NCBI RefSeq assembly: GCF_006874645.1
Contig: NZ_CP030082.1
Location: 186,001-250,000, forward strand
Source: Bdellovibrio sp. ZAP7
Lineage (GTDB): Bacteria > Bdellovibrionota > Bdellovibrionia > Bdellovibrionales > Bdellovibrionaceae
Direction: 5' to 3'
DNA: 64,000 nucleotides
Notes under the pieces: model-generated
The model's input: the letters and a program-made list of their open reading frames with translations, nothing else
Databases searched by the model: none
What the model was told of the DNA's origin: nothing
Translations under genes and position numbers: made by a program
Shown: piece by piece, positions 1-64,000 of the stretch
Position numbering within the stretch: position 1 is the stretch's first letter
How the letters are laid out: the number at the start of each line of letters is the position of its first letter

Positions 1-99
1 GGTATTATGGACTTCGATAAGCGCCGCGAGATTATGAATAAAGGCGCTGACTCCGCAAACCGCCAATTGAAAACTTTGACACGTAAATGGGGACTTTAA
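1..99 (+). CDS. C-terminal end of an unidentified protein (partial)
   Basis: An open frame enters from the left edge and stops at TAA 97-99, giving 32 residues ending in KTLTRKWGL. The piece is basic and probably helical. It is too short to assign to a family. It lies 19 nt upstream of the aminopeptidase gene on the same strand, so the two may be co-transcribed. The frame is inferred from the clean stop followed by a ribosome-binding site for the next gene. Confidence 0.6.
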   Translation, partial: GIMDFDKRREIMNKGADSANRQLKTLTRKWGL

Positions 100-118
100 A
101 AAAGTTCAGGAGACCGGA

Positions 119-1438
119 ATGAGAAAACCAACTTTTGATATGAACATTTTTGCTGAAAGAAGAAAGGAACTGGGGCAACAGATCCCAGGTTCCGCGTTGG
201 TGGTTGCTTCTCACCCCGAGTTGATCCGCAATCACGATGTGCATTTTCCATATCGCCAAGATTCTAACATGTTCTACCTGACGGGTTGGGAAGAGCCAGA
301 ATCCATTTTGATCGTGCGTCCTGGTCAAACTCCAGAATCTGTGATGTTCGTGCGTCGTCGTGACCGCGAAAGAGAAACTTGGGATGGATTCCGTTATGGA
401 CCTGAGGGTTGTGAACAAGAATTCAAAATCGACAAATGCTATCCAATTGATGAGTTTGAAAAAATGGCTCCGCAATTGTTGTCAGCTGTTGATTCAATTT
501 ATTATCGCCAGTTTAAAAACAAAGAAGTCGATGAAAAGATGGAACACGTGTTGAACACGGTAAAACAAATGCGTGGTCGTACAGGCTACGGTTTGCTTTC
601 TGTGCACGATGCTGACACTTTGATCGGTGAAATGCGTTTGGTGAAGTCTGAGTACGAATTGACTCAACTTCGCGAAGCTTGCGAAATCTCTGCTCAAGCT
701 CACTTGGCAGCGATGCGCTTTACTCGCCCAGGTGTAACTGAACGCCAGGTACAAGGCGTGTTGGCTCATAACTTTTACATGAGAGATTCTGCTCGTGAAG
801 GTTACGGCTTTATCGTCGCTTCGGGTAACGCAGCCACGACTCTGCACTACAACTTCAATGACCAAGTCTGCAAAGATGGCGATTTGCTATTGATCGATGC
901 GGGTGCTGAATACAACTACTACACAGGTGACATCACAAGAACTTATCCAGTAAATGGTAAATTCACGGATGAACAAGGCCGCGTATATGAAGCTGTTTTG
1001 AAAGTTCAAAAAGCGATCGTGGATTTTGTAAAACCAGGAATTGTGTTTAAAGACTTGCATGACATGGGTACTTCGATGCTGACAGATGCAATGCTTGAGC
1101 TGGGTTTATTATCAGGTCGTAAAGACGATTTGATCCAATCCCTGGCACAAAAGAAATACTATCCGCACGGTATCGGTCACTGGTTAGGTCTTGATGTGCA
1201 TGATGCTGGTTTGTATTTCAAAAAAGGCGAACCACGTCCAATCGAAGCCAACATGTGCTTCACGATCGAGCCGGGCTTATACATCCCAGCTGACGACACT
1301 TCAGCGCCACAAAAATATCGTGGTATCGGTATCCGTATCGAAGACAACGTTCGTGTAACTTCAAACGGCGTAGAAAACATGACGACATCAGTTCCTAAAG
1401 AAATCTCCGACATCGAAAAAGTAGTCGGTAAAAACTAA
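119..1438 (+). CDS. pepP: Xaa-Pro aminopeptidase (aminopeptidase P, M24B)
   Basis: This 439-residue protein has the length and two-domain layout of bacterial PepP: an N-terminal AMP_N domain (about 5-140) and a pita-bread M24 metallopeptidase domain. The dinuclear metal ligands are visible: D260 and D271 (in DAGAEYNYYTGD), H354 (IGHWLG), E384 (TIEPG) and E408 (RIEDNV). All match the E. coli enzyme in order and nearly in number. It removes N-terminal residues preceding proline, in the cytoplasm. The start is supported by AGGAG at 108-112. A hairpin directly after the stop suggests the transcript ends here. Confidence 0.95.
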   Translation: MRKPTFDMNIFAERRKELGQQIPGSALVVASHPELIRNHDVHFPYRQDSNMFYLTGWEEPESILIVRPGQTPESVMFVRRRDRERETWDGFRYGPEGCEQEFKIDKCYPIDEFEKMAPQLLSAVDSIYYRQFKNKEVDEKMEHVLNTVKQMRGRTGYGLLSVHDADTLIGEMRLVKSEYELTQLREACEISAQAHLAAMRFTRPGVTERQVQGVLAHNFYMRDSAREGYGFIVASGNAATTLHYNFNDQVCKDGDLLLIDAGAEYNYYTGDITRTYPVNGKFTDEQGRVYEAVLKVQKAIVDFVKPGIVFKDLHDMGTSMLTDAMLELGLLSGRKDDLIQSLAQKKYYPHGIGHWLGLDVHDAGLYFKKGEPRPIEANMCFTIEPGLYIPADDTSAPQKYRGIGIRIEDNVRVTSNGVENMTTSVPKEISDIEKVVGKN

Positions 1439-1457
1439 AAGGTACGCCGTACCTTTT
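1437..1457 (+). terminator. Hairpin overlapping the pepP stop
   Basis: A 9-bp inverted repeat, AAAAGGTAC and GTACCTTTT around a GCC loop, begins on the last bases of the pepP stop codon. There is only a short T run in the right arm, so it is either a weak terminator or a 3' stabilising stem backed by the stronger one at 1488. Confidence 0.5.
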
Positions 1458-1487
1458 GGGGGCGCCGTGTGTTGATTGATTAAAATG

Positions 1488-1513
1488 CCCTGGTTCATCG
1501 CCAGGGTTTTTTT
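1488..1513 (+). terminator. Rho-independent terminator
   Basis: CCCTGG (1488-1493) pairs with CCAGGG (1501-1506), followed by seven T residues. It sits between pepP and a convergent gene and ends transcription from the left. The T tract overlaps the stop codon region of the minus-strand gene. Confidence 0.75.
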
Positions 1514-1994
1514 ATTTGGATTTCTTCTTTTTGGCAGGCTCTTTTGATTTTTCTTCTTTAATGTAATCGTTTGCTTTGCGATTTTCTTCTTTTTGATTCG
1601 AGAGAATATCTAAAGCTTGGAGTCGGATGTCTGCGATCTCTTCGCAGGTTTTCAATCGCGCCTTGTCTTGGCAGGACATATAAACTTTTTTGCGAATATG
1701 ATTCCAAGCCTGGTGCCACTCAGAAGCTTCCAGCAGCTGCTTTTTTGAAACCGGATCGAGTCCCGGTATTCCAGAGAGATATGGCAATAGCTTTTCTAAA
1801 TAGAATTCCTTTTGCACGGATTGCAAGTCGTGGAACTCATCATAGGATGACATCCAGAATGGTGGCTCCGACATATTGATTTCATCGCTGGGCGACGTCT
1901 GCACGACGGATGACGAAGCCATCTCGACTTCTTCAGCCAGACTTGTAATTGAAATAAATACGAGAGCAAAAACCATCAATGAATTGCGAAACAT
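1512..1994 (-). CDS. Exported hypothetical protein with lysine-rich tail
   Basis: This 160-residue protein has a signal peptide (FRNSLMVFALVFISITSLA) and is then polar and mostly helical. Two cysteines lie around 107-115, and the tail is very basic (about 145-160, ending KKKKSK). I do not recognise a family. Its start overlaps the stop of the 3D-domain gene by one base (TAATG), and GGAG lies 6 nt upstream. The two are therefore translationally coupled and probably act together in the periplasm, possibly at the cell wall given the partner. The coupling is seen; the function is inference. Confidence 0.75.
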   Translation of the reverse strand: MFRNSLMVFALVFISITSLAEEVEMASSSVVQTSPSDEINMSEPPFWMSSYDEFHDLQSVQKEFYLEKLLPYLSGIPGLDPVSKKQLLEASEWHQAWNHIRKKVYMSCQDKARLKTCEEIADIRLQALDILSNQKEENRKANDYIKEEKSKEPAKKKKSK

Positions 1995-2713
1995 TATCTA
2001 GCTCCAGCAGCCGTTTTTTGAACGGATGCCACTTGTCTTTGATTTCCCGATTCTCGCAAAGCATCTTCGATCGCTACCAAAGACTGCTCATAGTTGCCGG
2101 AGCCCCGTCTGACAACACTGAATGCTTTTCGGCTGTCGCAATCGTTTTTGTCTGACATTTGTGTTTCATCTGAGCCGTAGGCACCATAGGCATTATTGCG
2201 ATTTGTGAAACCATAAGAGCCCGTGAAAAAGTCAAAACGGTTGCGACCACGAATTGCCCCACCTGTATCTTGAACAATCAGGTAACCGGGGTGAATCATC
2301 GTTTTTCCATTTGGTAGGCGCATAATTTTACCCTTCAACGAAGGCATCTGGATAATATCACCCATACTATAATAGCGTGGATCCGCGGCAACAGAAATGA
2401 ATGGAACCAAACAGTTTCCACTCGCCCCAAAAGCCGTGTCGCAGCTGCCTAAATTGATTTTCTTTCCAGTGTAGGTCAGAAGTTTTCCATTCGGCATAGT
2501 GCCTGAACCCTGCAAGCGAACTTGTTTGCGAAAGCGCGCGCAGGGCTTGCTTCCCTTACAGTAGTCACTCATCTTGGGAACAAAGTACGTCGTGGTCGTT
2601 GCGATATTATTTGGACAAAGACTAGAGAAACCAACTTCGGAAATCGCGATGACGCCAAAGAAGAACATTACTTTTTTGAAGGTATTTCTGTGAGTAGCCA
2701 ATGTGTTTGTCAT
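1994..2713 (-). CDS. 3D-domain protein, probable murein lytic transglycosylase-like enzyme
   Basis: This 239-residue exported protein has an N-terminal hydrophobic segment (about 14-30). It carries a C-terminal 3D domain as found in MltA and in YocH/YuiC-like autolysins. The block VAADPRYYSMGD (about 107-118) and the signature VQDTGGAIRGRNRFDFFTG (about 147-165) supply the conserved aspartates that name the domain. The family cleaves or binds peptidoglycan glycan strands. It heads a two-gene unit with the downstream lysine-rich exported protein. A predatory lifestyle would give many uses for such enzymes, but no specific role can be read here. Confidence 0.8.
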   Translation of the reverse strand: MTNTLATHRNTFKKVMFFFGVIAISEVGFSSLCPNNIATTTTYFVPKMSDYCKGSKPCARFRKQVRLQGSGTMPNGKLLTYTGKKINLGSCDTAFGASGNCLVPFISVAADPRYYSMGDIIQMPSLKGKIMRLPNGKTMIHPGYLIVQDTGGAIRGRNRFDFFTGSYGFTNRNNAYGAYGSDETQMSDKNDCDSRKAFSVVRRGSGNYEQSLVAIEDALRESGNQRQVASVQKTAAGAR

Positions 2714-2837
2714 ACTGGAATACCTAGCAAAAAGAGGGCCCCTCTTATGAAGAAATTAGGGGTCCTATGCTGTAGATAGACTGATCAATGTATGTAACAT
2801 TCAACACAATCTCAGAATGAAACTGTGTCTTAACTAA

Positions 2838-2890
2838 GGTGCCAGGTCCTATTTCTTGTCCTGCCACGACAAGAAATAGGACCTGGCACC
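2838..2890. repeat. Long perfect inverted repeat (GGTGCCAGGTCC family)
   Basis: Perfect 23-bp arms at 2838-2860 and 2868-2890 flank a 7-nt loop (CTGCCAC), followed by TTTTTT on the + side. It sits between the divergent 3D gene and the convergent-facing end of the HAD gene. The arm begins GGTGCCAGG, like the GTGCCTGGCAC motif near 33852. It resembles REP/BIME-like elements mobilised by RAYT transposases, although no such gene is in the window. It may double as a terminator. Confidence 0.8.
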
Positions 2891-2894
2891 TTTT

Positions 2895-3638
2895 TTAGAT
2901 GAAGCGATGGTGAAGCCAACCTTTGTCGGCGGCATTCTGAGCAAGCTCTGCTTCCGTTTTAAAGATCTTATCGTCACGGGAAGCTGCACTGACCGCCAAG
3001 CGCAGGTGAGTGGCACTTTCAAGCAGGTTAAAATCACCCATGGTGTTCCCGCTTGCTAGGAAGGGAAGTTTGCCACCGGTTTTTGCCAGCAACGCTTCGA
3101 CTTTACCTTGGCGGTAAGTGATCACGCCTTTTTGCTGTTCCGTGATGATGTCGTTGTGAGTTTCCGTTTCAACGCCAATGATATTGTCGTGTTCTAGGCC
3201 TACCAGATCCGCGCCAGCCTCAACTGCCCATTTAACAGAAGCAGTGATGACATAGATCTGCACCCCTTTTGACAAAAGCAGTTGGATCAGCTTTTTTTGC
3301 TCCGAAAAAATCGGGACAGGAGATACATCTTTAACACCCGCTTTCGCCCATTCACGAACCTGTGTCAGAGATTTCCCCTGGCAGATTTGCGCCAGCCACA
3401 AATAGGCTTTGCGAGGATCAGCGGCCTTCATAGTTTCGTAATGCTCCCATGGGGACGGAGGAAGCTGTACCAGCTTGTTGTCGATTTGATAGTGGAAAAA
3501 GGTTTCCCCTAAATCGATATCCCACAAAGTTCCATCGGCGTCGAAAGCAGCAATCGGTTGATCTTGCTCTTTCAGTACCTGGTCGAGCGTGTTGTTAATG
3601 GCGTTCCAAATGTCAGAGGAATAATCTTTGTATTTCAT
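2895..3638 (-). CDS. HAD-superfamily phosphatase (SerB-like, subclass IB)
   Basis: This 247-residue protein shows all HAD motifs. Motif I is FDADGTLWDID (nucleophile D33 and acid D35), motif II is VITAS (about 130), and motif III is ASGNTMGDFNLLE near 195-207. The helical cap between motifs I and II fits the phosphoserine phosphatase-like C1 cap class. It is expected to hydrolyse a small phosphorylated metabolite in the cytoplasm; the substrate cannot be read. No signal peptide is visible. It stands alone, bounded by the inverted repeat at its 3' end and a divergent gene at its 5' end. Confidence 0.85.
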   Translation of the reverse strand: MKYKDYSSDIWNAINNTLDQVLKEQDQPIAAFDADGTLWDIDLGETFFHYQIDNKLVQLPPSPWEHYETMKAADPRKAYLWLAQICQGKSLTQVREWAKAGVKDVSPVPIFSEQKKLIQLLLSKGVQIYVITASVKWAVEAGADLVGLEHDNIIGVETETHNDIITEQQKGVITYRQGKVEALLAKTGGKLPFLASGNTMGDFNLLESATHLRLAVSAASRDDKIFKTEAELAQNAADKGWLHHRFI

Positions 3639-3689
3639 CGGGTCTTAGTATGAAATAGATACGTTCAAATGACAAGGGAGCTACAGGCC

Positions 3690-4142
3690 ATGAGTCTTTT
3701 CTGTCGCGTTATTCAGGCTGACGATTTACAAAACATTCTTGATCTCGAAAATCGCAAAATGACGGAACAATATCCGGATGAGATGGAAAGAATGATGGCT
3801 GTTTGGAACTCCAAGCATCGCATTGAAGCCTTGAATCATTATATCCCATTGGGATGGAGCTTTTTGGCGGAAGATCCAGAGACAAAAGCTCTCTTGGGTT
3901 ATTTCATCGCTCAACCACTGTTGTTTTTTGATGGCCAAACACAAACCTTGTGGGTCGAGCATGTGCAATTTGAAACTTTGCAGGCCCGCGACGAACTTTG
4001 CGAACTGGCGTATAAGCTAGGCCGTGAAAAACATCTGCAAAGAGTTTACTTCCCATCGGATAATGGTGTTCCGAACTCTGTAAAAGGATTTAAGCCTGCT
4101 CCATGGGAGCCAGGCACGCTCGCAGTGAAAACAACCAAATAG
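3690..4142 (+). CDS. GNAT-like hypothetical protein
   Basis: About 150 residues. The mixed alpha/beta pattern, with segments resembling WSFLAEDPETKALLGYFIAQP and LWVEHVQF, is reminiscent of a GNAT acetyltransferase fold (beta strands 2-5). The acetyl-CoA pyrophosphate loop is not convincing, so catalysis is uncertain. I chose ATG 3690 over the in-frame ATG at 3669 because AAGGGAG (3674-3680) lies 9 nt before 3690. It ends 9 nt before glpD and is probably co-transcribed with it. Confidence 0.65.
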   Translation: MSLFCRVIQADDLQNILDLENRKMTEQYPDEMERMMAVWNSKHRIEALNHYIPLGWSFLAEDPETKALLGYFIAQPLLFFDGQTQTLWVEHVQFETLQARDELCELAYKLGREKHLQRVYFPSDNGVPNSVKGFKPAPWEPGTLAVKTTK

Positions 4143-4151
4143 GATAAGGGT

Positions 4152-5786
4152 ATGAAGAATTTTTCCTTCGTGAATCGTATTCAGAATTTGTCCAAAATGA
4201 AGTCTCAGGAATTTGATTTGATCATCATCGGTGGTGGAATCAATGGAGCCGGTGTCGCACGTGATGCCTGTGCTCGTGGGATGTCGGTCGCTTTGGTTGA
4301 AACTCGAGACTTTGCTTCAGGAACCTCTTCTCGTTCCAGCAAAATGGTTCACGGTGGAATTCGCTATTTGGAAAACATGGATTTCAAATTAGTTTACGAG
4401 GCTTTAAACGAGCGCAATAAACTTTTTGAAATGGCTCCGCACCTGGTTCATCCACTTCGTTTCATGCTGCCGCTTTATAAAGAAAGCCGTGTAGGCATGT
4501 TCAAAATGGGCCTAGGGATGTGGCTTTACGATATTTTGGCTTTATTCCAATCTCCAGAAATGCATGAGCGTCTTGATAGCAAAGAATCCATGGAGCGCAT
4601 GACAGCTCTTCGGGAAAAGGATCTGTTAGGCTCTTACGTTTATTCAGATGGCTACATGGATGATGATCGCCTGGTTTATGAAACTTTGCGTTCGGCAAAT
4701 GAACTGGGCATGGTCGCTGCCAATTACGTGAGTGCGACAGGTGCTGATTTTGGTGCTGATGGAAAAATCTCCTCTGTTCACTGCGAAGATCAATTAAGCA
4801 AAGAGAAATTTACGATTCGTGGTCGTCACGTGATCAGCTCCGTAGGTCCTTGGACAGATCAATTGGGCGACAAGCTTTTCAAAGACTGGAAGAAAATCCT
4901 TCGTCCTACAAAAGGCATTCATTTGACGTTGCCTCAACATCGTCTGCCACTGACAAGTGCGGTGGTGATGGGCGCTGAAAAAGGTAATCGTATCGTCTTC
5001 GGGATTCCACGTCATGACATGATTATTATCGGTACGACAGACACAGATTTTAAAGAATCTCCTGAAAACGTCGGCGTAACTCCTGAAGACGTAAAATATC
5101 TTTTGGATATTACTTCCCATTATTTCCCAGGGGCGAATTTGACTCCGCACGATGTGATTTCCAGTTATGCGGGGGTTCGTCCTTTGGTGAATGACGGTTC
5201 CTCCTCAGAGGGAAAAACCAGTCGTGAGCACACGATTATCGATGATCCTCGCGGCGTTACATTTGTGGCGGGCGGCAAGTACACGACTTACCGCTTGATG
5301 TGCCAACAAACGGTTTCCCACGCGCTAAAAAGTTTTCCTGTGGAAGATCGTGCGCGATTTGCCAAAAAAGATACGGCAGTGGCGTTTAATAAATACACCA
5401 CTGAGAGCGCATTCCACGACGCACAAGTTCTGGCAAGCGCATGGGCTCAGGAGTACGGGCGTCCAGTGGCAGATGTTGTCGCATTGGCGCAAAGATATGG
5501 TCGGGAAGCCGAAGTTATTCTCTCTAAATATGATCATCGCTACTCTTACTGGCAACTCGAAGCAGCGCAGGCTATCGACAACACGATGTGCTTAAATCTC
5601 AGCGACTTTTTCTCTCGACGAGTGCATTTGTTCCTCGCGGATCGCAATCACGGATTGAAGCATCTCGACGAAATTGCGCAGGTTTTCAAAGAGAAATTGA
5701 GTTGGTCTGAGAAGCGCATGCACGAAGAGAAACACGCTCTGTCAGAGTATATGGGTCGGGAGCTGGAGTGGAAAAAACACTTCTGA
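4152..5786 (+). CDS. glpD: Glycerol-3-phosphate dehydrogenase (FAD-dependent)
   Basis: This 544-residue protein matches the GlpD/GlpA family in length. The FAD-binding Rossmann motif is GGGINGAG (about 27-34), followed by the family signature blocks SSRSSKMVHGGIRYLE and the substrate-domain blocks GTTDTDF and SSYAGVRPLV. It oxidises glycerol-3-phosphate to dihydroxyacetone phosphate at the inner membrane face and feeds electrons to quinone. An in-frame ATG at 4197 gives a shorter alternative, but AGGATAAGGG directly before 4152 supports the longer form. There are no other glycerol genes nearby. Confidence 0.93.
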   Translation: MKNFSFVNRIQNLSKMKSQEFDLIIIGGGINGAGVARDACARGMSVALVETRDFASGTSSRSSKMVHGGIRYLENMDFKLVYEALNERNKLFEMAPHLVHPLRFMLPLYKESRVGMFKMGLGMWLYDILALFQSPEMHERLDSKESMERMTALREKDLLGSYVYSDGYMDDDRLVYETLRSANELGMVAANYVSATGADFGADGKISSVHCEDQLSKEKFTIRGRHVISSVGPWTDQLGDKLFKDWKKILRPTKGIHLTLPQHRLPLTSAVVMGAEKGNRIVFGIPRHDMIIIGTTDTDFKESPENVGVTPEDVKYLLDITSHYFPGANLTPHDVISSYAGVRPLVNDGSSSEGKTSREHTIIDDPRGVTFVAGGKYTTYRLMCQQTVSHALKSFPVEDRARFAKKDTAVAFNKYTTESAFHDAQVLASAWAQEYGRPVADVVALAQRYGREAEVILSKYDHRYSYWQLEAAQAIDNTMCLNLSDFFSRRVHLFLADRNHGLKHLDEIAQVFKEKLSWSEKRMHEEKHALSEYMGRELEWKKHF

Positions 5787-5833
5787 CAACCTAATGCGTC
5801 AAAATTACTCGACTTGGGGCCTAAATATCAGTA

Positions 5834-5862
5834 TTGACTCTGGTTTTCAATCTCCCTAGACT
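5834..5862 (+). promoter_or_regulatory. Candidate sigma-70 promoter for mreB
   Basis: TTGACT (5834-5839) and TAGACT (5857-5862) are separated by 17 bp, in the 120-nt gap before mreB. This is a good -35 and a fair -10 match at ordinary spacing. There is no obvious terminator between glpD and this site. Confidence 0.5.
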
Positions 5863-5895
5863 TGTAGTCGAAATGACACAATGAAATTTTCTTGA

Positions 5896-6951
<1,056 letters not shown>

Positions 6952-6986
6952 CATAAGGGTCACTCTACTTATATATTAGGAAGTGC

Positions 6987-7457
6987 ATGACCGAAGCCGA
7001 CATAAAATCGATCGCCTTGTTTTTCTACTTTGCTTTACTAGATGACAGAAGGGCGATCGAAGCTTCAACTCAGGCACTAGCCCTTTGTCGAGATAAAAAG
7101 CATCGCAATCCGGAACTTTCCACTTCTGTCGCCCTTGTCGCGGCAACTAAGATTACTTGGGATAAATTCAAAGTACGTGTAACTCGCGGTCGTCCAAATA
7201 CCACAGTTGAATCCGGTTGGCTGGTTCCTGAAGGTGTTGATTTGGGCCCATGGCGTGAATTCCAGAAAACAGCGTCTGAAGACGAGCTGTTAACAGTGAT
7301 TTGGTCAAAAATTTTAAAAATAGAAGATAATGATATTTCAGAGGGCTTGGGAATCACTCAAGGCACGATTCGTTATCGCCTGGGCCGAGCTTTGCGAAAA
7401 CTCGGAACTATGACTCAAGGTGTGGGTAAGTTAAAGCATGGCACAGCAGGAAGGTAA
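6987..7457 (+). CDS. Sigma-70 region 4-like regulator
   Basis: This 156-residue protein has a C-terminal helix-turn-helix (DISEGLGITQGTIRYRLGRALRKLG, about 116-140) of the sigma region 4 type, with a helical N-terminal part. It lacks a clear region 2, so it may be a divergent or minimal ECF-like factor. Its 3' end overlaps by 20 nt a gene for a single-pass membrane protein with anti-sigma layout. That arrangement supports a sigma/anti-sigma pair. The family call is from motif pattern only. Confidence 0.65.
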   Translation: MTEADIKSIALFFYFALLDDRRAIEASTQALALCRDKKHRNPELSTSVALVAATKITWDKFKVRVTRGRPNTTVESGWLVPEGVDLGPWREFQKTASEDELLTVIWSKILKIEDNDISEGLGITQGTIRYRLGRALRKLGTMTQGVGKLKHGTAGR

Positions 7458-8427
7458 AATTCCTCTTTCAAAAAAAGGCAAAAGGGAGATGTCTCCTTTT
7501 ATCGGCCATGAGCTACTTTACGACTATTTGTCGGGGATTCTCGATGATGAAAGAAAGTCAGCGGTGGAAGATCACGTGAAATTTTCGCGTGATGCTCAAT
7601 TGGATTTGAATAAGATCCAAAACGGCGAAATTTACGCAAAGCAATTATCTGATACCATTGTGTCTCAACCGATCATTGAGCAAATCAATACGCCTTCAAC
7701 TTATCTGACAGTTCTAATGCAAAAATCCAATTTTGATCGCTGGCCACAAGGATTGAAGTGGGGATTAGAAGCGTTGGTTGTCGTTGCCGTGATTGTGACT
7801 TTGCTGACGGTAGCTCCGTGGCAAAAAGTTTTGCAAATCGGTATGAGCGGTAACACCAAAGAAGTTGTTCTGGCTGAAGTGGCAAAAACTGAAAAAGTTG
7901 CGCAAGTCGAAGACAAACCCCAGTTCGTGGACGAAGAACCTAAAACTGAAAAGCCATTGCAAACTCCAAAACCATTGCCGACGGTGGACGTGAAAGCGAC
8001 TCCGGCCACGACAGCAGTGGCGGCGAAGCCTTCTGCAACTCCGGCGGCACCTGTGGCAGCGAAGGTTGCTGCGGCTACACCTGCGAAAAAAGAAGCGGAT
8101 GAGGGAAGCGATTCTGAAGGAGCAACTTCGGGTGGTTTCCTTTATCGTGGTGAAATTGCAGTTACGAATCTTTCTGTGGTCGGTCCTAAAATCACAGAAA
8201 AAGTTAAAGAGCTTGGCGGTCGTAAAGCCGGTGGGGTGGAATTAGGTTGGCAGAAATCTCCAACATCCACCTACTATCACTTCACGTTGCCGGAAGCTAA
8301 ATACCAAGATCTGACGACGTTCCTAGGCACATACGGCAAAGTTCATGTGAATAAGGAAAAGCATCCCCGTGTAATGCCTGATGGAATCATCCGTCTGATC
8401 ATCACTGTGGATGAAGATAAAAAGTGA
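7438..8427 (+). CDS. Single-pass membrane protein, anti-sigma-like
   Basis: 329 residues. The N-terminal cytoplasmic part contains YDYLSGILDDERKSAVEDHV, resembling the short helical anti-sigma domain but without a zinc HxxxCxxC motif. One membrane segment follows (about 105-127). A Pro/Ala/Lys-rich spacer (about 140-220) leads to a periplasmic domain (about 232-329). This layout fits an anti-sigma factor sensing the envelope. It overlaps the upstream sigma-like gene by 20 nt and the downstream kinase by 4 nt. ATG 7489 is a possible alternative start, but its purine-rich site abuts the codon. Confidence 0.65.
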   Translation: MAQQEGKIPLSKKGKREMSPFIGHELLYDYLSGILDDERKSAVEDHVKFSRDAQLDLNKIQNGEIYAKQLSDTIVSQPIIEQINTPSTYLTVLMQKSNFDRWPQGLKWGLEALVVVAVIVTLLTVAPWQKVLQIGMSGNTKEVVLAEVAKTEKVAQVEDKPQFVDEEPKTEKPLQTPKPLPTVDVKATPATTAVAAKPSATPAAPVAAKVAAATPAKKEADEGSDSEGATSGGFLYRGEIAVTNLSVVGPKITEKVKELGGRKAGGVELGWQKSPTSTYYHFTLPEAKYQDLTTFLGTYGKVHVNKEKHPRVMPDGIIRLIITVDEDKK

Positions 8428-10403
8428 AAACGCTAAGACGGAAACCTAAAAGATCCCTGCGCACGATTTTAATCGTGTGGTCTCTTTTATTTTCTGTCGT
8501 TCCCCTGGCTTTCGTAACTCTTTACTCGATGAAGAAATACGAAAGAGCCATTGATCACGAATTAACTCAAAGACTTAAGGGCAATGCTCGTGAAGTGGAA
8601 ATCATGCTGAATGATTACCGCACTTCTTTGCAACAACGTCGCGAACGTTACCTGCGGGATCCAAGTTTGACCTATCATTTGTCGATGGGTGACGGGAATA
8701 CAGTTCGTAACGTCGCAAGTACGTGGATTCGTTCAGATGATACTTCCAGTCTGACTTTCTTTAATCGTGAAGGTCGCATGCTGGCTTCAGTCTTTAAAGA
8801 TAACAAGGGCAATGTGCGCAGCTTTATGCCTGGCCAAGACGCCGTCTTTTTGTCAGCGAAATACATGGCCGAGGTTAAGGAAAAAGATGAAGTGGGAGTC
8901 GCTGAGTACAGTGATGATCACAAACTGAATTTGATCGTGATCTCGAGAGTGAATAATGGCAGCGGAAGATTGATTGGTTATATGGAGCAGGTGATTGATT
9001 TGAATCAGGCATACCTGACTAAAATCAAAAACCGTTTGAAGCTTGAGTTGATCTTATTTAAAGACAACGGCGACATGGTCGCTGCGAGCCACGCGGATTT
9101 CTATCTTTATAAAAAAGATTTTTTTAAGAACTACTTCCATCCGCAAAAAGATCTGTTCTTTGATTTGAACGTTCGCTCAGCTCCCTATGGATTCCTGGTT
9201 TATCCACTTGATTGGGGTATCTCAAAATTCTATGTGGCATTGGGTGCTTCAAAAAGTGAATCAGCTGCAGTCCTTCGCAATGTGAATATCGCATTTATGA
9301 CGGTCGTTGGTGCGGTGGTGATGCTGCTGATCCTTACGATCTTAGTAACATCCAGCTGGGTTTTAAAACCTCTGTATGATCTGGTGGATGCCTTGCAGTC
9401 GTTCGAGTCTCAAGAACAAGCGGTTACTATTCCAGTTAAGAATGACACGGAAATCGGATTATTGACTGAAAGTTTCAATGAAATGAGTAAGAAGATCTGG
9501 ACTGCGCGTTCTGACCTTAGAAAAAAAATCACGGAACTTGAATCTGCTAACCGCGAGCTGAAAGAAACACAAACTAAGCTGGTTCACTCGGCAAAAATGG
9601 TTTCTTTGGGGCAGCTGGTTGCGGGTGTAGCGCATGAGTTGAATAATCCAATTGGATTTATTTACTCGAACATGACTTATCTGCGTGATTACAGCGACAA
9701 GCTGATCAAACTTGTTGAGTCTGCAGAAAAAGATGTAACTAAACTTCCAGCGCTCAAAGAAGAATACGAATTCGACTATATCGTGAAAGATATGCCGAAA
9801 TTGATTTCATCTTGTCAAGATGGCGCTCGTCGTACGCGCGACATCGTTCTGGGCTTAAGAAACTTCTCTCGCTTGGAAGAAGCAAAGCTGCAGGAAATCG
9901 ATTTGCATCAAAGCTTGGATACGACACTGAATTTGTTGCAAGGGGAGATCAAAGGGCGTTTGGAAATCCATCGTCAGTACGAACCCACGCCGCATATTCA
10001 CTGCTATGCAAGTCAGATCAACCAGGTCTTTATGAACATCCTCTCAAATGCTGTGCAGGCGATTGAGGGCACGGGTCATATCTGGATTTCAACTTTGCCT
10101 TTGAAGGACTATAAGCCTAATAAAGATAGCAAACTGAATAAATCGGGATGGGTGCAAATCTCAATTCAAGACAGTGGCAAAGGCATGAGTGCTGAAACGA
10201 TCGATAAGATTTTCGATCCTTTCTTCACGACCAAAGGTGTGGGGCAGGGGACTGGGTTAGGTCTTAGTATTTCCTATGGAATTGTGCAAAATCACGGTGG
10301 GGAAGTCCAAGTTCGTTCTGAAGTTGGCGTTGGCACTGAGTTTATTGTCATCCTACCGATCTTCCCGCCGGTACAAGAGAAAAACACACAACTTTTGTCC
10401 TAA
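8424..10403 (+). CDS. Membrane sensor histidine kinase
   Basis: This 659-residue kinase starts at a GTG overlapping the preceding stop (GTGA). Transmembrane segments at about 13-35 and 287-310 bracket a periplasmic double-Cache-like sensor. HAMP and a coiled coil (about 311-390) follow, then an H-box with H404 (VAGVAHELNNPIG). The ATPase domain has N box (INQVFMNILSNAVQAI), G1 (DSGKGM) and G2 (GQGTGLGLSI). The kinase form resembles NtrB/TMAO-sensor types. No response regulator adjoins it. Overlap with the sigma/anti-sigma-like pair implies one regulon sensing envelope state. Confidence 0.9.
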   Translation: MKTLRRKPKRSLRTILIVWSLLFSVVPLAFVTLYSMKKYERAIDHELTQRLKGNAREVEIMLNDYRTSLQQRRERYLRDPSLTYHLSMGDGNTVRNVASTWIRSDDTSSLTFFNREGRMLASVFKDNKGNVRSFMPGQDAVFLSAKYMAEVKEKDEVGVAEYSDDHKLNLIVISRVNNGSGRLIGYMEQVIDLNQAYLTKIKNRLKLELILFKDNGDMVAASHADFYLYKKDFFKNYFHPQKDLFFDLNVRSAPYGFLVYPLDWGISKFYVALGASKSESAAVLRNVNIAFMTVVGAVVMLLILTILVTSSWVLKPLYDLVDALQSFESQEQAVTIPVKNDTEIGLLTESFNEMSKKIWTARSDLRKKITELESANRELKETQTKLVHSAKMVSLGQLVAGVAHELNNPIGFIYSNMTYLRDYSDKLIKLVESAEKDVTKLPALKEEYEFDYIVKDMPKLISSCQDGARRTRDIVLGLRNFSRLEEAKLQEIDLHQSLDTTLNLLQGEIKGRLEIHRQYEPTPHIHCYASQINQVFMNILSNAVQAIEGTGHIWISTLPLKDYKPNKDSKLNKSGWVQISIQDSGKGMSAETIDKIFDPFFTTKGVGQGTGLGLSISYGIVQNHGGEVQVRSEVGVGTEFIVILPIFPPVQEKNTQLLS

Positions 10404-10435
10404 AGCTTTAGTCCAGTCTAGCCGATTCTTATGTT

Positions 10436-10672
10436 ATGTCGGCGTTTTGGAAATCCATCATTTTACTCTCTGTTCTGTTAGGCGTTTCTGCGCAGGCGGG
10501 GGAGAGTGCCTCGTTAAAGTTAGTAGCTCACGTGCCACTTCGCGCGAATGTTTCAATTTCACAGGATCCAATCACCAAAAAAATCGTCGCCATCAATAAT
10601 GGGTCTCAAGCCATCAAGGTCCAGACTCTTGGCAGATTCCCCGCATCTACAGTCACGATCATTGCTCCGTAA
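10436..10672 (+). CDS. Secreted mini-subunit, pilin-like
   Basis: A 78-residue protein with a signal peptide cut near SAQA-GES. The mature start, SASLKLVAHVPLRANVSIS, follows the same pattern as the start of the pilin at 14812-15333 (QATLKLTGSVPASTYISIA): an alternating hydrophobic strand, then VP and an I/V-S-I segment. The remainder is only about 40 residues, far short of an Ig-like pilin domain. It lies 24 nt upstream of the chaperone gene. It may be a minor or terminator subunit, or a donor-strand peptide. No clear ribosome site is visible. The palindrome CTAAAGCTTTAG (10400-10411) lies just upstream. Confidence 0.6.
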   Translation: MSAFWKSIILLSVLLGVSAQAGESASLKLVAHVPLRANVSISQDPITKKIVAINNGSQAIKVQTLGRFPASTVTIIAP

Positions 10673-10696
10673 ATTCGCAAAGACTATCATGGGAAC

Positions 10697-11416
10697 ATGA
10701 AGTTCTTTGCAGCAACATCACTCATTCTATTTTGTTCATCCACTTTTGCATTTCGTCTGGATCCCATGGTTGTGAATTTCGCACCGTCGGGAAAGTTGGC
10801 AACACAAGTTGTCACTTTGGATAATCCGACCGGCGATAAAATTCCAGTTCAGGTGGAAGTCCTGACTCGCGATGAAAAAAGCGGAACCGAAAAGCGCGAT
10901 AAAACCAGCGAATTTACAATCTATCCCGAACAGGTCGTTCTGCTGCCTCATGAAAAAAGAAATGTGCGCATCACCTTTACGGGAGAAGCGGATAAGGAAG
11001 AAAAATCTTACCGCATCGTCGCCACGCAACTTCCTGTCGAGTTGAAGGAGAAAAACGCCAAGGCAGCCAAAAAGACCGGCGCTAACGTGACCTTCATGCT
11101 TCAATACGTGGCCTCCGCTTACGTGACTCCTAAGGACGCAACTGCCGATGTTAAAGTGAAAGAGGTCAAAGTGACTTCTCCTAAAAATATCGCGGTTACG
11201 GTTTCCAATGAAGGTAGCGCACATAAAATCGTCTATGTGAAATCATTTAAAGTTATGGAAAAGGGCAAGGTCGTCGAAGAATTGACGAAGCCTCAAGGTA
11301 TAGATGGCGTAAATTTCCTGGCTAAAACTCAAAAGACCGTTTCTCTTCCTCTAACTAAATCTTTGAAGGGCATTGAAGCTTCTGTATCGATGGAGCTTGC
11401 GGAGTCCGCGGATTGA
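10697..11416 (+). CDS. Periplasmic pilus chaperone (PapD-like)
   Basis: This 239-residue exported protein has a signal peptide (KFFAATSLILFCSSTFA). Two Ig-like domains follow with the chaperone pattern: the N-terminal strand FRLDPMVVNF, the G1/F1-like region with YPEQVVLLPHEKRNVRITF, and FMLQYVASAYV around the domain junction. Such chaperones fold pilins by donor-strand complementation. The sequence is closer to the alternative (Csu-like) class than to FimC. Its stop overlaps the usher's TTG start by 4 nt, so the two are coupled. Confidence 0.8.
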   Translation: MKFFAATSLILFCSSTFAFRLDPMVVNFAPSGKLATQVVTLDNPTGDKIPVQVEVLTRDEKSGTEKRDKTSEFTIYPEQVVLLPHEKRNVRITFTGEADKEEKSYRIVATQLPVELKEKNAKAAKKTGANVTFMLQYVASAYVTPKDATADVKVKEVKVTSPKNIAVTVSNEGSAHKIVYVKSFKVMEKGKVVEELTKPQGIDGVNFLAKTQKTVSLPLTKSLKGIEASVSMELAESAD

Positions 11417-13830
11417 GATTTCTAGCAACCATTGCTATTTTATTTATTTCGGCGATTGCCTCAGCTGCAGGCGTGCGTCCTGATTTGCCTAAGCCCTACC
11501 TAATGGCACCCGTTATTTTGGACAGTCGGGAAATGGTGCAAGTCTGGGTTTTCCCCAGAGACTCACGCAAAGAATTTATGATTGAGTCCGCTCCGTTGAT
11601 GGAGGCATTGCAAAAGACCCTTAAAGATTCAAACTTCAAGATTGTAAAGTCCCTGGTCCAACCTCAAGGAGTCATCAGTGTTGCAAGCCTGGATGCTGCC
11701 GGATTAAAGCCGCAGTGGAACGAAGCGAATCTTGAATTGATTCTGAATATTCCCCTGAACTATCGAAAAGCCAAAGAGCTGAGTGTCACTTATATCGAAG
11801 TCGACGAAAATAAATACTATCGACCTGATGCCCACAGTGGTTATTTGAATATACGCGCCAGTCAGCCCTTTCAATACGGGGATGGTACATCTTCTGCTGA
11901 CAGCAAAATGCCGTTAGTGGGTCGTTTGGATTTAGTCGAAAACATCAAAGGTGTTGTCCTTGAGGCCGGGGCGGAATTTCAAGAACATGCCGAGTATCCC
12001 TGGACTCGTCAGGATACGCGTCTAAGAACTGACGATGAAGAACACATGATCCGTTATACGCTGGGGGATTTGACGACTTATTCGCGCGGTTTACAAAGTG
12101 CTCCGTCGCTGGGTGGCTTTTCCTTTAGTCGTGAGTTCTCGATTCAGCCGTACCGCACTCTTCGTCCTATCAGTCGTACCGAGATTGAAATCAAGCGACC
12201 CTCAGTCGTTGAAGTATATGTGAATGGTGTTCTGACCAGTCAACAGCGCCTGGGCCCCGGAAGATTCAATGTTCGTGATTTTCCAATTGCGATTGGTCTG
12301 AGCGACGTAAAGATCAAGGTGCGTGACGATTTGGGACAGGAAGAGTCCTATGATTTTTCCTTATTGTTTGAAAATTCTATTCTGAATGAAGGAACGCAGG
12401 AATTTTCTTACAACTTTGGTAACCCTTGGGTGCAAGAGCAGGGCGATCGCACCTACTCCCAAGACGGTGTGTTCACGTCATTGTATCATCGTTGGGGTGT
12501 CAGGGACGATTTAACTTTGGGAATAAATTTTCAGAATTATCTGGATAAGACAATGCCCGGAGTAGAAATTTCCAAAATTGCTCAATGGGGATTAGCTTCT
12601 TTAGATACCGCTTACGGAACCGCGAATGGATTGGGTGGCTGGGGAAGTCGTCTGACTTATCGAAGTTTAGATCGCATGTACGGTTATAATGTTCCTTTTG
12701 TTGCGGCAGCAGAAGTACTGATGCGAGATCCAAACTTTCAACCACCAGTTGCGATTGACGGACTGCCACTGAATTTACTTCGCCGTTATGATCTGCAACT
12801 GTCCACAGCATTTGGATTAGGCGGGATATGGGGAGTGGGCGGCGGATATGAAGACGTTCCCCCAAATGCTTCCGATCGTCGTTTCTATCGAACGAATTTA
12901 AGCTATCCAATCAATGTTTCGAATCGCATCGAATTTTCAATTGTGCGCGAAGTCTCAGACAAACAAGAGGACCGCGGATTGATTTCCTATTTCTGGTCAG
13001 AGCCAGCAGGTCGCTACAGTGTAAGTGCGTATCATGAAACTCAAACCAAAAGCACCACTGCGACCGTCAATCGTAACAACTTCTATCAGTATGATGACGT
13101 CAGAGCGTCCGCATCTTTGCAAAGGGTGAATGAAAGTACCAATGGCAGTATGTATCTGGAATATCTGACTCAGCCCGCAAGTTATCGCTGGGACCAGTTT
13201 TCGACGACGACAAGTCTGGGGCAAAGAGTTTCGACTTCAACATTGGGTGTGTCGACCGCATTTGCTTGGGTGGGAACGCGTGGTGCATTTTCTCAACCGA
13301 TCACCGACAGCTTCGTGTTGATCGCTTCGGATAATTTTCCTGAAAATGCGGAGATGTTAGTTAATCCATTGGGAGCCAAGGGTGAGGCGCAGTTGGGACC
13401 ACGATCAAATACGGTGTTAAAGGATCGCACGTCGTATTACCGTTACATGGTGAATTTGGATTCGACGTCTTTACCGACAGGATATCTGCTGGATAAAGAA
13501 TACTATGGTGCTATGCCAACATATAAGAGCGGTATCCTGATCGAAACGACTTTGAATCGCAAAGTCATGGTTAAAGGTCGTCTGAGAATGAAAGACGGCT
13601 CACCGCTGGCTCTGGTTGCTGCTGACGTAATGAATGATAAAGGCCAATTGGTGGATAACACTTTCTTCACCAATCGTGATGGTCAATTCGTAATTGAAGG
13701 ATTGGCTCCAGGTTCTTATAAAATCGTAACTGATCGTCCTGACTTATCTGGTATCAGTTTAACTGTAATGGATGATCCTAATAATTCTGTGAACGTAGGT
13801 GACTTGATCGTCACTAAGGAGGAGCGATGA
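11413..13830 (+). CDS. Outer-membrane usher protein
   Basis: 805 residues from a TTG start inside the chaperone stop. A signal peptide (RFLATIAILFISAIASA) is followed by an N-terminal chaperone-binding region (about 25-140). The long beta-barrel shows repeated aromatic-ended strands with plug-like segments (RPSVVEVYVNGVL, FNVRDFPIAIG). The C-terminal domain resembles a carboxypeptidase-regulatory/Ig fold (GRLRMKDGSPLALVAADV). Ushers form the outer-membrane pore through which chaperone-bound subunits polymerise. Length fits the family. The gene overlaps the next by 4 nt. Confidence 0.88.
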   Translation: MRFLATIAILFISAIASAAGVRPDLPKPYLMAPVILDSREMVQVWVFPRDSRKEFMIESAPLMEALQKTLKDSNFKIVKSLVQPQGVISVASLDAAGLKPQWNEANLELILNIPLNYRKAKELSVTYIEVDENKYYRPDAHSGYLNIRASQPFQYGDGTSSADSKMPLVGRLDLVENIKGVVLEAGAEFQEHAEYPWTRQDTRLRTDDEEHMIRYTLGDLTTYSRGLQSAPSLGGFSFSREFSIQPYRTLRPISRTEIEIKRPSVVEVYVNGVLTSQQRLGPGRFNVRDFPIAIGLSDVKIKVRDDLGQEESYDFSLLFENSILNEGTQEFSYNFGNPWVQEQGDRTYSQDGVFTSLYHRWGVRDDLTLGINFQNYLDKTMPGVEISKIAQWGLASLDTAYGTANGLGGWGSRLTYRSLDRMYGYNVPFVAAAEVLMRDPNFQPPVAIDGLPLNLLRRYDLQLSTAFGLGGIWGVGGGYEDVPPNASDRRFYRTNLSYPINVSNRIEFSIVREVSDKQEDRGLISYFWSEPAGRYSVSAYHETQTKSTTATVNRNNFYQYDDVRASASLQRVNESTNGSMYLEYLTQPASYRWDQFSTTTSLGQRVSTSTLGVSTAFAWVGTRGAFSQPITDSFVLIASDNFPENAEMLVNPLGAKGEAQLGPRSNTVLKDRTSYYRYMVNLDSTSLPTGYLLDKEYYGAMPTYKSGILIETTLNRKVMVKGRLRMKDGSPLALVAADVMNDKGQLVDNTFFTNRDGQFVIEGLAPGSYKIVTDRPDLSGISLTVMDDPNNSVNVGDLIVTKEER

Positions 13831-14756
13831 TGAAAACCGCTCTAAGTTTATTCCTAACATTGTTTTCAACTGCGGCTTTCGCTGATGATTGCATGAATAT
13901 GCAGCTTCAAGCACAGCAAACGGCATTTGATCTGACGACAAATCCTAACATCTCTTCGAACTTAATTGTAAAAGCCGATACCAGAGCCAAAGGCTGCAGT
14001 TTTTTTATTACTTTCGATTACGGTTTATCTGCCAACTATGCTTCTCGGTCATTAAAATATTTCCTCGTTAACACCTGGCCGTTACAGCTTTACAAAGATT
14101 CTGGCAACACGCAGGTGTTAAAGAATATACCACAGGTGAATGACTATAATGATGTCTTGAATGGAGCTCTTCCAGATAAAGGCGGCAATGATGCCCAAAT
14201 CTCAATCCCTTATTGGATTTCAGCGGATACGTCGTCGCCTTGGAGGCAGCAGGGAACTTATTCTGAATGGATCACGGCAACTTTGTATAAAGGAACGCTA
14301 TCCAATTATGAATTCGTTCGCTCTGTGGTGATCGCATTTTATCTGAATGCTCCCAAGCGCGCCGATATTTCTGTCGTTCCGTCGGGTGGGTCATTTAACA
14401 TCGCTGATATCAGTGAAACTTTGGACTTTGGAAATCTCGCGACCGGTACGACACGCAGTTGTGATGTAATTGTTAAGTACAATGCGGGTTATATTCTGTA
14501 TGCTTCGTCGCAAAATAATGGTCGCCTCAAACATGAAACGGCGTCTTCGTATATTCCGTATACCATTTCTTTTGCAGGCACGACTGTTAACTTAGGCAAT
14601 TCGTCAAGCAGTCCGGTTCAGGTGAAAAGGGAGCTGGGATCATCTCCTGCGAGTGGAAAAATTATTCCAACCTCAGTGACCATCGGAAATTATACACAGG
14701 ATCAGTCCGGGAATTTCAGCGATATTATCACTCTGACAGTTCAGTCTGCTGAATAA
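13827..14756 (+). CDS. Pilus tip/adhesin-like protein with C-terminal SCPU-like domain
   Basis: 309 residues with a signal peptide (KTALSLFLTLFSTAAFA). Two beta-rich domains follow, each with paired cysteines (about 22/57, and one near 211). The end, TSVTIGNYTQDQSGNFSDIITLTVQ, is the closing strand pattern of spore-coat-U/Csu-type subunits. The two-domain length and the position after the usher resemble tip subunits such as CsuE. It probably caps the fibre and may bind a surface. The start overlaps the usher stop (ATGATG region). Surface ligand is unknown. Confidence 0.7.
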   Translation: MMKTALSLFLTLFSTAAFADDCMNMQLQAQQTAFDLTTNPNISSNLIVKADTRAKGCSFFITFDYGLSANYASRSLKYFLVNTWPLQLYKDSGNTQVLKNIPQVNDYNDVLNGALPDKGGNDAQISIPYWISADTSSPWRQQGTYSEWITATLYKGTLSNYEFVRSVVIAFYLNAPKRADISVVPSGGSFNIADISETLDFGNLATGTTRSCDVIVKYNAGYILYASSQNNGRLKHETASSYIPYTISFAGTTVNLGNSSSSPVQVKRELGSSPASGKIIPTSVTIGNYTQDQSGNFSDIITLTVQSAE

Positions 14757-14757
14757 A

Positions 14758-14785
14758 AAAAGCTCTTCATTGCTGAAGAGCTTTC
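14758..14785. terminator. Bidirectional terminator between convergent pilus genes
   Basis: AAAGCTCTTCA and TGAAGAGCTTT pair around a TTGC loop, with an A-rich left flank and T/A-rich right flank. It lies between the stop of the tip-like gene and the stop of the convergent pilin gene and could end both transcripts. Confidence 0.75.
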
Positions 14786-14811
14786 CAAAAAAGAGATAAG
14801 AAGAAAACTAA

Positions 14812-15333
14812 TTACTTAGCAGTGATCGTGAATGTCACGGTGTCTTTGTAAGTACCTTCTAGTGCATTTGCATTGCCAGTGATTTTCAAACCCACTGATT
14901 TAGTTGCAGTTGTTTTTTGGCTCAAAGAGCTTACGTCAGTCACCGTTTGAGAAGAAGACAAAGATTTTTCCTGACCGTTGTAGATCAAAGCGTAGTTGAT
15001 CGCAGCAGCGTCACCAGCGTTTGAATCATCCATCGTCAATTTACCATTGTGTGCCGAGCTTGCAGTGACTGTGTAACCCGCTTTGCGATTTGAAGTTTCA
15101 AATACGTAAGCGATGTTATCTACAGTATTTGAACCCGCTGTTGTCAGTTTAGAAGAATCAATTGTGTAAGCTTGTTCCACCGCGCCGGTTTCAACATTCG
15201 TTGAAGCGATCGAGATATAAGTCGAAGCGGGCACTGATCCAGTCAACTTAAGAGTCGCTTGGGTAGCGGCAAATGCCGGAGCTGCAACAACAACAGTAGC
15301 CATTAGAGCCGTGATTTTCGCGATCGTTTTCAT
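14812..15333 (-). CDS. Major pilin-like subunit
   Basis: 173 residues from ATG 15333, preceded by GGAAG. A longer in-frame start at 15390 would put 19 polar residues before the signal peptide and is unlikely. The signal peptide ends APAFA. The mature protein opens with an alternating strand (QATLKLTGSVPASTYISIA, a donor-strand extension candidate) and is Thr/Ser/Ala rich without cysteine. It ends with a beta motif (YKDTVTFTITAK) typical of Csu/SCPU-like pilins. It is encoded convergently to the chaperone-usher genes with its own 284-nt upstream region, allowing separate and higher expression. Confidence 0.75.
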   Translation of the reverse strand: MKTIAKITALMATVVVAAPAFAATQATLKLTGSVPASTYISIASTNVETGAVEQAYTIDSSKLTTAGSNTVDNIAYVFETSNRKAGYTVTASSAHNGKLTMDDSNAGDAAAINYALIYNGQEKSLSSSQTVTDVSSLSQKTTATKSVGLKITGNANALEGTYKDTVTFTITAK

Positions 15334-15617
15334 GCGGGGGTACTTCCTTTCAAAGAAGCGTGGGTTTTTTGGTGTAATGTCACAGAACACACTTCACCAA
15401 CTGTGCCGAGCCAGGATATCCGCAGCTCGATGCTATATGACACTTGAGTGTAAAGAAGTGGTAAAAATTTAGACAAAAAGACGTAAAAATGCCGACACTG
15501 TCAGGCCTGAAGTCCTGTTATATTTGAGATGGGCTCATTTCCGGGGTGGATCTTGGTGGGGGCAGAGACGAGGCCCACTTCCTTTAGAGATGTCTCATTT
15601 AGCCGATAATAATACTG

Positions 15618-16211
15618 ATGGCAGAGCAGAAGTCCTCGAATGATAACAACAAGCTTTTGGCGATCCTCTTGTTTTTAGGGGCGGGCATTCTTGTATTGAT
15701 GTCACTAGGGAACGACAATCCAAAATCCGGTGGCCAAGCGGGTGTTAAGAAAACTGAAAAGTTTGAAAAGTCAGTGAACAAACATCTGATGCTTACAAAT
15801 GAAAAAATGGAATTCGAACGCCGTCGTTTAGAAATTGAAAATGCAGCGGGTTCTGATTTCAACTCCACCAAAGCCCAAACTACTTACAATCCTCAAGATT
15901 CTGGTTTGGATCTTTCGAACGATTCCCGAGCCGCAGAAGTTGCAAATATACTGGGCCGTGGTGAGCGTAAAGAGGGCGAGCCATTAAATCCAAACGATGT
16001 GATTCAAAAAGAACTTTTCAATGCGCAACAAGAAGTCGAGTATTCTGAAGCTTACAAAAAAGAATACGCTCGTCAGTTCGTGGAAAATGCACGCCGAGGC
16101 GGGTACAAGGTTTACCTTGATGAAAACTACCGTGTGAAGCAAGTCGTCCCACTGAATCGTCAGCCGGGTAGCACGGATATCTTTAACTCCCACGGCGATG
16201 CTATTCGCTAA
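15618..16211 (+). CDS. Membrane-anchored hypothetical protein
   Basis: 197 residues with a single N-terminal membrane segment (KLLAILLFLGAGILVLMSLG, about 12-31). A charged coiled-coil-prone stretch follows (about 45-80, KMEFERRRLEIEN), and then an extended polar region. I recognise no family. The C-terminal part faces the periplasm if the N-terminus is inside. It ends one base before the convergent RadC-like gene. No strong ribosome site is visible before the ATG. Confidence 0.65.
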   Translation: MAEQKSSNDNNKLLAILLFLGAGILVLMSLGNDNPKSGGQAGVKKTEKFEKSVNKHLMLTNEKMEFERRRLEIENAAGSDFNSTKAQTTYNPQDSGLDLSNDSRAAEVANILGRGERKEGEPLNPNDVIQKELFNAQQEVEYSEAYKKEYARQFVENARRGGYKVYLDENYRVKQVVPLNRQPGSTDIFNSHGDAIR

Positions 16212-16733
16212 TCAAACGCGCGATCCTTTGAACCTTTTGAAAAATCCGTTGTCAGCCATACTATAATAGTCCCGTTCGCTGAAAATAATGTGATCTAAAA
16301 GTGGTATTTGAAACAGCTTGCCGCAGTTGTGCATTTTTCGGGTGGTAATCAGATCCTGATCAGAAGGTTGAACACTGGAGCTGGGATGGTTGTGCGCCAT
16401 CATAAAGAAACTGGCGTTTTTTAAAATAAGAAAACGAAAGATATCTCTGGGGTGCGTCGGGCAATGATCCGCGGTCCCCCTAAAAATCATTTCCGTCGCG
16501 ATAACTTGTAGCTGCGGACTTAATGCAATGACCCACAATTCTTCGGCATAGGGGTTTATGAACGTTTTCAAGGTTTCAAAAGCTTGGGCGCTGCTGGTGA
16601 TTTCTGTCATGCATTGGGAACGTTGCAAAAAGCGTAACCGGGCGGACTCATCACACCGATCAGGGAAGGACGGAAAGTGGACACCCGTCTTGAAACGCAC
16701 GGGCATGACTTGCGCCCGACAAATCCTCGGCAT
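16212..16733 (-). CDS. radC: RadC-like JAB/MPN-domain protein
   Basis: Up to 173 residues. The JAMM metal site typical of RadC is present: a glutamate in EMIFRGTADHCPTHPRD, then MMAHNHPSSSVQPSDQD, giving HxH plus a downstream Asp. The helix-hairpin-helix part that precedes the MPN domain in standard RadC (about 220 residues) is missing. This is therefore a short form, similar to RadC-like proteins often carried on mobile elements. The biochemical function of the family is unclear. The start is uncertain: ATG 16610 is an alternative to 16733. Confidence 0.75.
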   Translation of the reverse strand: MPRICRAQVMPVRFKTGVHFPSFPDRCDESARLRFLQRSQCMTEITSSAQAFETLKTFINPYAEELWVIALSPQLQVIATEMIFRGTADHCPTHPRDIFRFLILKNASFFMMAHNHPSSSVQPSDQDLITTRKMHNCGKLFQIPLLDHIIFSERDYYSMADNGFFKRFKGSRV

Positions 16734-16759
16734 AGACTTGGGAAGAATAAGGGGTATTT

Positions 16760-17359
16760 ATGATCAAGAATTTGCTACTTGGTGCAATGGCTGTTTCTTT
16801 GTTGGCTCTTACGAGCTGTGGTCCTAAGGCGTTCACGAAAGGTGATTACGATGACGTGAACAGAGAGAATCTTTTGAACGACCAATGGTCTGAAACAGAT
16901 ATGCAAAAAGCTGTTCAGGATCTTGTGAACAGTGCCCTTCAATCTCCGGCAATCACGCAGTCCAAAAAAATGCCCATCGTGATCGTGACTGGTTTGCAAA
17001 ATAAAACCAGCGAACACATCGACACCCAAAGCATCATGGATATGATCCGTGTTGATCTGATGAAATCTGGCAAAGTAGCTTTCATCGATAAAGAAGCTCG
17101 CGGTGATATCGCTGACGAATACAATTACCAAAACTCGGGTATGACAAGTGCTGAAACTAAGAAAGGCCCTGGCGGTCAAATTGGTGCAGACTTCATCATC
17201 AACGGTCGTTTGGATTCAATCGTTCAAGAAGTTGGGAAAGACAAATCCGTATATTACAAACTGACTTTGAATTTGACGAATTTGAAAACAAGCATGATCA
17301 CTTGGTCAGACCAAAAACAAATTCGTAAAGTGTTTAAGAAAAAATCTATCGGACTATAA
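16760..17359 (+). CDS. lpoB: Penicillin-binding-protein activator LpoB-like lipoprotein
   Basis: 199 residues with a lipoprotein signal (LLALTSC, Cys about 20). The LpoB domain follows, with MPIVIVTGLQNKTSEHIDTQSIMD and the blocks GADFIINGRLDSI and YKLTLNLTNLKTSMITWSD. In enterobacteria LpoB sits in the outer membrane and reaches through murein to activate PBP1b. Its stop overlaps the next lipoprotein gene by one base. That pairing with a COG3014-type protein is common outside enterobacteria. Confidence 0.87.
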   Translation: MIKNLLLGAMAVSLLALTSCGPKAFTKGDYDDVNRENLLNDQWSETDMQKAVQDLVNSALQSPAITQSKKMPIVIVTGLQNKTSEHIDTQSIMDMIRVDLMKSGKVAFIDKEARGDIADEYNYQNSGMTSAETKKGPGGQIGADFIINGRLDSIVQEVGKDKSVYYKLTLNLTNLKTSMITWSDQKQIRKVFKKKSIGL

Positions 17360-18603
17360 TGATTATTTCGACCAAGAGACTCACAGGATATGTGGGTCTT
17401 TTTTTTCTTCTGCTAAGTACGGGATGTGCATCTTATCAAAGTAAGGTGGATAAAGCCCGTACGTCCCTTATCGCTCGCAATTACGATGCGGCTTTGAAGG
17501 ATCTTGAGCCGCTTGCTAATAAACAAGATGGTGATCAGTTAGTTTACTTGTTGGACTATGGCGTGGCTTTGCAGATTTCAGGTAAAGTCGATGAAAGTAA
17601 CACGACATTTTTGCGCGCAGATAAACTCAGTGAACAGCTCGATTATCAGTCTGTTTCTCGAGTGACTGGTTCACTTTTATTAAACCAAGGTATGGTTCAG
17701 TATAAAGGTGACACCTTCGAAAAGATTTTCATCAATGCGTATCTTGCGATGAACTTCCTCGAAATTGGTAAGCTTGATGATGCTTTGGTTGAAGCTCGCC
17801 GTATCAATGAAAAATTTCAAAAGTATCGCCTCGATGAAAAACAGAAATTTGAACTGAATCCGTTCAGTAAATATTTGTCGGCGTTGATTTGGGAAGCAAA
17901 CCGCGATTACGATGATGCCTACATCGCGTATCAAGAAGCTTATAAATTGGATCCCACAATTCCTCGTATCGGTGAGGACCTGATTCGTTCAGCAAAAAAT
18001 GCCCGTCGTCCCGATACATATAAGGATTGGAAAAAGAAATTTCCTGAAGTGAAGGAAGATCCCGATTGGTACAATAAATCCCTGGGAGAGTTGGTGATTA
18101 TATACCAACAGGGGTGGGGGCCCAGAAAATACGCGGCAAAAAATGAATACCGTTTGCCGGCCTTGTATCCAACTCCCAGTGAAACAAAACTCGCTCGTCT
18201 AACAATTGACGGGGGAGCAACGGTCGTCAGTCATCCAATTTACGATGTTCAAGAAGCCGCCATCAAAACTTTGCAGGAAGACTATGGAGTCTTGGTCGCG
18301 AAACGAATTGCGGGACTTGCCACTAAGGCTGTGGCAGCAGATCAAGTCCGCCAACAGAACAAATTGCTGGGTGATTTGACTTATTTAGCATTAAATATCG
18401 CCGACCAGGCGGATCTTCGTCAGTGGTCGATGCTTCCACAAACAATTCAAATCATCCGGGTTCCCTTAAGTGCAGGGGAGTATAAATTCAATCTAGAAGG
18501 TTTGAGTCTATCAGGCGCGCCGACCGGCGAAGCTTTGTACAATCAGAGGGTCACAATCAAGTCAGGCCAAAAGAAATTCATCGTTTGGCGATCCCTTAAG
18601 TAG
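17359..18603 (+). CDS. COG3014-type TPR lipoprotein, LpoB partner
   Basis: 414 residues with a lipobox (LLLSTGC, Cys about 23). TPR-like helices (about 30-240) contain LIARNYDAALKDLEPLANKQ and DDAYIAYQEAYKLDPTIP. The C-terminal part (about 260-414) is beta-rich. The family is uncharacterised but repeatedly found beside lpoB-like genes, suggesting a role in outer-membrane-anchored control of murein synthesis. It starts on the last base of the lpoB stop, so the pair is co-translated. Confidence 0.8.
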   Translation: MIISTKRLTGYVGLFFLLLSTGCASYQSKVDKARTSLIARNYDAALKDLEPLANKQDGDQLVYLLDYGVALQISGKVDESNTTFLRADKLSEQLDYQSVSRVTGSLLLNQGMVQYKGDTFEKIFINAYLAMNFLEIGKLDDALVEARRINEKFQKYRLDEKQKFELNPFSKYLSALIWEANRDYDDAYIAYQEAYKLDPTIPRIGEDLIRSAKNARRPDTYKDWKKKFPEVKEDPDWYNKSLGELVIIYQQGWGPRKYAAKNEYRLPALYPTPSETKLARLTIDGGATVVSHPIYDVQEAAIKTLQEDYGVLVAKRIAGLATKAVAADQVRQQNKLLGDLTYLALNIADQADLRQWSMLPQTIQIIRVPLSAGEYKFNLEGLSLSGAPTGEALYNQRVTIKSGQKKFIVWRSLK

Positions 18604-18661
18604 GAATTTTCCAAGCGTTCTTTTTTGCGGCGATTATTCAAGGGCTGCGAATTTTGGACAA

Positions 18662-18716
18662 AAAAAAGGCCCAGCCTAAGCTGAGCCCTTTCGGTGCGAA
18701 TTCTGTCGAAACAGAA
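18662..18716 (-). terminator. Terminator of the PhaR-like gene, with a UUCG hairpin
   Basis: Read on the minus strand, TTCTGT-TTCG-ACAGAA (18701-18716) directly follows the stop. Next comes the stem GGCTCAGC/GCTGGGCC with a TTAG loop (18668-18688), then a T tract. The second stem is the terminator proper. It also faces the end of the convergent lipoprotein gene. Confidence 0.75.
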
Positions 18717-19262
18717 CTAGTTGTTCAAACCAAGAGATGAACCCGGAAGATTCGGAGTTTCTTCGTCTTGTTGAAGACCTGGAAGAACAGTCGCTTTTTC
18801 AGCAGCTACTTTAGCAGTAGTGTCTGTGTTGTAGCGAGTTGCTGCAGTAGCAACACGGTTTTCCAAGTTTTGTTTCATTTCCGCAGACGCATTTTCAACA
18901 ACTGTGTTTACTTGTTGCTTAGTCATGTAGTCTTGAGGGAATGCACCAAGTTTAGCAAGGTAGCCAGAGATGCTGCCGTTGCCATTTTGGATGATTTCAC
19001 GAAGTGTGAAAAGAGGAGCGTATTGAGATGCTTTCTTTTCAGCTTCAAAGATGATCTGAGTCAAAGTTGCAGCAGTGATATCGTTTTTTGATTTATTATC
19101 GATAACCATTACTTCTTCGTTTGTACGAATCATTTTAGCGATGTCGTCCAAAGTCACGTAGCAGCTTTGTTGTGTGTCATAAAGTTTACGATTCTGATAA
19201 CGCTTGATGATTTTAACTTTAGAATTTGGCTTAGATGTCATTGTTTCGTTTTGGTTGATCAA
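18717..19262 (-). CDS. phaR: PhaR-like polyhydroxyalkanoate synthesis regulator
   Basis: 181 residues from a TTG start at 19262, chosen because GGGAGG (19268-19273) lies 5 nt upstream. The nearest ATG (19241) has the site 26 nt away. The N-terminal PHB-accumulation DNA-binding domain is clear: IKRYQNRKLYDTQQSCYVTLDDIAKMI, then TLTQIIFEAEKK. The C-terminal half is low-complexity. PhaR represses phasin and PHA genes by sensing polymer. No PHA genes are in the window, so its targets lie elsewhere. Confidence 0.87.
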   Translation of the reverse strand: MINQNETMTSKPNSKVKIIKRYQNRKLYDTQQSCYVTLDDIAKMIRTNEEVMVIDNKSKNDITAATLTQIIFEAEKKASQYAPLFTLREIIQNGNGSISGYLAKLGAFPQDYMTKQQVNTVVENASAEMKQNLENRVATAATRYNTDTTAKVAAEKATVLPGLQQDEETPNLPGSSLGLNN

Positions 19263-19553
19263 AACTGCCTCCCAATTTGAAAATTACCCAAAATATCCAA
19301 TGAGATATGTGCTAAAGTATTCAGCACGTCCCCCTGTCGATGGGCGCAACCTATCCCCGGTGCCATGCCTTGTCAAGCGGTCCTCAAATCAAAAGAAAAG
19401 ACTCTAGGCGTTAATTTCAATCGATTTGAGAATCTCCCTCCGTCCAAACCCTTGTTTGTTTTTTTCCGCAGAATTCTCAGACCTTCGTCTAAAGTTTTCA
19501 TTTGAAGTCGCCGAAACGTCATTAGGGTCGATTACGTTGCGGGTGGTAATTTA

Positions 19554-20051
19554 ATGAAAAATGAGAAAAATCAAGAGTTTAAGTCATCTGGAGTTCTGAC
19601 TTTGTTGGGTCTCGTTGGCTTCTCGGCAACCATCATTGCCTCCCCCTGGAACCAGTCCGTACAAGACTCTGAAACCAAAGCCGCCCTGCAGAAAGCAGAG
19701 GTCGTGGGTTACCAAGTTGTACAGATTTACCGCGAGGCGACAAAGGTTTCTGCGGCGCCGAAAGTGGCCTCTGGAGGCCGTTCTCCAGCCTCAATTTCAC
19801 CTAAAGTTGACGGAATCGACAGCCTTCGCTCGACTGGAACCATGGGCACTGACCCGTGGGGTCAGCCATACCATTACCGCGTGCTACCAAACGCAGAGAA
19901 GAACTCGAACATCCGCATTGTCGTGTGGTCATCGGGCCCCAACACCAAAGTCGAAAGCAAAGATTTGGAAAATGAGGATGCGAAGATTTCAGGACAACCC
20001 AACTTTAGTGGAGACGATGTGGGTGTGGTCTTGAGTATGTCTCAAAATTAG
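19554..20051 (+). CDS. GspG-like pseudopilin-related protein
   Basis: 165 residues. A hydrophobic segment near the N-terminus (GVLTLLGLVGFSATIIA, about 13-29) is followed by a helix and a C-terminal domain. That domain has GTDPWGQPYHYRVLPN and IVVWSSGPN...GDDVGVV, the calcium-loop pattern of the major type II secretion pseudopilin GspG. The canonical prepilin peptidase site (G-FTLIE) is not recognisable, so it is a diverged relative or a non-processed homologue. No gsp genes adjoin it. Confidence 0.65.
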   Translation: MKNEKNQEFKSSGVLTLLGLVGFSATIIASPWNQSVQDSETKAALQKAEVVGYQVVQIYREATKVSAAPKVASGGRSPASISPKVDGIDSLRSTGTMGTDPWGQPYHYRVLPNAEKNSNIRIVVWSSGPNTKVESKDLENEDAKISGQPNFSGDDVGVVLSMSQN

Positions 20052-20144
20052 ATTTCCTGGCCCTGTCCTTGGGTCAAGTTATTGCGGCCTCTCGTCAAGG
20101 TTTTCTCACAGAGCACCGAACAGCCTAGTGACCAAGGAGATCCA

Positions 20145-22019
20145 ATGCTTCTTCAAACTAGGACCGGAATTTTCGCAGCACTTTTTCTCTCGCTGACTGC
20201 ATGCGCGACATCCACGTCACACGATTCAGACAAAGCGCCTTACTACGAGGCTTCTTTCAATGATCACAACCGTGCTCCTGCATCTCTGACTCCTCAACCG
20301 ATTTCATCAAAAGATGGCCAAGCAACTCTTGATCCACTTTATTTGCGCACTCAAGCAGACTATTACTTCGCAATGGGCGAGGCGTATGCTTTGGAAGGTA
20401 ACCCAAACAAAGCGATCGAGTCGTTTAAGCTGACTCTGGTTTACGATCAAAATTCTCCAGCGGTGAACATGCGTTTGGCGGCGGAGTATTTGAAGTTGGG
20501 CATGATCTCTGAATCTTTGTCCCAAGCTGAAGAAGCAACTAAGAAAGATCCAAAGAACATCGATGCTCACTTGTTGTTGGGTGGTTTGTACTCTTCGATG
20601 AAAGCTTATCCTAAAGCGATGGATCAATACCAGGTTGTGATGAAGCTTTCTCCGACGAACACAGAAGCTCCTCTTTACATTGGCGCGTTGTACTCTGAGC
20701 AAAAGCAATCTGACAAAGCCGTGAAGTATTTCGAATCATTGTTGAAAAATCCTGAATACACGACACCGTACCTGGTGCACTACTATATCGGTCGCGTGCG
20801 TATGGAGCAACCAGAGGCGAAATACCAAAAAGCAGCGGAAGCTTCTTTCAAAACTGCCTTGAAGTTGAAACCAGATTTTGCTGATGGTGTTTTGACTTTG
20901 GGTGCTTTCTATTCGAAACAAAAACAGGAAGAAAAAGCATTGTCTTTGTACCGTGCTTATCAAAAAGAACAATCTCCTTCTCCTAAAATCGCTGACGTTC
21001 TTGCGCAAACTTATATTGAACAAGGCAAGTACGACTTGGCTTATGATCAATTGGAAGTATTGGAAGCAAACACAGATGAGCCATTGAACATCAAAATGAA
21101 AATGGCGTTGATCCTGATTGAGCAAAAACGTTACGACGTAGCGGTAGAGAAACTGGAACAAATCCTTAAGGATGCTCCAGATTCAGATAAGATCCGTTTT
21201 TACCTGGCAGCGGTTTACGAAGAAACACGTCAGTCTGAAAAGGCGATCCGTGAATTTAAAAAGATCCCAACTTCCAGTACATACTATGGCGAGTCGACTG
21301 TTCATGCGGCGTACTTGCTAAAAGGTGTGGGTCGTTTGGATGAAGCGATTGAACTGGTATCCAAAGGTTTGAAAGAGCGCGCGGATCAACCACAAGTGTA
21401 TGCAATGTATGCCTCCTTGTTGGATGAAAAGAACGATTTCAAAGGTGCTGCCAAAGTTTTAGAGCAAGGCCTTGAGAAATTCCCAGAGAACGCTCAACTG
21501 AGATTCTATTTCGGTACAATTAATGACCGTATGGGTAACAAAGACATTGTCGTATCTGAAATGAAAAAAGTTTTGGAATTGGATCCAAACCACGTGCAAG
21601 GCATGAACTATCTGGCTTTCACATGGGCAGAGATGAACCAAAATCTTGAAGACGCTGAAAAGCTGGCTCGTCGTGCGACAGAGCTGGAGCCGCAAGACGG
21701 TTATGTTTTGGATACATTGGGTTGGATTTTATACAAACAGAACAAAACGGTTGAATCGATCAAGTTCCTGGAGGCAGCTCACAAGTTTCAAGGTACTGTG
21801 AGCGTCATCGCGGAACACTTGGGTGATGCTTACTATAAGCAATCCATGGTTGATAAAGCTAAAAAGATGTATCGTAAGGCAGCGGACCTAGAAACTGATA
21901 AACGTAAAGTTCAGGAAATCCGCGCTAAGATCACTGCGATTGAAAAACAAGAAATGGGGTCTCCAAGATTGCCAGCTTCTGTTGAAACACCTGTTGCGGC
22001 AGATCACACGGCAAAATAA
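20145..22019 (+). CDS. TPR-repeat outer-membrane lipoprotein
   Basis: 624 residues from ATG 20145, which has AAGGAG 7 nt upstream. An in-frame TTG at 20082 has no such site and would bury the signal peptide. The lipobox is LSLTAC. About 14 tetratricopeptide repeats fill residues 70-600, with visible units such as ANLLLGG-like SSMKAYPKAMDQYQVVMKL and LGWILYKQNKTVESIKFLE. TPR lipoproteins usually scaffold envelope complexes. There is no catalytic motif, and the partner is unknown. Confidence 0.85.
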   Translation: MLLQTRTGIFAALFLSLTACATSTSHDSDKAPYYEASFNDHNRAPASLTPQPISSKDGQATLDPLYLRTQADYYFAMGEAYALEGNPNKAIESFKLTLVYDQNSPAVNMRLAAEYLKLGMISESLSQAEEATKKDPKNIDAHLLLGGLYSSMKAYPKAMDQYQVVMKLSPTNTEAPLYIGALYSEQKQSDKAVKYFESLLKNPEYTTPYLVHYYIGRVRMEQPEAKYQKAAEASFKTALKLKPDFADGVLTLGAFYSKQKQEEKALSLYRAYQKEQSPSPKIADVLAQTYIEQGKYDLAYDQLEVLEANTDEPLNIKMKMALILIEQKRYDVAVEKLEQILKDAPDSDKIRFYLAAVYEETRQSEKAIREFKKIPTSSTYYGESTVHAAYLLKGVGRLDEAIELVSKGLKERADQPQVYAMYASLLDEKNDFKGAAKVLEQGLEKFPENAQLRFYFGTINDRMGNKDIVVSEMKKVLELDPNHVQGMNYLAFTWAEMNQNLEDAEKLARRATELEPQDGYVLDTLGWILYKQNKTVESIKFLEAAHKFQGTVSVIAEHLGDAYYKQSMVDKAKKMYRKAADLETDKRKVQEIRAKITAIEKQEMGSPRLPASVETPVAADHTAK

Positions 22020-22054
22020 TTCCTTGGTCGGAAAAATTGGAAACTCGCTACTTA

Positions 22055-22081
22055 AAGCCCACTATTTGGTGGGCTTTTTTT
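22055..22081 (+). terminator. Bidirectional terminator
   Basis: AAAGCCCAC (22055-22063) pairs with GTGGGCTTT (22070-22078) around TATTTG, followed by T residues. It ends the TPR gene and overlaps the 3' edge of the convergent membrane protein gene. Confidence 0.8.
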
Positions 22082-22706
22082 ATTTTTTCTCGAAAGCGTT
22101 TTTGTTTTTCATCTCTATATATAGATAGAAGCATGTGAAAAACATAAACGGCAGCGCCAGAATCAAGCCCAAGCCACGCAGGTATGTGGCAATCACCAAC
22201 GCAACACTGATCGCTACCGTTGCCGCCAGAAAAGGACCCAGATTTTTGATGGCAGCGATAACAGTGCGATCCATGGCTTTTGCGATACCCATATGAGTTT
22301 CAAGTTGCAGATTCAAACCGTGGGATAAGATGAAATAAAAGAACACTCCCATGGCCATCAATCCAAACCCTGCCGGCAACGATTGAATCAACGGTTGAGG
22401 ACTGTGGATTACTCCAAAGGCTGAACCCATTAAAATTCCCGTCGGCATCAAGATGACCGCCGTGATCAGCCACGACACCCAATCTTTTTGCAGATGCGTG
22501 AAGTCTCTTTCCCAGCGTCCTTTTTGCAAACGCAAATTCGCGAGTTCTTGAAAAATCAAAAGGCCCACAGCAATCAATAAGGCACCGATCGTGGGAACAA
22601 TCTGTGAAAAGAAAGTAAAGAGTGTAGCAAGGACTCCTAAGATAAGGCTGTCCTTCCAATTCTGGCGAAACATGATCAATGCTTGTTTAACTGAATGCAT
22701 TTCCAT
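22080..22706 (-). CDS. Integral membrane protein of unknown function
   Basis: 208 residues with about five or six hydrophobic segments (roughly 20-36, 38-53, 74-98, 112-132, 155-195). The N-terminal helix and inter-membrane loops are basic, and the positive-inside pattern places the short ends in the cytoplasm. No family motif is recognised; it loosely resembles DUF-type inner-membrane proteins. It is divergent from the LolB-like lipoprotein gene with only 11 nt between starts, so the two promoters overlap the coding ends. Confidence 0.7.
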   Translation of the reverse strand: MEMHSVKQALIMFRQNWKDSLILGVLATLFTFFSQIVPTIGALLIAVGLLIFQELANLRLQKGRWERDFTHLQKDWVSWLITAVILMPTGILMGSAFGVIHSPQPLIQSLPAGFGLMAMGVFFYFILSHGLNLQLETHMGIAKAMDRTVIAAIKNLGPFLAATVAISVALVIATYLRGLGLILALPFMFFTCFYLYIEMKNKNAFEKK

Positions 22707-22717
22707 ATGCTAAGGGA

Positions 22718-23365
22718 ATGAAAAATCTTTGGCGACAATTAATATCATTGATGCAGGGTCTTTTTCTTCTTAGCGGCGCAGTTCTTTTGAATGCTTGTGC
22801 AACCAAGCCTGTGGTTGAAGGTCCGCTTCAACAAGCGGAATGGGAAACCAAAGCTTTGATTCGCGACATGAAGGAAAATAAATCCAACTCCGTCTCCATA
22901 GATATGATGGCCGTAAAAAACCAAAGAGTTCGTTTGGACATCACAGCCGTGATGGGTTTTCAGGTCGCATCTTTGGTTATGTCTCCCAAAGAAATTGCTT
23001 ATGCCATCTATCCCAGAAAAGAATTTTATTATGGAAAGAACTCTGAAAAATCCGTTGAGCGTATAATCGGTCTGAGTTTGCACCCAATGAATCTGGCCAA
23101 TATCGCGTTTGATGAGCCTGTGCGTGGCCCAGGATGGACATGCGAGCAGGATAGTTCTCGTATATTGTCGAAGTGTGAAAATAAGCAGCGTTCTATTCGA
23201 GTTGAATGGAAGGATCGCACAGAAGGTAAGAAGAAAGTTGTAATTACGGCACCGCAATTCGAAATGCAGTGGCTTTTTAAAGCTCCCCAGACCGAGGTCC
23301 AGTTTAAACCTGAGACGTTCACCCTGAAACAACCTGATGGTTTCAAGGCAATACAAATAAATTAA
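22718..23365 (+). CDS. LolB-like outer-membrane lipoprotein
   Basis: 215 residues with a lipobox (AVLLNAC, Cys about 27). A beta-rich domain follows in the pattern of LolB/DUF4292 half-barrels: VSIDMMAVKNQRVRLDITAVMGFQVASLVMS, then EIAYAIYPRKEFYYG. LolB receives lipoproteins from LolA and inserts them into the outer membrane. Identity is by pattern only, so a LolB paralogue or DUF4292 protein is equally possible. It precedes the prkA cluster by 75 nt. Confidence 0.6.
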   Translation: MKNLWRQLISLMQGLFLLSGAVLLNACATKPVVEGPLQQAEWETKALIRDMKENKSNSVSIDMMAVKNQRVRLDITAVMGFQVASLVMSPKEIAYAIYPRKEFYYGKNSEKSVERIIGLSLHPMNLANIAFDEPVRGPGWTCEQDSSRILSKCENKQRSIRVEWKDRTEGKKKVVITAPQFEMQWLFKAPQTEVQFKPETFTLKQPDGFKAIQIN

Positions 23366-23440
23366 AAAACTCGTTAACCGTCTAGTATTGAGGCATAATC
23401 TTAGTCAGTAGGTGTGTCACAAATCACCGGGGAGAGTATT

Positions 23441-25516
23441 ATGTCCTCTAAGATTGACCTTCACTCGCTGATCAACAACTGGCAGAACTCCAGCGTCAAT
23501 GCTAAAGAACATTGGAGCGGTACTTTCTCTGAGTACTTAGATCTGGTTAAAGCCAATCCAAAAATCACTAGGAATGCCTATCAACGCATGTATGACATGA
23601 TCGTTGAAGAAGGTACTGAGACGTATCTCGATTTCAAAAAGGAAGTCGTTCGATACAAATTCTTTAGTGATCAATTCAACAACGGCAAAGATGCAGTCTT
23701 CGGACTGGATGTGCAGTTGATGAAACTCGTAAATATTTTAAAATCTGCCTCTTTGGGTTACGGCACAGAGAAGCGCGTGATCCTATTGCACGGTCCGGTC
23801 GGAAGTGCGAAGTCCACGATCTGCCGCATGCTGAAAAAAGGTTTGGAGAGATATTCTCATCAACCTCAAGGTGCTTTGTACACGTTCGAGTGGATTGATG
23901 AAAAGAATGAGCTGAATGGTTTGTTGGGTAAGGAAGTAAAAGTATTCCCTTCACCAATGAATGAAGAGCCCTTGCTGTTGATTCCAGAAGAAATGCGCGG
24001 CGCTTTGTATGATCAAATCAACAAAGGCCAAGAAGGCAGTTACCGTGTTCACGTTGATGGAGAGCTAAGCCCGCCATCACGTTTTATCTTTAAGCATTTG
24101 ATGGAACATTATGAAGGTGATTTGATGAGCGTGCTAAAACACGTTCGTGTGAAACGCTTGTTTATTTCCGAAGCCGACCGTATCGGTATCGGTACTTTCC
24201 AACCTAAAGACGAAAAGAATCAAGACTCCACAGAGCTTACGGGTGATATCAATTACCGTAAGATCGCAGAGTACGGTTCTGATTCGGATCCTCGTGCTTT
24301 TAACTTTGACGGAGAGTTCAACGTTGCCAATCGGGGCATGATTGAATTCGTCGAGGTTCTAAAACTTGACGTGGCCTTCTTGTATGACCTTTTGGGAGCG
24401 TCACAAGAGCACAGAGTTAAGCCTAAGAAATTCGCACAGACTCATATCGACGAAGTGATCATTGGACACACGAATGAACCAGAGTATCGTCGTTTGCAAG
24501 ACAACGAATTCATGGAAGCCCTTCGTGACCGTACCGTAAAAATCGACATTCCGTACATCACTCGCTGGAAAGATGAAATCAATATCTATAAACGTGATTT
24601 CAACTCCCAGAAAGTGCGTGGTATTTCCATTGCTCCTCACACTGTAGAGATGGCAGCGATGTGGGCGATCCTGACTCGTTTGGAAAAACCTAAAAAAGCA
24701 AACCTCACGCGTTTGCAAAAATTGAAACTTTATAATGGTAAAACGCTTCCGAATTACACTGAGGACAACGTGCGTGAGCTTCGTAAAGAAACTCAACGCG
24801 AGGGGCTGGAAGGTATCTCGGCTCGTTATATCCAGGATAAACTTTCCAACGCGCTGGTAAATGCGCAGCAGTCCAATAAAGGTTCCGTGAATCCGTTCAT
24901 GGTCTTTAAGGAATTGGAATCCGGTCTTAAGAGTCACTCGCTTCTTTCAAACGAAGAGCTAAAAGCAGAATACAAAGAGCTTTTGGGTGTCGTGATGCAA
25001 GAATACGAAGAGATCATCAAGGCCGAAGTACAACGCGCGATCAGTGCTGACGAAAGCGCGATGGCAAGATTGTGCTCGAACTATATCGATAACGTAAAAG
25101 CTTATACTCAGAAGGAGCGTGTTCGTAATCAGTTCACTGGTAACGACGAAGAGCCGGATGAGCGTTTGATGAGATCGATCGAAGATAAGATCGAGATCCC
25201 AGAATCCCGTAAAGATGATTTCCGTCGTGAGATCATGAATTACATCGGGGCTTTGGCTCTTGAAGGTAAGAAGTTTAACTTCAAGATGAACGAGCGCTTG
25301 CATAAAGCAATTGAGCTTAAACTATTTGAAGATCAAAAAGACAGTATCAAGCTTACAACTCTTGTCAGCAATGCTGTTGATAAGGATACGCAAGAAAAGA
25401 TTGATATCGTTAAAACCCGTCTTATTAAAGACTTCGGATACGATGAAATCTCTGCGACGGATGTTTTACATTACGTTGCAAGTATCTTCGCCCGAGGCGA
25501 TGTAAAGAGTAGATAA
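23441..25516 (+). CDS. prkA: PrkA family serine protein kinase
   Basis: 691 residues from ATG 23441, chosen because GGGGAGAG (23430-23437) stands just upstream. A GTG in frame at 23414 is the longer alternative. The N-terminal AAA+ domain carries Walker [10 protein letters not shown] (about 120-128), and the C-terminal PrkA kinase domain has [15 protein letters not shown]. PrkA/YeaG phosphorylates targets during starvation and sporulation-like states. The stop overlaps the yeaH start by one base, forming the widespread prkA-yeaH-spoVR set. Confidence 0.93.
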
Positions 25517-26613
25517 TGGGCATACGCGAAGATCAAAGCCGATTTAAAGACATCGTAAAGGGCAAGGTCAAAGAAGACCTTCGCAAATACGTGTCGCAAG
25601 GTGAAATGATCGGGAAGCGGGAAGACGAATACGTCAAGATCCCGCTTCCGCGCATTGATATTCCCAATTTCCGTTATGGTCCCAAACAATCTGGTGGTGT
25701 TGGTCAAGGTGAAGGACAACCCGGCCAGGATGTTGGCGATCCAGGCGAAGGCGGGCAAGGGCAAGCAGGTGAAGCACCCGGCGAACACATGGTGGAGGTT
25801 GAACTCTCCATGGAAGAGCTTGCAGATATCCTGGGTGAGAAACTGCAACTACCGCGTATTGAACCCAAAGGTCACAAAAATATTGATTCCCTAAAAACGA
25901 AATTCACAGGGATTGCTCCGGTAGGCCCTGAGGGACTTCGTCATTTTAAATCCTCCTATAAAAGCGCACTGAAACGTATGGTGGGTTCCGGAACTTATAA
26001 CCCGGAAGAGCCGCTGGTGCTGCCGATTCGCCGAGACATGAAGTACAAGTCTTTCAAAAAGGTGAATCAACCCCAAACTCAAGCGGTCATTATCTATATG
26101 ATGGACGTGTCGGGTTCCATGGGCGAGGAGCAAAAAGAAATCGTCAGACTGGAAAGCTTTTGGATCAATACGTGGCTTAAGAAGCATTACAAGGGTCTAG
26201 AGACTCGTTTTATCATTCACGATGCGGCAGCAAAGGAAGTTGATGAAGACACTTTCTATCGCACCAGTGAATCTGGCGGGACGCTGATCAGTTCTGCCTA
26301 TAAACTTTGCCAGGAAATTATCCAGGCGGATTATCCAACCAATGAATGGAATATTTATCCTTTTCACTTTAGTGACGGAGATAACTGGAGTGGCGAGGAC
26401 ACGCGTCTTTGTGTGAAGATGCTGCAGGAGTTTTTCCTGCCTAACTGTAACGTCTTTGGATACGGCCAAGTCGAAAGTAAATACGGCAGTGGTCAGTTCT
26501 TAAAAGATTTGCAAAAGGAATTCGGCGAGGACGAACGAATCACTCTCAGCCAAATTGAAAGCAGAGACAAGATTCTGGATTCCATCAAAGACTTCCTCGG
26601 TAAAGGCCGCTAA
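25516..26613 (+). CDS. yeaH: YeaH/DUF444 von Willebrand A-domain protein
   Basis: 365 residues. A Gly/Gln-rich low-complexity linker (about 56-92) separates a basic N-terminal region from a VWA domain. The MIDAS metal site is DVSGSMG (D197 onward), with a later [10 protein letters not shown] and HFSDGDNW completing the site pattern. YeaH partners PrkA in nitrogen and stress responses in E. coli. The ATG overlaps the prkA stop (TAATG). Confidence 0.92.
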
Positions 26614-26681
26614 CCGACTGTGTGTCGCTTCGGGTCTTAGCAAGAAGGGCCAATAGCCCTTTAGAGAGTGAAGGAACTACC

Positions 26682-28208
26682 ATGGCAAATTTAACTCCTG
26701 AATTAGAAGCAGAACGAAAGCGTATTTGCCAAATCGCTAAGGATGCAGGGCTAGACTGTTTCGAAACTGTCTTCGAATTGATTACGTACGATCAAATTTC
26801 GCAATTTGCAGCCTATGGTGGTTTTCCGGTGAGATATCCTCACTGGAAATTCGGTATGGAGTACGAGCATCTTTCAAAGAGCTATGAGTACGGTCTTTCC
26901 AAAATCTATGAAATGGTGATTAATACGGATCCTTGTTACGCGTACCTGATGGAAGGAAACGCGATGATGGATCAAAAGCTCGTGATGGCTCACGTGTATG
27001 GTCACTGCGACTTCTTTAAAAATAATGTGTGGTTTGGAAAAACCAATCGCAAAATGATGGACCAGATGGCGAATCACGCGACAAGAATTCGTCGTTACAT
27101 GGATCGCTATGGACAAGACACAGTCGAGAATTTTATCGACGTGTGTTTGAGTCTGGAAAATCTGATTGATCGCTACAGTCCCTATGTGGAAAAGTCTGTG
27201 GTCAATTCCGAAACACCTCCACGGGAAAAAAATTACTTATTAAAAGTTGAGCGCGATTACATGCGCGATTATATCAATCCGCCGTCCTTCGTTCAGGAGC
27301 AAAAGCGTAAAGCCGAGGAAGATGCCGCGGCCCAAGCGCAACGCTTCCCACGTGAACCAGAGAAAGATGTTCTTAAGTTTTTTATTCATCATGCTCCATT
27401 GGCGGATTGGCAGGTGGATGTACTGACAATTATTCGTGATGAAGCTTATTACTTTTCTCCGCAAGGTATGACGAAAACCATGAACGAGGGTTGGGCTTCA
27501 TACTGGCATTCCAAATTGATGACGACGAAGATTTTGAATGATTCAGAGATCATCGATTTCGCCGATCACCATGCCGGTACGATGGCCATGGCTCCGAATG
27601 GCTATAATCCGTATAAAGTCGGTATTGAGCTTTTCCGTGATATCGAAGAGCGCTGGAACAAAGGTCAATTTGGTCGTGAGTTTGAAGAGTGTGATGACGT
27701 GAAAGAGCGTAAACACTGGGACAAGAAATTGAATTTGGGTCGCGAGAAAATCTTTGAAGTTCGCAAAGTCTGCAACGACGTCACATTTATTGACCAGTTT
27801 TTGACAGAAGACTTTTGCGTACGCAATAAGCTGTTCGTTTATAAATTCAATAAAAAGACACAGAAGTTTGAAGTGGATACGAGCAATTTTAAAGCAATCA
27901 AGTCGCAGTTATTGTTCCATATGACCAACTTTGGGCAGCCGATCATCCGCATTGAAGATGCAAACTTTGAAAATAGAGGTGAATTGTTGCTAAACCACCT
28001 TCATGAAGGCATCGACATGCAACCTGATTTCATGAGCGAGACTTTGAAAAACGTGTACAAACTTTGGAGTCGTCCGGTGAATATCGCGACGATTATGGAC
28101 GAGACACCGCAACTTTTTAGATTTGACGGAAAGGAGTACACGCAGCATAAACTGAGCGAAGAGGGTCCGACACCGAACCCTGCAACTGAAGAAAGCTCTG
28201 GTTCTTAA
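26682..28208 (+). CDS. spoVR: SpoVR family protein
   Basis: 508 residues from ATG 26682, preceded by AAGGA; the in-frame upstream start at 26622 lacks a site. It shows SpoVR/YcgB family blocks: YGGFPVRYPHWKFGMEYE, DCFFKNN-like GHCDFFKNNVWF, and MNEGWASYWH. SpoVR is needed for spore cortex formation in Bacillus and is linked to biofilm and stress in other bacteria. The molecular activity is unknown. It completes the PrkA-YeaH-SpoVR trio and overlaps the SUI1 gene by one base. Confidence 0.93.
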   Translation: MANLTPELEAERKRICQIAKDAGLDCFETVFELITYDQISQFAAYGGFPVRYPHWKFGMEYEHLSKSYEYGLSKIYEMVINTDPCYAYLMEGNAMMDQKLVMAHVYGHCDFFKNNVWFGKTNRKMMDQMANHATRIRRYMDRYGQDTVENFIDVCLSLENLIDRYSPYVEKSVVNSETPPREKNYLLKVERDYMRDYINPPSFVQEQKRKAEEDAAAQAQRFPREPEKDVLKFFIHHAPLADWQVDVLTIIRDEAYYFSPQGMTKTMNEGWASYWHSKLMTTKILNDSEIIDFADHHAGTMAMAPNGYNPYKVGIELFRDIEERWNKGQFGREFEECDDVKERKHWDKKLNLGREKIFEVRKVCNDVTFIDQFLTEDFCVRNKLFVYKFNKKTQKFEVDTSNFKAIKSQLLFHMTNFGQPIIRIEDANFENRGELLLNHLHEGIDMQPDFMSETLKNVYKLWSRPVNIATIMDETPQLFRFDGKEYTQHKLSEEGPTPNPATEESSGS

Positions 28209-28567
28209 TGAAGAATACCCGTTTAGTTTATAGTACCGACCCTAAGGACAATATTATTTGTCCTCACTGCAAAGAACTAAAGAGCGAATGCAAATGTCGC
28301 CCTGAGGATAGCGTGGATCAAAAGTTCACTGTGATCTTTCGGCTGGAAAAGAATGGCCGCGGCGGAAAGACAGTAACTGTTCTGGATGGTTTGCCAAGAA
28401 ACGAAGATTACCTCAAAACACTTGCGAAAGAATTGAAAGCAAAGTGTGGTGTAGGTGGCTCTCATTCCATGGGCGAAAAATTCGGATTAGTAGAGATCCA
28501 AGGCGATAAGCGCGACGCGATCAAAAAAATTTTACAGGTCAAAGGCATACCATTTAAGGGTATGTAA
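28208..28567 (+). CDS. SUI1/eIF1-family translation factor with zinc-knuckle N-terminus
   Basis: 119 residues. The SUI1 fold is clear (VTVLDGLPRNEDYLKTLAKELKAKCGVGGS and EIQGDKRDAIKKIL), as in YciH. The N-terminal extension has CPHC-x7-CKC (about 19-32), four cysteines suited to bind zinc, a common variant outside enterobacteria. YciH-type proteins alter start-site fidelity and are linked to stress. Fusion into the prkA-yeaH-spoVR operon by a one-base overlap suggests translational reprogramming in the same response. Confidence 0.85.
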   Translation: MKNTRLVYSTDPKDNIICPHCKELKSECKCRPEDSVDQKFTVIFRLEKNGRGGKTVTVLDGLPRNEDYLKTLAKELKAKCGVGGSHSMGEKFGLVEIQGDKRDAIKKILQVKGIPFKGM

Positions 28568-28619
28568 TTCTAGACTTAAGGTAACTTGTATTTTTGTTCG
28601 ATAAAGATATCCTGTTTAT

Positions 28620-29330
28620 ATGCAGATGTACGGTAATAACTTGAACGTAGGGGTAAATTTGGCTGCGAAGAAAATCGTCATCGTTGATGACTATGAGGAA
28701 AGCTGCAAGCTTTTAGCGGAGATCTTAAGCTCCACTTACGATTGCAAGTATACTTCAGACAGTACTGCGGCGATGCAACTCATCAACGAGCAAAAGCCAG
28801 ATCTAATTCTGCTGGATTATAAAATGCCAGGAAAATTGGGCGTCGATGTTTGCCGTGAAGTTCGCGAACAATCTGAAATCAAAAACACGCCAATCATTTT
28901 CGTTTCCGGGGCGGCAACGATTGATGAACGTATTAAAGCGTTCGAAACTGGCGCTAACGATTTCATTTCTAAACCTTTCCATGTGAAAGAACTTATCCTT
29001 AGAATCAAAGCGCGTTTGGCTGAAAAAGAGCCAGAGGTTACTGCTGAATTGACGGCAGGTAACTTGCGCATGAACTTGTTGGCTCGCCAAATCTTCATCG
29101 ACAATCAAGAGATTAACGTAACGCCAAAACAGTTTGATATCTTAAAGCTATTGGTAGCTGATAAAAACAATCTGGTAACTCGCGAAAAATGTTTAAGCGA
29201 GATCTGGGGTGACTCCGATGTGACTTCACGTAACGTGGATTCACAAATCAACTACTTGAAACGTAAAATCGCCACATTCAATGGTCGCATCGTTGCGGTT
29301 CCATCTTTGGGTTACCGTTTAGAGGCGTAA
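28620..29330 (+). CDS. OmpR/PhoB-type response regulator
   Basis: 236 residues. The receiver domain has VDDYEE and the phosphoacceptor D66 (LILLDYKMPG), with FVSGAA and SKPF (about 116-119) completing the active site. The C-terminal winged helix has TPKQFDILKLLV and DSQINYLKRKI...GYRLEA. It binds DNA when phosphorylated. No kinase adjoins it, so it is an orphan regulator here; the cognate kinase may be elsewhere. A terminator follows immediately. Confidence 0.92.
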   Translation: MQMYGNNLNVGVNLAAKKIVIVDDYEESCKLLAEILSSTYDCKYTSDSTAAMQLINEQKPDLILLDYKMPGKLGVDVCREVREQSEIKNTPIIFVSGAATIDERIKAFETGANDFISKPFHVKELILRIKARLAEKEPEVTAELTAGNLRMNLLARQIFIDNQEINVTPKQFDILKLLVADKNNLVTREKCLSEIWGDSDVTSRNVDSQINYLKRKIATFNGRIVAVPSLGYRLEA

Positions 29331-29353
29331 ATCAAACTGACAAGTTTAAATTA

Positions 29354-29383
29354 AAAAGGCGGAATCACTTCCGCCTTTTTTTA
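29354..29383 (+). terminator. Terminator, left arm of a mirror-image pair
   Basis: AAAGGCGGAA-TCAC-TTCCGCCTTT with flanking A and T runs ends the response regulator transcript. The whole element is the exact reverse complement of the terminator at 30599-30627, so the two form a 24-30 bp inverted repeat 1.2 kb apart. Confidence 0.85.
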
Positions 29384-30082
29384 TTCACAAATTCGGTCCT
29401 CGCTTGCTGACATCTTCAGGCAAACCAGTCCTTTTCTGCCGGCTTTACCATCAACACCATCGGGTACATCGCGCCCGCACGGCGCAAAGATCGTGTCAGC
29501 CGCTGTTCCATCTCGTACCGATCCTCGTAAACCGCGCATACCCAAAGAGCCTGCAATATTATCCCAGTTTAAAGTGAAGCTGGAGTTGGACTCGAGAGTC
29601 AGCTGTAAACTTCCGGCATTGCCTCCATCACCACCGCTTGTCCCGGCGCAACCAGGATGCACTCGCGGGTCCGTTATCGCGCCATTCTTGCCCTGTCCGC
29701 CGTTTTCGCCACTTAGAAGAACGTTAAGATTTCCCGTCGCATACTTTGCATCAATTTGAACAGCTCCACCAGAACGACCATTGGCTTCGCGGCCCGCCTG
29801 CGCATTGGGAGGGAAGTTTTGAATTGTACCACCCTCGGCGATCAATTCATCGACTTGGATAATTAAAGGATATTCGCCGGTTGTGATGAGAGCGTTTTTT
29901 CGAATTGTTAAGTGGTGGGCTTTGATGGTTTCGGGTTTATCGAGAGTGCGGGCTTCATTCCAAACCACATTATCGGCAGCTCCATATATTTTAACTTCAG
30001 GTGGATTTTCGTTCTTGTCTTTAACCTCTACGGCACAAGCTGCGGTAAGAAAGATCATCGGTATCATAATAAGTAGTTTCAT
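29381..30082 (-). CDS. Gly-rich, collagen-like lipoprotein
   Basis: 233 residues from ATG 30082, with GAAGGAG upstream and a lipobox (IFLTAAC). The long in-frame extension to 30274 lacks these. The N-terminal part has the strand-rich pattern of a right-handed beta fold (HHLTIRKNALITTGEYPLIIQVDEL). The C-terminal half is rich in Gly-X-Y-like runs (GENGGQGKNGA, GTSGGDGGNAGS, GVDGKAGRKG) and has three or four cysteines. It is probably a surface structural lipoprotein. It lies wholly inside the mirror-terminator segment. Confidence 0.7.
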   Translation of the reverse strand: MKLLIMIPMIFLTAACAVEVKDKNENPPEVKIYGAADNVVWNEARTLDKPETIKAHHLTIRKNALITTGEYPLIIQVDELIAEGGTIQNFPPNAQAGREANGRSGGAVQIDAKYATGNLNVLLSGENGGQGKNGAITDPRVHPGCAGTSGGDGGNAGSLQLTLESNSSFTLNWDNIAGSLGMRGLRGSVRDGTAADTIFAPCGRDVPDGVDGKAGRKGLVCLKMSASEDRICE

Positions 30083-30289
30083 AAAATTCTCCTTCGCGGG
30101 GGAGCTGAGTTGCAAAGGAGTTATCGAAGCCATGGAGGTGGTTTTAATAATATCGGGTACGTAATCCGGATAAGCTGGGGCGACTCCTGCAATTTCACTT
30201 ATGATCGAAGAGGTCAGTAAGTGAAAACGCAAGTCTAAGTTCAGGCTCTTTTCGTTGATTCTCTGAACTGGCATATCAAAATTAAATTT

Positions 30290-30598
30290 ATGTTTATAAA
30301 CCAGTCAGGAATTCCGCAAGTACCAAGATGGCTAAGATTGTATATTCGGTTTGCAGCAATTATGTATGTGCCGCTGATACTCGTGTTTGTGCGACTTCAA
30401 ACCGAGATCGCTCCGGAAATTCAGGAACCATTTGGTGTGCTGATAGGAGTGGGAGTTCCAGCCTTGCTTTGTATAGCGCCCTACTTACTGGTGGCGGCTT
30501 CAAAATGTCCTAATTGTACTAAGCATTTTTTCAAGCCAAACCCTTTGGCATCTGGTTTCGGTAACGACCTATCTTGCAGTCATTGTCAGCACGGGTAA
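30290..30598 (+). CDS. Small membrane protein with C-terminal zinc ribbon
   Basis: 102 residues with two hydrophobic segments (about 18-35 and 48-66). A cytoplasmic tail carries CPNC (about 73-76) and CSHC (about 96-99), a classic four-cysteine zinc ribbon. No family is assigned. Its start is 16 nt from an in-frame upstream extension of the divergent lipoprotein gene. It is the second of two genes inside the mirror-terminator segment. Confidence 0.65.
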   Translation: MFINQSGIPQVPRWLRLYIRFAAIMYVPLILVFVRLQTEIAPEIQEPFGVLIGVGVPALLCIAPYLLVAASKCPNCTKHFFKPNPLASGFGNDLSCSHCQHG

Positions 30599-30627
30599 AA
30601 AAAAGGCGGAAGTGATTCCGCCTTTTT
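30599..30627 (+). terminator. Terminator, right arm of a mirror-image pair
   Basis: AAAGGCGGAA-GTGA-TTCCGCCTTT plus T run begins at the stop of the zinc-ribbon gene and abuts the convergent exported gene. It works in both directions. It is the exact reverse complement of the one at 29354-29383. Confidence 0.85.
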
Positions 30628-31796
30628 TATTTAACTAGGTTCTTTGCTTCTTTTTGCGCTTCGATAACCGCTTTGTGGAACTTCTCGAAGACTTCCGGTT
30701 GAACTTTGTAAATCGCCAGGGAATGTTGGAACAGGTGAGTGTTGATTTCTGGATGCTCGTCGATGTTTTTCTTAACTCGCTTCAATAAATCCGAATCTTG
30801 AGTTAACTTCTTCGAAAAGTTTTCCATGAACGCTTCGTCCTGGAATTTTTCGTAGCTGGTGAAACCGTGATCCTTCAATTGCAGGTCCTCAATGATGCCG
30901 TCGCGGCCTTCTTTTATTTGCTTATCGATCTCTGCAACGTATTCAGGGAACTGATAGGTTTTGGCAGAGTTCACCGCAGTTAAAAGCTTCATTGTGATCT
31001 CAGCACTTTTCTCTAGGCTTACCTGGCGAGGATTGCCTTCTTTATCCAGTAACAACAGGTTATTGAAAATATCTTCAGGCGACTCTGCATGTGCTGGGGG
31101 AGCCTCACTTAAAGTCTTCATAACTTCCGCTGAAGAAATCAAAACTTCATAGCGCAGACTGTTTTGCAAAGCCTCTTTAGTGTCGAAAGTAAGAACTTGC
31201 TCCTTCAAAGCTTTCAAACGCATTTTATCGTCTTTTTTAAGTTTGCGGTGGTTCATGGCTTTCAAAGTTTCCAGCGACTGTTCCAGCCAGTTTGTTCCCA
31301 TCATATTCAGCAAGATAGGACCTTTACATTGGGCGACCATCAAAGAAACGCGTGCCAAAGCCTGTGCATCTTTCATGTTGCCGCTGTTGCGAACTTGCTT
31401 GTTGGTGATTTTGAAAACTTCGTTGGCATCGTTCCAGTTGGCAACAGTCAAACCGCTTGCGGAGTAGGCATTGCAACCTTGAATCGACAAATCAGAAAGC
31501 TTCAAAAAGCTTTTCGCCGTCTGAGCATTGCCGGAGGATTTCTTCATCACAGCTAATTGAGAGAAAAATTGGCGACTGCCTTGAGAAGGAATAATGATTT
31601 TATCCTGCTCGGGAAGCATCGAATTCAATTTACCCGCAATCTCAATAAGGGATTTGCTGGTTTGCGGGGCAGGTAAATCTTTCTTTTGCGGTGAAAGAGT
31701 AATCGCCGTCGCCGCTTCCGGAGTTGGCGAGGCCGCAGGAGATGGGCTTTCAGTTGGTGAAGCTGCCAGGGCAAGAGAGACAAGTAAATGAAGCAT
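30627..31796 (-). CDS. Exported hypothetical protein
   Basis: 389 residues with a short signal peptide (LHLLVSLALAA). A Ser/Pro/Ala-rich linker (about 12-50) and a largely helical domain follow, with two cysteines near 108 and 158. No catalytic motif is recognised. It ends at the mirror terminator and lies 7 nt downstream of the TadA-Nudix gene, so it is probably the last gene of a three-gene minus-strand unit that starts with the metalloprotease-like gene. Confidence 0.7.
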   Translation of the reverse strand: MLHLLVSLALAASPTESPSPAASPTPEAATAITLSPQKKDLPAPQTSKSLIEIAGKLNSMLPEQDKIIIPSQGSRQFFSQLAVMKKSSGNAQTAKSFLKLSDLSIQGCNAYSASGLTVANWNDANEVFKITNKQVRNSGNMKDAQALARVSLMVAQCKGPILLNMMGTNWLEQSLETLKAMNHRKLKKDDKMRLKALKEQVLTFDTKEALQNSLRYEVLISSAEVMKTLSEAPPAHAESPEDIFNNLLLLDKEGNPRQVSLEKSAEITMKLLTAVNSAKTYQFPEYVAEIDKQIKEGRDGIIEDLQLKDHGFTSYEKFQDEAFMENFSKKLTQDSDLLKRVKKNIDEHPEINTHLFQHSLAIYKVQPEVFEKFHKAVIEAQKEAKNLVK

Positions 31797-31803
31797 AACC
31801 CTC

Positions 31804-32733
31804 CTAGAGTTTCATTTTGCGAGCGGTCTTTGTGAGCTTTTGTACAGCCCACAGGATATCTTTATCGTAGGCAAAGACGCGATCAACATCTTTCAAATCA
31901 ATCCAAGCGACTCCACGATGATAGTCTGCATCCTGAACGGCACGTACTTCGTGCCACGGTTCATTCAGAGTTGCTAGATAAAATATCGTATCACATGGTT
32001 GGTTTTTTCCATTCCAGGTAAAGTCATATTTTCTTCTGAATTCAGTCTCGGGAAATACTTTGATCTGATAATCAGTTTCTTCCTTGGCTTCACGCACAGC
32101 CGTGGTCGCTGCATTTTCACCACGATCAATCATTCCGCCGGGCAAAAAGAAGTATTTCTTTTTAGAAACTGGATCTTCCGCATGAAATCCCAAAATTTTA
32201 TTTTTATAAACCACCACAGCCGAAGCACGGTGACGATAAACTTTTTCGGATTTTAATTGTTTCTGTTCGTCGCGGCGGTTTTGAAAAAATGCAGAGATCA
32301 GCTCAGAACATTCTTTTTCAAGAACGCCCGTCGTGACCTGTACCTGATGATTTAATCGTGCATCTGATAAAACTTTGTACAAGCTTTCAACTGCGCCGCC
32401 TTTGGCGTCCTTGGCGGCATATACCACACGGCCCACGCGAGCCTGTTGAATCGCGCCAGCACACATTACACAAGGTTCAAGTGTGACATACAATGTGCAG
32501 TCTTCTAAACGCCAGGATTGCAGTTTTTTAGCGGCTCTGTGCAAACACAAAAGTTCTGCATGGCCCAGGGGAGTGTGAAGAGTTTCGCGAACGTTCGCAG
32601 CTTTGGAAAGAAGTTCCCCGGTCGGAGAAACAAGAACAGCACCGATCGGTACTTCGCCGTTTTTACCAGCTTTGTGCGCAAGTTCTAAAGCCTTGCGCAT
32701 CCATTTTTTATCTTGCTCAGCATTCTTAATCAT
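31804..32733 (-). CDS. tadA: tRNA adenosine deaminase fused to a Nudix hydrolase
   Basis: 309 residues. The N-terminal half (about 8-150) is TadA, with the zinc/catalytic HAE (H58, E60) and PCVMC (C88, C91). TadA converts the wobble adenosine of tRNA-Arg(ACG) to inosine. The C-terminal half (about 168-300) has a Nudix box, G200-x5-E206-x7-RE-x2-EE (214-219), with Asp in place of the usual final Gly. The substrate of the Nudix part is unknown. The start shares one base with the preceding stop. No stop or frameshift separates the domains. Confidence 0.88.
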   Translation of the reverse strand: MIKNAEQDKKWMRKALELAHKAGKNGEVPIGAVLVSPTGELLSKAANVRETLHTPLGHAELLCLHRAAKKLQSWRLEDCTLYVTLEPCVMCAGAIQQARVGRVVYAAKDAKGGAVESLYKVLSDARLNHQVQVTTGVLEKECSELISAFFQNRRDEQKQLKSEKVYRHRASAVVVYKNKILGFHAEDPVSKKKYFFLPGGMIDRGENAATTAVREAKEETDYQIKVFPETEFRRKYDFTWNGKNQPCDTIFYLATLNEPWHEVRAVQDADYHRGVAWIDLKDVDRVFAYDKDILWAVQKLTKTARKMKL

Positions 32734-33809
32734 TAAGGGTATTTTAGATCGCCCTCATAGAAAAGCTCAATCCAATTATTTTTTTTCGTGAATTGGTGCC
32801 ATCTCCAATCCCAGAAAAAGACTGCTTTGCCCGTATGGATTCTGTACTGCAGATCAAAATCTGCGTTAGCCATGAAATAAAATGCGGTGCTTTCGGCAAA
32901 ATCGTCATAGGGATTTGTGGCAGCGTAAGTAGTTACAAAGTTTGTTCGGTCGAACTGAACGTAGAAGTCATGCATTTCACTCAGCTGTAATTTGGTTCTG
33001 CCTTCGCAGTAATAAAAGCAAAGCCTGCTCCATAGCGGAAACATATTTTGATCATTTGGCTCGTAGCCGTTTTTCCAGCTGAGTGATGACCACGAGCCCA
33101 TCTCTGGCAGGAATTTTTTTTGAAGCGCGTAATACTCTTCGGTCGTTGTCGGTTTTGCAGAGCAGTCTTCACCCGGAGCGCAGTAAAAGCGATTTGCTCC
33201 ATTGGCGAAATCCAAAATATGACCAAACTCATGAGTGACCACGTACTGCATAATTTGCAGCGGAGATTTGCCGCGAATTGAAACTTGCGGGCCGTCTTTG
33301 CTGACTTCGTAGCGAGGTAATTCGCTGCCAAAAATCTTTTGCTCTTTCCAGCCAAGAACCGCGTCGGCCTCCAAGCCAGATTCAACCAGGCTTCGGCTGA
33401 TTGCCATGAATGAAGTTCCTTGACCAGAGCCTGCCATCGCAAGCGAATCCATTTTATCTACGACAAAAATATACGGCAAAGAGCAGAACACTCTTTGAAG
33501 TGGTTTTTGAAGAAGGTCATAAAGATGTTCTAAATTTTCGATCGCTTTTTGGTTTTTTTCACCACAAACGTCGTCATGCTGTAGGTCCGCTACGGTGCAG
33601 GTAATCTGTGAAATACGAGCTCTGCAATCCTCTTGGCCAACCCAGGCGGTGAGTGTTTTAGGGGCATTTTTAAGGGCCGGAGGGGTTCCAATCACGAAAT
33701 CGGGGGCGAGATGAGTTGCCCAAGTCAGCTTTTCAGCCGTTGCCGGAGTGTGAGAGTAGGCCGGGCTTGATAACAGTAATACTAATGATATTAGGTAGAT
33801 AGATTTCAT
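32733..33809 (-). CDS. Secreted zinc metalloprotease-like protein (HEFGH)
   Basis: 358 residues from ATG 33809, which puts the signal peptide (KSIYLISLVLLLSSPAYS) at the N-terminus; the longer start at 33863 does not. The gluzincin/metzincin-like motif HEFGH (H193, E194, H197) is present, and DDFAESTAFYF downstream may give the third ligand. Several cysteines suit a periplasmic or exported protein. Its substrate is unknown; for a predator it could act on prey. It overlaps tadA by one base. Confidence 0.75.
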   Translation of the reverse strand: MKSIYLISLVLLLSSPAYSHTPATAEKLTWATHLAPDFVIGTPPALKNAPKTLTAWVGQEDCRARISQITCTVADLQHDDVCGEKNQKAIENLEHLYDLLQKPLQRVFCSLPYIFVVDKMDSLAMAGSGQGTSFMAISRSLVESGLEADAVLGWKEQKIFGSELPRYEVSKDGPQVSIRGKSPLQIMQYVVTHEFGHILDFANGANRFYCAPGEDCSAKPTTTEEYYALQKKFLPEMGSWSSLSWKNGYEPNDQNMFPLWSRLCFYYCEGRTKLQLSEMHDFYVQFDRTNFVTTYAATNPYDDFAESTAFYFMANADFDLQYRIHTGKAVFFWDWRWHQFTKKNNWIELFYEGDLKYP

Positions 33810-33978
33810 GGCGGCACGATAGCCAGTTCCCTGGCGGATTATCAACGAAAACGTGCCTGGCACTTTTTGCAGAAGCGACGCGTTAAGACCTCGAGGGGTT
33901 GCCCCTCCGTTGCCTCTTTGTTATACACTCTCATTCTTATTTCTCTCTTTCGACCACATTGGAAGGCAGGTGATTGTC

Positions 33979-34179
33979 GTGGCAATGGTTAAAATCAAAG
34001 ACGGTGAGTCTTTTGAATCAGCGTTCCGTAAATTCAAAAAATCTTGCGAAAAAGCAGGTATTCTTTCTGAAGTTAAAAAACGCGAACATTTTGAAAAGCC
34101 TTCTGTAAGACTTAAAAAGAAATCTATCGCAGCTCGTAAGCGCGCTGTTAAGAAATCTCGTAAAGGTTGGGGCGAATAG
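33979..34179 (+). CDS. rpsU: 30S ribosomal protein S21
   Basis: 66 residues from GTG 33979, chosen because it gives an N-terminus aligned with E. coli S21 (MAMVKIKDG against MPVIKVREN) and has AGG 8 nt upstream. ATG 33985 is the alternative. The helix [18 protein letters not shown] and the very basic C-terminus are diagnostic. S21 helps mRNA selection on the 30S subunit. It heads the classical rpsU-yqeY-dnaG-rpoD operon. Confidence 0.93.
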
Positions 34180-34212
34180 TTCTTAATTGAATTATAGTTT
34201 CTTACTCACAAG

Positions 34213-34237
34213 AGGCGACCCACAAAGTCGCCTTTTG
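34213..34237 (+). terminator. Attenuator-like hairpin between rpsU and yqeY
   Basis: AGGCGAC (34213-34219) and GTCGCCT (34227-34233) pair, followed by a short TTTTG run. It is probably a leaky terminator that lets rpsU be transcribed more than the distal genes. Confidence 0.6.
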
Positions 34238-34261
34238 TCATAATCACCATAGGGAGTTTTC

Positions 34262-34708
34262 ATGGAAATCAGAGACAAAATCATGGCTGATGTTAAAGCC
34301 GCAATGATCGCAAAAGAATCACTTAAGCTGACAGCACTTCGTGGTCTGCAAGCTGCGATCAAAAATCGTGAAATCGATATGCGCCCAGACCCAATCACTC
34401 CGGAAGAAGTGATGAACGTCGTAAAAAAACTAGTTAAGCAACGTAAAGAATCCATCGATCAATTTTCACAAGCTGGCCGCCAAGACCTGGTTGACCAAGA
34501 ATCTGCTGAATTGAAAGTTTTGGAAGTTTATTTGCCAACGCAAATGAGCCGCGAGCAAATCGAAGCTCTTGTAACAGAAGTTATCGCTGCAACTGGCGCT
34601 AAAACTGTGAAAGACATGGGCCCAGTGATGAAAGAAGTTATCGCTCGTGCCAATGGCGCCGCTGACAATAAAATTGTGAGCGAAGTAATCAAAGCCAAAC
34701 TAGCCTAG
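34262..34708 (+). CDS. yqeY: GatB/YqeY-domain protein
   Basis: 148 residues, an all-helical YqeY protein with the blocks ALRGLQAAIKNREID, VKKLVKQRKESIDQF and EVYLPTQMSREQIE. The C-terminal part is homologous to the tRNA-binding tail of GatB. The function is unsettled. YqeY genes sit between rpsU and dnaG in many bacteria, as here. Confidence 0.9.
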   Translation: MEIRDKIMADVKAAMIAKESLKLTALRGLQAAIKNREIDMRPDPITPEEVMNVVKKLVKQRKESIDQFSQAGRQDLVDQESAELKVLEVYLPTQMSREQIEALVTEVIAATGAKTVKDMGPVMKEVIARANGAADNKIVSEVIKAKLA

Positions 34709-34716
34709 CTCCCCGA

Positions 34717-34788
34717 GGTAACAGTTCCCTTTTAGGAATGCAGCGCAGCCCTCTGGGCGCACAGCATTCCTAAAAGGGAACTGTTACC
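34717..34788. repeat. Long perfect inverted repeat (GGTAACAGTTCC family)
   Basis: Perfect 25-bp arms at 34717-34741 and 34764-34788 enclose a 22-nt apical region with a small GCCC/GGGC stem. It lies between yqeY and dnaG inside the operon, where a strong RNA hairpin could separate the distal messages. The architecture matches the element at 2838-2890. Confidence 0.85.
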
Positions 34789-34872
34789 TAATTGGACCTT
34801 GCCTAAAGCCTGCGGGGACTCATGTTTAGTGAGTTCCTGAAGGTGAAACTTGAACGAAACTTTGGAAGGTAC

Positions 34873-36741
34873 ATGCGTTTTTCCCAAGACTTTATTGAGA
34901 GAGTATCTGAGGGCAATAACCTCGTCGATATCATCTCCCAGTACACACAGCTAAAACAGAGCGGCAGTGGCCTGATGGGTCGTTGTCCATTTCCGGATCA
35001 CGTTGAAAAAACGCCGTCCTTCTCTGTTTCAGAAGTAAAGCAAGTCTATCACTGCTTTGGTTGTCACAAGAGCGGTAACTTGTTTTCATTTCTGCGCGAA
35101 TATCAGGGCATGAGCTTCCCTGAGGCTGTCGAGTACCTTGCGAACCGCGCCAGCATTCCAATTCCCGCTCCAGAAGCCCATGACCCGCAACGTGACCAAG
35201 TCGCGGATAAAAAGAAGTCGTTGTTAAAAGTAAATAAGCTCGCTGCTGATTATTTTTCAGAGCAACTTCGTCGCGTTCATAATGATCATCCAGTTAAGAA
35301 GTACATCGAAAGCCGTGGCCTTTCCCAGGAAGTGATCGACACTTTCGGTATTGGTTACGCGATTGCCGAATGGGATGGATTAGAGCGTGTTTTGCAAAAC
35401 AAGCAAGTACCGATGGCCTTGGCTGAAGAGGCGCGCCTGGTAAAGGCCCGTAACGGCAAGCCTGGCTATTTCGATCTTTTCCGTGATCGTTTGATGTTCC
35501 CGATCTTCTCCGCCATGGGTGAGCCTATTGCGTTCGGTGGACGTTACTTAGAGAAAAAGGAAACTGAGCCAAAATATCTGAACTCTCCGGAAACACCTGT
35601 CTTCATTAAGGGACGCGTGCTTTACGGGTTGTCGCAGACGGCTCGCTATATTCGTTCTGAAGACCAAGCCCTTATTGTAGAGGGTTACATGGATCTGGTG
35701 TCCCTATACCAAGCGGGCATTAGAAACTCCGTCGCGACCATGGGAACGGCTTTGACTCCAGAGCACGGTAAGATGCTAAAGCGTATGACTCGTAACGTGG
35801 TGGCACTGTTTGACGGTGACTCCGCAGGGATGGAAGCGGCTGAGCGCAGTCTTCCGATCCTGTTAGCCGCTGATTTGTATCCAAAAGGGCTTACGTTACC
35901 AAATAACATGGACCCTGATGATTACGTTAAGAAGTACGGTGCTGAGGCCTTAAAGGTTGAATTAGATCGTGCTCCTGATTTGTTTGTCTTGATCCTGAAT
36001 CGTTGGATGGAGGGTTACCGTGGTGACGCTCCTGAAAAGGTGAAGCTTGCGGATAAATTGAAGCCGATGTTTGAGATTATTCCTGATCAGCGTTTGCGTG
36101 ATTTGTATCTCGCTGAGGCCGCACAAAAGATGGCAGTGACCCTGCCATGGCTGCGTCAGGCTGTAGGATTGCAAAGCAGTGGCCCTGTATATTCGCAAAA
36201 CCGCAGCAATTTCTCTAGGACGGTGCAGCCAAATCAGAATGCTCAACAAGCTAACCCAGCAGTGGGTCCGCAAGCGTCTGACTCTGTAGAAGGTGGCAAA
36301 ATCACCCTCAAAGGAGCCTCAAAAGCGGAAGCAATGCTATTAGGATTGGTACTCAAAAGTCGTGCCAGTTTTGAGCAATTTGTGAATGAAAATGTGCTGG
36401 CAAGTATTGCTCACCCGGGAGTGAAAAAGATCCTGGAAAAAGCGACTGATGTGTATAGACAAGACTTAAATAAGTTTGATAAATTGACCAGTCTCCTTGT
36501 CTCCTATGTAGATCAACCCGAATTATTATTCTTAGAGGCACCAGCCAGTGAAGGTGACCCCGGGTTTGATGAAGAAGCTGAGGCGAAGCTTCTGCGCGAT
36601 TGCTTTAAGCGCGTGCGCGACAATTTCTTGCGCGATCAAGCAAAGCAATTGGCTCTGGAATTAAAGTCCGAGCCAAGCTCCGAAAAGTTGGAACAGATTA
36701 TGAAGGCACACAGAGATCGACTATCTCTGAATAAAGGATAA
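34873..36741 (+). CDS. dnaG: DNA primase
   Basis: 622 residues from ATG 34873, which gives the usual N-terminus ([20 protein letters not shown]) with GGAAGG just upstream. Domains are the zinc-binding domain (about 30-75, CPFPDH...CFGC), the RNA polymerase/TOPRIM core ([25 protein letters not shown]) and the C-terminal helicase-binding region. The first zinc pair is spaced C-x4-H rather than the usual C-x2-H. It makes RNA primers at the replication fork. Confidence 0.95.
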
Positions 36742-36754
36742 AGGCGGGTCATTG

Positions 36755-38584
36755 ATGAAACAAAACCTACCAAACAAACAAGAGAAAGAGCCTACAAAGG
36801 TTCTTTCTTTGCAGGAACAGGAAGCTCTGGTTAAAGAAGAAATCCAGAAATTCCTGAAGCTTGCGAAGGAAAAGGGTGCGTTGACGATCGAAGAGATCAA
36901 CGACCTTCTTCCACCTGAAATCATTGCCCCAGCTGCATTGGACCAGTTCATGCATGGCCTTGAAGGCGCGGGTGTAGTTATTTCAGACTTGTCTGAAACT
37001 TCGAAAGAAGAAGAGGGTGAAGGCAACTTCCTAGAAAGCCCTGATTCTGAGGACGAAGAAGTAGATGAAGAAGAAAAAGCAGAAAGCGAAGACGTTAAGG
37101 GTAACGACCCTGTTCGCTTGTATTTGCGTAAAATGGGTTCCGTATCTCTACTAACTCGTGAGGGTGAAGTTGAGATTGCTCGTCGTATTGAAAAAGGGGA
37201 GCGTGAAATCGTTCGTGCGATCCTTTTGTCACCTCTGGGTACTTACGAGATCATTCAGCTTGGTAAGCGTCTTGATGAAGGCCGTATCAAAGTTAAATCG
37301 ATCTTCCGTGGTCTTGAGGATGAAGAAACTCAATACGATGAAAAGGAATACATCGATAAAATTCACGAATTGATCGGTAAAGTTACGGAATACCAAAAGG
37401 CAGCCGTAAAACAATTCGAAGTTCTTCGTAGAGAAGAAACAAACACGCCAGCTCGTCAGGCAGCAATGAAAGAACTTGTTGCGATGAATGACACGTTGAT
37501 GGCGGTGTTCGAGTCTGTGAACTTTAACCGTAAAACGATCAACCGTGTTGTGATCAAGTTCAAAAACTTGGTGAACCGTATCGGTACTCTTCGTCGTCGT
37601 ATCAAAGACGGTGTTGAGCGTACGTTCTCTAAAGACGTTGCTTCCATGAGCGAGCGTATGAAGCTTGTTGAAAGCAATGAAAAAGAACTGACACGCATGA
37701 CTCGTGATACAGGTCTTAACTATCAAAAATTCAGATCTTATGTGTTGCAAGCTCAAGAAGCAGAAGTCCGTATTAAACGTTTGGACTCTGAAACTGAGAT
37801 GAATCACACATGGGTGAAGGAAACATACACAGCTATCTGGAAAGGTGAGCGTGAGGCCGATGCAGCGAAATCTGAGTTGGTTGAAGCGAATCTACGTCTA
37901 GTTGTATCTATCGCTAAGAAGTACACAAACCGCGGTCTTCAGTTCTTGGATCTAATCCAGGAAGGTAACATCGGTTTGATGAAAGCGGTTGATAAGTTTG
38001 AATATCGTCGTGGTTACAAATTCTCGACATATGCGACTTGGTGGATCCGTCAGGCGATCACTCGTGCTATTGCCGATCAGGCGCGTACGATTCGTATCCC
38101 TGTTCATATGATTGAAACGATCAATAAGCTTGTTCGTACATCTCGTTACTTGATCCAAGAGCTTGGTCGTGAACCAACTCCGGAAGAGATCGCAGATAAA
38201 ATGGACATGCCGGTAGATAAAGTTCGTAAAGTTCTTAAAATTGCAAAAGAACCAATCTCTTTGGAAACACCAGTGGGTGAAGAAGAAGATTCGCACTTGG
38301 GCGACTTTATCGAGGACAAAAAAGTTATCAACCCTGCAGAGGCGATTGTTAACTTGAACTTGGCTGAACAAACACGCCGAGTGCTAGCGACTTTGACTCC
38401 GAGAGAAGAAAAAGTTCTTCGTATGCGTTTCGGTATCGGTGAAGAAGCCGACCATACTTTGGAAGAAGTAGGTCAAGACTTCAACGTGACTCGTGAACGT
38501 ATCCGTCAGATCGAGGCGAAAGCTCTTCGTAAGCTTCGTCATCCTTCTCGCAGCAATAAACTTAAGTCTTTCGTAGACGGATAG
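36755..38584 (+). CDS. rpoD: RNA polymerase sigma-70 factor
   Basis: 609 residues from ATG 36755; the in-frame TTG at 36752 is less likely. It has region 1.1 (about 15-60), an acidic spacer (about 85-115), region 1.2 ([21 protein letters not shown]) and a non-conserved helical insert. Regions 2 ([42 protein letters not shown]), 3 and 4 ([18 protein letters not shown]) follow. It is the housekeeping sigma factor and closes the macromolecular synthesis operon. Confidence 0.96.
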
Positions 38585-38610
38585 TTTAAATTCTAAATAA
38601 TTAGAAAAAA

Positions 38611-38640
38611 AAAGGGCTCCCAGTGGGAGCCCTTTTTTTT
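38611..38640 (+). terminator. Terminator after rpoD
   Basis: GGGCTCCC (38614-38621) and GGGAGCCC (38625-38632) pair around AGT, with A and T runs on both sides. It can stop transcription from both strands between rpoD and the convergent gene. Confidence 0.85.
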
Positions 38641-38692
38641 GTTTAAATGTCTTTAAATGCCTGCTGTTGCCTCTGAACTCAACAGTCAATGC

Positions 38693-39055
38693 CTAATCAT
38701 TAACTTCAGTTTCAGTGGCGTATAGGGGAGGGGTGATTTTGCCGGTTTCAAGTTCAGAAAGAACTGCGCGGAAGTGTGAGCGCAGGATTTCGTTTTCTGC
38801 ATTTGTGTAGCAGAACAAAAATGTCAGCTGCATTTGCTCGGTCGGAGTAAGTTTAAATAAGGTCCAAACCAGGGGAAGAGTTGGAAAAGTAAAATTTCTT
38901 TTCTTGTCGAAAACTAATTTTACGAAGGTCTTAGAAACTTTAAGGTGATTCGCGCAGTGCTGAAGTGAAAAGCTAGCTTTCTTTTCTTTGGCCGCTTTGT
39001 ACTTGAATTGCAAAAAATCACGATAGTCTGAATACGTTGTTATCTCTGAACTCAT
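38693..39055 (-). CDS. TIGR02147-like N-terminal-only protein
   Basis: 120 residues resembling the first third of TIGR02147 proteins. The SDYRDFLQFKYKAAKEK opening is followed by a helix-turn-helix-like FSLQHCANHLKVSKTFVKLVFDKKRN. Full family members are about 250-290 residues, so this is either a short paralogue or a truncated relic. Such proteins are frequent in Bdellovibrionota and Fibrobacter and look like transcription regulators. No continuation in another frame is seen. Confidence 0.6.
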   Translation of the reverse strand: MSSEITTYSDYRDFLQFKYKAAKEKKASFSLQHCANHLKVSKTFVKLVFDKKRNFTFPTLPLVWTLFKLTPTEQMQLTFLFCYTNAENEILRSHFRAVLSELETGKITPPLYATETEVND

Positions 39056-39244
39056 ACTCTAAGGATACCGAACAGCATGCAGTTTAGAATGTTAAACATC
39101 AGTGCCTAACCAAATACTGTACTCACTATGATTACGCGCAAACAAATTCTTTCAACAAAGTTTACAGATGGTGAACGATTGTTTCGTTATCCATCTGTAT
39201 GCCGTGTACGGTCGAGTCTGAGGCTTGGATCACAACAAAATTAT

Positions 39245-39688
39245 TTATAGATGCGCAGTGAAAGTAGGCATGTGGAACCAATCATCGTCTTTGCCGTTCA
39301 TGTATCTTAAGGGCGCAGCCATGGCTTCTTTGAAGTCGACATCGTCTAACGCAGGAATGGAAATGGAGACATAATCTCCGCCGATTTCTGGAATGTTTCC
39401 TATTGAAAACAAGCGCACTCCGCAAGATTTGCAGAACATGTGATGATTAGAATATGGTGCCATCTGGTCACCAATTTTAAAATTTTGAATTCCAGACTTG
39501 GAGTAATCAGATAGGCTTTCTTCCCCGGTTAGCAACTTGAATTGGTCGGGAGTGGTCTGTGCGCTCCAGTTGCGAACCTTCGTACAAAAGGTGCAGTTGC
39601 ATCGTCCCGTGCCTTTTGAGAAATCCAGGTTCGCCGTGAAACGAACTTTCTGACAATGACAACTTCCGTGATAAGCCTTGGCTGACAT
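39245..39688 (-). CDS. GFA-family (CENP-V/GFA domain) protein
   Basis: 147 residues with the zinc-binding pattern of the glutathione-dependent formaldehyde-activating family: GSCHCQKVRF (about 8-17), CNCTFC (about 30-35) and FCKSCGVRLF (about 97-106). Family members bind two zinc ions; most lack a proven reaction despite the name. It is divergent from the riboswitch-controlled thioesterase, whose leader starts about 50 nt from its start codon. Confidence 0.87.
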   Translation of the reverse strand: MSAKAYHGSCHCQKVRFTANLDFSKGTGRCNCTFCTKVRNWSAQTTPDQFKLLTGEESLSDYSKSGIQNFKIGDQMAPYSNHHMFCKSCGVRLFSIGNIPEIGGDYVSISIPALDDVDFKEAMAAPLRYMNGKDDDWFHMPTFTAHL

Positions 39689-39734
39689 AAATCCTCCTCT
39701 TGGTGGAGGATATTCTTGCGTACAAAATTGAGTT

Positions 39735-39897
39735 TGTATATCGTTCTAGGCTCCTAACACAGGTGAAGTTCAGTGAAGCTGCTGTATCGCAGCCATTCTG
39801 GCGCTGTCCCGCAACGGTGACCTTTTTAAAGGAAGTCCGATCCCTGATAGGAATAACTCTACTCCGACGAAGTCGGGGTAATACAGTCCCGCGGAGG
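39735..39897 (+). promoter_or_regulatory. Cobalamin riboswitch with translational expression platform
   Basis: The leader holds cobalamin aptamer landmarks: CAGGTGAAGTTCAG (about 39770), GCTGTCCCGCAACGGTGA (about 39803-39820) and the B12-box-like AAGTCCGATCCCTG (about 39833-39846). Downstream, CTCCGAC (39862-39868) pairs with GTCGGGG (39872-39878). The same CTCCG (39862-39866) can instead pair with CGGAG (39892-39896), which overlaps the ribosome site GGAGG (39893-39897) of the thioesterase gene. This gives a plausible on/off switch for translation. The aptamer call is from consensus recall. Confidence 0.82.
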
Positions 39898-39902
39898 AAC
39901 CC

Positions 39903-40298
39903 ATGGATCTTGAACTTCGAAAGAGTTCAGCGCGCACGCGCGTTTTTAAAACTGTCTTTCCTGGAGAGACAAATCATTACAACACACTATACGGTGGCTT
40001 AGCTTTGAATTGGATGGATGAAGTTGCATTCATTGCGGCAACCCGTTTTTCCAGACAACGGTATGTCACTGTGAGCAGTGACCGAGTGAACTTTAATGTT
40101 CCGATTCCGGCAGGAACAATTGTTGAGCTTGACGCATATGTCAGTAGAATAGGTAAGAGCAGTCTGGAAGTAACGGTCGACACTTATTGTGAGGATATGT
40201 ACAGCGATAAGCGTACCAAATCGATGACCGGCGTGTTTACTTTGGTGGCCATCGACGAGAATCGCAATTCGACACCGATTAGATTTCCGGAGATTTAG
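39903..40298 (+). CDS. Acyl-CoA thioesterase (hotdog fold, YciA/ACOT type)
   Basis: 131 residues. The hotdog signature is clear: ETNHYNTLYGGLALNWMDEVAFIAA, with the Asp and the Gly-Gly helix start. DRVNFNVPIPAGTIVELDAYV and GKSSLEVTVD follow as in YciA-type thioesterases. These enzymes hydrolyse acyl-CoA to free acid and CoA in the cytoplasm. GGAGG lies 5 nt before ATG and is the element contested by the cobalamin leader. It is followed 17 nt later by the broken ATPase gene. Confidence 0.88.
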   Translation: MDLELRKSSARTRVFKTVFPGETNHYNTLYGGLALNWMDEVAFIAATRFSRQRYVTVSSDRVNFNVPIPAGTIVELDAYVSRIGKSSLEVTVDTYCEDMYSDKRTKSMTGVFTLVAIDENRNSTPIRFPEI

Positions 40299-40315
40299 TA
40301 ATAAATGGGGGCACT

Positions 40316-40894
40316 ATGAAGAAAATGACTAAAATTGTACTGACTGGTGCTCCATCTTCTGGAAAAAGTTCTGCGCTGGATGCCATAGCCGGTCTCAAAC
40401 TTGAGAACATAGTTTTGGTTCCGGAAAGCGCAGTCGTTTTGTTAAAGGGTGGATTTCCGGCGCCTTCCCATGATGATCTGTAGCAGATCCGCAATTTTCA
40501 AAACTCTATTCTGACAGTGCAAGAGAATCTGGAAGACATTTGCGCCCGAAAAAATCCGCAGGCGACTCATATGATATTGGACCGTTCGAAGTTGGATGGG
40601 GCAGTTTTTTGGCCTCCCGGTATTGACGATTATCTTCAAAACTTTCCGGTTCGTATCGATGAAGAGTTAGCAAAATATGATCATGTACTTTTTCTGGAGT
40701 TACCTACGAAAGAACATTTTGGCGGCGTTCATCAGGCTCGATTTCACAACTTTGAACAAAGCCTTGAGAGTGAGCGCCGACTTGAGCGCGTTTGGGGGCA
40801 ACACCCTCGCTTTGTGAAGGTGCCGGCCCAGATCGACTTTGATAAAAAAATCGAATTAATTTTAAATTTTGTTAAAAAATTGATCGCAGATTAA
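40316..40894 (+). pseudogene. AAA-type ATPase/kinase gene interrupted by an in-frame TAG
   Basis: From ATG 40316 the frame gives MTKIVLTGAPSSGKSSALD, with a Walker A P-loop (about residues 11-18), and reaches TAG at 40481-40483 (codon 56). The same frame continues open and protein-like for 137 more codons (LDRSKLDGAVFWPPGID, HVLFLELPTKEHFGG, LERVWGQHPRFVKVPA) to the stop at 40894. Whole, it would be a 192-residue AAA_28-like ATPase. One substitution (for example CAG to TAG) explains the break. A second initiation at GTG 40517 would lose the P-loop. Its stop overlaps the cheW stop by 4 nt. Confidence 0.85.
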
Positions 40895-41343
40895 GCAGCT
40901 ATGTTGTCGATATATCCAGCTTGATTTATATCTTGCTGAAGACATTTGTCGATATCTAGCAGAAGAATCATTCCGTCCTCAGTATTACCTACACCGATGA
41001 CGTACTTAGGACCTTCCTGTGCTATAGGTTCACGATCGATATTTTTTTCGTCTAGAACTATGACGGAGCTTACCGAATCGACAATAATTCCAATGTGCTT
41101 ATTGCTCGTTTCCACCACGACCGTGCAAGTTTCCTTGGTGATGTCGACTGCTGGAGAGCGTAAGCGCATGCGAAGGTCAACCACGGGGATAACGCGTCCT
41201 CGTAAATTCATCACGCCGACGACATGCGCTGGTGAGTCAGGCACCGAAGTGATTTCGCTGATTCTGTTTATTTCACGAATTGTGGAAATAGGCAGACCAT
41301 AGGTCTGCTTATTTACTGAAAGTGTCAAATATTGTTCACTCAT
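40891..41343 (-). CDS. cheW: Chemotaxis coupling protein CheW
   Basis: 150 residues spanning a single CheW domain. It has YLTLSVNKQTYGLPISTIREIN, the VMNLRGRVIPVVDLRMRL block, and the closing GMILLLDIDKCL. CheW links the receptor array to the CheA kinase. It starts 10 nt downstream of the receptor gene, so the two form an operon, but no cheA is nearby; the pair presumably plugs into a core set elsewhere. Confidence 0.92.
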   Translation of the reverse strand: MSEQYLTLSVNKQTYGLPISTIREINRISEITSVPDSPAHVVGVMNLRGRVIPVVDLRMRLRSPAVDITKETCTVVVETSNKHIGIIVDSVSSVIVLDEKNIDREPIAQEGPKYVIGVGNTEDGMILLLDIDKCLQQDINQAGYIDNIAA

Positions 41344-41353
41344 AGATTAATCC

Positions 41354-42937
41354 TTAAAATCCACTTGTGGTGCGAATGCCGCGATTAGAGTTTTCGTCAG
41401 TCCATTGTTCTTCTTTTGAATTCATTGGAATAACATTGTTTGGTGCTGGTTTTACTCGTCTCACGTTTGACAAAGGCTTTGTTGAGCCTGTTGGTTTGTC
41501 CTCGGGCTTTGGCTCTCCGCCGTAAACCGTGACATTCAATAGATCCATGGCGCGGATAAGTTGAACTCCTTGAGCCGATAGCTCTTCTGCGGCGGCGGCG
41601 GCTTCTTCAGAGCTTGCAGCATTAACTTGAGTAACTTGGTCCAATTGATTCATTGCCGTGCTAATTTGCACAATACCATTTGTTTGTTCGTTACTTGCGG
41701 CAGCGATTTCTGCATTGATGTCTGAAACTTTTTTAACAGAGGTTACGATTTCTTCTAAAACCTTTCCGCTTTGGCCGGCTTGAGAGCTGCCTTTTTCGAT
41801 TTTCTCGACACTTGATTTGATCAGATCAGTGATGTCTTTTGCGGCAGATGAGCTTCTTTGTGCCAGTGTGCGTACTGCTTCCGCAACAACTGCAAAGCCT
41901 TTGCCCTGTTCACCTGCGCGTGCAGCTTCGACAGCCGCGTTCAATGCAAGCAGATTTGTTTGGAAAGCAATATCATCAATAACTGTGATGATCTCCTCGA
42001 TTTTTTTGGAATCTTGTGAAATTTGGGACATTGAAGTAATCAATTGCTTAATTTCTTCTTCTCCCTTGCCCGCGATGCTGCGTGTGGATTCGGAAAGGCG
42101 AGCTGCCTCTTTAGCGTGTTCGGAATTCACTTTCACCATGGATGTTAATTCTTCTAAGGTCGCCACGGTTTCTTCTAAAGAGGACGCTTGCTCTGTAGAT
42201 GCTTCCGATAGTTGTACAGCTGAAGTAGCAATCTGGGTTGATGCCGCTGCCACTTGTTCTGAGCCCCCTGTCAAATCAGAAATAACGCCACGGATAACTT
42301 TGCTCATTTGTCTCATGACCACGAAAGCTATTAGAACACACATAAAGATACAGCCAACGCTGATAGACAGCATAAATGCTTTTGCAGTTTCGTATGATGT
42401 CGCGGCTTCTTGAACTGAAGCTGTCAATCTTGCTGCAGTCAATTCGTTCATGTCTTTGATGTTTCCACGCATTTGGTTTAGCACTTGAGCTTCAACGTTT
42501 TCTCTGATTTGAGCTACTTCTGCGTCTTTATTTTGCTTGGACAGTTTCACCAGGTCACCCATGATCGCGAACCATTGGTTTGCTGAGTTTTTATACTGAG
42601 AAGCTAAGTCTTTACCTTCTGGAGAAGCCATGGCGTGATACTTATCAACTGAGTCTAAAAGCGAAGATTTAAAACCTTCGATTTTTTCTTCAATTTTTTC
42701 CATTTTAGCCACTTCACGTTCGATGATCAGATCTTTGAAAGTCGAGTTCGTTTGGCGTTGAAAGTCCAAAATGGTGCTGGTAAGTTGATCGCGCTTTACG
42801 TCTGTTGCTGCGAAATTTTTAAATGTCTCGTTGATATTTGCCATTCGACTTATGCCGAAATACGTGATGAACGATGCACCCACGCTTAGAAGTGCGATCA
42901 TAAAACCTACTTTAAAATTAAGACTTTTCTTACTCAC
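41354..42937 (-). CDS. Methyl-accepting chemotaxis protein
   Basis: 527 residues. Membrane segments at about 8-28 and 187-208 bound a four-helix-bundle periplasmic sensor. A cytoplasmic coiled coil follows, with the conserved hairpin tip [33 protein letters not shown] and methylation-type Glu/Gln heptads. The C-terminus has a Pro/Lys-rich tail (about 475-527) but no NWETF-type CheR tether. The ligand is unknown. It is co-directional with cheW. Confidence 0.93.
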
Positions 42938-43195
42938 TTATTTATTCCCCTCGGTTCTTTGACCGCTTTTAACAATGGTTAGTTTGTTTATTTGTTGTGA
43001 CCGGGAGTTGATATCGGTGGTTCAAGTTCGAACTTAAGATAAATATTTAAATTTGAGGTCTATGTTTCAAAATAGTTTCAAACTTAAAAACTGATTTGCA
43101 ATACCGATTAAATTTGGACGACGGGCTATTTCGGCGCTTATTTGAATTAAACTAGGTACTTGCAGCAAAGCTGACTGCACAGTTAGTATGTCGGG

Positions 43196-44974
43196 ATGAT
43201 TCAATTTTCCCGCATGAAGTTTTCTAAGAAAATATTTCTGACTATCTTTGGTACTGGAGTCGTAACGACACTGGCGATTTGTCTAACCTTGAACTTCACG
43301 TTGTCTAAGAGATTGTATGCAGAGTTCGAGGACTCTTATGTTGATCACATGAACTTGCTTTCTAAGACATTGGGCATGCTAGAAAAGGATAAAGATCAGC
43401 CGGAAATGAATGAGCTTTTTAATGAAATGATTAATCACGATGTGGATAATCTTTCTGTGAAGCTTGTGAATGCTGGCGGAGAGGTCTTAGGTCATTTTCA
43501 TCGCCATGGGTTTATTGATAACTCAGATTTAAAGTCGGTATTAGCGAATCCCGAACCCGTTCAGTGGCATGAGGGTCGCATGTTGGTGGTCACTTCTTTG
43601 AAATACAAAGAAGACAGTAACTATTATTTAATTGCGACTATTTCTACGTCGACGATTGAGAAAGAGATCAATGACATTCATATCATTTTGATCGTGACCG
43701 GTGGTGTTCTAATTTTACTGGCTTTGTGGTTGTCACAAATTCTAACGAACACCTTGCTTCGTAAGGTGGATTCGATCTATGGGACATTGCAGGAAATTTC
43801 GCAAACTCAGGACTACTCGAAGCGCGTAACCGTTATCGCGAAATCCGATGACGAGCTGGATGGTTTAGGTCGAAATTTGAATCATATGCTGGAGATGTTG
43901 CAGTCCAATCAGGGGCGCTTGCTTGAGGCGGAACGTGATAAGACTCGTGGTCAAGTAGCAGCCCAGGTGGCTCATGATATTCGCAGTCCTTTGATGAGTA
44001 TGAATATGGCGCTAGCTCAGATCGAAACTGTTCAACTTGAGCCACTGGCGATTCTAAAAAGTGCTATCGCCCGCGTCGCTGGTATAGTTCAGAAGTTGTC
44101 GGCAAGTTCCGAGTCTGAAGAGTCGACGGGTGTGGAAAATCCTCGTTTAACATTGGTCGAACCACTGATAGCAAGTGTTATTAGTGAACAAAATGTCAGA
44201 CGATCTTCTTCTGAAGTTTTAAGAATCAAAGGTCTTTCTCCACAAGCTAAGAATTGGTCTGTGGTGCAAGTGAACGAGTTTCAAACAGTTATTTCAAATC
44301 TTATCAATAATGCTTTTGAGGCTGGTGCGTCCCAAGTTGAAGTTCAGTTTGCGACGGAAGATAGGCGTTGGTCCTTATCTATTCATGACAATGGCAAAGG
44401 TATGACTGCCGATGTCTTAGCCCGCGTATTTGAGCGTGGCTATACTCACGGAAAATCCGGTGGCTCTGGATTGGGCTTATTTCATGCGAAAGAAGTCATT
44501 GAATGGAATGGTGGAAGTCTGGAAGTGAACTCGGTGGTGGGACAGGGGACAACGGTAAGGGTTTATTTGCCTAGGGAGAAATCCCCGCCATGGCTTCCCC
44601 AAAATATTGAAGTCGATGCAGATCAGCCCGTTGCCTTTATTGATGATGATAGTAATGTTTTAAAGGCCTGGAAGAATAAAGTGTTAGAGGCCGGCCTTCG
44701 CAGAGCTTCATTCTTTTCTTCTATTTCCGAACTACAGCGATCTTCAGAATTTCAACAAATCATTGAGACTGGCTTAGTTGTGATTGATCATAATTTAGGT
44801 GATGCCAAAAAAGGTCTGGAGTTCCTGGGTGAGATTGCTATTGGCAAAAGATCTTACCTTTGCACCTCAGATTTTGATGAAAAAAGAATCCAGGACAAAG
44901 TTCGTTCTTTAGGGATCAACATGATTCCGAAACCATGGATCACGCTCTTCGAAATTAGATTAAGGAATTCCTAA
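43196..44974 (+). CDS. Hybrid sensor histidine kinase with C-terminal receiver
   Basis: 592 residues. A periplasmic sensor lies between membrane segments (about 12-32 and 161-183). HAMP and HisKA follow with H260 (VAHDIRSPLM), then HATPase with N box (TVISNLINNAFEAG), G1 (DNGKGM) and G2 (SGGSGLGLFHA). The C-terminal receiver (about 475-585) has acidic IDDDSN, phosphoacceptor D531 (VVIDHNLGD) and IPKPW. Its stop overlaps the start of an NtrC-type regulator, making a phosphorelay pair. The 258-nt gap upstream, shared with the divergent MCP gene, contains nothing else I can identify. Confidence 0.9.
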   Translation: MIQFSRMKFSKKIFLTIFGTGVVTTLAICLTLNFTLSKRLYAEFEDSYVDHMNLLSKTLGMLEKDKDQPEMNELFNEMINHDVDNLSVKLVNAGGEVLGHFHRHGFIDNSDLKSVLANPEPVQWHEGRMLVVTSLKYKEDSNYYLIATISTSTIEKEINDIHIILIVTGGVLILLALWLSQILTNTLLRKVDSIYGTLQEISQTQDYSKRVTVIAKSDDELDGLGRNLNHMLEMLQSNQGRLLEAERDKTRGQVAAQVAHDIRSPLMSMNMALAQIETVQLEPLAILKSAIARVAGIVQKLSASSESEESTGVENPRLTLVEPLIASVISEQNVRRSSSEVLRIKGLSPQAKNWSVVQVNEFQTVISNLINNAFEAGASQVEVQFATEDRRWSLSIHDNGKGMTADVLARVFERGYTHGKSGGSGLGLFHAKEVIEWNGGSLEVNSVVGQGTTVRVYLPREKSPPWLPQNIEVDADQPVAFIDDDSNVLKAWKNKVLEAGLRRASFFSSISELQRSSEFQQIIETGLVVIDHNLGDAKKGLEFLGEIAIGKRSYLCTSDFDEKRIQDKVRSLGINMIPKPWITLFEIRLRNS

Positions 44975-46359
44975 TGCGCATTCTGATCGTTGATGATGAA
45001 ACACTCGTTCGTAAAACTATGCAGGCCCAAATTCCCTCCACGCACACGGTGGCCTTGGCTGACTCGATGGAAGAAGCCTTGGATATTCTGGATAAGCAAA
45101 TTGTTGATCTAGTTTTCACGGACTTGTCCTTGGATGAATCATCAGATCGCTTGGGTATTCAACTTATTCAAGAGATCGCTAAGAACTATCCTTCAACAGT
45201 CGTGGTGGCGATGACGGGACATGATGAAGCACAATTAGTTGAAGCCTGCATGAAGGCCGGAGCTGTTGATTATCTAGTCAAACCGTTCGACGCAAAGATG
45301 CTAGCGCAAGTGATTCGTAAGGCCCCGGTTTTACACCGCCTGCTTCGTAAAAATCAGACGTTGAAGCATCAAGCTGGTGCGAAGTTAGTAAAGCCCATCA
45401 ATCTTTACACAAAATCTCCCGCATTTAAGACCGTTATCGACACGGCAAAAAAAATCCGTGGTTCAGGGCACTCGGTTTTGATTCGCGGGGAGAGTGGGTC
45501 TGGAAAAGAAGTTATGGCTCAATATCTGTGGAGCCTGGAGCACGATGACTCCCGTCCATTTATCGCCGTCAACTGCGGAGCAATCCCGTCTCATTTAGCA
45601 GAATCTGAACTTTTCGGTCACAAAAAAGGTGCTTTCACGGGCGCCACGGAATCTCGCGCCGGAAAATTCGAAAGCGCCGACGGCGGCGACTTGTTCTTGG
45701 ATGAGTTGGCAACATTAAGCATGGACTTACAGGTAAAACTTTTGCGCGCGCTTAGCAGTGGCGACATCTATCCTGTGGGCCAGGACATTGGCAAAAAAGT
45801 AAACTGCCGTACCATCGCTGCCACAAATGAAAATCTGGAAGAACTTATCGCCGAAAAAAAATTCCGCGAAGACCTTTTCTTCAGAATCAAAAAATTTACC
45901 ATCACATTACCACCTCTAAGAGAACGCAAAGAAGACATTCTGGATTTAGCTCAGCAATTCCTAAGCGAAAGCCACTATCAAGAAAAAACCTTCTCCCCGG
46001 AGGCCGAACAGCTTTTGTTAAACTACTCATGGCCAGGTAATATCCGCGAATTAAAGTCCGCAATCGAAGTAGCCTGCGTGTTATCAGACGACACGCAAAT
46101 CACTCCAGCGGATATCACGCCACATTTAGTACAAAGTGCACCAGTCTATGAAGAAGTAATTAAAAATACTTCCGCCGAAGAAATAGACGAAAAGGCTTTA
46201 GAAGGCCGCTACAGCCACGTAGTCAACGAATTCGAAATGAAGCTTATCAACTTCGCCCTTAATAAAAAAGGTAGCGAAAGTGCAGCCGCCCGATACCTAG
46301 GTATTCCAAGAAGCACGCTAGGCGACCTCAGACGCAGACTGCAAAATTTGAAAAAATAA
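44974..46359 (+). CDS. Sigma-54-dependent response regulator (NtrC family)
   Basis: 461 residues. The receiver has D50 (LVFTDLSLDE). The AAA+ domain has Walker A GESGSGKE, the sigma-54 contact loop GAFTGATE and Walker B GGDLFLDEL. The C-terminal Fis-type HTH is AAARYLGIPRSTLGDLRRRL. It activates sigma-54 promoters by remodelling the polymerase. The start overlaps the hybrid kinase stop by one base (TAATG). It is the last gene before the integrated element. Confidence 0.93.
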   Translation: MRILIVDDETLVRKTMQAQIPSTHTVALADSMEEALDILDKQIVDLVFTDLSLDESSDRLGIQLIQEIAKNYPSTVVVAMTGHDEAQLVEACMKAGAVDYLVKPFDAKMLAQVIRKAPVLHRLLRKNQTLKHQAGAKLVKPINLYTKSPAFKTVIDTAKKIRGSGHSVLIRGESGSGKEVMAQYLWSLEHDDSRPFIAVNCGAIPSHLAESELFGHKKGAFTGATESRAGKFESADGGDLFLDELATLSMDLQVKLLRALSSGDIYPVGQDIGKKVNCRTIAATNENLEELIAEKKFREDLFFRIKKFTITLPPLRERKEDILDLAQQFLSESHYQEKTFSPEAEQLLLNYSWPGNIRELKSAIEVACVLSDDTQITPADITPHLVQSAPVYEEVIKNTSAEEIDEKALEGRYSHVVNEFEMKLINFALNKKGSESAAARYLGIPRSTLGDLRRRLQNLKK

Positions 46360-46585
46360 GCGGATTGTTGCCACATTGAATGGCACTGAATCAACAGGAA
46401 GCTACACAGTAGCAACTGTTCTGCGATCGGAACTAGCAACATGGCTCAAGTTTTTACTGGTGCAGAGCCAACAACGCTTATTTCACATATTACTAAATTC
46501 AAAAAGAAATCTCCCTGATCCCGTCCCCCAAAAAGCGAGCATCAAGCCAAAGGCGAGATGCAAGCCAACACCCGAACGAAGCAAA

Positions 46586-46599
46586 GGTAGGGGGCGAGG
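46586..46599. repeat. Distal attachment-site copy (tRNA 3'-end direct repeat)
   Basis: GGTAGGGGGCGAGG is identical to 56368-56381, the 3' end of the tRNA gene (part of the T stem, the acceptor strand, A73 and CC). It lies in the same orientation, 9,782 bp apart, with the integrase between them. This is the expected footprint of integration into a tRNA 3' end. Confidence 0.7.
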
Positions 46600-46612
46600 T
46601 TATGCCCGCGGT

Positions 46613-46635
46613 AAAACGAGCCAGTGGCTCGTTTT
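46613..46635 (+). terminator. Strong hairpin, AAAACGAGCC stem
   Basis: AAAACGAGCC (46613-46622) pairs perfectly with GGCTCGTTTT (46626-46635) around AGT. It is 14 nt inside the left att copy. Its A and T ends would let it terminate transcription in both directions. Confidence 0.6.
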
Positions 46636-46688
46636 ATTGCGGAGCAAGTGCGCGCCTGCGACTGCGAAGGCAGTCCCAGCAAGCACAC

Positions 46689-46719
46689 TTTTTCAGCTGC
46701 CTCAATGGCAGCTGAAAAA
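46689..46719. terminator. Strong hairpin, TTTTTCAGCTGCC stem
   Basis: A perfect 13-bp stem, TTTTTCAGCTGCC with GGCAGCTGAAAAA, around a TCAAT loop. The T-run lies at the left, so it would act as a terminator for minus-strand transcription leaving the element. Confidence 0.55.
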
Positions 46720-46879
46720 CGTCCCGACAATGCCAGCAACAGCCGCTCACCAGAACAAAGAACGTCGGCATTCACAGTCATTACTTACCGCTTTTGCGAA
46801 ACAAGGAAGAAGTAGAAGCAAGAAACAAAGAGCGAAAATGGAAAATCGAAAATGGAGGACCACTTTCGCTTCGCAAAAG

Positions 46880-46894
46880 TGGTAGGGAGTGCGG
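46880..46894. repeat. Second, imperfect copy of the tRNA 3' end
   Basis: TGGTAGGGAGTGCGG matches the tRNA end TGGTAGGGGGCGAGG (56367-56381) at 12 of 15 positions, including the TGG that encodes CCA. It is 42 nt from the left arm-like motifs. It could be the true displaced end that has drifted, or an older insertion scar. Confidence 0.4.
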
Positions 46895-46936
46895 AGAAAG
46901 GAATTGTTCAATGAATTCAAGGTCCTTTTCCGCAAC

Positions 46937-46955
46937 TGACTACAAGTAACTACAA
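46937..46955 (+). promoter_or_regulatory. Left arm-type motif pair
   Basis: TGACTACAA (46937-46945) and TAACTACAA (46947-46955) are tandem copies spaced 10 bp, one helical turn. The same motif recurs near the right end (56186-56225). They are candidate arm sites for the integrase or excisionase, inferred from position and recurrence. Confidence 0.5.
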
Positions 46956-46956
46956 A

Positions 46957-47493
46957 TTAGGTTTGGTACTCTTTCGGCAGCTCTTTCCATACACGGGTAA
47001 TCGAAGTTGCATTATTCTGTTGAACAGCTTCCAGCATATCGTATGCCTCTTTGACATCCATGAGAGCATTGCCTGAGCCCGCCATTTGTGCAATTGCCGC
47101 AATTTTTTTTCTGACTACCGTAACAATATCCCTCGTCTGTCTAAACTTAAGGTCGTCTGAAGTATCCCACTTATCAGTGATGACGTCCTTTATGTTAGAT
47201 TCGATGACCAGTCCTACATGATTCCATAGCTCTAGGAGTAGGGTGCCTATAGGAAGTATGATAACTGAAACCAGCAGTGCAAACAGGAGTGGCTCAACAA
47301 CGAATGTCCAGTCCTTGCTCGATCCTGTTCCTGTTGTCACGGCGATGATATTTGCAATTCTATTGTCCGTCTCTACGCTTCCGGTTGTAGCGTACAAGAC
47401 CACCCGCCAGTTCCACATGATAAATCCAACGGTGAATGATCCAATGAATGGATGGTTCATTCTTTCTTTTGCAAGCTCCAAGATTTTTTCCAC
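46957..47493 (-). CDS. Two-pass membrane protein of unknown function
   Basis: 178 residues with hydrophobic segments at about 17-36 (FIGSFTVGFIMWNWRVVLYA) and 66-88 (VEPLLFALLVSVIILPIGTLL). A cytoplasmic helical C-terminal half follows. The NHPFIGSFTVGFIMWNW opening recalls small membrane proteins of accessory regions whose role is unproven. It is the element gene closest to the left end and lies 48 nt beyond the integrase. Membrane effector roles in immunity or exclusion are possible but unsupported. Confidence 0.65.
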   Translation of the reverse strand: MEKILELAKERMNHPFIGSFTVGFIMWNWRVVLYATTGSVETDNRIANIIAVTTGTGSSKDWTFVVEPLLFALLVSVIILPIGTLLLELWNHVGLVIESNIKDVITDKWDTSDDLKFRQTRDIVTVVRKKIAAIAQMAGSGNALMDVKEAYDMLEAVQQNNATSITRVWKELPKEYQT

Positions 47494-47540
47494 GACACTC
47501 CTCCATGATATTTTGTTTATTATCAGCGAAGGAGATGACG

Positions 47541-48614
47541 TCAGCTATCTTTAACACAATGTGTATGAAGTCCATCCAACACACTTGTTGATCCTTTAAT
47601 ATCTATGCCTGCTTTTCTCATATAGATCATCATCGTATCCATATCCCGCCATCCTCCCATTGACATAACTTTGCTTGGCGCAACACCCTTGTTAAGTAAG
47701 AGTGTTGCCCAACTCGCTCTTAGGTCATGAAATCGCATCATCGGAAGACCTACAGACATCAAAAATGCCCTCAGGTATCGGGCTTGATCTCCTTTGTCCC
47801 ACTTGCTGAGTCTCGGAAGTACGAAGGATGTGTCCGGCTCATACTTCTTTAAGTCGTTGAGCACGGGTATTAGGGGGAGCGGGATTTCAACAATCCTGTC
47901 ATGTCCTGACTTGGTCGATTTATAACCGACCTTGCTTGACCATGAGCAGTTCACAAGAATCTGTCGTCTATGCAAGTCAACGTTTTGCCATGGAAGTGCA
48001 TAGAGCTCACCGTTTCGCATTCCCGTATATAGCGCCAAGGCATAATGTGGATACCATTCCCATTGATGCTCTTGAGCTTTTGTTAAAAGCAGACGTATTT
48101 CTTCTTCATTCAGCACGGAGCTGATCTTGTCGCTTAACTTGAACTTGAGAAGGGGGGTGGGGTTGCGAATCAAAAGGTCGGTTTCCACAGCATGTCTGAA
48201 GGCGGACCTGATGCACTTTACGAAATACTTTCTGTGAGACTCAGCTTTATCCATAAAGTGGTCGTTCAGTATTTGGTGAATGTCGTAAGTGGTGATGCTG
48301 TCTATGTTCTTGGTTTCCCAAGCTTGTAACGTGTATCGTTCAAGCATCTTCTGAATCCCGTAAGTTGTATTTTCAGACATTTCAGATTGTTTGATGTGTA
48401 CAAGATAGGATCGCAAGAAACTCCCCCAAGTGATGCCCTCTTGCCTTCGGATCAAATCGTTCACTAAAATTACCAGCTCCGCTTCTACTTTCTTCGCCTT
48501 AGACGCGGTCTCAATGTTCGTACGTTGTCGTCTGATTGGCATGCCTGTCTTGGGATGTCTTTTCGAGTATGAAACGATATACTTTTTGTTTTCTTTGTTA
48601 AGTTTAATTGTCAT
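47541..48614 (-). CDS. int: Tyrosine recombinase/phage-type integrase
   Basis: 357 residues with an N-terminal arm-binding-like domain, a core-binding SAM-like domain (about 62-150) and a catalytic domain. Catalytic residues are visible: R200 (YTGMRNGEL), K235 near the beta hairpin, H296 and R299 (FHDLRASWATLLL), W322 in the second-His position, and nucleophile Y331 (MMIYMRKAGI). It would catalyse integration at the tRNA 3' end. It is preceded by an excisionase-like gene 9 nt upstream, so one transcript may set both. Confidence 0.93.
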   Translation of the reverse strand: MTIKLNKENKKYIVSYSKRHPKTGMPIRRQRTNIETASKAKKVEAELVILVNDLIRRQEGITWGSFLRSYLVHIKQSEMSENTTYGIQKMLERYTLQAWETKNIDSITTYDIHQILNDHFMDKAESHRKYFVKCIRSAFRHAVETDLLIRNPTPLLKFKLSDKISSVLNEEEIRLLLTKAQEHQWEWYPHYALALYTGMRNGELYALPWQNVDLHRRQILVNCSWSSKVGYKSTKSGHDRIVEIPLPLIPVLNDLKKYEPDTSFVLPRLSKWDKGDQARYLRAFLMSVGLPMMRFHDLRASWATLLLNKGVAPSKVMSMGGWRDMDTMMIYMRKAGIDIKGSTSVLDGLHTHCVKDS

Positions 48615-48623
48615 GATTGCCTC

Positions 48624-48866
48624 TTAAGATTTGATAAGGGCTTCTACGTCTTCTTTTCGAAATCTATTTCTGCTTCCAAGTTTGCTGGCGTGTAGAATTC
48701 CACGACAAACCAGAATCCTAACAGCGCCTTCGCTAATGCTTAAGTACTCAGCGGCAGCCTTGGTTGTTAACCACTCTTTAGTTTTCAAAGAACGTGCGGA
48801 CCCATTTACGTGTGCAGCGGAGAGTTTGCAAGTGCTGCTTGCATTTGGCTTTTTGATGTTTTTCAT
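48624..48866 (-). CDS. Excisionase/AlpA-type helix-turn-helix protein
   Basis: 80 residues with an HTH_17-type winged helix in the second half: WLTTKAAAEYLSISEGAVRILVCRGILHASKLGSRNRFRKEDVEALI. This is the standard excisionase/AlpA form. A polar N-terminal tail of about 30 residues precedes it. Directly upstream of int on the same strand, it probably directs excision or controls int expression. Confidence 0.85.
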   Translation of the reverse strand: MKNIKKPNASSTCKLSAAHVNGSARSLKTKEWLTTKAAAEYLSISEGAVRILVCRGILHASKLGSRNRFRKEDVEALIKS

Positions 48867-48918
48867 ACCCTACCCCTGAGAAATCGTAATGATGCGACCA
48901 GATAATGTATCCCGCGAA

Positions 48919-50037
48919 TTATTGGTCGCCACTGTTGTTATGTTGTCGTTCATTAAGAATTGCCCGATAACGATACGACAGTTTGTACTTTGCATGTTCT
49001 GAAGAAATTTTTTCCAATATCCCGTGTTTGTAGAGTTGACGAATTCCTCGGTAAATTGCACCGTCTTTGCATTTTACATTAACGACACCATTGCCTTCTT
49101 TGATCATCGATAGGATTTTGCTTCCAGCTTTCTTGGGGCAGTGTTGAAGGAGCTCGCTCACTGCTTCAATCGTGCTCATCGTGATAGGCTTAAAAGACTT
49201 TGGTTGAAGACCACGTAGTCTGTCGTAAAATTTACTTTCAATACTCAACAATTGATCTAGTGTAGTGGCGAGATTGTTCTTGGGGATCTTATTAAGAAAG
49301 CGATTCTTAAAGCGAAACTCGTCTCGTACAACATCGTTTGCTTTCTTGTATATGACAAACTCAGTACCCTTGTATGGCTCAACCTTTAGGCCTCTTACTG
49401 CCCCGGTTGCAGTGATGCCGCCTTCATTAGCTTCAGGAAATAGCTTTAGGAGAAGTGCAAACTTTGAATTCTTCAGTTCATCTACACCATGTTCATGGTA
49501 AGTATCTCTTGCGATTTCGAAGTGCCTTACGACCACAGATACCGTAAGCCCGGTAATACCCAAGGACTCTTCAGCACATTTGATGAGGACATCTCCCCAT
49601 GGACTAAAGAGGCTGACTAGGTATTCAAGTTGCGTCTTTAGGCCTTCAGGATGATTAACAAGGTTTCTATCAAAAAAAAGGTTGTCGTTGCCATCTAGCG
49701 CCCCGGTCTCACTTCCAAGAGAAAGGGGTTCCCAAAGACGTCTAAGGTATTTGATCCCATTACCGTTAATTACGGCTCCGACTCTGTGGAAGACTCCATG
49801 TACATACTGATTTATAAAGTGCCCTTCACGTCGCTTCAGTTTGCGAGATTTGATTTGTTCGTTTACATGGAGCTCCATCCACTGATTCATTTTGTCTACC
49901 TGATGCAACTTGTAAACACCGTTTAGCCAGAACCCTATGTCAAACTTGTCTATAACAGGATTTGTTGCACAAAAAGTTTCAATATTTGGCTCTACTATAC
50001 TTGTATGCCTTTGAGGCATGCTCTTCCCTTTATCCAT
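48919..50037 (-). CDS. Putative replication-initiation (Rep)-like protein
   Basis: 372 residues from ATG 50037, supported by AGAAGGA upstream; the longer start at 50082 lacks one. The central region has the pattern of plasmid/phage Rep proteins: a KFDIGFWLNGVY opening, then GVRGLKVEPYKGTEFVIYKKANDVVRDEFRF, like the nicking-domain segment ending in YxK and R-x-E. The last 90 residues look like a winged helix (ISMIKEGNGVVNVKCKDGAIYRGIRQLYKHGILEKI). If correct, the element can replicate autonomously. The family call is tentative. Confidence 0.5.
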   Translation of the reverse strand: MDKGKSMPQRHTSIVEPNIETFCATNPVIDKFDIGFWLNGVYKLHQVDKMNQWMELHVNEQIKSRKLKRREGHFINQYVHGVFHRVGAVINGNGIKYLRRLWEPLSLGSETGALDGNDNLFFDRNLVNHPEGLKTQLEYLVSLFSPWGDVLIKCAEESLGITGLTVSVVVRHFEIARDTYHEHGVDELKNSKFALLLKLFPEANEGGITATGAVRGLKVEPYKGTEFVIYKKANDVVRDEFRFKNRFLNKIPKNNLATTLDQLLSIESKFYDRLRGLQPKSFKPITMSTIEAVSELLQHCPKKAGSKILSMIKEGNGVVNVKCKDGAIYRGIRQLYKHGILEKISSEHAKYKLSYRYRAILNERQHNNSGDQ

Positions 50038-50197
50038 TTCTGATCCTTCTGAACTTAGATTGTAAGGCCACATGCAACTCAAGTTATTCCTGTAAGTCCT
50101 GTGGCTCCTGGGTGTCTAATAGATCAGCGATAATGAAAAGACAACACTCCTGTTGATCCAGTTGTACTTTTGGCTCCTGTCATGGTAGTTTTTTCAA
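50038..50197. promoter_or_regulatory. Divergent control region of the element
   Basis: This 160-nt gap separates the rep-like gene from the rightward operon and must hold both promoters. CTCCTG recurs in GGCTCCTGGGTG (about 50104), ACTCCTGTTG (about 50146) and GGCTCCTGTCAT (about 50172). Such spaced repeats could be operators or iterons. No consensus promoter stands out. Confidence 0.35.
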
Positions 50198-50566
50198 ATG
50201 GCTTCTAAAGGCAAAATAGACTTTAAAGAAATGTTTGAATCCCTGAAAGAATATCGTTTTGGCAGCCTGGATGCAGGTGTGGCCCTTTGGCTTTTGTGGC
50301 GACGTTCACAGAAGCGACCAGTGGTTGCCCGTGTTGCAGCGGAGATTATCCCTGGGGTCACGGTACCGATGATCGAAAATTACTTTTCAAAGAAGTATGG
50401 AATTGGCGCAATCCCTGTCGGGGAGATGAGCTTGAAAAAAATCTGTGCTTTTTACGATGTTGAGCTAACGGAAGATGAGGCGTCAGACCTGATCTTGAAT
50501 TGCGAAAAGCAGTACGGTGCCTCGGTTGATAAAGGAATGGGTATAAAGGCAAAAGTTAAAAGGTAA
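50198..50566 (+). CDS. Unknown element-encoded protein, 122 residues
   Basis: A soluble alpha-rich protein with a basic C-terminus (KGMGIKAKVKR) and a GVTVPMIENYFSKKYG segment that could be a helix-turn-helix. It contains KKICAFYDVELTEDEASDLILNCEKQYG. No family is recognised. It is the first gene of a two-gene rightward unit beside the divergent control region, a common place for regulators or mobilisation accessory proteins. The AT-rich divergent region is its only obvious promoter source. Confidence 0.6.
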   Translation: MASKGKIDFKEMFESLKEYRFGSLDAGVALWLLWRRSQKRPVVARVAAEIIPGVTVPMIENYFSKKYGIGAIPVGEMSLKKICAFYDVELTEDEASDLILNCEKQYGASVDKGMGIKAKVKR

Positions 50567-50573
50567 AGGAGCT

Positions 50574-50843
50574 GTGCTTTATTCTTTAGCTATGAAGCAA
50601 ACACCCACTCCCACGTTAGACAAGATACTACAAGGCAAACAGAAGATTGAGGCTTGGACCGTGGACGATGTCGCTAAGTCTTTTAAAGAAATTCAATCGT
50701 CGATACAAAAGATGGAGATTGCTCTTGCAAAAAGCGATCGACGTTCATATCCGTATGCGAACACTGACATTCAGTTGATGAGAAGTATCTCAAAACAACT
50801 GCACGCTGTTTCACTTCAGCTAAATCAAGTTTTGAAAATCTAA
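50574..50843 (+). CDS. Small helical element-encoded protein
   Basis: 89 residues from GTG 50574, or 83 from ATG 50592. AAAGGAG at 50565-50571 is close to the GTG and 20 nt from the ATG, so the start is unsettled. The sequence is a long amphipathic helix pair (VDDVAKSFKEIQSSIQKMEIALAKSD, LMRSISKQLHAVSLQLNQVL), suggesting a coiled-coil oligomer. No family is recognised. Its stop overlaps the convergent 377-residue gene by 4 nt. Confidence 0.55.
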   Translation: MLYSLAMKQTPTPTLDKILQGKQKIEAWTVDDVAKSFKEIQSSIQKMEIALAKSDRRSYPYANTDIQLMRSISKQLHAVSLQLNQVLKI

Positions 50844-51973
50844 GCCAGACTTTTTAGGTCCATCAGTTCGATGGAATTTCCAATCACCTGAAATTTTCCC
50901 GTCAAAGTCATCTGTGAACCAGCTTCATGGGCTTTAAGGGCCTTCATGTAAAGATCAATGGGTAGTTCCATCTCAATCTTTTTGTTGCGGAAGTTCCGCT
51001 CTCCGCCTTCGATGCGGGCTGTAACTTTTCTTGAAAAGGAAATCTGTTTCGGGTTTTCAGAATTCAATTTTGTAATTGATACGGACAGTACGTAAACTTC
51101 TTCGCGTGGTTTACTTAGGATGTCATGAATGCGCTCCAAGTTCTCAATATCTTTATTTTCAACTTTGAATGAAACTTGGTTGATCTTCATTTTTGCAGCA
51201 TAGCCGCTGTTGATGTTGAACATGAAGTATCGCTCTGGTGTATCCACTGCTTTGAATACGTTAGAAAGGCACTCTGCAATATTCGCATTGAATCCTTCGG
51301 CTGAGGCTATAGTAAGCTCCTCGAGACTTTCCAGCTTCTCGGTTGCAGCGCTCGTCATCCACTGCATTCCCTTTGCGATCCTTACGATACCTCTGGAAGA
51401 AAGGGAAAGATCTGTATGAACATTGTCGAAGCTTGTTTGGAACGGTTCGAGCGGTGATTTTACAACGTAGATGAAGCTTCCTTTTTGATGTCCTACCTGG
51501 AACTCTTGGGACAGCTCAATAGCTTTAAGTGAAGGCTTGTATCTGAATGTTGCTTGTTTGATTTCGTTATCAATAGAATGCGCTAGGGCGGCACGAGTTG
51601 ATTTTGCCAGGTTCTCTGACTCCAGCAACGAAATTACATTAAAGTCCTTGTCGCCAAACTTGAATTTCATCGACGTTTGATAAGCAACTAGGGAGTTTGA
51701 TAGGTAAGTCTTAAACTCATCAACGATTCCCAATGCGCTGGTGCCATCCACAGCCCCAATCCCTTCAATAAGATTTAAGGTTACAGGCATAAAGTTGTCG
51801 GACTTATCGTCGGGAATAAGATAACGAAGCTTTTTTCCTTCTTTATCGGCAGGGCTTGCGACGACAAAAACGCCATCGTCCTTTTGAACAAAAGCCCATC
51901 CCTTGCCTTCTAGAAATTCCTTAAGAGATGTGAAGCTGTAGTTAAGATCGTACTTGTTTTCAATACGTCTCAT
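50840..51973 (-). CDS. Unknown 377-residue partner of the DUF4365 protein
   Basis: No recognised family. The N-terminus (about 10-60) resembles a small alpha/beta domain (FTSLKEFLEGKGWAFVQKDDGVFVVASP). The centre is strand-rich with a lone LSLSSRGIVRIAKGMQWM helix. The C-terminal domain (about 290-377) ends in TGKFQVIGNSIELMDLKSL, an OB-like or beta-barrel closing pattern. It has no signal peptide and no membrane segment. Its ATG overlaps the stop of the DUF4365 gene by 4 nt, so the two proteins are made together and probably form a complex. Confidence 0.7.
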   Translation of the reverse strand: MRRIENKYDLNYSFTSLKEFLEGKGWAFVQKDDGVFVVASPADKEGKKLRYLIPDDKSDNFMPVTLNLIEGIGAVDGTSALGIVDEFKTYLSNSLVAYQTSMKFKFGDKDFNVISLLESENLAKSTRAALAHSIDNEIKQATFRYKPSLKAIELSQEFQVGHQKGSFIYVVKSPLEPFQTSFDNVHTDLSLSSRGIVRIAKGMQWMTSAATEKLESLEELTIASAEGFNANIAECLSNVFKAVDTPERYFMFNINSGYAAKMKINQVSFKVENKDIENLERIHDILSKPREEVYVLSVSITKLNSENPKQISFSRKVTARIEGGERNFRNKKIEMELPIDLYMKALKAHEAGSQMTLTGKFQVIGNSIELMDLKSLA

Positions 51974-52488
51974 ACGACATCATCCTCCTCTAAAAGAGCA
52001 GCCATGGGGCCAGCAAGAGTATGAACCGCATTCGCATCGAAAAGGTTAGTTTGAGGAATTCTGATTACAACGCTTCCAGCAGCTGTCGGTGCTGGAAGAT
52101 TGTCTGCGCTGATGTAATAGGCACCATGCTGCATTCGTAAATCGGTATGTGAGCTGCTAACCCAATTAGTAGTTGTGCGTGGCATTATGTAGACTACTAA
52201 AAACTTTGGCTGAGCGCATTTGCGTTTAAGCCTGCGCAAGTCATCCATATCAATTTTGTAGTGTACATGGTTAGCAATGACTTTTGCGTTTTTAGTAGCC
52301 TTCAGCTGAAGAGCTAACAGAATACCGCCGTCATGACGTTTGCCGTTGTATTCAGTTACGCAGTTAATCCACATGTCTATCCCATGATCGTTTCTTGCCG
52401 TAGCAACACCATAACCAGCATGGCTTATGACCGCGTGGCAATACGCTACTGATAAGTTTTCCTGAATCTGTGTTTCTGTCATCGCCAT
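51970..52488 (-). CDS. DUF4365-type nuclease-like protein
   Basis: 172 residues. The DUF4365 pattern is visible: an N-terminal helix with E10, then HGIDMWINC (D38) and LALQLKAT (Q61-x-K63). Together these form an E...D...QxK arrangement like PD-(D/E)XK restriction endonuclease folds. DUF4365 domains are often found in accessory regions and in defence-associated genes. A basic segment (DDLRRLKRKCAQPKFLVVYI) follows. It is the first gene of a tight two-gene unit. Nuclease activity is inference from the motif. Confidence 0.7.
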   Translation of the reverse strand: MAMTETQIQENLSVAYCHAVISHAGYGVATARNDHGIDMWINCVTEYNGKRHDGGILLALQLKATKNAKVIANHVHYKIDMDDLRRLKRKCAQPKFLVVYIMPRTTTNWVSSSHTDLRMQHGAYYISADNLPAPTAAGSVVIRIPQTNLFDANAVHTLAGPMAALLEEDDVV

Positions 52489-52605
52489 AGAGAATACGTC
52501 CTTCTAGCAGTACGATTCGGACGGAAACAAGAAAAAGTTTAACCTTCGTTCAACAACAAATATTTTTAACAATTATAAACATCGTCAAATTGAGACGCCA
52601 ACATA

Positions 52606-53208
52606 TTAATACAGGGAACCCTTTACAAAATGGCGTACGGCCTCCGCCAGGTCTCTTTGTTCCCTAAACTCATCCAAAACACCCAGGGTTTTCAGCCGAG
52701 GATGTAGAAATCTATAAACTATCTCTATGCGTTTTTGGTTTCTATAACTACGTCCTCTGATTGCCTCAGCCTCAAGATACCAGAGCCCAAATAGCATCAA
52801 TCTTTTTTCCAGTCCATCAGGGCAAGTTGAATCAATTTTTGAAGCAACTTTACAGAGGAACTCTTCAGTCCGTAAGGTGCGTGTATTGAGTGCCTCTTGC
52901 TTCGGCTTTGCCTCCGTGTAAACACCCACTGACTCGAGTACGGCAGACCAAAACTCCTCTTTCTGTTCAAACACTTCCAGGACGATTGATCCCCGGGAAG
53001 TCTTTTGGAATTCCTTCCAGGCTGTGAGTAACTTCTCTTTTGAGTCACGTCGATCAAGATCAGTCAAAAGTTGCGAGCGGAAGTACTGTAGTCCCGACAT
53101 AAAGAATCTTTTGGTTGAAGGGTCCAACTCTTGTCGAGTTACGTGCTCAAGTAGAATGTCAAATCGACTTGCTGGATGCATACCGATCAATCCAAAGAAA
53201 CGATTCAT
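52606..53208 (-). CDS. Unknown element-encoded helical protein
   Basis: About 200 residues, with ATG 53208 chosen over TTG 53214; neither has a good ribosome site. It is almost entirely alpha-helical and charged, with segments such as DPSTKRFFMSGLQYFRSQLLTDLDRRD and GLEKRLMLFGLWYLEAEAIRGRSYRNQKRIEIVYRFL. No family is recognised. Its 5' end overlaps a short well-initiated frame (53159-53290), suggesting translational coupling. It stands 117 nt upstream of the DUF4365 gene on the same strand and could share its transcript. Confidence 0.6.
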   Translation of the reverse strand: MNRFFGLIGMHPASRFDILLEHVTRQELDPSTKRFFMSGLQYFRSQLLTDLDRRDSKEKLLTAWKEFQKTSRGSIVLEVFEQKEEFWSAVLESVGVYTEAKPKQEALNTRTLRTEEFLCKVASKIDSTCPDGLEKRLMLFGLWYLEAEAIRGRSYRNQKRIEIVYRFLHPRLKTLGVLDEFREQRDLAEAVRHFVKGSLY

Positions 53209-53290
53209 TCGCAACCGCGATCAGAGTAGTGGGTGTCCACTCCCCATCGGCTCTCAGAGACTCAACTGCCAGTTCTGTGATCGCTCCCAT
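53159..53290 (-). CDS. 43-residue short gene overlapping the next gene's start
   Basis: ATG 53290 has AAGGGGA 6 nt upstream, the best initiation signal in this stretch. The frame encodes MGAITELAVESL...GEWTPTTLIAVANESFLWID and stops at 53159-53161, about 50 nt inside the 202-residue protein's frame. It looks protein-like. It may be a leader peptide for coupled translation, or the true N-terminus of the longer protein separated by a frameshift. Confidence 0.5.
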   Translation of the reverse strand: MGAITELAVESLRADGEWTPTTLIAVANESFLWIDRYASSKSI

Positions 53291-53358
53291 GAATATCCCC
53301 TTTGCCATAGGGATATCATATGTAAATTATATGTAAATACAAATTACTTAAAGCGATG

Positions 53359-53502
53359 TTAATTCATGTTCTGCGACAGAATCCGGGAAGCTTCTTTGTC
53401 AGCAATGATCTTAACTGCGATAGCACGCAGCTTCGTATAGCCAGTAAGGTCCCCAGTTTCTAAACAGTAAAACATGTGAATTAAAATTTCTTCGAGTTGC
53501 AT
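53359..53502 (-). CDS. Small element-encoded protein, 47 residues
   Basis: ATG 53502 has GGAGG 6 nt upstream, so I prefer it to the longer frame starting at 53559. The peptide (QLEEILIHMFYCLETGDLTGYTKLRAIAVKIIADKEA) is two short amphipathic helices. No family is recognised. It lies just upstream of the 43-residue gene on the same strand and may belong to the same unit. Confidence 0.5.
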   Translation of the reverse strand: MQLEEILIHMFYCLETGDLTGYTKLRAIAVKIIADKEASRILSQNMN

Positions 53503-53598
53503 GCTTGCCTCCGAGAGAGCTCGCGCTGCAATCGCTGGAACGGCGTGAAAACCAACCAAGTAGTATTGCTGGCTGAAATACGGACGTTTATTGGTCGT

Positions 53599-53622
53599 CT
53601 CACTCCTCCGGGGAGGAGTGAG
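53599..53622. terminator. Perfect hairpin, terminator-like
   Basis: CTCACTCCTCC (53599-53609) and GGAGGAGTGAG (53612-53622) pair with only two unpaired central bases. The following GAATCTTTT is T-rich only weakly. It separates the small-gene cluster from the exported proteins to the right and may insulate the two transcripts. Confidence 0.55.
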
Positions 53623-53667
53623 GAATCTTTTAAGTCGTATTAAATGAAGGTGTATCAGAATGATTTA

Positions 53668-54291
53668 TTAGTAGTCGTACTGTTCGGCAGCTTTGATTTT
53701 GCTGAGATCGCACTTTGTACCGCACTTTGCCTTGCTGTATCCGATGATCTGGCAACGTCTGAAGAATTCTAGTACAAATTTACCCTTTTCAAGTCCTTGA
53801 ATCTTACAGAGAGCATTTACATTTACGTAGTAACCCTCAACCTCCCAAGATCCAATCAGCTGAATGAAGGTTGCTCCAGAACCGCTATCGGCTTTAGTGA
53901 TGTACTTAGGTTTTGGTGTGTCTTTGATAAGTTCTTCCACCGTGGGAATGTCTTTGTCATGTTTCCCTCCGCAGCGGAAGTTGTTGTAGTACTGCAAAAC
54001 AGATGTGGTAATTTTGCCGTCCTCTTCCTTAAACATGTGCGCAACCGATGAACACTTGTTATTGATGTCAGCTTTGACCATCCGACAACTTTTTGTAAAA
54101 CCTGGGCAACTACCTTTTGGGTCAGTGACTTTAATGTCCGCCAACCTAAAGGCCATTTCTTTGCCGCACTCTTCAGTTGTCATGCCGACGCATTTAAGAT
54201 CTCCAAAGGCTGGTTCACTACCTCCCCCAAGGAAGCCCGCAAGCGAAGTTGAAGCAGAAAGTAGAATGAAAGCTGCTAATATATTTTTCAC
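53668..54291 (-). CDS. Secreted cysteine-rich protein
   Basis: 207 residues from a GTG start with AGGA 7 nt upstream. A signal peptide (KNILAAFILLSASTSLA) precedes about ten cysteines (for example KCVGMTTEECGKEM, SCPGFTKSCRM, FRCGG, RRCQII, AKCGTKC). These suggest disulfide-bonded export. No family is recognised. It starts 9 nt after the stop of the lipoprotein gene, so the two are one unit. Secretion from an island cargo gene is notable for a possible surface or prey-facing role. Confidence 0.7.
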   Translation of the reverse strand: MKNILAAFILLSASTSLAGFLGGGSEPAFGDLKCVGMTTEECGKEMAFRLADIKVTDPKGSCPGFTKSCRMVKADINNKCSSVAHMFKEEDGKITTSVLQYYNNFRCGGKHDKDIPTVEELIKDTPKPKYITKADSGSGATFIQLIGSWEVEGYYVNVNALCKIQGLEKGKFVLEFFRRCQIIGYSKAKCGTKCDLSKIKAAEQYDY

Positions 54292-54300
54292 GTTTAATTC

Positions 54301-54837
54301 CTAATGTTTTTCGTTTGTGCTGACTTTAATTTTGCATAGATCAATTTTATTTTCGTACTCAGTTTGTCTTTTCAGTAGAACCTGTTTGTAGTGCTTGAAG
54401 CGAGCCAGTCTGTCCCTTAGGTATTCAGTACGTAACCCAATCAAGTTGTGTCCTCTGTCGATACCGAACTCGTACTCCTCATCTGGAATTACGTACGATC
54501 TGTCTTCGCTCATAGGGATAAGATCGCCTGTCGTTTTGCCGTGAGCTAAATAACAACCTCGTAAAACTCCATACAGTCCTTCGTTATCTAGATACCTATG
54601 ACCACCGTAAACTTTTGCTTCAAGTTCATACGAAGTAGTTTCTGCCGACCTAAGTTCTTCCGATAAATATACTTTTGTTTGAGCAACCATGTCATCGTCT
54701 TTCAATCCTACCTCGACTCCGTTGCTAGCTTTAGTTCGATACTGAATATCCTCGTCTAGAAGTTTGGCCTTGTGAGGGGAGGTAGCACACGCAACCATAA
54801 GACTTGAAATCAGTGCTAGAATTCCAAAGAACTTCAT
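54301..54837 (-). CDS. Island-encoded lipoprotein
   Basis: 178 residues with AAAGGAG 7 nt before ATG and a lipobox (SSLMVAC). The body is charged and mostly helical, with a C-terminal coiled-coil stretch (LRDRLARFKHYKQVLLKRQTEYENKIDL). No family is recognised. With the following cysteine-rich secreted protein it forms an exported pair, which could form an outer-membrane complex or protect the host cell surface. The latter is speculation. Confidence 0.7.
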   Translation of the reverse strand: MKFFGILALISSLMVACATSPHKAKLLDEDIQYRTKASNGVEVGLKDDDMVAQTKVYLSEELRSAETTSYELEAKVYGGHRYLDNEGLYGVLRGCYLAHGKTTGDLIPMSEDRSYVIPDEEYEFGIDRGHNLIGLRTEYLRDRLARFKHYKQVLLKRQTEYENKIDLCKIKVSTNEKH

Positions 54838-54877
54838 AAACGTACTCCTTTGAAAAGTTGAAAGATCTTTATCGTAA

Positions 54878-55210
54878 TTACTTAGGCTTTAGTTTTTTAA
54901 CTTCAATGCTGTAGATACCACTTAGCTCTGAAGCATCTGCGAATGTAAAGAAATCCTGCAACGCTGGAACGACAGGCTGACTAAACTTTCCTGTTAAGAG
55001 CCACGTGAAATCTACATTAAGAAATCTCGCCAATCTGTACACGGCTTGGAGATCCATTGGCGCGGCACCGTTTATCCATTGACCGAAAGTGGATGGACTG
55101 ATCTCCGCACCTTTTGCAACAGCCTTCGCAGTTAATTTCTTTTCTTTTAAGACTGTCTTTAGGTTCATGGAAAAGACAGTTCCACTTGTGTTTCTTTTCA
55201 TCTTCGTCAT
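54878..55210 (-). CDS. XRE-family helix-turn-helix regulator
   Basis: 110 residues. The HTH is clear: LKEKKLTAKAVAKGAEISPSTFGQWINGAAPMDLQAVYRLARFLNVDFTWLLTG (about 20-75), of the lambda-repressor-like type with a short C-terminal tail. ATG 55201 has AGGG nearby and may be the real start. It lies between the exported pair and the resolvase and is a good candidate for the element's lifestyle or cargo repressor. Confidence 0.82.
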   Translation of the reverse strand: MTKMKRNTSGTVFSMNLKTVLKEKKLTAKAVAKGAEISPSTFGQWINGAAPMDLQAVYRLARFLNVDFTWLLTGKFSQPVVPALQDFFTFADASELSGIYSIEVKKLKPK

Positions 55211-55289
55211 CCCTAAACTAATCGGTATCTATCCTTCAGTCTTCAGTGGATTCTGTAAGTACGGATTTTTAGCGTCGATCGAAACGCAG

Positions 55290-55895
55290 TTACGTTTCGA
55301 CTTTGCTTCTTTTTAGGATTGCTTGCACAGATGACCTACTAACTACGCCAAGTTCTTTTGCGATTACACGGATCGACATACCTTGTTTTGCTAGCTCAAG
55401 AACTTTGGAAGTCAGTTCGGGGGTACATTTGACGGGTCTACCTAGTTTGGTTCCCTTAGCCTTTGCCACGGCAAGAGCATTCTTCGTTCTCGATGCGATC
55501 AGAGCCTGTTCGTATTGCCCGAGAGCAGCAAACAAAGTTAACGTAAATTCAGACTGCGGGTCTTTCCCGAAGAGATTGAGATTCTCCCTGAGGATTACGA
55601 CTCCTTTGCCATACCTTCTTAAGTCATCAACGACTTTAATCAAGTGGCTTACGCTTCGCCCGAGTCGGTCGATGGAGTATACAAGCAATACGTCTGCTTC
55701 TGACTTTTTCAGTTTGTCTAAAGCCTTGTTCAGCTCTGGCCTGTCCGCCTTGGTGCCGGAAGCATAATCAACAAGCTCGTCCACCACCTCAAACCCCAAA
55801 TGCTCAGCATGTTTGAGTAGAGGGGTAATTTGGTTCTGAGGGTTCAGATCCAGAACTGATACACGCGCATAGATAATTGCTCTCTTCGTATCCAT
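55290..55895 (-). CDS. Serine recombinase (resolvase/invertase type)
   Basis: 201 residues. The catalytic domain starts RAIIYARVSVLD with nucleophile S13, and YSIDRLGRSVSHLIKVVDDL contains the conserved Arg-rich active-site block. A long helix (ALIASRTKNALAVAKAKG) leads to a C-terminal HTH (MSIRVIAKELGVVSRSSVQAIL). Size and layout match Tn3-type resolvases or Hin-type invertases. It could resolve dimers of a replicating form of the element. It is divergent from a small RHH-like gene. Confidence 0.9.
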   Translation of the reverse strand: MDTKRAIIYARVSVLDLNPQNQITPLLKHAEHLGFEVVDELVDYASGTKADRPELNKALDKLKKSEADVLLVYSIDRLGRSVSHLIKVVDDLRRYGKGVVILRENLNLFGKDPQSEFTLTLFAALGQYEQALIASRTKNALAVAKAKGTKLGRPVKCTPELTSKVLELAKQGMSIRVIAKELGVVSRSSVQAILKRSKVET

Positions 55896-55978
55896 AAAAA
55901 AATCATATCACACGTTGCATTATTAAATAATATTTTATAATATTGTGTAATATATTGAGACGGAAAGGTTAGGTATCT
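55896..55978. promoter_or_regulatory. AT-rich divergent region, candidate res/operator site
   Basis: The 83-nt spacer between the resolvase and RHH-like genes is unusually AT-rich. It has dyads such as AATATTTTATAATATT and further AATAT repeats. Resolvases usually bind a res site next to their gene, and RHH proteins bind operators of this kind. The assignment is inference. Confidence 0.4.
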
Positions 55979-56185
55979 ATGTCTTTCAACTACGTAAAAC
56001 CTCGCAAGCGGCACTTCAGTGGAGCAAAAAAGAATGTATCAGTTGGGCTTCCGTCTGAAATGATTGAATTTTACAAAGCATTGGCAGAGCAGAGTGGTTT
56101 AACTTTCACCGACGTGATCACTGATATTTTAGATCAGGTCGGCGAGCAGATGCGAACTCAGGACAAGAGCAAAAGAGCTAGGTAG
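55979..56185 (+). CDS. Small ribbon-helix-helix-like protein
   Basis: 68 residues. KKNVSVGLPSEMIEFYKALAEQSGLTFTDVITDILDQVGEQM has the strand-helix-helix pattern of RHH/CopG-type DNA-binding proteins, with a basic head and tail. GGAAAGG lies upstream of the ATG. No toxin gene adjoins it, so a lone regulator or partition-type role fits better than antitoxin. It is the last gene before the tRNA. Confidence 0.6.
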   Translation: MSFNYVKPRKRHFSGAKKNVSVGLPSEMIEFYKALAEQSGLTFTDVITDILDQVGEQMRTQDKSKRAR

Positions 56186-56225
56186 TTGTAGTCAACGATC
56201 ACAATGACTACGGCTTTGACTACAC
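56186..56225. promoter_or_regulatory. Right arm-type motif cluster
   Basis: TTGTAGTCA (56186-56194, inverted), TGACTACGG (56205-56213) and TGACTACAC (56217-56225) match the left-end pair at 46937-46955. Three copies within 40 bp, 142 bp from the tRNA core, is the spacing seen for integrase arm sites. Confidence 0.5.
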
Positions 56226-56366
56226 ACATGTATTTCTCAGGGAAACTTCAGGAAGCGCCTTGAAACAACAGTAGAAGTTCGACGTAGAAGCCTCATCTGG
56301 TTTAATTGATTGAAATTGTTTGTTATTTTTAAAATGCTACGTCCGTATGAACGTTCCTTGGGAAAA

Positions 56367-56443
56367 TGGTAGGGGGCGAGGGACTTGAACCCCCGATCCC
56401 AGTGTTATGAGCACCGTGCTTTAACCAACTAAGCTAGCCCCCC
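56367..56443 (-). tRNA. tRNA with CAT anticodon (Met elongator or Ile2)
   Basis: A 77-nt cloverleaf on the minus strand with encoded CCA. The acceptor stem GGGGGGC/GCCCCCT has a G1-U72 wobble pair. The D stem is GCTT/AAGC, the anticodon stem CGGTG/CACTG with loop CTCATAA, and the T stem GGGGG/CCCTC with TTCAAGT. The CAT anticodon fits elongator Met or Ile2 (lysidine). Positions 4-5 are G-C rather than the C-G pairs of E. coli Ile2, so I lean to Met. Its 3' end is the attachment site of the element. Confidence 0.9.
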
Positions 56444-56506
56444 ACTTAAAGAAATTTGAAACTATCAAACTCCGGGGGGATTGGCAAAAGCGCGGTGCAT
56501 TAGTGT

Positions 56507-56854
56507 CTAATGGGTGGGGCGATCCTCCTGATTGCTTGCTTCCGAGTGGAGCGGATGGGTTTCTACCTGTCCATGGGCACCGACAGTGCCGAGGATTATT
56601 TCGGGAGTGGTCATACCCACGTGGCTAAAGTGAGTTTTACGAAATTCGGCAGCCAAATGAATGGATTCACGAAGTCCGATTTCGTCACGAAAAACACAAA
56701 CTCCGACACCTTGACCATCAGGGGTGGTAATCCAGTTATAGGAAACGAATCCCTCCATTTGTTCCAGAAGAGGAATGAACATTTCTTGCAGCTTTCCATT
56801 GATCTCTGGAATATGTACGGGGCTGAAACGATAAGTGCGTACTGAAGCAAACAC
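56507..56854 (-). CDS. ABM-domain (antibiotic biosynthesis monooxygenase-like) protein
   Basis: 115 residues from GTG 56854, chosen because GGAGG stands 6 nt upstream; the ATG at 56896 has no site. The ferredoxin-like fold of the ABM family fits: FASVRTYRFSPVHIPEINGKLQEMFIPLLEQMEGFVSYNWI, then a second strand-helix unit (GVGVCVFRDEIGLRESIHLAAEF). Such small proteins act as cofactor-free oxygenases or have no known reaction. It is the first ordinary gene to the right of the tRNA. Confidence 0.7.
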   Translation of the reverse strand: MFASVRTYRFSPVHIPEINGKLQEMFIPLLEQMEGFVSYNWITTPDGQGVGVCVFRDEIGLRESIHLAAEFRKTHFSHVGMTTPEIILGTVGAHGQVETHPLHSEASNQEDRPTH

Positions 56855-57125
56855 TAGCCACCTCCAATCTTTAATTCCATTGTAAGCGGAAGCCATTGTG
56901 TAGATTCACGGCCAATGCTTGCTTAAAAACACATTCTGAAAACTACAAAACGCAAAAAAGTTGGGGAGCTAGTGTAAGGTGGGTCGTTGTTGTCGGATCG
57001 GTGGCTGCCAGCGCTACAGAATCCATCAATGAAGTCACAATCCAAGTCATAAGATATTTCATATCCAACCTCGACCGAGTCATAAATGCCGTTGACCTGA
57101 GCGGTCCAGTTTATAAACTAGAGGA

Positions 57126-57629
57126 ATGAAAAAACATCTAATGACGGCTTTATTTGCTGTGGTTTCTGGTTTCTTGCTTCAAGCATGTTCGCCTGCGGGC
57201 TCTTTGATTTCTCATCAAAGAGATGCGGACTTCTATAGCCAATTCGTAAATTCATCAGCTGATTGGCCACAAGCTGAAAACAAGATTGATGAACTTAAGG
57301 TGATGCAAACGGGTTCCGAGTATCCGATGCGCTATGTGTTCTTTGATAACGGGAAATTCTATTATCAGGTTGATAGATTGGGAACAGGCGAAGGCGTTTG
57401 GTCCATTCAAAAAGGCGCTTTGATTGCAACAGCTCAGCGTACAATTTTTGCGATGGAACTTGCGATTTCAGCAGCAAGCGACAAAGGTAACGAGACATTG
57501 GTGCGATTTTATGACCGTCACGGTTTAAATTCGATTAACATCAAGTTACGTGATCCACAGGTGATCAAGGCTCAAGGTAAAGTGCCGACCGAGCTCAGAA
57601 AATTCACTCGTTCAGAAAAGAACATTTAA
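57126..57629 (+). CDS. Hypothetical lipoprotein
   Basis: 167 residues with a lipobox (SGFLLQAC). A beta-rich domain follows with YPMRYVFFDNGKFYYQVDRLGTGEGVWSIQKGALIATA. GAGG lies just upstream of the ATG at short spacing. No family is recognised. It ends at a strong terminator that separates it from three convergent secreted-protein genes. The 271 nt upstream hold no other gene I can support. Confidence 0.7.
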   Translation: MKKHLMTALFAVVSGFLLQACSPAGSLISHQRDADFYSQFVNSSADWPQAENKIDELKVMQTGSEYPMRYVFFDNGKFYYQVDRLGTGEGVWSIQKGALIATAQRTIFAMELAISAASDKGNETLVRFYDRHGLNSINIKLRDPQVIKAQGKVPTELRKFTRSEKNI

Positions 57630-57630
57630 A

Positions 57631-57660
57631 AAAAAAGGGAGCTTTAAGCTCCCTTTTTTA
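57631..57660. terminator. Bidirectional terminator
   Basis: GGGAGCT (57637-57643) and AGCTCCC (57647-57653) pair around TTA, with A run on the left and T run on the right. It ends the lipoprotein transcript and faces the convergent secreted-protein genes. Confidence 0.8.
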
Positions 57661-57684
57661 ATTCCCAAATTGAAATTTAGAAAA

Positions 57685-58101
57685 CTATTTACAGCTATAG
57701 CTGACACTTTTTTGCAGATCGTATCCGCTTAAGAAACCTTTGCGAACAGAGTGATCCAGGATCAGCAAGCTTGCGTTTGGCCAAAATGTAGAAGTGACTT
57801 TGCTATCACCAGTTACGGTGCTGTATTTGGCGTGAAGGCCAACGATTTGAACTGTTTTAGTTGTTGCAGAGTTGATCACAACAGAGTCTTCAACAGTTTG
57901 GTAAAGATACTGGTTGTCAGAAACTTTGGCGACCACGAAGCAAACTGGTTTTGCGTCAGGTTGTTCAGGAGTGCATTCATAAGCGCTGATGGCTTCAGAA
58001 TTATTTGGAAGAGTTGTTGAAGCCACATCTGTGCAAGTTGCAGCGTTTGCAGTCGCGATCACCAGAACCAAAAGAACAAAGAAAATACTTACGGGTTTCA
58101 T
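57685..58101 (-). CDS. Secreted hypothetical protein
   Basis: 138 residues with a signal peptide (KPVSIFFVLLVLVIATANA). A cysteine-containing beta domain follows (CTDVASTTLP, YECTPEQPDAKPVCFVVAKV, ending SVSYSCK); four cysteines suggest two disulfides. No family is recognised. It lies 5 nt downstream of another small secreted protein gene of similar style, suggesting a family pair. Confidence 0.7.
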   Translation of the reverse strand: MKPVSIFFVLLVLVIATANAATCTDVASTTLPNNSEAISAYECTPEQPDAKPVCFVVAKVSDNQYLYQTVEDSVVINSATTKTVQIVGLHAKYSTVTGDSKVTSTFWPNASLLILDHSVRKGFLSGYDLQKSVSYSCK

Positions 58102-58106
58102 AAATC

Positions 58107-58415
58107 CTACTTAAGAGTTTCGCACTCTGTTTTAACGATATCGTACCAATTGTCTGAATTTTTCTTGAACACGGTGATGCATTTGAAAGTGGGAGCCACA
58201 CCTTTAACTTTGTAATTACCACGAGCCATCGTGATGATCGCTAGATCGTAACCAGCAACTTGTGTGAATTTTTGCTCCATGGAAAGGACGCTTTCATCAA
58301 TACCAAGTGTTTCAAGAACACTTTCAGTCGTCATGAATGAGATCTCTTTCATAGCTCCTGCAGAAGCGAAAGATGAGCTTAGGATAAGCGCGCCTGCGAT
58401 GAAAAATGCCTTCAT
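58107..58415 (-). CDS. Small secreted protein
   Basis: 102 residues from ATG 58415, with GGGAGG 6 nt upstream; the in-frame start at 58463 is unsupported. The signal peptide ends SSFASA. The body (VLSMEQKFTQVAGYDLAIITMARGNYKVKGVAPTFKCITVF) ends with two cysteines about 13 residues apart. No family is recognised. It heads a pair with the next secreted gene. Confidence 0.7.
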   Translation of the reverse strand: MKAFFIAGALILSSSFASAGAMKEISFMTTESVLETLGIDESVLSMEQKFTQVAGYDLAIITMARGNYKVKGVAPTFKCITVFKKNSDNWYDIVKTECETLK

Positions 58416-58506
58416 TAATACCTCCCGAAATGTGTGAGGGGTATTTACTGAATTTGCGGTCATTTGGGGAGCCTAGAGTGGCGAACCTGTCAATTTTACG
58501 CAGGAA

Positions 58507-58890
58507 TTAGAGATCTGTTACGCACACAAAACGATCATATGGAGGGTGCTCCGCCGGAACACTCGTCACTGGATCCACCAAAATCAGGTTAAAATGGCGC
58601 CCCTCTTGGGATAGGAAGGCCTTATATTCGTTAAAAGGAGAATCCACAGCGAATTTACCCTTACTGGTAGAGGAAATCTCCCTCCAGCCATAATCCATGG
58701 AATCGCTATATCCTGAGCTGGTTGTCAGGCGACTGCGAGAGGCTGATTTATCATGAAGTTCCACGGAATACCGGAAAAAGAAGCCTTGCTCATATGCACG
58801 CCCATGGCAGCGAAAGCTCATCTCTGTCGCTAAAGATGGAAGGGCTGATAAAGAAACGACCGCTGCAAGCAAAGTTGAAATGTACTTCAT
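58507..58890 (-). CDS. Secreted hypothetical protein
   Basis: 127 residues with a signal peptide (KYISTLLAAVVSLSALPSLA). A compact beta-rich domain follows, beginning MSFRCHGRAYEQGFFFRYSVELHD and ending DRFVCVTDL; the two cysteines may pair. No family is recognised. It stands between the secreted pair and the alcohol dehydrogenase gene, all on the minus strand but with its own spacing. Confidence 0.65.
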   Translation of the reverse strand: MKYISTLLAAVVSLSALPSLATEMSFRCHGRAYEQGFFFRYSVELHDKSASRSRLTTSSGYSDSMDYGWREISSTSKGKFAVDSPFNEYKAFLSQEGRHFNLILVDPVTSVPAEHPPYDRFVCVTDL

Positions 58891-58917
58891 TTCTTAAGCT
58901 TGGAGCGGTCTTAATAT

Positions 58918-59961
58918 CTAGGCAAGAGATTTCATATCGATCACGAAGCGATATTTAACGTCGCTTTTGATCATGCGTTCATAGGCGACGTTGATTTGCT
59001 GAATCGGAATCATCTCAATGTCGGAAACGATGTCGTGCTTGGCGCAGAAGTCCAACATCTCTTGAGTTTCCTGAATTCCACCAATCAAAGAACCGCCCAA
59101 TTTTCTGCGCCCCATGATCAATGCCCCAGCTGCCAATGTCGGGGGAGTCTCTGGTAAGCCCACCAGCACCATATTGCCGTCACGACGAAGTAAGCTTAAG
59201 TAAAGATTGTAATCGTGAGGAGCCGACACCGTATCCAAGATGAAATCAAAAGTTCCCATATGAGCACGCATTTGCGCCATGTCTTTAGAGATAATGACTT
59301 CGTGTGCACCTAGGCGTTTTGCATCTTCGACTTTCGAAGATGAAGTGGTGAACACCGTAACATTTGCGCCCATAGCATTTGCGAATTTTACACCCATATG
59401 ACCCAAACCACCTAAACCCACGATACCAACTTTTTGGCCTTTTGATATTTTCCAGTGACGAAGGGGTGAATAAGTAGTTATGCCTGCGCACAATAACGGA
59501 GCTGTTGCTGCCAAGCTTAAATTTTTGGGAATACTTAAACAAAATTCTTCGCGAGTAACAATGGAATTGGAATAACCACCGAAAGTGGGCGATCCATCTT
59601 TCTCTTTGCTGTTGTAAGTTCCAACAAAACCTCGTTCACAGAATTGTTCAAGACCTTCCTTGCACGAAGCGCAGTCTAAACATGAATCCACCATGCATCC
59701 AACGCCCGCTAAATCACCGACTTTGAATTTTTTGACTTTTGCACCGACGGCAATAACGTTGCCGACAATTTCGTGACCGGGAACCATGGGGAAACTTCCG
59801 CGCCCCCACTCGTCGCGTACCTGGTGAACATCAGAGTGGCAAACGCCGCAATAATGAATTTCAATGTGAACATCATTATCGCGAAGTTCGCGGCGCTCAA
59901 AACTGAACGGAGCCAGAGGTGCTTTTGCAGACGGCGCTGCATACGCTTTTGCTTTAATCAT
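58918..59961 (-). CDS. NADP-type zinc alcohol dehydrogenase (YahK/CAD-like)
   Basis: 347 residues. The catalytic zinc site has CGVCHSDVHQ and GHEIVG. The structural zinc site has CMVDSCLDCASCKEGLEQFC. The nucleotide fold has GLGGLGHMGVKFANAMG, and FTTSSSK after the second strand favours NADP. Members reduce broad aldehydes in the cytoplasm. The gene is monocistronic in appearance. AGGAGAA (minus strand) precedes the ATG. Confidence 0.92.
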   Translation of the reverse strand: MIKAKAYAAPSAKAPLAPFSFERRELRDNDVHIEIHYCGVCHSDVHQVRDEWGRGSFPMVPGHEIVGNVIAVGAKVKKFKVGDLAGVGCMVDSCLDCASCKEGLEQFCERGFVGTYNSKEKDGSPTFGGYSNSIVTREEFCLSIPKNLSLAATAPLLCAGITTYSPLRHWKISKGQKVGIVGLGGLGHMGVKFANAMGANVTVFTTSSSKVEDAKRLGAHEVIISKDMAQMRAHMGTFDFILDTVSAPHDYNLYLSLLRRDGNMVLVGLPETPPTLAAGALIMGRRKLGGSLIGGIQETQEMLDFCAKHDIVSDIEMIPIQQINVAYERMIKSDVKYRFVIDMKSLA

Positions 59962-60055
59962 GAAGATTCTCCTGATTGTGAGTTAAAGAAAATGATAGCG
60001 AAGTCGTGGAAAATGAACAGTGAAATTCCTGAAAGCCTGTGGCATACTACGGAGT

Positions 60056-60328
60056 ATGAAAATTCAGGTGAGTCACATTCTCGTTCAACATTCTTATGAA
60101 GCCGAAGATATTTTGCGCGCATTGAAAGATGGCAAAGACTTTGCCGAACTTGCACGCAAGTTTTCGAAATGCTCTTCTGCGGCAGAGGGTGGCAATTTAG
60201 GAGTGTTCTCAGAAGGAAGACTGGACCCGGATTTCGAAGAAACTGCGTTTTCTTTGAAAGTGGGCCAAACCACGACTAAACCAATTCGTACGCGATTTGG
60301 GTATCACATAATTCGCCGAACGGCATAG
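60056..60328 (+). CDS. ppiC: Parvulin-type peptidyl-prolyl isomerase (PpiC-like)
   Basis: 90 residues spanning just one rotamase domain: KIQVSHILVQH, LARKFSKCSSAAEGGNLGVFSEGRL, and TRFGYHIIRR. These are the family signatures of cytoplasmic PpiC. ATG 60056 fits E. coli PpiC in length. A GTG at 60020 would add a 12-residue extension. The start codon sits in the inverted repeat CATACT-ACGG-AGTATG (60043-60058), which could hide it from ribosomes. Confidence 0.88.
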   Translation: MKIQVSHILVQHSYEAEDILRALKDGKDFAELARKFSKCSSAAEGGNLGVFSEGRLDPDFEETAFSLKVGQTTTKPIRTRFGYHIIRRTA

Positions 60329-60482
60329 TTCTTACTCTAGTCACAAGCATCATTCATTTTTTTTCGTTCACATTGCAGACAGTTTTCGACAAATGACTGG
60401 TAAGCACTTTTACGAGTAATAAAAAATTAAATTTTAAATGTGAGCGGTCCGATGGGGAAATGCAACCACGGAGGATTTTGCA

Positions 60483-61760
60483 ATGTATGTACCTCGCTCA
60501 CTATATTCCCTCGGGATTTTCGCTCTGGCTCTGGCGTTGAATGCCTGTGGGCCAGGTAACAGCAATCTTGCATCAGTTGATGAAACTGGTGACGAAACAG
60601 CATCGATTGTCGACCCTGGCACTAGCAGCCCTGATAGTTCAGAATCGACAAACGCAGGATCGGGCAGTTCCACAGTTCAGCCCGCAACTTCGCAAAAGCT
60701 TTTATTGAACCAAGCGATGAGTGTTCGTTACGAAAGTAACAGCATTCTGGAAAATAAAGCTGAACTACCTGCCGGCACGCAGATCGAAGTTCCGCAAGAC
60801 TATCAGATGAAGAATCTGGATTATCGTGATTCCAACGGCAAGATCGTAAGATCCAGCACGGGATTCATTTATCCGATTAGAATCGTATCTGTGCCGACGG
60901 CTTCAGCTTCGCAGTTTCCACAAAGTAAAATCGATACTTTGAATAAAACATCGGGTGGACTTTTCATCTTTGCTTCGATCGTGGGAAATCTTCAGGGTGT
61001 AGAAGGCAATTTCGCAGTCATCACGCCGGCAGCGGCGGGTGCTGGGTTCCTGACAAATTATACAAGTTCGGGAAAGCCAAAGTTTAGCTATACGACGTCT
61101 TCGACAAAGCGTTTTCCGAAAATTAACAAAGGTGTTGACCCGGCTTCCCTAAATGCTGCTGATCGTGCGAAATGGACAGCGATTTATAATGAACTAAGAA
61201 AAGCCGTGAGTCGCACGACTGAAACTCCAAAATCCTATTTGATGATTGATTCCACGACCGCGAAACGAGCATCTTTGGATTATGAAAGCACTGGCAAGAT
61301 CGCCTTAAATGGTGCCTGGTCCATCGCGGTTCAACAAACAGCGGTTCGCCATGGGTTTTCAAATGTGCCCTGTGCCGAATTTCAGTCGGAACTTGTGCGA
61401 GAGGCCTATCAACGTGCGGGATATCGCGTGAGTGATGACTTCAATACGACCAAAGGAAATAAGTTGATCTGGTCCAGTACGGCAGCGGTTGTTAATTTTT
61501 CGATGGCTCTTTATAAAGCCGGTTGGATTGCTTGGGATGGAACAAAGTATAAGCCCATGACGGGGGCGATCTTAATGAATGGATCAGGTATTTCTCCGGG
61601 GCACACTTATATTTCTGGCAGTGATGACGGAATGATCATCGTTGATAATGGTGCACCCCAAGGCCGCGATTTAAGAAAAACATCCCAGTCGATCATCGAA
61701 ATGATGTTTCAAACGGGTGTGTTCTTCTTGCCTCCAGGAATCAATCCGCCAACTTGGTAG
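60483..61760 (+). CDS. Lipoprotein with possible NlpC/P60-like domain
   Basis: 425 residues with GGAGG before the ATG and a lipobox (ALALNAC). A Ser/Thr/Gly-rich linker (about 25-68) and an SH3-like strand region (about 70-130) follow. The C-terminal domain has C297 (NVPCAEFQSELVREAYQRAGY) and H374 (ISPGHTYISGSDDG), in the order expected for an NlpC/P60-type cysteine peptidase acting on murein peptides. The fold call is from motif order only. It overlaps the convergent transporter gene by 20 nt. Confidence 0.6.
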   Translation: MYVPRSLYSLGIFALALALNACGPGNSNLASVDETGDETASIVDPGTSSPDSSESTNAGSGSSTVQPATSQKLLLNQAMSVRYESNSILENKAELPAGTQIEVPQDYQMKNLDYRDSNGKIVRSSTGFIYPIRIVSVPTASASQFPQSKIDTLNKTSGGLFIFASIVGNLQGVEGNFAVITPAAAGAGFLTNYTSSGKPKFSYTTSSTKRFPKINKGVDPASLNAADRAKWTAIYNELRKAVSRTTETPKSYLMIDSTTAKRASLDYESTGKIALNGAWSIAVQQTAVRHGFSNVPCAEFQSELVREAYQRAGYRVSDDFNTTKGNKLIWSSTAAVVNFSMALYKAGWIAWDGTKYKPMTGAILMNGSGISPGHTYISGSDDGMIIVDNGAPQGRDLRKTSQSIIEMMFQTGVFFLPPGINPPTW

Positions 61761-62628
61761 TTTTTGGCGAATACAGCGTCAGAATATTTCCTAAAAGGCA
61801 AAGTGCGACTCCCGTGACGATATAGGGAGTCCACTTAAAGTCCTCATACATACTTGAAAGAGTCAGCGCGATGACCGGAGAAATGACTCCTGAATAGGCG
61901 GCTCTTTCAGCCCCAATTCTTCCTGCTAAAGACAAGTAAGCTCCAAAAGCAAAGACTGATCCGAATAATGAGAGATAAAGCAAAGAGCTCAGATATTTCG
62001 TGGTTAAAGGAATCGCAAAGCTATGTTGCAACACCACGCCGACTAGTAACGTAAAGGCGCTTCCATACAGCATACCCCAAGTGTTTGAAACCACGACCGG
62101 AACTGATTTCCGATAGGATTTCTGCGACAACATATTGCCCGCCGAAGCCGATAGGGTTGCGATCAGTCCAATGACCAAGCCCATGATGGTGCGCTCGTTG
62201 GCATGTAAACCTAAAATCTCATTGATAAAGATTAAAATGATTCCCGCTCCACCAAGCAGGGATCCCGCAATCACTTTAGGAGTAATGGGTTTTTTAAAGA
62301 ATAATCTCATGCCGATCATGTTGTATGGGACGATGACTGTAAAACAGATCGCAGCGATTCCTGAACTCACCATGGTTTCGGACCAATAAACCAGCATATA
62401 GTTCACTGAGAACATAAAAATACCCATAGTCATGAACGTCAAATGATCCGATTTACTGTAAGTCAGTTTCTTCTTAGTTAGCAGGCAGTAACTGAGTAGC
62501 AGAAATGCGCCTAAGGTGAAGCGCCAGAAAACGGAAGCAATAGGGGAAGCCGAATCCACCTGAAAAGTGATAACCAGCCAAGTAGAACCCCAGATAAGAG
62601 TGCATATTGCATATAGAAGGAAATTCAT
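61741..62628 (-). CDS. EamA/DMT-family transporter
   Basis: 295 residues with ten membrane segments in two EamA repeats, as in RhaT/YdcZ-like metabolite exporters. Typical openings are LIWGSTWLVITFQV and, at the start of the second repeat, GLVIGLIATLSASAGNMLSQ. The substrate cannot be read. It is divergent from the next secreted-protein gene and convergent with the lipoprotein gene. Confidence 0.88.
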   Translation of the reverse strand: MNFLLYAICTLIWGSTWLVITFQVDSASPIASVFWRFTLGAFLLLSYCLLTKKKLTYSKSDHLTFMTMGIFMFSVNYMLVYWSETMVSSGIAAICFTVIVPYNMIGMRLFFKKPITPKVIAGSLLGGAGIILIFINEILGLHANERTIMGLVIGLIATLSASAGNMLSQKSYRKSVPVVVSNTWGMLYGSAFTLLVGVVLQHSFAIPLTTKYLSSLLYLSLFGSVFAFGAYLSLAGRIGAERAAYSGVISPVIALTLSSMYEDFKWTPYIVTGVALCLLGNILTLYSPKTTKLAD

Positions 62629-62745
62629 GGAATCACAGTCGGTGAGGTCTCAGCTTAAGTCAAGAAATGGGACTTCCGGCCCCACCTTGTTGCGTATTCT
62701 TGCAACCATTAGTATTCTTCATATATTGGCAAAGGACGGTGGGTA

Positions 62746-63189
62746 GTGAGTAAATTTGTTTTTGCATTCGTCACATTAATGGCTTTGATCGCGTCAGCGG
62801 CTCCATTGAAAATGAAGACTGCTCCCTATAAAAAAGGCCCGGATTTTTATCGTGGCGTTGTGTATTTCCACTATGACATCAAAGGTAAAAAAGAGCGCGA
62901 ATCTTTGCACATCCAACAAGACATCATCCGAGTGAATGCCGAACCGGTGCAGAAAAAGAATTGGAAAAAAGGCGAGCCTGCGATGAAGGTTCTGTTGAAG
63001 CTTGAAAAATCCACGACAGCGAAGTGCACAGCTGGAAGTTATTCTTTAAGGGTGGCAAAGGGTGAGCAAAAAAGTCAGGTTGAAAAAGGCTGCGTGGGAA
63101 CTCCACGATTCAAACAGCTACAGCAATCTTTTGCGATATTAAAAGGACTGGTTCCTAAGCAGTACGATAAAAACTTAAATCCGATTTAG
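62746..63189 (+). CDS. Secreted basic hypothetical protein
   Basis: 147 residues from a GTG start. A signal peptide (KFVFAFVTLMALIASA) is followed by a lysine-rich strand-loop domain (PDFYRGVVYFHYDIKGKKERESLHIQQDIIRVN, then KVLLKLEKSTTAKCTAGSYSLRV) with two cysteines. No family is recognised. It ends at a terminator and does not share a promoter with its neighbours. Confidence 0.65.
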   Translation: MSKFVFAFVTLMALIASAAPLKMKTAPYKKGPDFYRGVVYFHYDIKGKKERESLHIQQDIIRVNAEPVQKKNWKKGEPAMKVLLKLEKSTTAKCTAGSYSLRVAKGEQKSQVEKGCVGTPRFKQLQQSFAILKGLVPKQYDKNLNPI

Positions 63190-63210
63190 TTAAATAGCTG
63201 AAAAAGAAAA

Positions 63211-63236
63211 AGCCCTGGTCTCCCAGGGCTTTTTTA
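63211..63236. terminator. Bidirectional terminator
   Basis: AGCCCTGG (63211-63218) and CCAGGGCT (63223-63230) pair around TCTC, with A run on the left and T run on the right. It ends the secreted-protein gene and lies close to the stop of the convergent GcvH-like gene. Confidence 0.85.
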
Positions 63237-63245
63237 TGACCGGGA

Positions 63246-63659
63246 CTAGTCTTCGTCCTCGTCGTCATAATCCTCATCATCGTCTTCGTCATCATCGTCG
63301 TCGTCTTCATCATCTTCGTCCTCATCTTCATCGTCGACATCGTCGCTCGATTCGATGCGAACCAACCAACCCTCTTCGTAAGGGTCTTCCATGATAAGAG
63401 ACGGATCGTCGATCACTGACGTGTTCACTTCGATAACAGTTCCATCAACTGGAGAATAAATATCCAAAGGACCGTCGCTGGTTTCGATAGATCCGATCAC
63501 AGTTTCAGTGTCCACTTCCTCTTGTTCAGCCGGAAGGTCCACAGTGCTGATAGATTCGAAATCCTCAAGTCCATCTTCGTTGATACCAATTGTGATCACG
63601 CCATCTTCTTGGCGGTACCACAAATAGCCCATATAATTTCTTACGTCATCTGATGCCAT
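63246..63659 (-). CDS. GcvH-like protein without lipoyl lysine, acidic tail
   Basis: 137 residues with GGAG 6 nt before ATG. Residues 10-103 follow glycine-cleavage H protein: YMGYLWYRQEDGVITIGI, then a beta hairpin E59-x2-D62-...-DIYSPVDGTVIEVN, closing with EEGWLVRIE. The lipoylated Lys of GcvH aligns with D62, so the protein cannot carry lipoate there. About 30 nearly pure Asp/Glu residues (107-137) form an acidic tail. It is 22 nt downstream of glnA on the same strand, so a nitrogen-linked role is possible. Confidence 0.75.
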   Translation of the reverse strand: MASDDVRNYMGYLWYRQEDGVITIGINEDGLEDFESISTVDLPAEQEEVDTETVIGSIETSDGPLDIYSPVDGTVIEVNTSVIDDPSLIMEDPYEEGWLVRIESSDDVDDEDEDEDDEDDDDDDEDDDEDYDDEDED

Positions 63660-63681
63660 TTAATCTCCAGGAAAAAAACTA

Positions 63682-64000
63682 TTAACAATCGTAGTACAAG
63701 TGGAACTCGTAAGGAACTGGTCTTTGCTGTACTGGACGAACTTCTTTGTCGATTTTGTACTGCACCCAAGTTTCAATCAAGTCGTCGCTGAAAACATCGC
63801 CTTTTTTCAAGAAGCTGCAATTTTTCATCAAATTAGCCAGGGATTCTTCTAAAGTTCCTGGAACTGATGGGATCAAAGCGGCTTCTTGTGGTGGCAATCC
63901 ATAGATATCTTTATCCAGTGGGTCGCCTGGATTGATCTTATTAATGATACCATCTAAGCCAGCCATCAAAATAGCAGCCTCTGCCAAGTAAATGTTCGCA
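63682..64000 (-). CDS. glnA: Glutamine synthetase, C-terminal part (truncated by window edge)
   Basis: The visible end of GSI-type glutamine synthetase: GLDGIINKINPGDPLDKDIYGLPPQE, IPSVPGTLEESLANL, GDVFSDDLIETWVQYK and the terminal RPVPYEFHLYYDC. The usual adenylylation Tyr region (NLYDLPPEE-type) reads DIYGLPPQE here, with Tyr kept. It makes glutamine from glutamate and ammonia. The gene continues past the right edge and is followed by the GcvH-like gene. Confidence 0.93.
   Translation of the reverse strand, partial: ANIYLAEAAILMAGLDGIINKINPGDPLDKDIYGLPPQEAALIPSVPGTLEESLANLMKNCSFLKKGDVFSDDLIETWVQYKIDKEVRPVQQRPVPYEFHLYYDC

Follow-up and report, generated by a model that had tools for sequence, protein, structure and literature searches.

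A putative compact cobalamin riboswitch upstream of an acyl-CoA thioesterase gene in Bdellovibrio sp. ZAP7 and the recurrence of this pairing in two phyla

The locus

The window analyzed here is a 64,000-nt stretch of the genome of Bdellovibrio sp. ZAP7 (4.12 Mb; handle G000, where G handles denote genomes and L handles denote loci). A 170-nt leader lies in this window between a divergent GFA-family gene and a thioesterase ORF, which is followed by a co-directional AAA_28 ATPase gene (Table 1). The thioesterase passes the PF03061 (4HBT) cut-off (59.6 bits vs. 20.6 bits), and its nearest solved chain is 2gvh_A (E 5.5e-48); acyl-CoA hydrolysis is the predicted activity. It shares the 4HBT fold family, a similar length and the motif with the YciA/ACOT-type hotdog thioesterases (HI0827, ACOT12, 2gvh). 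However, it fails the YciA equivalog model NF007970 (42.4 bits vs. a cut-off of 162 bits) and belongs to a separate, patchily distributed subfamily. ZAP7 also encodes a 36%-identical thioesterase paralog, which is of a kind present in nearly all genomes of the family. The AAA_28 gene is interrupted by a stop codon in ZAP7, while its counterpart is intact as 192-aa ORFs in the sister species G017 and G013, with the AAA_28 domain found in G017; this gene is possibly a second cistron.

Table 1 Features of the thioesterase locus (window coordinates; RNA motifs in RNA letters)
Feature	Position	Strand	Remarks
P1/P2 5′ strands	UCCUA 39752-39756; CAGG 39760-39763	+	MFE fold pairs both with 39843-39852
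P4, CAG/CUG	39771-39773 with 39798-39800 (element 39771..39800)	+	covaries
Hairpin inserted in P4 loop	GCUGC 39778-39782; GCAGC 39789-39793	+	sequence comparison
Conserved core GCTGTCCCGCAACGGTGA	39802..39819	+	L5 UCCCG 39807-39811; P6 5′ strand CGG 39815-39817
Accessory hairpin in P6, CCUUU/AAAGG	39821..39832	+	sequence and fold
B12-box-like end AAGUCCGAUC	39833..39852	+	P6 3′ strand CCG 39837-39839; P2 3′ strand CCUG 39843-39846
P1 3′ strand, UAGGA	39848-39852	+	
Extra 9-bp hairpin UACUCCGAC/GUCGGGGUA	39860..39880	+	holds CTCCG strand 39863-39867
Mini P13/L13	UCC 39887-39889; L13 CGCGGA 39890-39895; GGA 39896-39898	+	coincides with the Shine-Dalgarno
Acyl-CoA thioesterase of 131 aa with one hotdog (4HBT) domain	39903..40298	+	ATG at 39903
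AAA_28 ATPase gene	40316..40894	+	in-frame TAG 40481-40483

Identity of the leader

At Rfam gathering thresholds, the leader is not reported, and the sole report over the window is a tRNA elsewhere. The initial annotation had placed a cobalamin riboswitch here, with an Infernal search using RF00174 as its check. RF00174 (Cobalamin, cut-off 31.5 bits) gives zero matches across the whole ZAP7 genome, and it is a custom covariance model, R1, that matches instead. The best sub-threshold Rfam match of the leader is RF01482 (AdoCbl) at 39738-39883, with 30.3 bits (E 8e-4 for 401 bases) against a gathering threshold of 50 bits, which is passed by relatives (60.2 bits for L125/L036, 56.0 bits for L140). 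Similarly, RF01689 (AdoCbl-II, cut-off 36.5 bits) reports nothing in the window and is passed by the relatives L129, L130, L136, L146, L149 and L150. Rfam gathering thresholds overlook a good number of such elements in Bdellovibrionota.

R1, which was trained on 20 leaders, none of them from the genus of ZAP7, matches the ZAP7 leader at 39732-39905 with 52.6 bits (E 4.5e-14), the next-best match in the window reaching 14 bits, and in the 4.12-Mb genome the thioesterase leader is its single match. The structural features of the broad cobalamin riboswitch clan are found in the leader, namely covarying P1/P2, P4 and P6 helices, a B12 box and an L5 (UCCCG)–L13 pairing. The match lies far beyond chance, and the leader is almost certainly a genuine cobalamin-family riboswitch, probably of a compact, class-II/AdoCbl-like type. 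The annotated order of a cobalamin-family element ahead of a hotdog acyl-CoA thioesterase is thus upheld, as are the two motifs that had been pointed out, the core GCTGTCCCGCAACGGTGA and the B12-box-like AAGTCCGATC at 39833-39842, both of which are present in the leader.

R1 also matches the leaders of genes for TonB-dependent, BtuB-like receptors in G011 (same genus) and in G050 and G062 (same family), and the receptor domains were confirmed for the G011 gene. This occurrence in front of BtuB-like receptor genes supports a corrinoid as the probable ligand. The G011 genome, in which this riboswitch type precedes the receptor gene (L157), lacks the thioesterase.

Aptamer and expression platform

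A single-sequence fold of the ZAP7 leader is no better than that of shuffled sequences (z 0.26), and the helices are instead supported by comparison. In a covariation test over 20 pairs in 27 distinct leaders, 92.9% of the cells are paired, compared with 79.7% after shuffling and at most 49% when slid, and 64 two-sided changes are observed vs. 18.5 in the shuffled set. The inner P1/P2 helix shows two-sided changes in 4/4 pairs, and P6 is CGG/CCG in some leaders and CUG/CAG in others. The core is near-invariant across the aligned leaders, and its L5 loop, UCCCG, is the published consensus (PMC10653944). The P6 accessory hairpin is missing from the shortest relatives, e.g., L129. The hairpin in the P4 loop is an addition of the genus, occurring in G000, G017, G013 and G022 with sequences that differ through compensatory changes, and the low RF01482 score is largely due to this insert.

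The partner of L5 is CGNGGA immediately 5′ of the start codon, i.e., the Shine-Dalgarno itself. Across the 27 leaders, L5 and the start-codon-proximal region covary, the observed complementarity being reached in 0/2000 label shuffles. The deviant L5 loops (UGCCG, UCGCG) of L135, L152, L153 and L157 are accompanied by a matching change beside the start codon in all four, and the first pair of the 3-bp mini P13 is U-A or A-U in concert (Fisher p 0.002); these L5–L13 and P13 statistics ignore phylogeny, but each of the deviant loops belongs to another genus, four in all.

The initial annotation had located the switch in a CTCCG strand, which would pair either with GTCGGGG or with the ribosome site. 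Such a strand exists within the extra 9-bp hairpin and complements CGGAG of the ribosome-binding site (39892-39896), but it is not the core switch. This hairpin occurs in G000, G017 and G013 with compensatory changes and is missing from the ortholog G022, and it is considered a lineage-specific rather than a conserved switching element for this reason. Taking the CTCCG/GTCGGGG hairpin as P13, as the Rfam alignment also does, was rejected, as its loop lacks the L13 motif and G022 lacks the hairpin. The comparative evidence thus identifies L5 (UCCCG) with L13 (CGNGGA) as the conserved switch.

In analogy to cobalamin switches already studied, binding of a corrinoid would stabilize the L5–L13 kissing pairs. 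With L13 (CGCGGA) and the 3′ strand of P13 (GGA) forming the Shine-Dalgarno, the ribosome site would be buried in the presence of B12; without B12, it would be free and the thioesterase would be made. That L13 and P13 consist of the Shine-Dalgarno points most naturally to OFF control of translation, and repression of the thioesterase by B12 at this level is very probable.

Comparison with known cobalamin riboswitches

The leader shares with RF01482, RF01689 and RF00174 (clan CL00101) the core order P1/P2–P4–P5 (L5 UCCCG)–P6–B12 box and the L5–L13 kissing interaction. It differs from them in the P4-loop hairpin and in a P13 of about 3 bp that is merged with the Shine-Dalgarno. In the translational cobalamin riboswitches env8HyCbl and E. 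coli btuB, the kissing loop governs access to the ribosome site (PMC10653944). The L13 pairing of env8 is bulged, as is that of the ZAP7 leader. However, P13 in env8HyCbl and btuB promotes a separate ribosome-binding-site hairpin, whereas the Shine-Dalgarno of ZAP7 itself provides L13 and the 3′ strand of P13. The riboswitch class is therefore known, and the platform in which the Shine-Dalgarno serves as L13 is a compact variant, showing how small cobalamin expression platforms can be when loop and ribosome site share nucleotides.

The targets of B12 riboswitches are known to be genes of uptake and biosynthesis and B12-independent isozymes. The genes metE, nrdAB and btuB, which stand under cobalamin riboswitches, are B12-shortage genes, and in Bacteroidota metE, nrdB and btuB are found in operons together with the thioesterase; unlike these, it is not a transporter and is not known as a B12-independent isozyme. 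In metagenomes, a fatty-acid desaturase, ole1, was reported to stand behind a B12 riboswitch (PMC2211319), which is likewise an unexpected target in lipid metabolism but a different enzyme, and the word thioesterase is absent from the main text of that paper. No prior report of a cobalamin or B12 riboswitch paired with a thioesterase was found in the open-access literature, to which the search was confined, and the thioesterase appears to be an unreported target within that literature.

Distribution in the phylum

Orthologs of the thioesterase occur in 31/369 genomes of the phylum and in 4/24 genomes of the genus. A cobalamin-type riboswitch lies upstream in 27 of the 30 phylum orthologs that were fetched, the remaining three (L139, L141 and L143) having no cobalamin-type element upstream. 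Most of the 27 positive leaders served in the training of R1, and most of them also match Rfam cobalamin models independently (E ≤ 0.001).

In two Bacteriovorax-like genomes, the cobalamin riboswitch preceding the thioesterase has tandem arrays within its accessory region, i.e., 2.9 copies of an 86-nt unit in L069 (2653-2902) and 4.2 copies of an unrelated 89-nt unit in L134 (1965-2334). In L140 (starting at 1407) and L144 (starting at 901), a short ORF of 7-8 codons uses the ribosome site under riboswitch control, and the start of the thioesterase lies about 80-100 nt farther on, so that translational coupling is possible.

B12-controlled gene clusters outside the phylum

In a one-genome-per-species collection, the nearest relatives of the thioesterase are mostly from Bacteroidota. 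Of 76 loci outside the phylum, 36, mostly in Bacteroidota, have a same-strand cobalamin riboswitch upstream of the thioesterase, where about 0.1 would be expected. This expectation is based on 111 riboswitch matches in about 208 Mb (44 genomes), which gives about 0.0012 per locus for 4.5 kb of upstream sequence. For those loci that were assigned through genome handles, contig identity was inferred from coordinates, and L083 was left out of the count, since its match must lie on a different contig.

In 16 of these loci (Hymenobacter and Fluviicola among others), no large gene separates the riboswitch from the thioesterase downstream of it. The riboswitch lies upstream of metE–thioesterase in another 16 (Dyadobacter, Mucilaginibacter and others), of nrdB–thioesterase–nrdA in two, and of btuB–btuG–thioesterase in two Fulvivirga loci, one with cobT downstream. 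The thioesterase is thus, on the evidence of these predicted elements, a recurrent B12-regulon gene in two phyla. It had been regarded beforehand as an unusual target; its membership in the B12 regulon holds, but it is not a one-off, as the pairing recurs in many genomes.

Outside the phylum, roughly one relative in two lacks a riboswitch in its vicinity and a few adjoin fabH or murA, so that the enzyme cannot be specific to B12 in all cases. Context labels cluster on the protein tree yet require 26 changes, which implies that the linkage between riboswitch and gene was repeatedly gained or lost, and the leader–gene unit appears to travel.

Mutases and the proposed role of the thioesterase

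The only PF01642-family mutase of ZAP7 is IcmF, a fused isobutyryl-CoA mutase (NF045497, 1777 bits vs. a cut-off of 1500 bits), whose gene stands in a run with genes for enoyl-CoA hydratase and 3-hydroxybutyryl-CoA dehydrogenase. Methylmalonyl-CoA mutase and MetH were considered as the affected enzyme and dropped, neither being found in the ZAP7 genome. The PrpD family is present in ZAP7 and its relatives alike, and propionyl-CoA may therefore have a B12-free route. An AdoCbl-dependent acyl-CoA mutase occurs in 31/31 carriers of the thioesterase within the phylum and in 27/27 searched carriers outside it. Mutases are, however, nearly universal in the phylum (337/369 genomes, including all 24 of the genus), so that this co-occurrence is consistent but not diagnostic, and mutase presence was rejected as a discriminating correlate. 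In the stretches read, no thioesterase lies directly beside a mutase gene, and the mutase-related MeaB adjoins in one locus, L104.

In a shortage of AdoCbl, the mutase (IcmF in ZAP7, MCM-type in many other carriers) would stall, and short or branched acyl-CoAs would back up and trap CoA. Hydrolysis of these by the thioesterase would then release CoA and yield acids that the cell can excrete. This explanation as a whole, with a riboswitch that represses translation under B12 and a thioesterase that relieves the backup of mutase substrates, is considered probable, with moderate confidence. A link to acyl-CoAs of a B12-dependent mutase had already been suggested in the initial annotation; this putative link fits the company of metE, nrdAB and btuB and the lone IcmF.

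Another explanation keeps the B12 riboswitch as real and has the thioesterase act, when B12 is short, in the uptake or salvage of cobalamin or in changes of the envelope. The operons of btuB, btuG (DUF5074) and the thioesterase in Marivirga, Aequorivita and Fulvivirga and the cobT downstream in L075 agree with this explanation, which is nevertheless unlikely, as the thioesterase is linked at least as often to metE and nrdAB, genes without a role in uptake. A thioester is not known to take part in any step of cobalamin salvage, and for this reason relief of CoA trapping in a cell whose mutase lacks its cofactor is the favored role, held with slightly more belief than doubt.

Equally improbable is that the thioesterase behind a real riboswitch is a housekeeping-type acyl-CoA hydrolase on a mobile cassette, repeatedly captured by B12 control without a dedicated B12-related substrate. 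Such a cassette would account for the patchy distribution in the phylum (31/369), the 26 context changes and the relatives next to fabH or murA, but the association with B12 control is too frequent for it (36/76 outside the phylum, at about 0.0012 expected per locus, and 27/30 inside). That the ZAP7 element is a decayed, non-functional riboswitch, as its score under the gathering cut-off of the best-matching Rfam family and the stop codon in the downstream AAA_28 ORF might indicate, is very improbable, given that the core motifs, L5, L13 and P13 are all intact, that compensatory changes keep the helices among four sister species and that the low Rfam score stems largely from the P4 insert.

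Relief of CoA trapping can be extended, tentatively and with doubt slightly outweighing belief, to the proposal that a dedicated B12-shortage thioesterase is an unrecognized part of the B12 regulon, draining the acyl-CoAs of AdoCbl-dependent mutases, and that the version in the predatory bacteria stands under a minimal riboswitch whose kissing loop is formed by the Shine-Dalgarno. If so, the bacterial response to B12 shortage would also include metabolic relief, which would be a bacterial counterpart of the acyl-CoA build-up in human B12 and mutase defects.

Additional genes in the clusters

A small Cys-rich CWC protein is encoded between the riboswitch and the thioesterase in L046, L054, L057, L066 and L092, accompanied in L092 by DUF5522. 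A single-domain PAS (LOV-like) protein directly precedes the thioesterase in L047 (2507-2995), L052 (2438-3004) and L107 (2237-2764), and the PAS gene and the thioesterase stand behind metE in Echinicola and Spirosoma. L057 comes from a record labeled Glaciecola amylolytica (CP034120); its gene order matches that of Fluviicola (Bacteroidota) and its protein groups among those of Fluviicola, which suggests that the record is mislabeled.
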